Below are positions 1-23,942 of a stretch of 23,942 nt of DNA, one piece after another; position 1 is the stretch's first letter; every line of letters starts with the position of its first letter. The stretch is from a virus. Under the pieces are notes generated by a model. That model was not told the origin of the DNA. It did no database searches and worked only from the letters and a program-made list of their open reading frames with translations. The DNA lies in IMG/VR virus record IMGVR_UViG_3300027734_000313, positions 1-23,942 of that record. One strand, written 5' to 3'. The position numbers and the translations under genes were made by a program.

Positions 1-1
1 A

Positions 2-337
2 TTAAGTTTAGGTTTTCAAACAGGTTATTCAGCATCTGTAAACACAGTTCACACAACTCCATTAGTTGTAGCATCAAACTTTATTGGTCAACCATCAGGT
101 ACAGGTTTATTAGATGCTGCTGCTACTTTACCTGTTACTCCAACTCGTTTAATTTTGCTTGATACATTGTTAACAGGTGCAATTACAACTCAAGTATTAG
201 GCGGTAATAACTATGACTTCCAAGACGGTATCATTATTCCTCCTGGTGGCTTCTTGGCAACTTATACATCTGCAGCTTCTGTTGGGTCATCATTAGTATT
301 TGGTCTTACTTGGGAAGAAGTTTCAATAACTATTTAA
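2..337 (+). CDS. Probable virion structural protein, 3' end only
   Basis: The reading frame is open from the left edge to a TAA at 335-337, giving at least 111 residues; the true start lies outside the window. An ATG at 155 exists, but the upstream codons are equally protein-like (Thr/Ser/Gly/Leu-rich with alternating hydrophobics), so starting there would truncate the gene. The composition, with motifs such as IIIPPGGFLATYTSA, fits a beta-rich virion protein. I recognise no named family. Its place ahead of the scaffold and capsid genes suggests a structural or head-associated role, by inference only. A GC hairpin directly after the stop may end this transcript. Confidence 0.6.
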   Translation, partial: LSLGFQTGYSASVNTVHTTPLVVASNFIGQPSGTGLLDAAATLPVTPTRLILLDTLLTGAITTQVLGGNNYDFQDGIIIPPGGFLATYTSAASVGSSLVFGLTWEEVSITI

Positions 338-345
338 TGTAATAT

Positions 346-364
346 GGGGGACTTATCCCCCTTT
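346..364 (+). terminator. Short Rho-independent terminator candidate
   Basis: GGGGG (346-350), loop ACTTAT, CCCCC (357-361), then TTT. It lies between two + strand genes. The stem is GC-only but five pairs long, and the T-run is short, so termination may be partial. Confidence 0.45.
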
Positions 365-373
365 AAGGTTTGT

Positions 374-538
374 ATGAATATTGATGAAATTATAACTGTG
401 TTGGAGAACAAGGTTAGAGTTTTAGAAAACGCTAAGAGTGCTTCTATTGCCAATGGTGATATGAGTCCTCTTGCACAGTTAGAGGTTGAAATTTTAAGTA
501 CACAAGCATCGTTAAACAAAATACTAACTTTGCAGTAA
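374..538 (+). CDS. Small helical protein of unknown function (54 aa)
   Basis: I place the start at ATG 374 (MNIDEIITVLENK...) because TAAGG lies about 5 nt upstream; an in-frame ATG at 344 would require translating through the terminator-like hairpin at 346-361 and has no ribosome site. The product is 54 residues and almost entirely helical by composition (heptad-like Leu/Ile/Val spacing in ITVLENKVRVLENA), so it may form a short coiled coil. I recognise no family. It sits between two structural-region genes on the same strand. It ends in TAA followed by a weak AAGTTT/AAACTT inverted repeat. Confidence 0.55.
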   Translation: MNIDEIITVLENKVRVLENAKSASIANGDMSPLAQLEVEILSTQASLNKILTLQ

Positions 539-564
539 GTTTGACAAACTTTTTAGGATTCTAA

Positions 565-1029
565 ATGTTCGCATCAGCATTTCAAGCCAATGCGTTTCAA
601 AATAACGCTTTCCAAATTGTATCTACACTCAATAGAATTGGTGGTGATGATGCTTGGTTAAGTCCACAAGAACTTAAAAGAATACAAAAGCTAAATAAAA
701 AGATAGCTGAAAGACAACGTAAGCTTGAGCAATCTATTAAAGATGCCAACGCTAATCGTAAACAAGCAATACGCAATTTAGTTGATCCAAAACCTACACA
801 GGTTAACAAAACTAAAGTACAATCATTACAGGTTAAAGCTGATATACCGTCAGTAGATACAGAAGAACTACAGCAGTCTATTAGCTACCTTGAACGACAA
901 TTGGATAACATCCAACAGACGGTGGCTAACAGAAAAGAGTTTGCAAGATTACAAGCACACTTAAGAGTATTAGAGGCCAAACGTCTAGCGGAACTAGATG
1001 ATGAGGAAGCCCTATTAATACTTATGTAG
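565..1029 (+). CDS. Coiled-coil protein of unknown function (154 aa)
   Basis: Starts at ATG 565 with AGGA about 7 nt upstream. The N-terminus has a short repeat of the type FQANAFQ/FQNNAFQ (residues 4-17). Long charged helices follow: residues about 35-65 are Lys/Arg/Gln-rich, and 99-150 contain LERQLDNIQQTVANRKEF-type heptads. No catalytic motif is visible. The first ~15 residues resemble the repetitive N-termini of small virion-associated phage proteins, but I cannot name a family. The last 32 nt overlap the proposed start of the glycosyltransferase-like gene in another frame. Confidence 0.65.
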   Translation: MFASAFQANAFQNNAFQIVSTLNRIGGDDAWLSPQELKRIQKLNKKIAERQRKLEQSIKDANANRKQAIRNLVDPKPTQVNKTKVQSLQVKADIPSVDTEELQQSISYLERQLDNIQQTVANRKEFARLQAHLRVLEAKRLAELDDEEALLILM

Positions 1030-1913
1030 ATAACCAATACAAATTAGCTTATGAGCATCTCCATGCTGGTCGTTACGAGCAAGGATTTAAGCTATTTGAA
1101 TATCGTTGGCATCCAGAGATAGCATCCAAACAAGATAAACCTTACGCACCTACATTAGACATTCCTGTATGGCGAGGCGAGTCTTTAATTAATAAAACAA
1201 TTACTGTACAAATGGAGCAAGGATTTGGTGACATTATTATGTTTGCTCGATTTTTGCCTGCTCTTAAAGCTTTAGGTGCAAAACAAGTCATCGTTTTACA
1301 AGAAGGTACGCTTCATTATCTTTTAGGTCAATTTGAATGTGTTGATCGTTTTACAAACAAGATGGAAGATGAAATAGCAATTAAATCTGACTATTGGATA
1401 GGTTCTATTTCTTTGCCGTACTATATAAGCCTAGCACATCCTGCTATTAAATCATTATTTTCTGTAACAAAAGCTAAGATAGTAGGATCAGAAGGGTATC
1501 TTCATGCCGAACCTAGCAATATTCCTAGCAAAATAGGAGTAAATTGGGAAGCATCTAAGCAAATTTTGTACTATATCAAGTCAATTGATATGCGACACAT
1601 GGAACAATTAACAGGTTCTGACTGTTACAGTCTAAATCCAAATACAGAAGGCATATTTAACGCACTACCTGACGATGGATGGCAAAAAAATTGGATGAAA
1701 TCAGCATCACATATTAAAGCTTGTAAAGGAATTGTGACTGTAGATACAGCAACTGCACATTTAGCAGGTGCATTAGGTGTAAAAACCATTGTTTTATTAC
1801 CAAAAGAAGAATTTGTGTGTTGGCGATGGAAAAACGGTAGATGGTATGACTCTGTTGTATGTTTGCGACCACATGAATACGACCAAGTGCCAGATTTAAT
1901 AAGGAGATTTTGA
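998..1913 (+). CDS. Glycosyltransferase-9-like protein, probable +1 frameshift near the start
   Basis: The frame ending at 1913 is open back to 1005 but has no ATG/GTG/TTG before 1212, and starting at 1212 would discard obvious protein: KLAYEHLHAGRYEQGFKLFE... is TPR-like, and IPVWRGESLINKTITVQ leads into the EQGFGD motif. ATGs at 998 and 1001 lie in a second frame reading M-M-R-K-P then Y-stop. A +1 slip on CCC-T (1010-1013) gives M-M-R-K-P-I-N-T-Y-V-D and about 304 residues. EQGFGD and, near the C-terminus, VDTATAHLAGALGVKTIVLLP with a WRW...WY segment match GT9/heptosyltransferase-like domains fused to TPRs. The substrate is unknown. The alternatives are a one-base sequencing error in CCC or a recent mutation. 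The stop overlaps the next ATG by 1 nt. Confidence 0.65.
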
Positions 1914-2311
1914 TGGCTATAGTAAAAGTGCAAAAATGTTGCCCATTATGCAAAAGCGATTATGAAGCAATTGATGAAACGCAACTTTCTGACAAAGAAA
2001 AGTATTTAATGTATTGGAATTATAAGTTGGGTTCAGAAGAAGCCGAACAAGCATGGAAAGAAAAAGAAGCAATGATTCCAAGAAAAGCACCAGACGTAAT
2101 TCCTGATATACCAGGACATATTTCTATGGCAGATGGCACTTGGGTATCTAGCAGATCAAAGCATCGTGAGAATCTAAAGCGTAATAACTGTATTGAATTG
2201 GGCAACGATGTACCAATGGAACAAAAGAAACATGAATTTAGCCGTAAAGAAAATGAAGATCGTAAACGTCAAATAGCAGAAGTAGCATATTCAAAATTAT
2301 CATACAAATAA
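1913..2311 (+). CDS. Small conserved phage protein with N-terminal Cys cluster
   Basis: Start is ATG 1913, with AAGGAG at 1901-1906, six bases upstream; a TTG three bases earlier is a worse choice. The product is 132 residues. Residues 9-13 read CCPLC, a possible half of a metal site, but no second Cys pair is obvious (one Cys near residue 93). The central ISMADGTWVSSRSKHRENLK segment is of a type I have seen in small hypothetical proteins beside podovirus capsid genes; its function is not known to me. The C-terminus is Lys/Glu-rich and helical. It overlaps the upstream stop by one base and is followed after 10 nt by the scaffold gene. Confidence 0.65.
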   Translation: MAIVKVQKCCPLCKSDYEAIDETQLSDKEKYLMYWNYKLGSEEAEQAWKEKEAMIPRKAPDVIPDIPGHISMADGTWVSSRSKHRENLKRNNCIELGNDVPMEQKKHEFSRKENEDRKRQIAEVAYSKLSYK

Positions 2312-2321
2312 GGAGTATTAA

Positions 2322-3362
2322 ATGGCTGAAGAATTAGAAACTAGGCGAGATGCTCTTGAAGCTGCTTTAGACAAATTAGAAACGGCAGAAATACCGGCAG
2401 AAGAACCGATTGAAGAACCGATTCAAGATACTACTGAAGAGGTTCAAGAGGAAAAAGAAGAACCGGCAGAAAATCGTGATGAAAAAGGTAGATTTGTAAG
2501 TAAAGAAGAAGAAACTGCTGAAGAACCTGTGGCAGAAATTAAGCGACCTACTACATGGAAAAAAGAATATGTAGAAATTTGGAATAAGATGGAAAAAGGA
2601 GAACAACTTAATCGTGAAGATTTTGTTAAATTTGCTGATTATGCCAACCAAAGAGAAGCTGAATACAAAAAAGGTGTATCTACATACAAAGCAGAGGCTG
2701 ATAATGCTAGACAGTTGACAGAAGCTCTTGGGCCATTTATGCCTGAGTTACAAGCACAGAATATTCATCCTGTAGCCTGGATTAATAACTTAGGTAGAGC
2801 GCACATGGTTCTATCTAAAGCACCTTATCAAGAAAGAGTGCAAATGTTCCATAGACTAGCACAAGATTATGGGATACAATTGAATCAAGACGGCATTTCC
2901 ATGCCAGAACAAGTTGATCCTTATCAACAACAGTTAATGCAACAATTACAAGCTACACAGCAACAAGTGCAACAACTGTCACAGATAAGGGAGCAAGAAG
3001 AAAATGCTCGATTAAACCAAGAAATCAATCGAGTAAGTAGTGACAAAGAGCGATTTCCGCACTTTGAAATGGTCAGGGAAGATATGGCTCAATTACTTGA
3101 GCGTGGTTTAGCCCAAAACCTTGAATCGGCTTATGCCAAAGCTGTGCGTATGAACGATGAAGCTTACAAGTTGGAGACGGATAGACTCCTGAAATCAACA
3201 AGTACTCAAGCATCTAAGGCACAACAAGTAGCAAAAGCTAAAGCAACTGCTGTTAGTCCACGATCATCTACTCCTAGTGGTCAAGTGTCTAAAGGAGATG
3301 CAAAGGATAGACGTTCATTGTTAGCCGAACAAATAGGGCAAGCAATGGATGGTAGGGTTTAA
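2322..3362 (+). CDS. Capsid scaffolding protein (probable)
   Basis: 346 residues starting at ATG 2322 behind an AAGGAG. The first ~75 residues are extremely acidic (Glu-Glu-Pro repeats) and contain NRDEKGRFVSKEE, common in phage scaffolds. A helical central region (80-200) is followed by a Gln-rich coiled coil (about 205-235) and a basic Ala/Lys/Ser-rich tail (about 290-325), as expected for a scaffold that binds coat protein through a basic C-terminus. The gene lies directly upstream of the major capsid gene, the canonical scaffold position. Sequence of this kind is poorly conserved, so the call rests on composition plus position. It would act inside the procapsid and leave before DNA packaging. 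Confidence 0.75.
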   Translation: MAEELETRRDALEAALDKLETAEIPAEEPIEEPIQDTTEEVQEEKEEPAENRDEKGRFVSKEEETAEEPVAEIKRPTTWKKEYVEIWNKMEKGEQLNREDFVKFADYANQREAEYKKGVSTYKAEADNARQLTEALGPFMPELQAQNIHPVAWINNLGRAHMVLSKAPYQERVQMFHRLAQDYGIQLNQDGISMPEQVDPYQQQLMQQLQATQQQVQQLSQIREQEENARLNQEINRVSSDKERFPHFEMVREDMAQLLERGLAQNLESAYAKAVRMNDEAYKLETDRLLKSTSTQASKAQQVAKAKATAVSPRSSTPSGQVSKGDAKDRRSLLAEQIGQAMDGRV

Positions 3363-3388
3363 AACTTAACTTTTATAAAGGAAATATC

Positions 3389-4619
3389 ATGGCATTTGCA
3401 AATAGCGCAATTACCGATATTATCGCTACAACCATTCAAAGCCGTAGCGGAGTATTGGCAGATAACTTAACACAAAACAACGCAATCCTACAAAGATTGA
3501 ACTCTAAAGGTAACGTTCGCCCATTTTCAGGCGGAAATGTCATACTCGAAGAGATTATGTACAATGATCCATTAAATTTTGGTGGCCTTCTACATTAAAA
3601 CGTAGATTGAATAATTTTCTCTGATTGACTTGGACCTCCAGTAGTGGACAACAGGGCGCAAGCGAAAGCAGCGTGAACGACTAAGTGAGAAAACACCTGA
3701 AAAGGTGGTGCGATAGTCTGAACTAGGATATAACTAAAGTTAGCAGAAGTCCTAGAGAGTAATCCGAAGAGGTTACTCCGCTACGAAAGTAGTCAGTAAG
3801 CGAAAGCTGAAGTAACAGAATGCAACAAATAACGCTAACAGCTATAGTGGCTATGAGGTGCTTAACATCACCCCTGATAGCCCAATTAGTGCTGCACAGT
3901 TCTCTATTACTCAGTACGCAGATAGCGTAACAATGAGTGGTTTAGAAATGTTACAAAACAGTTCTAAAGAAGCAATCATCGACTTGTTAGATGGTCGTAT
4001 GCAAGTTTCTGAAGCACGTTTGTTAAACCGTATCTCTGGTGACATTTTCTTAGATGGTACTGGTAACGGTGGTAAAAATATTACTGGTTTAGCTGCTGCT
4101 GTATCAACCAGCCCGTCTTCAGGAACGTATGGTGGTATTAATCGTGCAAACTGGACATTCTGGCAGAACCAAGCAACTACAGGTGCTACTTCTTCCTCAC
4201 TTATCCAAGCTGCTATGACTACTGCTGCTATCAAGTCTGTTCGTGGCAATGACAAGGTAGACTTAATCGTAGCTGGTAACACTTTGTATCAATACTATGT
4301 TGCTTCTTTACAGACTATTCAGCGTATTGCTGGTGTTGAAGAAGGCGCAGCAGGTTTTGCATCACTCAAGTTCTACGGTGGTGGTATGTCTGCTGATGTG
4401 GTACTCGGAGGCGGTTATGGCGCACAAGAAACTGCAACTTATATGTATCTGTTAAATACAGATTACATCTTCTTGCGCCCACACAAAGAGCGTAATTTCG
4501 TTCCTATTGGTGGCGAAAGACAGTCTATTAACCAAGATGCTATCGTCAAATTGTATGGCTGGGCCGGCAACCTCACTTGCTCGAACTCATTCCTACAAGG
4601 TGTCTTAACAGGCTCTTAA
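3389..4619 (+). CDS. Major capsid protein, interrupted by a group I intron
   Basis: Two exons: 3389-3572 and 3823-4619. Read unspliced, the first frame ends after 69 residues at TAA 3596 with a nonsense tail (LNFGGLLH). The downstream frame starts without an ATG or ribosome site but is clearly capsid. Joining U3572 to C3823 gives TCA (Ser) and a continuous 326-residue protein: ...EEIMYNDP-S-TNNANSYSGYEVLNI... The N-terminus (SAITDIIATTIQSRSG..LADN), the GGNVILEEIMY segment and VTMSGLEMLQNSSKEAIIDL are characteristic of a podovirus major capsid family. AAGGA lies 8 nt before ATG. The next gene follows after 26 nt. Without splicing no complete coat protein could be made, so the intron should be active. 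Confidence 0.88.
3573..3822 (+). ncRNA. Self-splicing group I intron, 250 nt, no ORF
   Basis: Boundaries come from pairing rules. P1: exon CCAU (3569-3572) pairs with GUGG (3582-3585), with the diagnostic U3572-G3582 wobble at the 5' site. P10: exon-2 CAA (3823-3825) pairs with UUG (3579-3581). The intron ends in G3822. P7: GACUA (3679-3683) with UAGUC (3714-3718), in R/S-like contexts GUGAACGACUAAGUG and GCGAUAGUCUGAAC. P8: CACCU-GAAA-AGGUG (3694-3707). P9: CUAGGA (3723-3728) with UCCUAG (3750-3755). Three further 3' hairpins follow, two with GAAA loops (3781-3792, 3801-3810). A length of 250 = 1 mod 3 is exactly what restores the capsid frame. P2-P6 were not fully resolved and the subgroup is not assigned. 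Confidence 0.88.
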
Positions 4620-4645
4620 TCCATTTTTTATAAGGAAAAAATATC

Positions 4646-4942
4646 ATGGCTTTTACCGTACTCCCTATCGCTGGCGTAGATTTGTCTAATGTAACTAACA
4701 CAAATCTTAACTCTGCTGGCACAGCAATTGCAACATTTGGCCCTCTAGGTGCTGAAACTTTTGGTAGCGATGGCTTCCGTTATGTTTTTGCCCAAGCAGG
4801 TGTAGCTATTGCAGCTTCAGCAGCTACTTGTATTATTAACGCTTCTACATTCCAAGTAACTTTGGGTGCTACAGGCACATACTTATCAGGTGCTTCAATG
4901 GCATCTGGTGATTATGGCTGGTTCTCAAAAGCTAGTGTTTAA
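4646..4942 (+). CDS. Small structural protein after capsid (98 aa)
   Basis: Starts at ATG 4646 after TAAGGAAAAAATATC. The protein is Ala/Ser/Thr/Gly-rich with no charged clusters and reads like a compact beta domain (FRYVFAQAGVAIAASAATCII, FQVTLGATGTYLSG). Genes of this size and composition directly after a major capsid gene are often head decoration or cement proteins, but I see no motif that proves it. A strong terminator 26 nt downstream ends the capsid transcript, so this gene probably shares the high expression of the capsid gene. Confidence 0.6.
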   Translation: MAFTVLPIAGVDLSNVTNTNLNSAGTAIATFGPLGAETFGSDGFRYVFAQAGVAIAASAATCIINASTFQVTLGATGTYLSGASMASGDYGWFSKASV

Positions 4943-4967
4943 TTAGCAAATTTAGTAGTAAAATTAG

Positions 4968-4995
4968 GGAGATACTTCGGTATCTCCTTTTTTTT
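4968..4995 (+). terminator. Strong Rho-independent terminator after capsid block
   Basis: GGAGATAC (4968-4975), UUCG tetraloop, GUAUCUCC (4980-4987), then eight T. This is a perfect 8-bp stem with the most stable tetraloop and a full U-run. It closes the scaffold-capsid transcript and separates it from the connector/tail genes. Confidence 0.93.
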
Positions 4996-5022
4996 AACCC
5001 TTAATACCTTGAGGAGATTTAA

Positions 5023-5670
5023 ATGGCACTACCATCAGATGAAAACAATGCAGATTCAAGACTGCAAGTCAGATTTTACAAAAGACCTGTTCAGCAAGAA
5101 GCTGAAACTTTAGCAGAAGGCAGACCAATTTACAAAGAGTTTGACTTTGTGCATATTTGTGTAGCAGGCGATACTTTAACTGAAATTGATACTTATGCTT
5201 TACAAAGTCATAAAACAAGATTTCCGATTCAATGGGCAAATTACCAAAATAGATTAGGTGCAGATGATCAAGAAGTTGTCGGTACACCTGTAGGCGAATG
5301 GCCATTAGTTAGCAAAAGCCAGGCTGAAGAATTACGAGCAATGAAATTTCATACTGTTGAATCTATTGCAAACGCTTCTGATCAGCAACTGCAACGTATG
5401 GGCATGGCAGCAGGCATGAGTCCTTATGCGTTTCGAGATAAAGCAAAATCTTATCTTAAACTAGCTTTATCTTCTGCTGAAACAGATAAACGTCAGCAAG
5501 AAATTAACGAATTAAAGGAAGAACTTGCTAAAAAAGAGGCAGAAAGTGTTAAAATGAAAGCTGAAACAGATGCGAAGCTAGCCCTAATGCAAGACCAAAT
5601 GGCAGCTATACTTGCTGCTGTTGGTGAAAAAAAATCCCGATCTAAAACGGTAGCCACAGAGGAAGCATAA
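5023..5670 (+). CDS. Conserved phage protein with HhH-like and coiled-coil parts
   Basis: 215 residues, ATG 5023 with GAGGAG about 7 nt upstream. The N-terminal region (LQVRFYKRP...FVHICVAGDTLTEIDTYALQSHKTRFPIQWANYQNR) resembles a family of podovirus hypotheticals between capsid and head-tail adaptor genes. Residues about 95-150 (KSQAEELRAMKFHTVESIAN...) look like a helix-hairpin-helix-type fold. From about residue 155 a Lys/Glu-rich coiled coil runs to a basic tail. No enzymatic motif is visible. Being first after the terminator, it may open a new transcript. The 2-nt gap to the next gene suggests translational coupling. Confidence 0.65.
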   Translation: MALPSDENNADSRLQVRFYKRPVQQEAETLAEGRPIYKEFDFVHICVAGDTLTEIDTYALQSHKTRFPIQWANYQNRLGADDQEVVGTPVGEWPLVSKSQAEELRAMKFHTVESIANASDQQLQRMGMAAGMSPYAFRDKAKSYLKLALSSAETDKRQQEINELKEELAKKEAESVKMKAETDAKLALMQDQMAAILAAVGEKKSRSKTVATEEA

Positions 5671-5672
5671 AA

Positions 5673-6578
5673 ATGTCATACAATCTACTCCAAATGGTTC
5701 AGCAGGTAACTTCTGAACTAAACCTAGCCATACCCACATATGTAATCGGTAATCCAAATCAAGACGTTCAACAAGTCTTGGCTTTGATAAATCGTGCAGG
5801 GTATGACTTGGTTAAGGAGTATGATTGGCAAGCTTTAGAATTGGAATATAGATTTTATACAGAATATTTAACGACTACTGGTACTACAGTAGAAGGCACT
5901 CAGACAATAACAGCTATTCCTGACACTACAGGTTTAGATAATACTTACTCCATTGTTGGAACAAGTATTCCGCAAGATACTTACATTGATACTGTAACAA
6001 GTTCTACTGCTGTAACTACAACACAACAATCTTCAGCATCAACAGTTGGTGGCTCAGTTACTTTTAGTAAGACTATTTATCCATTACCTGATGATTATGA
6101 AACTATTACAGACAATACGCATTGGGACAAGACAAAACATTGGCAAATGCTTGGGCCAGTCGATGCTCAACAATGGCAATGGTTAAAGTCTGGTTATATT
6201 TCTACAGGGCCACGAGTACGTTGGAGAATATTAGGGAATACATTTCAGATATGGCCACCGTACAATACGCAAGAATATCTAGGATTTGAATACAGGTCTA
6301 AAGGTTTTGTACGAAATGTAGCCGGTGATGTATTAAATAGTTTTCAAAATGACACAGATACAACGGTGTTAGATGATACTGTTTTAGTATTGGCTACTAA
6401 ACTTAAATATTTTCAAATTAAATCGTTTGATACTACTGCATTAAGACAAGATTATCAGCGTTATTTAAGTATTGCTAAAGCAAACGATAAAGGTTCGGCA
6501 ACACTCAGCTTTGCGCCACAACCAAGTGCGGTATTAATTGGATGGGCAAACATTCCTGATACTGGCTACGGATCATAA
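5673..6578 (+). CDS. Head-to-tail adaptor / tail tubular protein (probable)
   Basis: 301 residues from ATG 5673. The N-terminus (NLLQMVQQVTSELNL...VQQVLALINRAGYDLVKEYDWQ) is the start typical of podovirus adaptor proteins that dock on the portal: a helical pair, then a Trp-containing segment. Residues ~65-125 form a Thr/Ser/Val-rich beta insertion (TTVEGTQTITAIPDTTG...), followed by YPLPDDYETITDNTHWD and WRILGNTFQIWPP. This order (helices, insertion, PLPDDY..., WxIxGN.F.IWPP) matches my knowledge of the family. The nozzle gene begins two bases after its stop, so the pair probably assembles as consecutive rings below the portal. Confidence 0.7.
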   Translation: MSYNLLQMVQQVTSELNLAIPTYVIGNPNQDVQQVLALINRAGYDLVKEYDWQALELEYRFYTEYLTTTGTTVEGTQTITAIPDTTGLDNTYSIVGTSIPQDTYIDTVTSSTAVTTTQQSSASTVGGSVTFSKTIYPLPDDYETITDNTHWDKTKHWQMLGPVDAQQWQWLKSGYISTGPRVRWRILGNTFQIWPPYNTQEYLGFEYRSKGFVRNVAGDVLNSFQNDTDTTVLDDTVLVLATKLKYFQIKSFDTTALRQDYQRYLSIAKANDKGSATLSFAPQPSAVLIGWANIPDTGYGS

Positions 6579-6579
6579 T

Positions 6580-8331
6580 ATGCCAGCAACAACAACCTCA
6601 ATGGCAGCACCTATTGGTGGATGGAATAATCGAGATTCTTTAGCAGAAATGCCACCATTGGATGCTGTGCAAATGGTCAATTTCTTTCCTACACCTACAG
6701 ATGTACAACTGCGTAAGGGATGGACTAAAACATCTACAGGCATAACTGGAGAAGTTCAAACGCTTATAAATTATCCTACAAGCACAGGGTATAAGTTGTT
6801 TGCATTTGCAGGTACAAGTATATACGATGCTTCATCATCAACTGCAAGCGTGGTATTTACAGGACTTAGCAACGCTAAATGGCAGTTTGTTAATATGTCT
6901 ACAACAGGTGGCGATTTTATTATTGCTTGTAATGGTGTTGATCCTGTTCTTATTTATGATGGCACAAGATGGGCTTTTATGGCTACTACGTCAACTGCCC
7001 AGACTATATCAAGCATTACTAGAGGTGGTACAGGAAATTTAACAGCTACGCTTACAACTGCATCGGCTCATGGGTTAATTACAGGCAATCGAGTTACTAT
7101 ATCAGGTGCAACACCTAGTCAGTTTAATGGCACATATACTATTACTGTCACAGGTGTTTCAACTTTTACTTACACAATGGCTTCTGCGCCTGCTAATAAT
7201 GCAACTGTAATGGGTAGCTATACAGTTAACGGAATTACAGGTGTAAACAGTAACACATTTGTTAACGTCAATTTGTTTAAAAATAGACTATATTTTTGTC
7301 AAAACAACAGTTTAAGCTTTTGGTACTTAGATGTAACAGCCATATCAGGTGCAGCAACAAGTTTTGCATTAGGTGCGTTTTTTCGTAATGGTGGTTATTT
7401 ACAAGCAATCGGAACGTGGACTTTAGATGCTGGTTACGGTGTTGATGACTTTATTATATTTGTAACTTCAATGGGTGAAATCATTGTCTATCAAGGAACA
7501 AATCCTAGTGATCCTACTGCATGGGCAATGAAAGGTTTATGGCAAATGGGCCAAACCTTTAGCCGTAGATGCTTTTTTAAATGGGGTGGAAATTTACTTT
7601 TATTAACTCAAGACGGTTTAGTGCCGTTAACTGCCGCATTACAATCAGACCGTTTAGATCCTAGAATTAATCTTACTGATAAAATCTTTTTTGCCGTTTC
7701 GCAAGCGTGTAGCTTATATTATGACAATTTTGGATGGCAAATTAATTATTTAGCAGAATCTAATATGCTTATATTAAATATTCCCACAGATAATGGAATT
7801 GAACAATATGTAATGAACTCAATTAATAAATCATGGGCTAGATTTACAGGTATAAGTGCTAATTGTTTTGTAGTTGCTGGCGATGAAAATATGTATTTTG
7901 GTGGAAATGGGTTTGTAGGGCAATTTTTTACAGGCTATTCAGATAACAATGCAAATATTAATGGAACTTGTCAACAAGCATATAATTATTTTAATAGTCG
8001 TGGTCAATTAAAACGATTTACTTTAATAAGGCCTATATTTCAAACAGATAATGGCATACCTACTGTTCTATGCGGAATAAGTACAGATTTTGATACTCAA
8101 CCATTAACCAATCAATTAGCTTTTAATCCTGCATCAATTTCTGTAGGTGTTTGGGATTCGGGTATTTGGGATCAAAAAACTTGGGGTGATGGCATATTCA
8201 CAACAAAATACTGGCAAGGTGTGACGGGATTAGGATTTTCTGCATCAATTAATATCAACGTGGCTTCTCAAGGCATAGACTTTCATTGGGCTTCTGTTGA
8301 TTATGTAATGGAAAATGGTGGAGTATTGTAG
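6580..8331 (+). CDS. Tail nozzle / DNA-stabilisation protein (P22 gp10-type, probable)
   Basis: 583 residues. I start at ATG 6580, one base after the upstream stop; an in-frame ATG at 6538 lies inside the adaptor gene and precedes the conserved N-terminus. The protein opens MAAPIGGWNNRDSLAEMPP with NFFPTPTDVQLRKGW, the hallmark of podovirus tail nozzle proteins (large beta-propeller rings that plug the tail). Repeated Trp/Tyr/Gly-rich strands (WYLDVTAISG, WAMKGLWQMG, GVWDSGIWDQKTWGDG) fit blades. Residues ~155-230 carry a Thr-rich insertion (HGLITGNRVTISGATPSQFNG), probably an Ig-like surface domain. Late, highly expressed structural gene. Confidence 0.75.
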   Translation: MPATTTSMAAPIGGWNNRDSLAEMPPLDAVQMVNFFPTPTDVQLRKGWTKTSTGITGEVQTLINYPTSTGYKLFAFAGTSIYDASSSTASVVFTGLSNAKWQFVNMSTTGGDFIIACNGVDPVLIYDGTRWAFMATTSTAQTISSITRGGTGNLTATLTTASAHGLITGNRVTISGATPSQFNGTYTITVTGVSTFTYTMASAPANNATVMGSYTVNGITGVNSNTFVNVNLFKNRLYFCQNNSLSFWYLDVTAISGAATSFALGAFFRNGGYLQAIGTWTLDAGYGVDDFIIFVTSMGEIIVYQGTNPSDPTAWAMKGLWQMGQTFSRRCFFKWGGNLLLLTQDGLVPLTAALQSDRLDPRINLTDKIFFAVSQACSLYYDNFGWQINYLAESNMLILNIPTDNGIEQYVMNSINKSWARFTGISANCFVVAGDENMYFGGNGFVGQFFTGYSDNNANINGTCQQAYNYFNSRGQLKRFTLIRPIFQTDNGIPTVLCGISTDFDTQPLTNQLAFNPASISVGVWDSGIWDQKTWGDGIFTTKYWQGVTGLGFSASININVASQGIDFHWASVDYVMENGGVL

Positions 8332-8347
8332 TTTTTTTATATTAAAT

Positions 8348-8390
8348 CAAGTAAAATAACGGTAATGACCGACTACTTGGTTTTTCTTTT
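8348..8390 (+). terminator. Candidate terminator after nozzle gene
   Basis: Outer arms CAAGTA (8348-8353) and TACTTG (8374-8379), inner CGGT/ACCG (8360-8363, 8368-8371) with AATG loop, followed by TTTTTCTTTT. The outer arms are AT-rich with an asymmetric internal loop, so it is weaker than the one at 4968. Confidence 0.45.
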
Positions 8391-8404
8391 ATGGAGAGAA
8401 AGAT

Positions 8405-9499
8405 ATGGGTCTTTTTGGTGGTGGCGGTGGCGGTCTATTCAATACCGGCCTTTTTGGCGGTGGTGGATTTATGGGATTAGGGCCTGCGCCTGACGCACCT
8501 ACACCACCTGATTACACAGGAGCTGCACAAGCAACTGCTCAAGGAAACTTAGAAGCTGCTAGAGCTGCGGCTGCAGCTAATCGTGTCAATCAAGTAACAC
8601 CTTACGGAAATTTAAACTACACTATAAACGGTGCTGATCCATATGGCAATCCGACATGGACTGCCACTACTTCTCTCTCTGATGTTGGTCAACAATTATT
8701 AAACAATCAAAATCAAGCGAGTTTAGGTTTAGGTTCTACAATTAATTCTGCTTTAGGTCGTACACAAGAAATGATGGGTAAAGGATTTAATCCTAATTTA
8801 CCATCAACAGGATATAATCCTGGTCAAACGTATTACGATGCTGCGATGCAAAGATTACAGCCACAAATTCAGCAAAGTCGTGAAAAGTTAAGTAATGATT
8901 TAGCAAACTCTGGTATTCCTGTAGGTTCAGAAGCTTATATGCGAGCGCAACAAAGTCAAGGACAAAGAGAAAATGATTTATTAGCTGCTAATACCACAGC
9001 AGGATTTACTGCTGGTTTAGGTGCAAATCAGCAAGCATTTAACCAAGCATTAACTAACTACAATATTCCTTTAAATACATTAAGTGCTTTAAGAAGTGGC
9101 GCACAAGTGCAGAATCCTACGTTTGTAAATACACCACAACAAGCAACGACTACTGGTGCTGATATATTGGGTGCAAGTCAAATGGGCTATAACGCACAAA
9201 TGGGTGACTTTAACGCTAAACAAGCTGCTCAACAAAACGTCAATAGTGGCTTGATGTCTTTAGGTGGTGCAGCATTAATGTCTGATATTCGCACAAAAGA
9301 AAACATTAAACATTTAGGTTGGATGCCTAATGGATTACCTATCTATGAATACGAATACAAGCCTGAATGGAAAGAAGAAGCAGGTTACGGTAAATTTGTT
9401 GGTGTAATGGCACATGAAGTTGAACAAGTCATGCCAGAAGCGGTTATTTATCGACCTGATGGCTATAAAATGGTTAATTATGGAGTGTTAAATGGATAA
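8405..9499 (+). CDS. Virion protein with C-terminal S74-like autocleaving chaperone domain
   Basis: 364 residues, with GGAGAGAAAGAT before ATG 8405. Residues 1-25 are Gly/Phe/Leu repeats (LFGGGGGGLFNTGLFGGGG), membrane-active in appearance. Residues ~35-285 are Ala/Gln/Asn-rich helices, like podovirus ejection proteins. Residues 293-364 (SDIRTKENI..., YGKFVGVMAHEVEQVMPEAV, YKMVNYGVL) match the intramolecular chaperone (peptidase S74) pattern; Ser293 would be the cleavage serine, with Lys298 as a candidate partner. S74 domains usually sit on trimeric spikes or fibres; here one caps an otherwise ejection-like protein. It overlaps the next gene by 8 nt. The exact role is uncertain. Confidence 0.7.
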   Translation: MGLFGGGGGGLFNTGLFGGGGFMGLGPAPDAPTPPDYTGAAQATAQGNLEAARAAAAANRVNQVTPYGNLNYTINGADPYGNPTWTATTSLSDVGQQLLNNQNQASLGLGSTINSALGRTQEMMGKGFNPNLPSTGYNPGQTYYDAAMQRLQPQIQQSREKLSNDLANSGIPVGSEAYMRAQQSQGQRENDLLAANTTAGFTAGLGANQQAFNQALTNYNIPLNTLSALRSGAQVQNPTFVNTPQQATTTGADILGASQMGYNAQMGDFNAKQAAQQNVNSGLMSLGGAALMSDIRTKENIKHLGWMPNGLPIYEYEYKPEWKEEAGYGKFVGVMAHEVEQVMPEAVIYRPDGYKMVNYGVLNG

Positions 9500-9821
9500 T
9501 CCTTACACATCAATGTATATGCCCAATGGTTTTGCACAAGATCAACAAGGTTTAACACCTGTTTTTCAGAATATTGCACAGCAACAAGCAAACCAAAACG
9601 CTGCATTAGCACAACAAAATCAGCAAGTGCAACAAGCAGGCATGACTCAACAACAAGGTGGCCCTAATCAAATGGCATTAGCTATGGCATTGCGTAATAA
9701 AAATGATCCTTACGCACAAGCACAGCAAGCAATGAATAAGTATGGTCAAGGCAATGTATACGGTTATGGCGGTCAAGGACAAGTTCCTACCAATCCTAAT
9801 TATTCTATGGATACATTTTAA
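9492..9821 (+). CDS. Gln/Asn-rich small virion protein (109 aa)
   Basis: Starts at ATG 9492, inside the end of the S74 gene (8-nt overlap; GGAGTG lies a few bases upstream). It is dominated by Gln, Asn and Ala (IAQQQANQNAALAQQNQQ), with a Gly/Tyr-rich C-terminus (NVYGYGGQGQ). Low complexity prevents a family call. Placed between two ejection-type genes, it is probably packaged with them or assists their assembly; this rests on position only. The next ATG follows after 2 nt. Confidence 0.55.
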   Translation: MDNPYTSMYMPNGFAQDQQGLTPVFQNIAQQQANQNAALAQQNQQVQQAGMTQQQGGPNQMALAMALRNKNDPYAQAQQAMNKYGQGNVYGYGGQGQVPTNPNYSMDTF

Positions 9822-9823
9822 TT

Positions 9824-11119
9824 ATGGCAGATCAATTCGGCACATTATCACCAGAAGAATACGCACAACAGCAAGCGATTAATCGTCAACAAAAAATCGC
9901 ACAAATGTTGATGTCGCAAAATCAACAGCCACAAGGTCAAATGATTGGCAATCGTTATGTTGCTCCTAGTTTCTTTCAAAATATTGCTCCATTGGTAAAT
10001 ATGTATCAAGGGCAAAAGTTAGCAGAACAAGGTGATATTAAAGCTGCTCAATTAGCAGAGGCTATTCGTGGTAGAAATGCTAATGAAGTTCAAGACATTG
10101 TTGGCACATTGACAGGTAGTTCTAATTACAAACCTGCAGAAATGCCACAGATTCAACGTGATGATATGGGCAATATTATGCCTGCCGTTCAAGAACAAAT
10201 AGGTCAAGCACCTGACAAACAAGCTGCGTTATTAAAAGCTTTAAAATCACAAAGTCCTGTAGCACAAAATATTGCTAACACATTATTAACACAACAGTTA
10301 AGTCCTAAAATACATACTGTTGCGCCTGGTGGTTCTTTGGTTCAAGAAAATGCTCAAGGTGGCATTAATGCTTTATTTACAGCACCTGAAAAGTTATCTC
10401 CTACTGAAAGTCAAAGAGATTACGCTATTGCAAGACAGCAAGGTTACACAGGTAGTTTTATGGACTACAAAAAAGATATTGCAAATCTTAAAGAACAACG
10501 TATACATATTAGTACAGGTGGTGGTCGTGGTGATAATGAAATTATTGGTGGCGGTGGTGTAAATAATAATGGTGTTAAAGTTGGAACATTTGACAAAATG
10601 GGTCGTTACATATCTCCAACAGGAAAAGTAACTCCAGCCACAATATACAATGATGCGCAAGCTGCGCAAGATGCTGCAAATGATTTAGCAAATACTTTAA
10701 ATCAACTTACTGATAAAGATATTAAAAATGCTTTTGGATCTACATTAGATTACACAACAAATAAATTAGGAAGAATTATAGGTAAGGCTATTCCTGAAAC
10801 TGTTAATGCTCAAACTAAAATTAATAATTTGCAAATTGGCACAGTTTTAGAAAATCTTTCAAAATTAAAAGGCGCATCATCTGATAAAGAAATGGCGCAA
10901 ATGGTTAAACAATTTCCAGGCTATGAAGCTGATCCAGTTGTAATGGAACAATGGGTAGAAAGAGCTGCGGCAACAACAAATCGTTTCTTAAAACGTAATG
11001 AAGAACGATATGGGTTTGATACAGAGTTTGCACAACAAGGTAGATTTAAAGGTGGCAATCCAACACCTATACAACCACAGAATGTTGGTACGTTTACGAT
11101 AAAAGAAAAAGGTAAATAA
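9824..11119 (+). CDS. Internal virion / DNA-ejection protein (probable)
   Basis: 431 residues from ATG 9824. The N-terminus (FGTLSPEEYAQQQAINRQQKIAQMLM) and Gln-rich helices followed by FFQNIAPLVNMYQGQKLAEQGD are typical of podovirus internal (ejection) proteins. Around residues 230-260 is a Gly/Asn-rich linker (GGGRGDNEIIGGGGVNNNG). The C-terminal part (270-410) is helical (AQDAANDLANTLNQLTD, NLQIGTVLENLSKLKG) and ends with a basic tail. Such proteins are stored in the capsid, pass through the portal and form a transient channel across the Gram-negative envelope. No lytic transglycosylase motif is visible. The TAA overlaps the next ATG by one base. Confidence 0.65.
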   Translation: MADQFGTLSPEEYAQQQAINRQQKIAQMLMSQNQQPQGQMIGNRYVAPSFFQNIAPLVNMYQGQKLAEQGDIKAAQLAEAIRGRNANEVQDIVGTLTGSSNYKPAEMPQIQRDDMGNIMPAVQEQIGQAPDKQAALLKALKSQSPVAQNIANTLLTQQLSPKIHTVAPGGSLVQENAQGGINALFTAPEKLSPTESQRDYAIARQQGYTGSFMDYKKDIANLKEQRIHISTGGGRGDNEIIGGGGVNNNGVKVGTFDKMGRYISPTGKVTPATIYNDAQAAQDAANDLANTLNQLTDKDIKNAFGSTLDYTTNKLGRIIGKAIPETVNAQTKINNLQIGTVLENLSKLKGASSDKEMAQMVKQFPGYEADPVVMEQWVERAAATTNRFLKRNEERYGFDTEFAQQGRFKGGNPTPIQPQNVGTFTIKEKGK

Positions 11120-12699
11120 TGCCTATTTACGAAATTACTGCTCCTGATGGCAAAACCTATGAAATAGAAGGCAATGGCACTCAAGAACAAGCTTTAGCAC
11201 ATTTTAAAGCTAATTATCAAGCACCAACGGCACAAAAACCTGTTGAGGCTGTTGAAACTCCACAAAAAGCCACAGTATCTATTGGAAATTTTGAATTACC
11301 AAAAACAAATAGTCCTGCATTAGCAACAGTTGCTGGTGTGCCTTTTATGAGTGGCGCAGGTGAATTATACAAAGGTGTTGGTGCATTAACTCAATTAGTT
11401 GCTCCTGAAACTGGATCAAAAATGGTTCAACAAGGTCAGAATTTAGTTTCTAAAATGAAAGAAATTGAACCAATAAGTGCGACAACAGGTCAAATCGGAT
11501 CATATTTTATACCTGGCACAGCAATGTCTAAAGTATTAAGAGCTGCGTTACCTGCAAATTTAGCAGGTCGTGTTGGTGCAGAAGCTCTTGCAGGTGGCAC
11601 ATTAGGTTATGGAATGACACCAGGTTCACAAGAAGATAGATTATCTACAGGAGCAACAAATGCTGCCGTAGGTGGTGCTATACCTGCTCTCGGTGCTGGA
11701 ATTAAAGCTGGATTACCCGAAGTTTTAGGATTAACTACTGGCGCAGGCGCAGAATCCATTAAACAAGGATTTCGAGCAGGTAAAGAAGGTGGCGATATTG
11801 GTAAAATGTATGCAGAAAATTTGCGTAAATTAGTGCCACAAACAGACGTATTAGAAAGCATTTCTGCCAATTTAAATAAGATGGGCCAAGATTTATCTAC
11901 TGCGTATCGAAGTGGTATGACTAATATTAAAAACGACAAAACTGTATTAGATTTAGCACCTATACAGCAAACATTAAAAGACGTAAATGATGCGTTTAAG
12001 TTTAAAGGTCAGACAAAAAATGCTGTTGCCTCACAACAAATAGACGAAGCAAACAAAGCAATTACTCAATGGAGTAAATTAAACCCTGCTGAGTATCACA
12101 CACCTGAAGGATTAGACGCTTTAAAACAACAAATTGGTGGCATTTTAGAAAATATTGATTTTAAAAATACGGCTGCAAGAAAAGCCGTAGGTGATATTTA
12201 TTCATCTATTAAGACAACTATATCTAAGCAAGCACCTGAATATTCTAAAGTGATGAAAGATTACCATGAAGGCTTAGATTTAATTAATGACATTAAGCGT
12301 ACATTTAGTCAAACAGGTAAAGCCGCAACTGATACACAATTGCGTAAACTACAATCTTTAACTCGTAATAACGTCAGCACTAATTATGGTGGTCGTTTAG
12401 ATCAGATGAATATGTTAGAACAACAAGGTGGTCAAGAAATCATGCCAGCACTTGCAGGTCAAGCATTAAATTCAAAAATACCAAGAGGATTAGGCGGTCA
12501 ACTGGGTGGTATGGGTTATGTAGGTGGCGCAGCTTTAACAAACCCAATGGCAGTACCTGCTGCTGCAATAGCATCACCTCGATTGATGGGTGAAGCTGCA
12601 TACTACACAGGTAAAGCTTCAGGATTAATGCCACCAAATGCAAAAGATTTGGCTAGAGCTTTGATGTTACAACAAACAACACAAGGAACACAACCATGA
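11119..12699 (+). CDS. Large internal virion / ejection protein (probable)
   Basis: 526 residues. The N-terminal ~35 residues (YEITAPDGKTYEIEGNGTQE then QALAHFKANY) form a small domain recurring at the start of many phage ejection proteins. Residues ~60-240 are rich in Gly/Ala with hydrophobic stretches (PALATVAGVPFMSGAGELY, GAIPALGAGIKAGLPEVLGL) that could insert into membrane. Residues 250-430 are long amphipathic helices. A second small-residue hydrophobic region (GGMGYVGGAALTNPMAVPAA) precedes the C-terminus. This fits a pore-forming ejection protein. It overlaps both neighbours (1 and 4 nt). No enzymatic domain is visible. Confidence 0.65.
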   Translation: MPIYEITAPDGKTYEIEGNGTQEQALAHFKANYQAPTAQKPVEAVETPQKATVSIGNFELPKTNSPALATVAGVPFMSGAGELYKGVGALTQLVAPETGSKMVQQGQNLVSKMKEIEPISATTGQIGSYFIPGTAMSKVLRAALPANLAGRVGAEALAGGTLGYGMTPGSQEDRLSTGATNAAVGGAIPALGAGIKAGLPEVLGLTTGAGAESIKQGFRAGKEGGDIGKMYAENLRKLVPQTDVLESISANLNKMGQDLSTAYRSGMTNIKNDKTVLDLAPIQQTLKDVNDAFKFKGQTKNAVASQQIDEANKAITQWSKLNPAEYHTPEGLDALKQQIGGILENIDFKNTAARKAVGDIYSSIKTTISKQAPEYSKVMKDYHEGLDLINDIKRTFSQTGKAATDTQLRKLQSLTRNNVSTNYGGRLDQMNMLEQQGGQEIMPALAGQALNSKIPRGLGGQLGGMGYVGGAALTNPMAVPAAAIASPRLMGEAAYYTGKASGLMPPNAKDLARALMLQQTTQGTQP

Positions 12700-14384
12700 G
12701 TCGCAACGGATCAGGAACGTATACATTACCAAGTGGCAATCCAGTAGTAACAGGAACAACAATCAGTTCTGCATGGGCTAATAATACGCTTACCGATATT
12801 GCTACTGCGTTAAGTGGTTCTATTGCTGCGGATGGTCAAACACCGATTACAGGTGCTTTAATTGGAACTTCTGGAACAGTAGCATTTGGTGGAACTGGTC
12901 AAACACAAATTCCTAGTGGAACTACTGCACAAAGATCAGCTTCTCCATCAAGCGGAATGATTCGTTTAAATACTGATACAAAATCTTATGAAGGATATAA
13001 CGGCACAGCATGGAGTAGTATAAATGCAATCGTTTCTGTTAAAGATTATGGTGCATTGGGAGATAATTCTACAGATGATACTGCTGCAATACAAGCTGCT
13101 ATTACTGCCATAAATGCTGCTGGTGGAGGAATTGTATTTTTTCCAAAAGGAACATATATTTGTTCATCTACTATAGCAATGGCTAAGTATGTAACTTTAC
13201 AAGGTGAAGGCCCTGTAAGTTCTATATTAAAATGGGCAACAACTGGCGATGGTATAAAAATGACATCCGCAATTAATAGTTCTGTTGCCGTATATACAAG
13301 TGTCAATAATTTAGGTTTAACTTGTACAAATGCTTCAAATACAGGTGGTGGATATGATGACGTAGGCGGTACTTTTGTAAATTTAACAAACGTAGCTGTT
13401 ACAGGGTTTAAATATGGTGTAATTTTTGATCAAACTGAATTAGCGTATATAGATTTATGTTATTTCAATACGCAATTAACTGCTGGTGTTTGGTTAGTTA
13501 ATGGTTCAGATCATACACCTGGTGCATCAGGATTATTTACTAATCGTATTGGTATTACAAGATGCCAATTTAATCAAAATCCTACACAATATTGTATTTT
13601 AGATGATGGTGGTTATTCTCATTCATTTGATAATAATAATTATAATGGTGGATTAACACATATAAGAGCGGCTGGTGCAACACCTTTAAACATTTCTAAT
13701 AGCGAATTTGAATCTGCTGCATCAACTCAAATTGTTTTAACTTCTACAGCATTAAGTGGCACAGGTGTAGGTCAATGTTCTAATGTAACAATTCAAAATA
13801 ACATAATTGTTCCAACAACAGGGCAAAGCTGTATAGATGGTGCATCTGTAGGTAGTTTAGTTTGTATAGATAACTTTTACGGTAATTCATCAGCAGCAAA
13901 AGTGATAGGTGCTGCTATTGCTAATTATGTTGATATTGCAGGTGTAAACGGTGGTGGTGGAGTAATATTTAACGGAACTGCAACTAATCAATTTAGTACA
14001 AACAATACAGGAACATTTACTCCTGTTTTAACTATTGGTGGTGCAACAACAGGAATTACTTATACAACCCAAGTGGGTACATATACTCGTTTAGGAAATA
14101 TTGTTAATTTTAATATTTATATCATTTTATCTAGTAAAGGTTCTTTAACTGGTGGGGTGACAATTACTGGGTTACCTTTTGCAAGTACATCAACACAAAC
14201 ATTTCAAGATGTAACTTTTGCAACTGGTATTGTAGGTTTAACAAGTCTTGGAGTTGCAGTTAACCCATCGGCAACGTCAATTGCCTTGTATGATTCAAAA
14301 GTTAATTATGGTGGAACGCTTCAAAATACACAAATTTCAAATACAACACAAATAGCAATTCAAGGTTTTTACTTTGCACAATAA
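12696..14384 (+). CDS. Tailspike with pectate-lyase-type beta-helix
   Basis: 562 residues; the ATG overlaps the upstream TGA (ATGA). Three parts: residues 1-110 are a virion-attachment domain (SGTYTLPSGNPVVTGTTISS, MIRLNTDTKSYEGYNGTAW); from ~113, VSVKDYGALGDNSTDDTAAI followed by GGGIVFFPKGTY is the classic opening of the Pectate_lyase_3 parallel beta-helix, running to ~430; the last ~130 residues (GTFTPVLTIGG..., YTRLGNIVNFNIYI) are a C-terminal beta module shared in pattern with the next gene. Such spikes bind, and often degrade, host capsule or O-antigen. Catalytic residues cannot be assigned by eye. Confidence 0.85.
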   Translation: MSRNGSGTYTLPSGNPVVTGTTISSAWANNTLTDIATALSGSIAADGQTPITGALIGTSGTVAFGGTGQTQIPSGTTAQRSASPSSGMIRLNTDTKSYEGYNGTAWSSINAIVSVKDYGALGDNSTDDTAAIQAAITAINAAGGGIVFFPKGTYICSSTIAMAKYVTLQGEGPVSSILKWATTGDGIKMTSAINSSVAVYTSVNNLGLTCTNASNTGGGYDDVGGTFVNLTNVAVTGFKYGVIFDQTELAYIDLCYFNTQLTAGVWLVNGSDHTPGASGLFTNRIGITRCQFNQNPTQYCILDDGGYSHSFDNNNYNGGLTHIRAAGATPLNISNSEFESAASTQIVLTSTALSGTGVGQCSNVTIQNNIIVPTTGQSCIDGASVGSLVCIDNFYGNSSAAKVIGAAIANYVDIAGVNGGGGVIFNGTATNQFSTNNTGTFTPVLTIGGATTGITYTTQVGTYTRLGNIVNFNIYIILSSKGSLTGGVTITGLPFASTSTQTFQDVTFATGIVGLTSLGVAVNPSATSIALYDSKVNYGGTLQNTQISNTTQIAIQGFYFAQ

Positions 14385-14387
14385 TAT

Positions 14388-15251
14388 ATGACAATACCTC
14401 GTAACCTATCATTTCTTGCTGAAGGTGCTTCTAGTACAGGTGTGCTAGGAGCAACTTATGGTGGTACAGGACAATCTACTATTACTACAGGCGATTTATT
14501 ATATGGTTCTGCTAGTAACACTATATCTAAGTTAACAATAGGTTCTACAGGTAATGTTTTGCGTGTTGTCGCTGGTGTTCCAGCGTGGGGAACTGACTAT
14601 ACAGGTACGGTGACAAGTGTTGCAGCAACTGTACCTAGTTTTTTATCTATCACAGGAAGTCCAATAACGTCATCTGGCACGTTGGCAATAACGTATTCTG
14701 GTACTGCATTACCTGTTTTAAATGGGGGTACAGGAGTTACAACTTCTACAGGTTCTGTAAATAATGTTCTTAGTACAAGCCCAACATTAACAACACCAAT
14801 TATAACAACTACTCTTGGTGTAGGTGCTGCTACTCCATCGGCTTCAGGTGCAGGTATTAGTTTTCCTGCTACCCAATCTGCATCATCTGATGTAAATACA
14901 TTAGATGATTATGAAGAAGGCACTTGGACACCAACAGATGCTAGTGGTGCAAGTTTGTCTTTTACTTACTCAGGATGTAAATATACAAAAATAGGTAGAA
15001 TAGTTCATTTACAAGGAGCAATTACTTATCCATCAACGGCAAGTACTGCTAGTGCAATTTGGGGTGGTTTTCCTTTTAATGCAGCAGATGTTATTACATT
15101 ATCAGTTATTTATACAGATGCTCCTACAAATACTTTTAATTATTTATCTGGAAATACTGCAAACGTATATTTATTAACACCTGGTGTTAACGTAACTAAT
15201 GTAACAATGAGTGGTAAACAAGTTATATTTTCTGGAACATATACAACTTAA
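14388..15251 (+). CDS. Second tail fibre / receptor-binding protein (probable)
   Basis: 287 residues, 3 nt after the tailspike gene, with no good ribosome site, so probably coupled. The N-terminal two thirds are Gly/Thr/Ser-rich with the fibre-type repeats YGGTGQSTITTGDLLYGSA and LNGGTGVTTSTG plus VTSVAATVPSFLSITGSPIT, common in phage fibre shafts. Residues ~175-285 (DYEEGTWTPTDASGASLSFT, KYTKIGRIVHLQGAI) repeat the layout of the tailspike C-terminus. There is no pectate-lyase domain. It may decorate or alternate with the spike, or be a separate short fibre. Confidence 0.75.
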   Translation: MTIPRNLSFLAEGASSTGVLGATYGGTGQSTITTGDLLYGSASNTISKLTIGSTGNVLRVVAGVPAWGTDYTGTVTSVAATVPSFLSITGSPITSSGTLAITYSGTALPVLNGGTGVTTSTGSVNNVLSTSPTLTTPIITTTLGVGAATPSASGAGISFPATQSASSDVNTLDDYEEGTWTPTDASGASLSFTYSGCKYTKIGRIVHLQGAITYPSTASTASAIWGGFPFNAADVITLSVIYTDAPTNTFNYLSGNTANVYLLTPGVNVTNVTMSGKQVIFSGTYTT

Positions 15252-15256
15252 AAATT

Positions 15257-15550
15257 ATGATTAATTACATTCTATTCGCATTATTCGTAATTCTCCAATT
15301 TCTAGACTTTTGGACAACATATAACGTCATTACGTCAGGTAAAGGACATGAAGGTAATCCCATCATGGCATGGTTATTTGCTAAAATTGGAATCATAGAA
15401 GGCTTTGTGTTAATGAAAACTGCAAGCATATTAGCAGTAGGTTTTATTGTATATACAGTTTCATTTAACGCTTCTATCTTTGCATTGACTATATTTAATG
15501 TGTTGTATGCGTATGTTGTTTATCAAAACTATCGGATATTGAAAGCGTAA
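15257..15550 (+). CDS. Small integral membrane protein, DUF5658-like (97 aa)
   Basis: 97 residues with three or four hydrophobic segments (about 3-19, 35-50, 53-70, 72-90). FLDFWTTYNVITSGKGHEGN followed by PIMAW matches the LDxxTT...G.xExNP pattern I associate with DUF5658-type membrane proteins. It lies between fibre and lysis genes, so a lysis-related or inner-membrane role is possible but unproven. The ribosome site is weak (only AAAAATT before ATG), and coupling to the upstream stop 5 nt away is likely. Confidence 0.65.
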   Translation: MINYILFALFVILQFLDFWTTYNVITSGKGHEGNPIMAWLFAKIGIIEGFVLMKTASILAVGFIVYTVSFNASIFALTIFNVLYAYVVYQNYRILKA

Positions 15551-15551
15551 T

Positions 15552-15761
15552 ATGTCAAACGAAATCGACCTTTTTAAATATGGACAACTTGTAGCCCAAG
15601 TAGATCAATTATCTTCTAAGGTCGATAAATTAGAAGCCGGCATGGAAGAACTTTTAGCGTTGGCTAATAAAGGTCGTGGTGGCTTTTGGGCTGGCATGAT
15701 GATTGTAAGTGGCTTTAGTTCTGTAATCGGTTTTTTATCCCACTATTTTGTAAGTAAATAA
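15552..15761 (+). CDS. Small single-TM protein with coiled coil, possible holin partner
   Basis: 69 residues, starting one base after the upstream stop. Residues 8-40 form a coiled coil (LVAQVDQLSSKVDKLEAGME), followed by a basic Lys-Gly-Arg-Gly-Gly linker and one hydrophobic helix (~46-65, FWAGMMIVSGFSSVIGFLSH). This plan (soluble coil, then one membrane helix) is common among small phage proteins next to holins. Its TAA overlaps the next ATG by 1 nt. It could be an accessory holin, an antiholin or a spanin-like element, but it lacks a lipobox. Confidence 0.6.
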   Translation: MSNEIDLFKYGQLVAQVDQLSSKVDKLEAGMEELLALANKGRGGFWAGMMIVSGFSSVIGFLSHYFVSK

Positions 15762-16165
15762 TGGCATTTGATCCTATATCCGCAGCGTTAGACTTAGGTA
15801 ATACGTTAATTACTCGTATTTTTCCTGATCCTGCACAAGCAGATGCTGCTAAACTAGAATTACTTAAACTGCAACAGTCAGGTGAGTTAGCCATAATGAC
15901 TGCTCAAACTGACATAAACAAAGAGGAGGCTAAAAATGCATCAATCTTAGTATCTGGCTGGAGGCCATTCGTAGGATGGGTATGTGGCAGTGCATTTGCA
16001 TTACATTTCTTATTAATACCTATTGCTAACTTTATTTTAGTAGCTAATAACCATAAAGAAGTTGTGCTTGCTTTTGATATGCAAACATTACTAACAGTTC
16101 TTATGGGTTTGTTAGGTCTTGGTGGGATGCGTAGTTACGAAAAAGTTAAAGGTGTAACAAAGTGA
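15761..16165 (+). CDS. Holin of the 3-TM type (probable)
   Basis: 134 residues. The N-terminus (AALDLGNTLITRIFPDPAQA) and helical, Ala/Lys-rich segment to ~55 precede SGWRPFVGWVCGSAFALHFL, then two more hydrophobic stretches (~80-93 and ~107-123, LLTVLMGLLGLGGMRSYEK). The SGWRPFVGWVC motif and 3-TM layout match the Holin_3TM family, which lies immediately upstream of a muramidase in many phages, as here. The stop overlaps the endolysin GTG start by 4 nt. It would sit in the inner membrane and set lysis timing. Confidence 0.8.
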   Translation: MAFDPISAALDLGNTLITRIFPDPAQADAAKLELLKLQQSGELAIMTAQTDINKEEAKNASILVSGWRPFVGWVCGSAFALHFLLIPIANFILVANNHKEVVLAFDMQTLLTVLMGLLGLGGMRSYEKVKGVTK

Positions 16166-16671
16166 TACAAAACTTTGAATACTCTCTTGCTCAAGTATTA
16201 AAGTCAGAAGGTGGTTATGTCAATCATCCTAAAGATCCAGGCGGTGAAACTAATTTGGGAGTAACTAAAGCTGCATGGTCAACGTGGTTAAAAAGACCTA
16301 TTGCTAATGGCGAAATGGCTAATCTGACTGTTGCTGATATTACACCATTTTATAAAGCTTTATATTGGGATAAGGCTTATTGTAATGATCTTCCTACAGG
16401 AATTGATTATATGGTGTTTGACGCATCGGTAAATATGGGTGTAGGGCAAAGTATCAGACTACTACAAAAGTCGCTAGGATGTCATCCTGACGGTGTAATA
16501 GGTAAGATTACAATGAAAGCAATAAATGATGCAGATGTAAGAGGTTTAATTGATAAATATTCTGCACAAAAGAATCTGTTTTACAGGTCACTCGGAACTT
16601 TTGCTAATTTTGGCAAAGGCTGGATTGCAAGAATAGAACGAGTCAAGCAAGCCGCCTTATTTATGTTATGA
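16162..16671 (+). CDS. Endolysin, GH108-type muramidase
   Basis: 169 residues from GTG 16162 inside the holin stop (GTGA). The N-terminal motif KSEGGYVNHPKDPGGETNLG followed by VTKAAW is the GH108 signature; Glu16 is the expected catalytic acid. YWDKAYCNDLPTGIDYMVFD and VNMGVGQSIRLLQKSLG continue the family pattern, and the C-terminal half corresponds to the peptidoglycan-binding part. No signal peptide is present, so release depends on the holin. Length is normal. It is the last + strand gene of the late block; its stop runs 6 nt into the convergent small gene, with no terminator visible between them. Confidence 0.88.
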   Translation: MIQNFEYSLAQVLKSEGGYVNHPKDPGGETNLGVTKAAWSTWLKRPIANGEMANLTVADITPFYKALYWDKAYCNDLPTGIDYMVFDASVNMGVGQSIRLLQKSLGCHPDGVIGKITMKAINDADVRGLIDKYSAQKNLFYRSLGTFANFGKGWIARIERVKQAALFML

Positions 16672-16815
16672 CTTATAGTATTTCCATTTTTCAATAAAAT
16701 ATGGATTCTTGCTAGGTCGGATATAACCAAAGCGTTCCCAAGTTTTAAGGACATTGGTAGCCTCTGGTTTAACCCATACAAACAATTGGGGATTAAATAT
16801 CTTTGCTGGTGTCAT
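16666..16815 (-). CDS. Small hypothetical protein (49 aa)
   Basis: The longest reading starts at 16878, but ATG 16815 has AAGGAA 4-5 nt upstream and is preferred (MTPAKIFNPQLFVWVKPEA...). The product is 49 residues, rich in aromatic and basic residues (TWERFGYIRPSKNPYFIEKW). No family recognised. It overlaps the end of the upstream Cys-rich gene by 23 nt and meets the endolysin gene tail to tail with 6 nt of overlap. It is the last gene of the leftward operon. Confidence 0.45.
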   Translation of the reverse strand: MTPAKIFNPQLFVWVKPEATNVLKTWERFGYIRPSKNPYFIEKWKYYKS

Positions 16816-17293
16816 TTTGTTCCTTTTTAAGTTCAGATTGTTTACGAGTAATTCTATTAATTTGTAATCTAGCATCATCTAATATTTTTAATTTATCATA
16901 TTGTTTTTTATAAAATCTATTACATTTGTGGCACAAATAGTCCATGCCATTTGGTATTGCAAAAGATTTATTATTATTGAGAAGTGACATTACATTTGTT
17001 AAATATCCCCAAGTTATAAATTTTTTACTGCCATATTTTTTACAAACATAACATTGTTCAATTTCTACAAATGGACATTTATAAGTCCAAGTGTAAGAAG
17101 GCACAAATTCCCAATTGTTATTTAATTTACGTTTAAATATTTTTTTTCGAAAAACAGTAAAAGAATATGTGTTAGCTTTTTCAAATCGCCACTCAATATC
17201 CCAATCAAATTTATCATTATTTTTATATCTATTTTTAACAGAATTTAAATAATTTAATTTATTACGTTCAAAAAGAATATCAAGTGGTGTCAT
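16793..17293 (-). CDS. Zinc-binding-like protein of unknown function (166 aa)
   Basis: 166 residues. Two Cys pairs, CYVC (81-84) and CHKC (121-124), separated by 36 residues, look like one zinc site of treble-clef or HNH type; CHKCN followed by basic residues resembles the second half of phage HNH-like nucleases. No DH motif or equivalent histidine lies between them, so I do not call it a nuclease. The N-terminal half is aromatic and strongly basic (KIFKRKLNNN), as in nucleic-acid binders. It is very AT-rich with many Lys/Asn codons, more so than its neighbours, which may indicate separate acquisition. It starts 1 nt after the upstream stop. Confidence 0.55.
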   Translation of the reverse strand: MTPLDILFERNKLNYLNSVKNRYKNNDKFDWDIEWRFEKANTYSFTVFRKKIFKRKLNNNWEFVPSYTWTYKCPFVEIEQCYVCKKYGSKKFITWGYLTNVMSLLNNNKSFAIPNGMDYLCHKCNRFYKKQYDKLKILDDARLQINRITRKQSELKKEQNDTSKDI

Positions 17294-17294
17294 T

Positions 17295-17555
17295 TTAAGT
17301 TAACTGTTTATTTTCTAAAGATGCCCAACCTTTACTATCAGATATAAGCGTGTTAGTCATATGTGCTGCCACTTTCATTCTAGTGTCGGCTTGCATTACC
17401 TCAACCATTCTAGTCGCAGCATTTAAAGCAACCTTTACATTATCAATATCCACATCATAATTTATAGTTGCAGCCATTAATACACTTAAAAATTTGCATA
17501 ATTCTTGTGGATTTTTAGGTGCTTCAACTTTTGTATCTTTTAATCCTAATTTCAT
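17295..17555 (-). CDS. Small helical protein of unknown function (86 aa)
   Basis: I start at ATG 17555 (MKLGLKDTKVEAP...), which has GGAGA 6 nt upstream and overlaps the preceding gene as ATGA; the longer reading from 17573 lacks such a site. 86 residues, mostly helical (PQELCKFLSVLMAATINYD, VKVALNAATRMVEVMQ). No family or catalytic motif recognised. Part of the leftward operon of small accessory genes. Confidence 0.6.
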   Translation of the reverse strand: MKLGLKDTKVEAPKNPQELCKFLSVLMAATINYDVDIDNVKVALNAATRMVEVMQADTRMKVAAHMTNTLISDSKGWASLENKQLT

Positions 17556-17746
17556 TTTGGTTCTCCTACGCATTTATAAAGTTTGTATTCTTTGCTCTTG
17601 TGCCATTTGTCTAAAATCGTATAACCGTTCTTACGCAGTTCTCCAACCCTAGTTGATAGTTTCATGCCACCACCATTAACAAACGCATCTAATGGGCTTA
17701 TCCAGCGTTTCTTGGCTAGTTTTACAATGATTTGATGTTGAGTCAT
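17552..17746 (-). CDS. Small winged-helix/HTH-domain protein (64 aa)
   Basis: 64 residues with AGGAGGTAAT directly before ATG 17746. The pattern QHQIIVKLAKKRWISPLDAF...MKLSTRVGELRKNGYTILDK is the common phage 'helix-turn-helix domain' fold: an initial helix, a recognition helix ending in LSTRVGELRKNGY, and a short wing (YKLYKCVG). It probably binds DNA, as a small regulator or a modulator of host functions. The ribosome site of this gene is encoded in the last codons of the upstream 24-residue ORF. The stop overlaps the next start (ATGA). Confidence 0.68.
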   Translation of the reverse strand: MTQHQIIVKLAKKRWISPLDAFVNGGGMKLSTRVGELRKNGYTILDKWHKSKEYKLYKCVGEPK

Positions 17747-17747
17747 A

Positions 17748-17822
17748 TTACCTCCTAAAAAATTCAGTTAAAATAATGATAAATGCACAAATGCAAGTAG
17801 CTAAAATAAAGGCAAGTTTCAT
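17748..17822 (-). CDS. 24-residue membrane peptide
   Basis: MKLAFILATCICAFIIILTE then FFRR. One hydrophobic helix spans residues 3-18, with a basic end. A full GGAGGT lies 8 nt before ATG 17822, the ATG overlaps the upstream stop (ATGA), and its own last two codons (AGG AGG) supply the ribosome site of the next gene. This positional economy argues that it is translated. Function unknown. Confidence 0.6.
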   Translation of the reverse strand: MKLAFILATCICAFIIILTEFFRR

Positions 17823-17956
17823 TTTGTAGTACCTCCCAATAATTTAGCTTCAAGCTCTCTCAGACGTTGTGACATTTCAAAAAGCAACGACTGGGCTTTT
17901 TCTAATTCAGCCATTGCTTTCTCGTAGTTTTCTTTCCAGTATTCAAGTTCATTCAT
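17819..17956 (-). CDS. 45-residue coiled-coil protein
   Basis: Starts at ATG 17956, overlapping the end of the upstream gene by 8 nt. The product is a single amphipathic helix with clear heptads (YWKENYEKAMAELEKAQSLL, MSQRLRELEAKLL) and would form a dimeric or trimeric coiled coil. It ends with GGTTK, and its 3' end encodes the GGAGGT used by the following membrane peptide. No known family. Confidence 0.6.
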   Translation of the reverse strand: MNELEYWKENYEKAMAELEKAQSLLFEMSQRLRELEAKLLGGTTK

Positions 17957-18290
17957 CTAATTTACCATCCTCAAAATCACGTTGAGCCTGTATTTTTGCG
18001 TGTTCTTCACGACTGGTCACAGACAAACACCAAAGAAAACGGCCAAGTTTTTCAAAGTCTTTGTTGCGTAGATATTCTTCAATAGAATTAGCCTGTTCAA
18101 TCGTTGCAGAATATAAATCTTCGCTAAAGTTCTCAAACAATGTGTGATCATAATCATCAACGTGATTGACTAAATACTTTACACGTTCATCAATAATATC
18201 TTCTGCTGCTGCAAGACGTTCTGCTTGAGTGTCGGTAGTTAACCAAGAGTCAAAACTTGTGCCTGTAGACATCATGTTATATAAGCTCAT
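17949..18290 (-). CDS. Acidic helical protein of unknown function (113 aa)
   Basis: I choose ATG 18290 (MSLYNMMSTGTSFDSW...), with AAGGGG 6 nt upstream and a TAATG overlap with the upstream 28-residue ORF; the frame remains open to 18353, but that stretch is better read as the other ORF. 113 residues, acidic, with alternating amphipathic helices (AERLAAAEDIIDERVKYLVN, ATIEQANSIEEYLRNKDFEK). No catalytic motif or named family seen. Confidence 0.6.
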   Translation of the reverse strand: MSLYNMMSTGTSFDSWLTTDTQAERLAAAEDIIDERVKYLVNHVDDYDHTLFENFSEDLYSATIEQANSIEEYLRNKDFEKLGRFLWCLSVTSREEHAKIQAQRDFEDGKLDE

Positions 18291-18376
18291 TACCATCCCC
18301 TTACAATAATCCAACAAACCAATGCTGGGCCAAATACTACTAATGCTCCACATACTGCTTCTAAAAATATACGCAT
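18290..18376 (-). CDS. 28-residue membrane peptide
   Basis: MRIFLEAVCGALVVFGPALV then CWIIVRGW. One transmembrane helix (about 8-25) with a basic residue at either end. AAAGGG is 7 nt before ATG 18376, and the TAA overlaps the next start (TAATG). It is the first gene of a leftward unit behind the regulatory stretch at 18377-18482. Function unknown; together with the 24-residue peptide it suggests small host-membrane effectors. Confidence 0.55.
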   Translation of the reverse strand: MRIFLEAVCGALVVFGPALVCWIIVRGW

Positions 18377-18482
18377 TTTATTTCCCTTTAAAATGATTAA
18401 TCAATACAACAATTACAGAATAATTAAGTTTTGTTAATAATACAAGTAAGTACTTTCCCTAATGTGCAAAAATACAACAGGA
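18377..18482 (-). promoter_or_regulatory. Probable leftward promoter/operator region
   Basis: On the - strand this holds AACAAAACTTAATT (18422-18435), identical to 14 bases at the early promoter (21403-21416), followed by the palindrome TGATTAATCA (18394-18403) and then TTTAAAGGGA before the first gene. The same three elements in the same order precede the operon at 21359. A possible hexamer pair is TTGTAT and, 17 nt on, TATTCT. The exact transcription start is not determined. Confidence 0.4.
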
Positions 18483-18538
18483 GGTCAGGGATAGAACGTG
18501 ATTGGGGAAAAAGGGAATAAACCCCTCTACCCCTGACC
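18483..18538 (-). terminator. Long stable hairpin spanning the nuclease-gene stop codon
   Basis: Arms 18483-18495 and 18526-18538. In the leftward transcript they form 13 consecutive pairs including one G-U; in the other strand's RNA that pair would be A-C, so the structure belongs to the leftward transcript. An inner GGGG/CCCC adds four pairs. The stop codon (18527-18529) lies in the arm. No U-run follows, so it may be an RNA-stabilising, Rho-related or processing element rather than an intrinsic terminator. Confidence 0.55.
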
Positions 18539-19270
18539 GAGATTATTCTTTATTCTGAAATACGTTAATAAACATTGAAACATTTTCCAACCTCTTTGTA
18601 AATCTTCTTGATCTATTTCGTGTATTTGGGTTTCTGTTTCGCTAACAAACACAATGGCACAACGAGCTGTCGGTATTTTTAAACCATGTGCATATGCAAT
18701 TAGTTGTAAAATATGTTCATCGTAAACGGCAGCGTTTTCAAGGGATTCCTTTGTCTTAAAATCGCACACAATGCCCTCATCGCTATGCAAGTCGCATTTA
18801 CCAGCATATCCAAGTTCGTGAGCAAAAGACTTCTCACAATGCCAAAACTGATCCCCAAAGTGATTTCTAAGGGCTTCCTCTGTTCTGCGTGTATAGTGTG
18901 GGTACTCAGGCAAATATACTTGGCTAAAGTAAGCTTCAAGTACATTGTGCATATCTGTGCCACGCTTCATTGCATCTTTGCCAGTTGCTCGCGAATCTTC
19001 GGTCACTCTCTTTAACCAGTCGGCTTCTGGTTCGTTTTCTAATCGAGGTAAGGTAAGACTAGCCAACAATACTTGTTCTTGTTTCCAACGATCAAGACCA
19101 GGCTTTGCAAGCACATTAATAATTGTAGTTACACTTGGCAGCAATCCCTCTTTCTTTGCATCCCTAAGAGTTGTATTGCGTACATTACCATTTTTTGCTA
19201 TACGAGTATAACTAGGCTGGCCATCGGCTGTATACCAATGGGCTGAATTGCTTTCTGCTGTAATTATCAT
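18527..19270 (-). CDS. PD-(D/E)XK nuclease, probable recombination exonuclease
   Basis: 247 residues, with AAAGGGAAAAT before ATG 19270. Motif order fits the RecB/Cas4/lambda-exonuclease superfamily: KRGTDMHNVLEAYF (102-115, upstream His), Glu146 in HCEKSF, LGYAGKCDL (Asp160), and the core GIVCDFKTKE (Asp170-x-Lys172), then QLIAYAHGL (189-197) as the Q-motif. The N-terminus (LPSVTTIINVLAKPGLDRWK) is common in phage members. With the ERF annealing protein and SSB in the same leftward group it would form a two-component end-resection/annealing system. DNA binding and metal-dependent cleavage are inferred from motifs. A long hairpin covers its stop codon. Confidence 0.8.
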   Translation of the reverse strand: MIITAESNSAHWYTADGQPSYTRIAKNGNVRNTTLRDAKKEGLLPSVTTIINVLAKPGLDRWKQEQVLLASLTLPRLENEPEADWLKRVTEDSRATGKDAMKRGTDMHNVLEAYFSQVYLPEYPHYTRRTEEALRNHFGDQFWHCEKSFAHELGYAGKCDLHSDEGIVCDFKTKESLENAAVYDEHILQLIAYAHGLKIPTARCAIVFVSETETQIHEIDQEDLQRGWKMFQCLLTYFRIKNNLGQG

Positions 19271-19539
19271 ATTTTCCCTTTATGATGTTAATACTTATAA
19301 GTTAAAAACTATACTACAAAATGTTACCTATAATGCACAAAAACAATAATAAATGTACAAAATGAGTAACAAACCACACAAATTGCTCAAAATATTACAC
19401 AAATAATCAATATTCAAGAATACCGAACGGTAAATTTGTCCGATATATGTATACTTTTTTCATACAAAATTACTTATCGGTAAACTTTTTCTAACACTTA
19501 CACACTTTTTCGTACATATTATTGTTTATAACTACATTT
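19271..19539 (-). promoter_or_regulatory. 269-nt AT-rich gap, probable promoter region, possible origin
   Basis: No gene seen on either strand. It holds imperfect repeats of ATGYRCAAAA (around 19332 and 19351), two CGGTAAA copies (around 19427 and 19480) and long A/T tracts. On the - strand TTGTGC, 18 nt, TAGTAT is a candidate promoter for the nuclease gene, followed by ATAAAGGGAAAATATG. This is the longest gap in the early region, so an origin or protein-binding array is possible. Direct evidence is weak. Confidence 0.35.
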
Positions 19540-19779
19540 TTATGCACGTTCAATTTCTTGACTAATATCAGATAGCTTTTGTAGTGCTATTTCCTCATCT
19601 GTTAACTCCCACAAAACATTATTTAATACTAAAGAATCTACTGCATTATTTAACGTTTCTATTTCTTTGGCTTGTTGACGTAGCATGGTTTCTGCTTGTT
19701 CAGCCCAATGGATATAATTAATTAACTTCCAATGGCTTTCTCGGTTTTCAAATTCATCAGCTAATTCATTTGCATTCAT
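19540..19779 (-). CDS. Small acidic helical protein (79 aa)
   Basis: 79 residues from ATG 19779, which overlaps the upstream stop as ATGA. Glu/Asn/Leu-rich and probably all-helical (INYIHWAEQAETMLRQQAKE, EETLNNAVDSLV-like heptads). Similar small 'MNANELADEF'-type proteins occur in phage early regions, but I know of no function. It precedes the 269-nt gap. Confidence 0.6.
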   Translation of the reverse strand: MNANELADEFENRESHWKLINYIHWAEQAETMLRQQAKEIETLNNAVDSLVLNNVLWELTDEEIALQKLSDISQEIERA

Positions 19780-19934
19780 TTCTGCACCTTTTTAATAAAC
19801 ACAACTGGTTCTGTATGCTCACCACACCAGTCATCAGGTGCTTTAGTTTGTGACTGTGGAAATCTGCGACAGATCCCCATTGCATCAAATCCTTTTGGAC
19901 TAAACCAGTATTTACAGGTCTTGCATTGGTTCAT
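19776..19934 (-). CDS. Small Cys-rich, zinc-ribbon-like protein (52 aa)
   Basis: 52 residues: MNQCKTCKYWFSPKG..., then MGICRRFP and DDWCGEH. Four cysteines (4, 7, 22, 37) in the pattern C-x2-C-x14-C-x14-C, plus the following His, resemble small phage/prophage proteins of the CKxCxxW...GxCRRxP...DWCGEH type, likely one zinc site. TTTAAAGGGAAAGAA precedes ATG 19934. The stop overlaps the next start (ATGA). Function unknown; a host-protein or nucleic-acid binder is possible. Confidence 0.62.
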   Translation of the reverse strand: MNQCKTCKYWFSPKGFDAMGICRRFPQSQTKAPDDWCGEHTEPVVFIKKVQK

Positions 19935-19964
19935 TTCTTTCCCTTTAAAGTGAACACTACCCCA

Positions 19965-19980
19965 TCATGCAAGTGCATGA
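19965..19980. promoter_or_regulatory. 16-bp palindrome, operator candidate
   Basis: TCATGCA-AG-TGCATGA, 7-bp perfect arms with a 2-bp centre, in the gap ahead of the Cys-rich gene. A two-base loop makes an RNA hairpin unlikely, so a dimeric protein site is favoured. Confidence 0.4.
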
Positions 19981-20003
19981 AATTTTAATAAAGTTAATAA
20001 GCT

Positions 20004-20177
20004 TTACGAATAGACGATTTTTCCTGACAATTCAGAAGTACGTTGTATTACTTGATTAACAAATCTGTTAAGTCCGACTTGATCAAATTGATACACAGTA
20101 CGTTCTTCGTCTACGTTGATACATTGTGTAAACGTGTCAGAATTATTCTTCGCATATTCACGAATCATATTATCCAT
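20004..20177 (-). CDS. Small hypothetical protein (57 aa)
   Basis: The frame is open to 20213 but that overlaps the ssb 3' end; ATG 20177 has TGAGGAAG about 5 nt upstream and starts 7 nt after the SSB stop, so I choose it. 57 residues, MDNMIREYAKNNSD... to GKIVYS, mixed helix and strand (TVYQFDQVGLNRFVNQVIQR). No family recognised. Part of the SSB/ERF early operon. Confidence 0.5.
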   Translation of the reverse strand: MDNMIREYAKNNSDTFTQCINVDEERTVYQFDQVGLNRFVNQVIQRTSELSGKIVYS

Positions 20178-20184
20178 AACTTCC

Positions 20185-20592
20185 TCAGAACGGTAAATCT
20201 TCTGGAATATCACCTAAAGACTGAGAAGGCTTGGTACTAATCTCTCCATGATCAATAGGTGGGCTTTTACTACCCAACAACTGCAATACATCACACTTCA
20301 CTTCAGTACTACTCTTTTCCACACCGTTAGCATCTTTCCACTTTCTTGTGGAAATTTTGCCCTCAACATACACCTGGCTACCTTTTTTTACATATTGGCT
20401 TGCAATTTCTGACAACTTACCAAAGCATCCAATTCTGTGCCATTCGGTATTCTCACGATATTCACCAGACTTGTCTTTGTATTTTTCAGACGTTGCTAAA
20501 CTAAAATTAGTAACTCCTGATCCATCGGCAAACGCACGAGTTTCAGGATCTTTTCCTACAAATCCAACCAAAATAATTTTATTTACTGACAT
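20185..20592 (-). CDS. ssb: Single-stranded DNA-binding protein
   Basis: 135 residues. The start MSVNKIILVGFVGKDPETRA is the canonical bacterial-type SSB OB-fold opening; EWHRIGCFGKLSEIASQYVK followed by GSQVYVEGKISTRKW continues it. The acidic C-terminal tip (DIPEDLPF) is the protein-interaction tail used to recruit partners. AGGAG lies about 6 nt before ATG 20592, within the end of the ERF gene (14-nt overlap), so the two are co-translated. It would coat ssDNA in replication and annealing and probably binds the ERF protein and host enzymes. Confidence 0.95.
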   Translation of the reverse strand: MSVNKIILVGFVGKDPETRAFADGSGVTNFSLATSEKYKDKSGEYRENTEWHRIGCFGKLSEIASQYVKKGSQVYVEGKISTRKWKDANGVEKSSTEVKCDVLQLLGSKSPPIDHGEISTKPSQSLGDIPEDLPF

Positions 20593-21169
20593 TTTCTGCT
20601 CCTAATTTCTTTTCCAACATGGATATGGCTTGAATAGCCTCAGTTCTTGATAAAAGCGTGATAGACGGCTTTTTAAAGTACGCTAGTAACTTAGCCTCAT
20701 CTGCTTCTGCTTGTTCAATTAAAGCGTTTATAGACGTTATCTGCTGAGATGTTGCACTTTCGGCAACGCTTGTTGCTTTATTAGATGCAGAGTTTCCATC
20801 ATCGTCAGCTTGGACTACACCAACAACGGCAGCCAAAGCATATCTACGCATATACGTTAATGCTGATCCTGCACCTTGAGCATCTGGTTTAGACACAGGA
20901 ACACTCATTTCTTGTGACATCCATTCACCAGACTTATGTGTGATTATGGTGTTTAGTGCCATATTGCCGTCTAAGTATTCACCAGGAAACTGCATAATGG
21001 CTAAACCGTTCGTAGACAACAATTCTCTGCAAGCATCCCATACAGATTCAAGGTCGGCATAGTTAGATTTAAAAAATGGATTTTTAGAATCTTTTTTGGC
21101 AAATGTTAATTGGCCTTGCACAATCGCTAGGGCTGTGGCTAATTCTTTTATAGATTCAGATGAGTTCAT
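20579..21169 (-). CDS. erf: ERF-family single-strand annealing protein
   Basis: 196 residues from ATG 21169 (MNSSESIKELATALAIVQGQ); the frame extends upstream to 21220, but that part is antiparallel to good coding sequence of the previous gene, and the TAATATG junction supports 21169. Family marks: PFFKSNYADLESVWDACREL (31-50), GLAIMQFP, and the signature GSALTYMRRYALAAVVGV (101-118) with ADDDG. The C-terminus is variable and helical. ERF proteins anneal complementary ssDNA for genome circularisation and recombination. It is encoded directly upstream of SSB and in the same leftward cluster as the PD-(D/E)XK nuclease. Confidence 0.92.
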   Translation of the reverse strand: MNSSESIKELATALAIVQGQLTFAKKDSKNPFFKSNYADLESVWDACRELLSTNGLAIMQFPGEYLDGNMALNTIITHKSGEWMSQEMSVPVSKPDAQGAGSALTYMRRYALAAVVGVVQADDDGNSASNKATSVAESATSQQITSINALIEQAEADEAKLLAYFKKPSITLLSRTEAIQAISMLEKKLGAENVSK

Positions 21170-21170
21170 A

Positions 21171-21359
21171 TTAATGGCCCATATACTGAACAAATGCCGA
21201 ACGTGGCATACCGCACTCAAACCAAATGACTTGCTTATCTTCTTCAGTCATTGTTCCATGTTCCATACGTTCTAATGCTTCTAATAAACGCATTTGACGT
21301 TCTTCTTGCATGAGTCGCATTTCTTGCATTTCATCATCAATATCATTTGTATCAATCAT
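21171..21359 (-). CDS. Small early protein of unknown function (62 aa)
   Basis: First gene of the leftward early transcript, with AAGGGAG before ATG 21359. 62 residues: an acidic, Met/Glu-rich coiled helix (DIDDEMQEMRLMQEERQMRL) followed by a short tail, WFECGMPRSAFVQYMGH. The stop is 1 nt from the ERF start (TAATATG). No family recognised. Being promoter-proximal, it is among the earliest products and may be a host-takeover or regulatory peptide. Confidence 0.6.
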   Translation of the reverse strand: MIDTNDIDDEMQEMRLMQEERQMRLLEALERMEHGTMTEEDKQVIWFECGMPRSAFVQYMGH

Positions 21360-21382
21360 AGTTTTTCTCCCTTTAAGTTAAC

Positions 21383-21397
21383 TATGATTAAATCATA
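21383..21397. promoter_or_regulatory. Perfect 15-bp palindromic operator
   Basis: TATGATT-A-AATCATA, fully symmetric about the central base. It overlaps the -10 of the leftward promoter, so binding would block it. The Cro-like protein encoded 80 nt away is the obvious candidate ligand (inference). A near-copy, TGATTAATCA, lies at 18394. Confidence 0.6.
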
Positions 21398-21420
21398 CAT
21401 GAAATTAAGTTTTGTTGCAA
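21392..21420 (-). promoter_or_regulatory. Leftward early promoter
   Basis: On the - strand: TTGCAA (-35), 17 nt, TATGAT (-10, one change from consensus). Transcription would start about 25 nt before the first leftward gene. The -10 is embedded in the 15-bp palindrome. Confidence 0.6.
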
Positions 21421-21444
21421 TATATTTTAAAACTGTTGTAAAAT
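21415..21444 (+). promoter_or_regulatory. Rightward early promoter
   Basis: TTGCAA (21415-21420), 18 nt, TAAAAT (21439-21444), about 30 nt before the Cro-like gene. The -35 is the same self-complementary hexamer used by the leftward promoter, so the two would compete for polymerase. Confidence 0.5.
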
Positions 21445-21474
21445 AAATAAAAAAATAACAACGAAAGTTAATTA

Positions 21475-21702
21475 ATGAATTTTACCGATGATCAGATTAT
21501 TTCACTTTTGGGTGGAACTAAAGAGGTAGCAAAAATGTGTAGTGTTGCTCCACCAGCCGTCACTCAATGGCGAACTAGGGGAATACCACATGGTCAGTTG
21601 TTGTTTTTAGCTGCAACATTAGAAAAACAAAGTCATGGATTGGTGACCAGAAAAGAAATGTTTCCGAATAGTTGGCATTTAGTTTGGCCTGAGTTAAAAT
21701 AA
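21475..21702 (+). CDS. Cro-like / YdaS-type HTH regulator (75 aa)
   Basis: 75 residues. IISLLGGTKEVAKMCSVAPPAVTQWRTRGIPHGQ has the layout of a small Cro/YdaS helix-turn-helix: helix 2 GGTKEVAKMC, turn SVA, recognition helix PPAVTQWRTRG. The remainder (LLFLAATLEKQSHGLVTRKE) is a short helix and tail, as in Cro-type dimers. It lies 80 nt from the palindrome and is transcribed from the rightward promoter, so it likely represses the leftward promoter. No CI-type partner is visible in the window. Confidence 0.78.
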   Translation: MNFTDDQIISLLGGTKEVAKMCSVAPPAVTQWRTRGIPHGQLLFLAATLEKQSHGLVTRKEMFPNSWHLVWPELK

Positions 21703-21769
21703 ATTTTGTTTTACGGACTCCATCCGATAATAAGAACCTGATACCTGGTTGCGTGGAAGAAAAGGGTTA

Positions 21770-21848
21770 GTGTTAAGAAGCAATATGTAATGATTCTTGC
21801 ACCAGTGGGCGAATATAGAAGCTGAGAATTCTATATCTACGAAAGTAG
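21770..21848 (+). ncRNA. Structured untranslated RNA candidate upstream of the HNH gene
   Basis: Three consecutive hairpins. The first pairs GTGT...AAGAA (21770-21779, one bulged T) with TTCTTGCAC (21794-21802). The second is a perfect 8-bp stem ATATAGAA (21813-21820)/TTCTATAT (21829-21836) with loop GCTGAGAA. The third is CTAC-GAAA-GTAG (21837-21848). The flank 21703-21769 is non-coding and continuous with it. No R/S motif of a group I intron is present. It could be a leader, a trans-acting RNA or a relic of a mobile element; the identity is open. Confidence 0.45.
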
Positions 21849-21855
21849 GGAAAAA

Positions 21856-21930
21856 ATGGCTCTCACAACTTCATCCAATTATGGGGGGGTTGGGGGGGCT
21901 TTAGGAAAAAATTATCAACTAACAAGATAA
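21856..21930 (+). CDS. 24-residue leader ORF with two G7 tracts
   Basis: MALTTSSNYGGVGGALGKNY then QLTR. GTAGGG precedes the ATG, and the stop is 2 nt before the HNH start, so translation could feed the HNH gene. A -1 slip after either G tract or on A-AAA-AAT (21906-21912) would enter the HNH frame, which is open from 21849 onward, and fuse the two. A one-base homopolymer error would give the same picture. Confidence 0.35.
   Translation: MALTTSSNYGGVGGALGKNYQLTR
21883..21898 (+). other. G7-TT-G7 tract, G-quadruplex candidate
   Basis: GGGGGGG (21883-21889), TT, GGGGGGG (21892-21898) in an otherwise AT-rich genome. It contains four GGG runs with 1-2-1 loops, sufficient for an intramolecular quadruplex in RNA or in the + strand. 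Confidence 0.6.
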
Positions 21931-21932
21931 GA

Positions 21933-22454
21933 ATGAGATTAATAGATTATTTAAGTGCCAAGTATGGTGTACATACTCCTACTACAATTTTATATAATGA
22001 AGGTAGAGTATTTGGGATTAAATTTCCTTTAGAGCAAGGCTGGTTAAAAAAATATGGTGAGTTAGAAATAACTCCTGATATAGAAATTAAATTAAAACAT
22101 TATCTTCAAAAAATGATTGATACAAATCATCCAAGATCAGATAGTGCAATGGTAGGCATTAAAGTATTAAACGATGCTTATTTAGTTTTAAAGACTAAAC
22201 CTAAAGTAAATTCAGATGAATTTTTACAGTCAAAATCTTGGAAAAGATTAAGGATAGAAGCGTTCAACAAATATGGTAATTTTTGTAATTGTTGTGGAGC
22301 TAAACCATCTGACGGTGTAAGATTAAATGTTGATCATATTAAGCCAAGAAGATTGTTTCCTGAATTAGCTTTAAACATTGATAATTTACAAATTCTATGT
22401 GCAGATTGTAATAGTGGTAAAGGCAACTGGAATATGAGTAATTTTAATGGATAA
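21933..22454 (+). CDS. Free-standing HNH endonuclease
   Basis: 173 residues. The C-terminal HNH domain is complete: SWKRLRIEAFNKYGNFCNCC (C118 and C121), LNVDHIKPRR (Asp134-His135, His as general base), NIDNLQILCADCN (Asn151, C156, C159, Asn160) and GKGN (Lys163). The two CxxC pairs form the structural zinc site. The N-terminal ~90 residues (MRLIDYLSAKYGV... FGIKFPLEQGWLKKYG) probably form a DNA-specificity domain; no RuvC half is present, so it is not an IscB/Cas9-type protein. Orphan HNH genes in phages are usually homing endonucleases, but packaging or anti-competitor roles occur. The start is preceded by a structured stretch and leader ORF. It overlaps the next gene by 8 nt. Confidence 0.88.
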   Translation: MRLIDYLSAKYGVHTPTTILYNEGRVFGIKFPLEQGWLKKYGELEITPDIEIKLKHYLQKMIDTNHPRSDSAMVGIKVLNDAYLVLKTKPKVNSDEFLQSKSWKRLRIEAFNKYGNFCNCCGAKPSDGVRLNVDHIKPRRLFPELALNIDNLQILCADCNSGKGNWNMSNFNG

Positions 22455-22623
22455 GAATAGTGAAGAATGGAGAAGAATCTGTGAAGCAACATCAACGCTA
22501 AAGACAGAAAAACAACAAAGAATTAAATATTTAAATTTAGTAGAGAAACATCGTGGTAAAGTTGCAAGACAAGAATTAGAAGCAGAGATTCTTAAACAAT
22601 GGAAAATTCTAAAGGGAAAATAG
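22447..22623 (+). CDS. Small basic helical protein (58 aa), DUF7696-like
   Basis: 58 residues starting at ATG 22447 within the HNH gene's end. MDKNSEEWRRICEATSTLKT, RIKYLNLVEKHRGKVARQEL and KQWKILKGK resemble small proteins found beside HNH and methyltransferase genes in phages of beta-proteobacteria (the WRRICEA..VL...R..YL..VE..RG...R..LE type). Function unknown. Its stop lies 1 nt before the methyltransferase start; AAAGGGAAA near its 3' end is that gene's ribosome site. Confidence 0.6.
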   Translation: MDKNSEEWRRICEATSTLKTEKQQRIKYLNLVEKHRGKVARQELEAEILKQWKILKGK

Positions 22624-22624
22624 A

Positions 22625-23767
22625 ATGAATAAAGTATATTGGGGTGATTGTCGTGATTCTTTGCGACAAATGAAAGAAGAAGGTATCAAAGTTCAAACTT
22701 GTGTTACAAGTCCACCATATTATGGATTAAGAGATTACGGCACAGGTACTTGGATAGGTGGCGATGAAGATTGTTCTCACAAACGAGATAGCAAACATTC
22801 TGACAAAACCATTACAGGTCATGCCAATAAAGATTTAACCGTTGGTGACGCTATTTATAAAACAATATGTCCCAAATGTGGAGCTGAAAGAAAAGATTTA
22901 CAAATAGGATTAGAAGAAACTCCACAACAATTTATAAATAATCTTGTAGAAGTATTTGCTGGTGTATGGGATATTCTTGCAGATGATGGCACTTTATGGG
23001 TAAATCTTGGTGATTCGTATGCAGGTAGTAATGGTAATGGTCAACATGAACAATCTTTTGGACAAAGTAAATATACACCATTTGAATCTCCTACAAGTGG
23101 TAAAAAATTAGGAATAAAACCTAAAAATTTATTAGGTATGCCCTGGCGGTTGGCATTTGCATTACAAGACTTTGGGTGGTATTTACGTCAGGATATTATT
23201 TGGCACAAACCTAATCCTATGCCTGAATCAGTTAAAGACCGTTGCACAAAGTCGCATGAGTATATATTTCTTTTAAGTAAGAAACCACATTATTATTTTG
23301 ACCATAAAGCCATACAAGAGCCATCTATTTATGGTGCAGATGATAGAGCTAGTCGAGGAGATTCTAGGCGAGATACAGGAATGAATCATATAGCCGCTAA
23401 AAAAGATAAACGTGCAGGTGAAGGTTGTATTGCTTACGAAGGAAAAAGAACTGACAACAACACAAGTGGTGGTCAAGAATCATTTGTTCATATTGAAGAA
23501 ATGCGTAATAAACGTGATGTATGGACTGTAAACACTAAGCCATATTCAGGTTCACATTTTGCAGTATTTCCTACAGAATTAATTGAGCCTTGTATTTTGG
23601 CAGGCAGTCGTGTTGGAGATATTGTTCTTGATCCTTTTTTTGGTAGTGGCACAACAGGACAAGTATCACAACAATTAGGTCGTAAATGGATTGGATGCGA
23701 ACTTAATAAAGATTATGAATCTTTGCAAAATGAACGTGTAAGTCAACAAGGATTAGAATTAATATGA
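22625..23767 (+). CDS. Site-specific DNA methyltransferase (amino-group type), orphan
   Basis: 380 residues. Motif IV, TSPPYY (28-33), lies near the N-terminus, and motif I, DPFFGSGTTG (336-345), near the C-terminus: the circularly permuted beta-class order for adenine-N6 or cytosine-N4 methylation. The Ser in SPPY leans toward N4-cytosine, but this class includes N6-adenine enzymes. RLAFALQDFGWYLRQDIIWH then KPNPMPESV is the characteristic motif VIII-X region. An insertion at 50-85 carries C50-x-H52 and C82-x2-C85, a possible zinc site. No cognate restriction enzyme is nearby, so it probably protects phage DNA or modifies it for packaging or timing. AAAGGGAAAATAGA precedes the ATG; the stop overlaps the next start (ATGA). 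Confidence 0.88.
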   Translation: MNKVYWGDCRDSLRQMKEEGIKVQTCVTSPPYYGLRDYGTGTWIGGDEDCSHKRDSKHSDKTITGHANKDLTVGDAIYKTICPKCGAERKDLQIGLEETPQQFINNLVEVFAGVWDILADDGTLWVNLGDSYAGSNGNGQHEQSFGQSKYTPFESPTSGKKLGIKPKNLLGMPWRLAFALQDFGWYLRQDIIWHKPNPMPESVKDRCTKSHEYIFLLSKKPHYYFDHKAIQEPSIYGADDRASRGDSRRDTGMNHIAAKKDKRAGEGCIAYEGKRTDNNTSGGQESFVHIEEMRNKRDVWTVNTKPYSGSHFAVFPTELIEPCILAGSRVGDIVLDPFFGSGTTGQVSQQLGRKWIGCELNKDYESLQNERVSQQGLELI

Positions 23768-23907
23768 GTTCTTATTTAATATGGGCAATAGGTGTAGTTT
23801 ATCTTTACGTTGCTGTAGAACAAATACTTAAAGGTAATGTAGCTTTAGGTATATCTTTTGTAGGTTATTTTATTGGCAACATTGGTTTAGGATTGGTTGC
23901 TAAATGA
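23764..23907 (+). CDS. 47-residue, two-helix membrane protein
   Basis: MSSYLIWAIGVVYLYVAVEQ, then ILKGNVALGISFVGYFIGNI and GLGLVAK. Two hydrophobic helices (about 3-19 and 26-45) are joined by a short basic turn. The ATG overlaps the methyltransferase stop (ATGA), and its own stop overlaps the next ATG, a chain of coupled genes. Similar two-helix mini-proteins are frequent in phage early regions; function unknown. Confidence 0.6.
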   Translation: MSSYLIWAIGVVYLYVAVEQILKGNVALGISFVGYFIGNIGLGLVAK

Positions 23908-23942
23908 TTAACCCTAATGATGAAATCCAGCACATTGTTGAT
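23904..23942 (+). CDS. 5' end of an unidentified gene (cut by the right edge)
   Basis: ATG 23904 overlaps the upstream stop (ATGA); 13 codons are visible, MINPNDEIQHIVD, open to the edge. Too short for a family call. The overlap with the upstream gene supports it as a real start. Confidence 0.5.
   Translation, partial: MINPNDEIQHIVD

Follow-up and report, generated by a model that had tools for sequence, protein, structure and literature searches.

Most accounts of phage introns place them in genes of DNA metabolism, and most describe them as carriers of homing endonucleases. For the group I introns of T4 td and nrdB and of the Bastillevirinae, the host genes serve DNA metabolism or encode terminase, and an endonuclease is present in the majority (PMC11878797). 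Introns in capsid genes have also been described, in lactococcal phage Tuc2009 (as cited in PMC3706429), in mycobacteriophage LittleE (PMC3706429) and in crAss-like phages (PMC7886860), and short phage introns without an open reading frame (ORF) are known from BAKA (PMC3706429) and from the Jug phages (PMC12363816).

We analyzed a 23,942-nt stretch of DNA from an aquatic phage (IMG/VR record IMGVR_UViG_3300027734_000313, positions 1-23,942; hereafter the window), in which the major capsid gene is interrupted at positions 3573-3822. We consider it very probable that this segment, compact and without an endonuclease, is a self-splicing group I intron of the capsid gene, that it belongs to a lineage centered on capsid genes and that it has been moved by DNA recombination. 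It shares its place in a virion structural gene with the LittleE capsid intron and the BAKA and Optimus tail introns, which are probably group I; splicing of those introns was observed in infected cells by RT-PCR (PMC3706429), whereas that of the window intron is predicted from its sequence. The 265-bp BAKA intron also lacks an endonuclease, in contrast to the LittleE capsid intron, which, compared by description, is about 820 bp long and has an endonuclease ORF; that study describes no lineage occupying many sites, unlike the one reported here (PMC3706429). The major capsid genes of crAss-like phages resemble those of the window lineage in that one gene can hold several group I introns; those introns belong to large gut phages and were identified mainly through their endonuclease domains, whereas the mapped introns of the window lineage are ORF-less (PMC7886860). 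The T4 and Bastillevirinae introns share group I membership with the window intron and differ from it in their host genes and, mostly, in their endonucleases (PMC11878797). The introns of the Jug huge phages, about 206 nt long, resemble those of the window lineage: they are numerous, short, of group I and located in phage genes, and 37 of 76 are backed by metatranscriptome reads; compared by description, they differ in occurring in other phages and in terL, nrdD and polymerase genes (PMC12363816). We found no description of the window intron lineage in the literature searched, which lay largely outside subscription journals and bioRxiv. The lineage itself, its bias toward capsid genes, its occupation of multiple sites within one gene, the failure of the Rfam group I model RF00028 to see it and its footprint of repeated transfer without an enzyme of its own appear to be unreported.

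The major capsid protein gene, intron included, occupies positions 3389-4619 on the plus strand. Exon 1 (3389-3572, 184 nt) ends in GAT CCA T and shows no gap when aligned with intron-less relatives. The intron (3573-3822, 250 nt) interrupts codon 62, and exon 2 (3823-4619, 797 nt) begins CA ACA AAT in the resumed capsid frame. The preliminary description had stated that the frame breaks after MYNDP and resumes without a start codon, and these boundaries proved exact. Read from 3389, the capsid frame meets stop codons inside 3573-3822, including TAA at 3596-3598. Joining 3572 to 3823, which gives the junction GATCCAT|CAACAAAT, yields a single ORF of 326 aa with its stop at 4619, and residues 3-325 of the spliced protein match the phrog_9953 major head protein (E 2.6e-90). 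It is removal of the insert that restores the frame, and not its length, as the same description had it, since 250 is not a multiple of three. In alignments of the spliced protein with the best 80 capsid relatives from IMG/VR, most lacked the insert, were colinear at the junction and had matching residues across it, which clearly is not the picture of homologous capsids that translate the 250 nt. Because stop codons lie inside the insert and most relatives read through the position without it, we conclude that 3573-3822 is intervening and not capsid-coding sequence. The insert was correctly described as ORF-less: no ORF of 60 aa or more, and thus no homing endonuclease ORF of that size, was found on either of its strands.

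Two trivial or non-RNA explanations were weighed at this point. An assembly error was rejected because the same insert occurs in several different contigs. A frame that resumes without a start codon could also reflect a ribosome that bypasses the 250 nt in a translational hop, or an insert removed at the protein level as an intein. Introns at the same site (site B, the window's own) in relatives are 250, 252 and 254 nt long, however, so in-frame translation of all of them is impossible, and the in-frame stops and the covarying group I core described below leave both ideas scarcely conceivable.

All elements of a group I intron could be placed on the plus strand of the insert. P1 (3569-3585) pairs the exon sequence CCAU at 3569-3572 with the guide GUGG at 3582-3585 and contains a wobble between U3572 and G3582 at the 5' splice site. 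Compensatory change in site-B relatives supports this helix across the exon and guide, which read CCA/UGG in three site-B introns and CCG/CGG in three others. For P10, sequence complementarity places the guide half UUG at 3579-3581, opposite the exon-2 sequence CAA at 3823-3825 (3 bp); this helix is weak or absent in some relatives of the window intron. The P2 hairpin (3589-3593 with 3602-3606) is paired in six of six site-B introns, with two compensatory positions. P3 joins 3615-3621 to 3687-3693. P4 (3629-3632 with 3652-3655) closes P5 (3637-3640 with 3645-3648), and both were placed from the two alignments, A1 and A2, introduced below. P6 (3656-3659 with 3671-3674) is extended by P6a (3662-3663 with 3668-3669) and a GAAA cap, with CG/GC swaps throughout. 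P7 pairs 3679-3683 with 3714-3718 and adds A3677-U3719 across a bulged C3678; the pair G3679-C3718, beside the bulged position (C or A in relatives), is the predicted guanosine-binding site. P8 (3694-3697 with 3704-3707) shows two-sided changes in four of four pairs. P9 (3723-3728 with 3750-3755) is followed by 3' hairpins at 3757-3778, 3780-3793 and 3799-3808, a region supported to 3808 by compensatory pairs between site-B and site-D introns. The intron ends in a terminal guanosine (omega G) at 3822, the 3' splice site, and a G stands at all mapped 3' boundaries at sites A, B, C and D. P1 with its U-G pair, the 3-bp P10, P7, P8, P9 and the terminal G, all of which had been drawn in the preliminary description, were thus recovered. 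The P7 strands of the window lineage presumably resemble those of T4 td.

Relatives were gathered from viral contigs by two sequence patterns, and 57 distinct cores were aligned (A1). With no structure supplied, RNAalifold recovered P3, P4, P5, P6, P6a and P8 from A1, arranged as in a group I intron; 17 of the 25 pairs showed two-sided changes. Once P7 was added as a pseudoknot, 98.8% of cells in A1 could pair; none of 500 shuffles reached any of the measures, and in controls with slid partners pairing fell to 39-45%. Because the selection patterns fixed P7, this helix was invariant in A1, and we therefore used a second set (A2), composed mainly of loci from the other pattern, whose span leaves out P7, and fitted to R1. 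R1 is a covariance model built from the 57 cores; since no P7 pairs are part of it, the A2 counts for P7 are independent of it. In A2 the pair 3677-3719, which flanks the guanosine site, took all four Watson-Crick forms (A-U, G-C, C-G and U-A), with C or A as the bulged base, and 3683-3714, at the inner end of P7, occurred as A-U, G-C and U-A. P3 showed two-sided changes in five of seven pairs in A1 and in all seven in A2. P4 and the middle of P7 are nearly invariant, and covariation is silent there. A conserved P3-P9 core with the P3/P7 pseudoknot is therefore present in A1 and A2, with P9 taken from the comparison of site-B and site-D introns. R1, whose training included the window copy, scored that copy at 118.8 bits (E 1.6e-30), and the next-best place in the window reached 10.6 bits. 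The single-sequence folding energy of the insert was unremarkable (z = -1.77) and uninformative. Taken together, the covariation, beyond all shuffles, and the R1 score uphold the proposal of a structured group I intron in the major capsid gene, and we regard this assignment, made by sequence comparison, as confirmed.

The same data bear on whether the insert might be decayed and dead for splicing, with the capsid built from two half-proteins and exon 2 translated from an internal GTG at 3858. The ORFs 3389-3598 and 3858-4619 do appear separately in the open reading frame listing, and a relative, MW202674, was deposited with two coat-protein coding sequences. Nevertheless, the compensatory change in P1, the core and the terminal G have been kept across relatives, and a split subunit would lack the stretch from codon 62 to the internal start, which is conserved in relatives. 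We consider such a split capsid extremely unlikely.

In the mechanism that we propose for the self-splicing intron, the intron within the capsid transcript would fold into its P3-P9 core, and the end of exon 1 would pair with the guide to form P1 with its U.G pair. A guanosine cofactor would free exon 1, which would then be joined, with P10, to exon 2 after the terminal G, restoring the capsid mRNA. The structure was obtained by comparison, and we infer the splicing reaction from family membership, structure and constraint. As the preliminary description supposed, splicing may be efficient late in infection.

The preliminary description had proposed a search with RF00028, and here the outcome went against it: the model gave no match in the window, either at the gathering score or at E 10, and none in the sampled relatives. 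At the gathering score RF00028 likewise fails to detect the introns of T4 td and nrdB (T4 136-145 kb; L257), although the same search does find another intron, at locus L235. Its silence is not decisive, since these T4 introns are known, and we conclude that the missing match is a limit of the model and not of group I membership. R1, in turn, had no match in the T4 td/nrdB region. It also follows from the T4 result that genome surveys with RF00028 undercount phage introns. RF00028 missed every lineage member tested, so environmental capsid genes may be annotated as broken or split. MW202674, a deposited phage, is such a case (L081 2691-4206): two coding sequences are labeled 'P22 coat protein' with a 39-aa hypothetical protein between them, and R1 identified the middle of this split gene as a member of the window intron lineage. 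In a capsid region of L235, on the minus strand, an RF00028-type intron (55.4 bits) has an R1 intron on each side (2383-2493, 3150-3383 and 4657-4768 for the three), and two intron types apparently share one gene.

In the contigs fetched by pattern, R1 had at least 217 matches at E 0.001 or better. At least 171 strong matches, copies from the capsid relatives included, were sorted by host gene, with clusters built by single linkage and, in most cases, labeled after a single representative. Among the matches listed with a nameable gene, in a collection whose seed motif came from a capsid intron, 128 of 152 (96 of 119 after removal of redundancy) were in major capsid genes. Among the matches listed, the capsid hosts span at least six PHROG head families, the N4-gp56 capsid model matches 23 of the 28 testable 5' exons of the second-largest cluster, and the other hosts include genes for tape measure, portal and ribonucleotide reductase. 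R1 also matched a lineage member that splits the ribonucleotide reductase gene of Roseobacter phage CRP-118 (L258 2528-2639), the one cultured relative among the matches listed. Eight bacterial or MAG contigs were also matched by R1. We conclude that, within this sample, the lineage mostly occupies phage major capsid genes. The preliminary description had called an intron in a coat gene unusual, which suits phage introns as usually described and needs qualification here, because capsid introns were already known and the capsid gene is the usual home within this lineage. The mapped introns are about 230-280 nt long and ORF-less. Several positions can be used in one gene: the P22-type coat gene has introns at six or seven positions, with three in a single gene in each of two contigs, and in the capsid family to which the window gene belongs, introns take up at least five positions (A, B, D and two more). 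A further intron, at site C, was found in two contigs, L019 and L078, and has no R1 match. It is a second intron in the same capsid gene (L078 5423-5658 and 5715-5995; L019 2199-2478; YSG|Y) and obeys the group I boundary rules, with a U before it and a G at its end. A contig of Paenibacillus barcinonensis carries two lineage members (L255 1206-1321 and 3047-3167), perhaps within a prophage.

Movement of the site-B intron was examined on a tree built from exon 2 only, on which its distribution implies a minimum of five gains or losses; across 250 aa, no difference separates one of the intron-bearing proteins from an intron-less one. Spliced coding DNA was then compared with that of the nearest intron-less relative. 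Identity was about 0.96 far from site B versus about 0.77 in the 30 nt that adjoin it on each side, and it recovered by about -90 and by +90 to +150. The differences are thus concentrated in a patch from about -60 to +90 nt around the junction. All six site-B representatives showed the dip, with a mean drop of 0.154 versus 0.016 for intron-less sequences compared with their best intron-less partner. None of 20,000 random sets reached the site-B mean drop, a comparison in which the near and far pairs share ancestry and are not independent. Conversely, intron-bearing pairs that are distant overall had identities of 0.94 and 0.93 just downstream of the site versus about 0.82 elsewhere. Dips were also seen at sites A and C. 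At site D, L177 hardly differs from the intron-less L024 over several hundred preceding bases, and identity falls to 0.87 and 0.80 in the last 60 nt before the junction; the site-D comparison left out four contigs with capsids too diverged (L198, L169, L087 and L136). Co-conversion of flanking exon is a described signature of phage intron homing (PMC2988022). Our reading is that intron and flanking exon were probably copied together by DNA recombination, either as a gain or as a loss by replacement; on its own, the footprint falls short of proving a targeted break.

The dip could instead be ordinary mosaic recombination in a variable capsid region, unrelated to intron movement, and some intron-less pairs do dip locally (the lowest identity near the site is 0.783). 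Identity near the site was 0.85 or less in 18 of 18 intron/intron-less pairs, however, versus 1% of 100 close intron-less pairs, and the dip shifts with the position of the intron, as L177 and L024 show at site D. We therefore judge this explanation unlikely. Spread through RNA, in which the intron reverse-splices into a transcript that is then reverse-transcribed, would fit the presence of introns at several sites in highly expressed genes and could explain how new sites are founded. Against it, the exon DNA next to the intron is foreign in intron-bearing alleles at sites A, B, C and D, so that this route is disfavored for the spread at site B, where we hold it very unlikely, but it could account for how the intron first reached each site. 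Under DNA recombination, the site-B intron would have moved between phage lineages with about 60-90 nt of flanking exon carried along, most likely through homing started in trans by an endonuclease outside the intron or through plain recombination during co-infection.

Trans or collaborative homing has precedents among ORF-less or defunct phage introns, which have no working enzyme (PMC2988022, PMC3984707). In the MobE/nrdB case, the intron lacks a working endonuclease, as the window intron does, and endonuclease-mediated transfer leaves flanking-exon co-conversion, a footprint that the window lineage also shows; there a free-standing endonuclease moves the intron, whereas for the window none was found and the host gene is a capsid gene (PMC2988022, PMC3984707). 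Among related records, no HNH_3, HNH, GIY-YIG or endonuclease VII family tracks with the presence of the intron, and HNH genes occur both with and without it. The HNH gene of the window (21933-22454) had one weak match in 33 related records and was rejected as a trans endonuclease, because it is not common to the other intron-bearing relatives. The window does encode an exonuclease and an Erf-type annealing protein (18527-19270 and 20579-21220, minus strand), a phage recombination set that would suit short-patch recombination.

A broader reading holds that these are miniature endonuclease-less introns specialized on major capsid genes, across at least six head families and several sites per gene, with DNA homing in trans; we regard it as quite possible, though short of probable. 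An endonuclease-less intron with repeated transfer and a clean conversion footprint, in a lineage found mainly in the highly expressed late capsid gene, makes testable how such introns persist and move, and what draws introns to capsid genes. Endonuclease-bearing versions of the lineage seem to exist. By eye, HNH-like ORFs lie beside or inside some of its introns in capsid genes (L152, L187 and L229).
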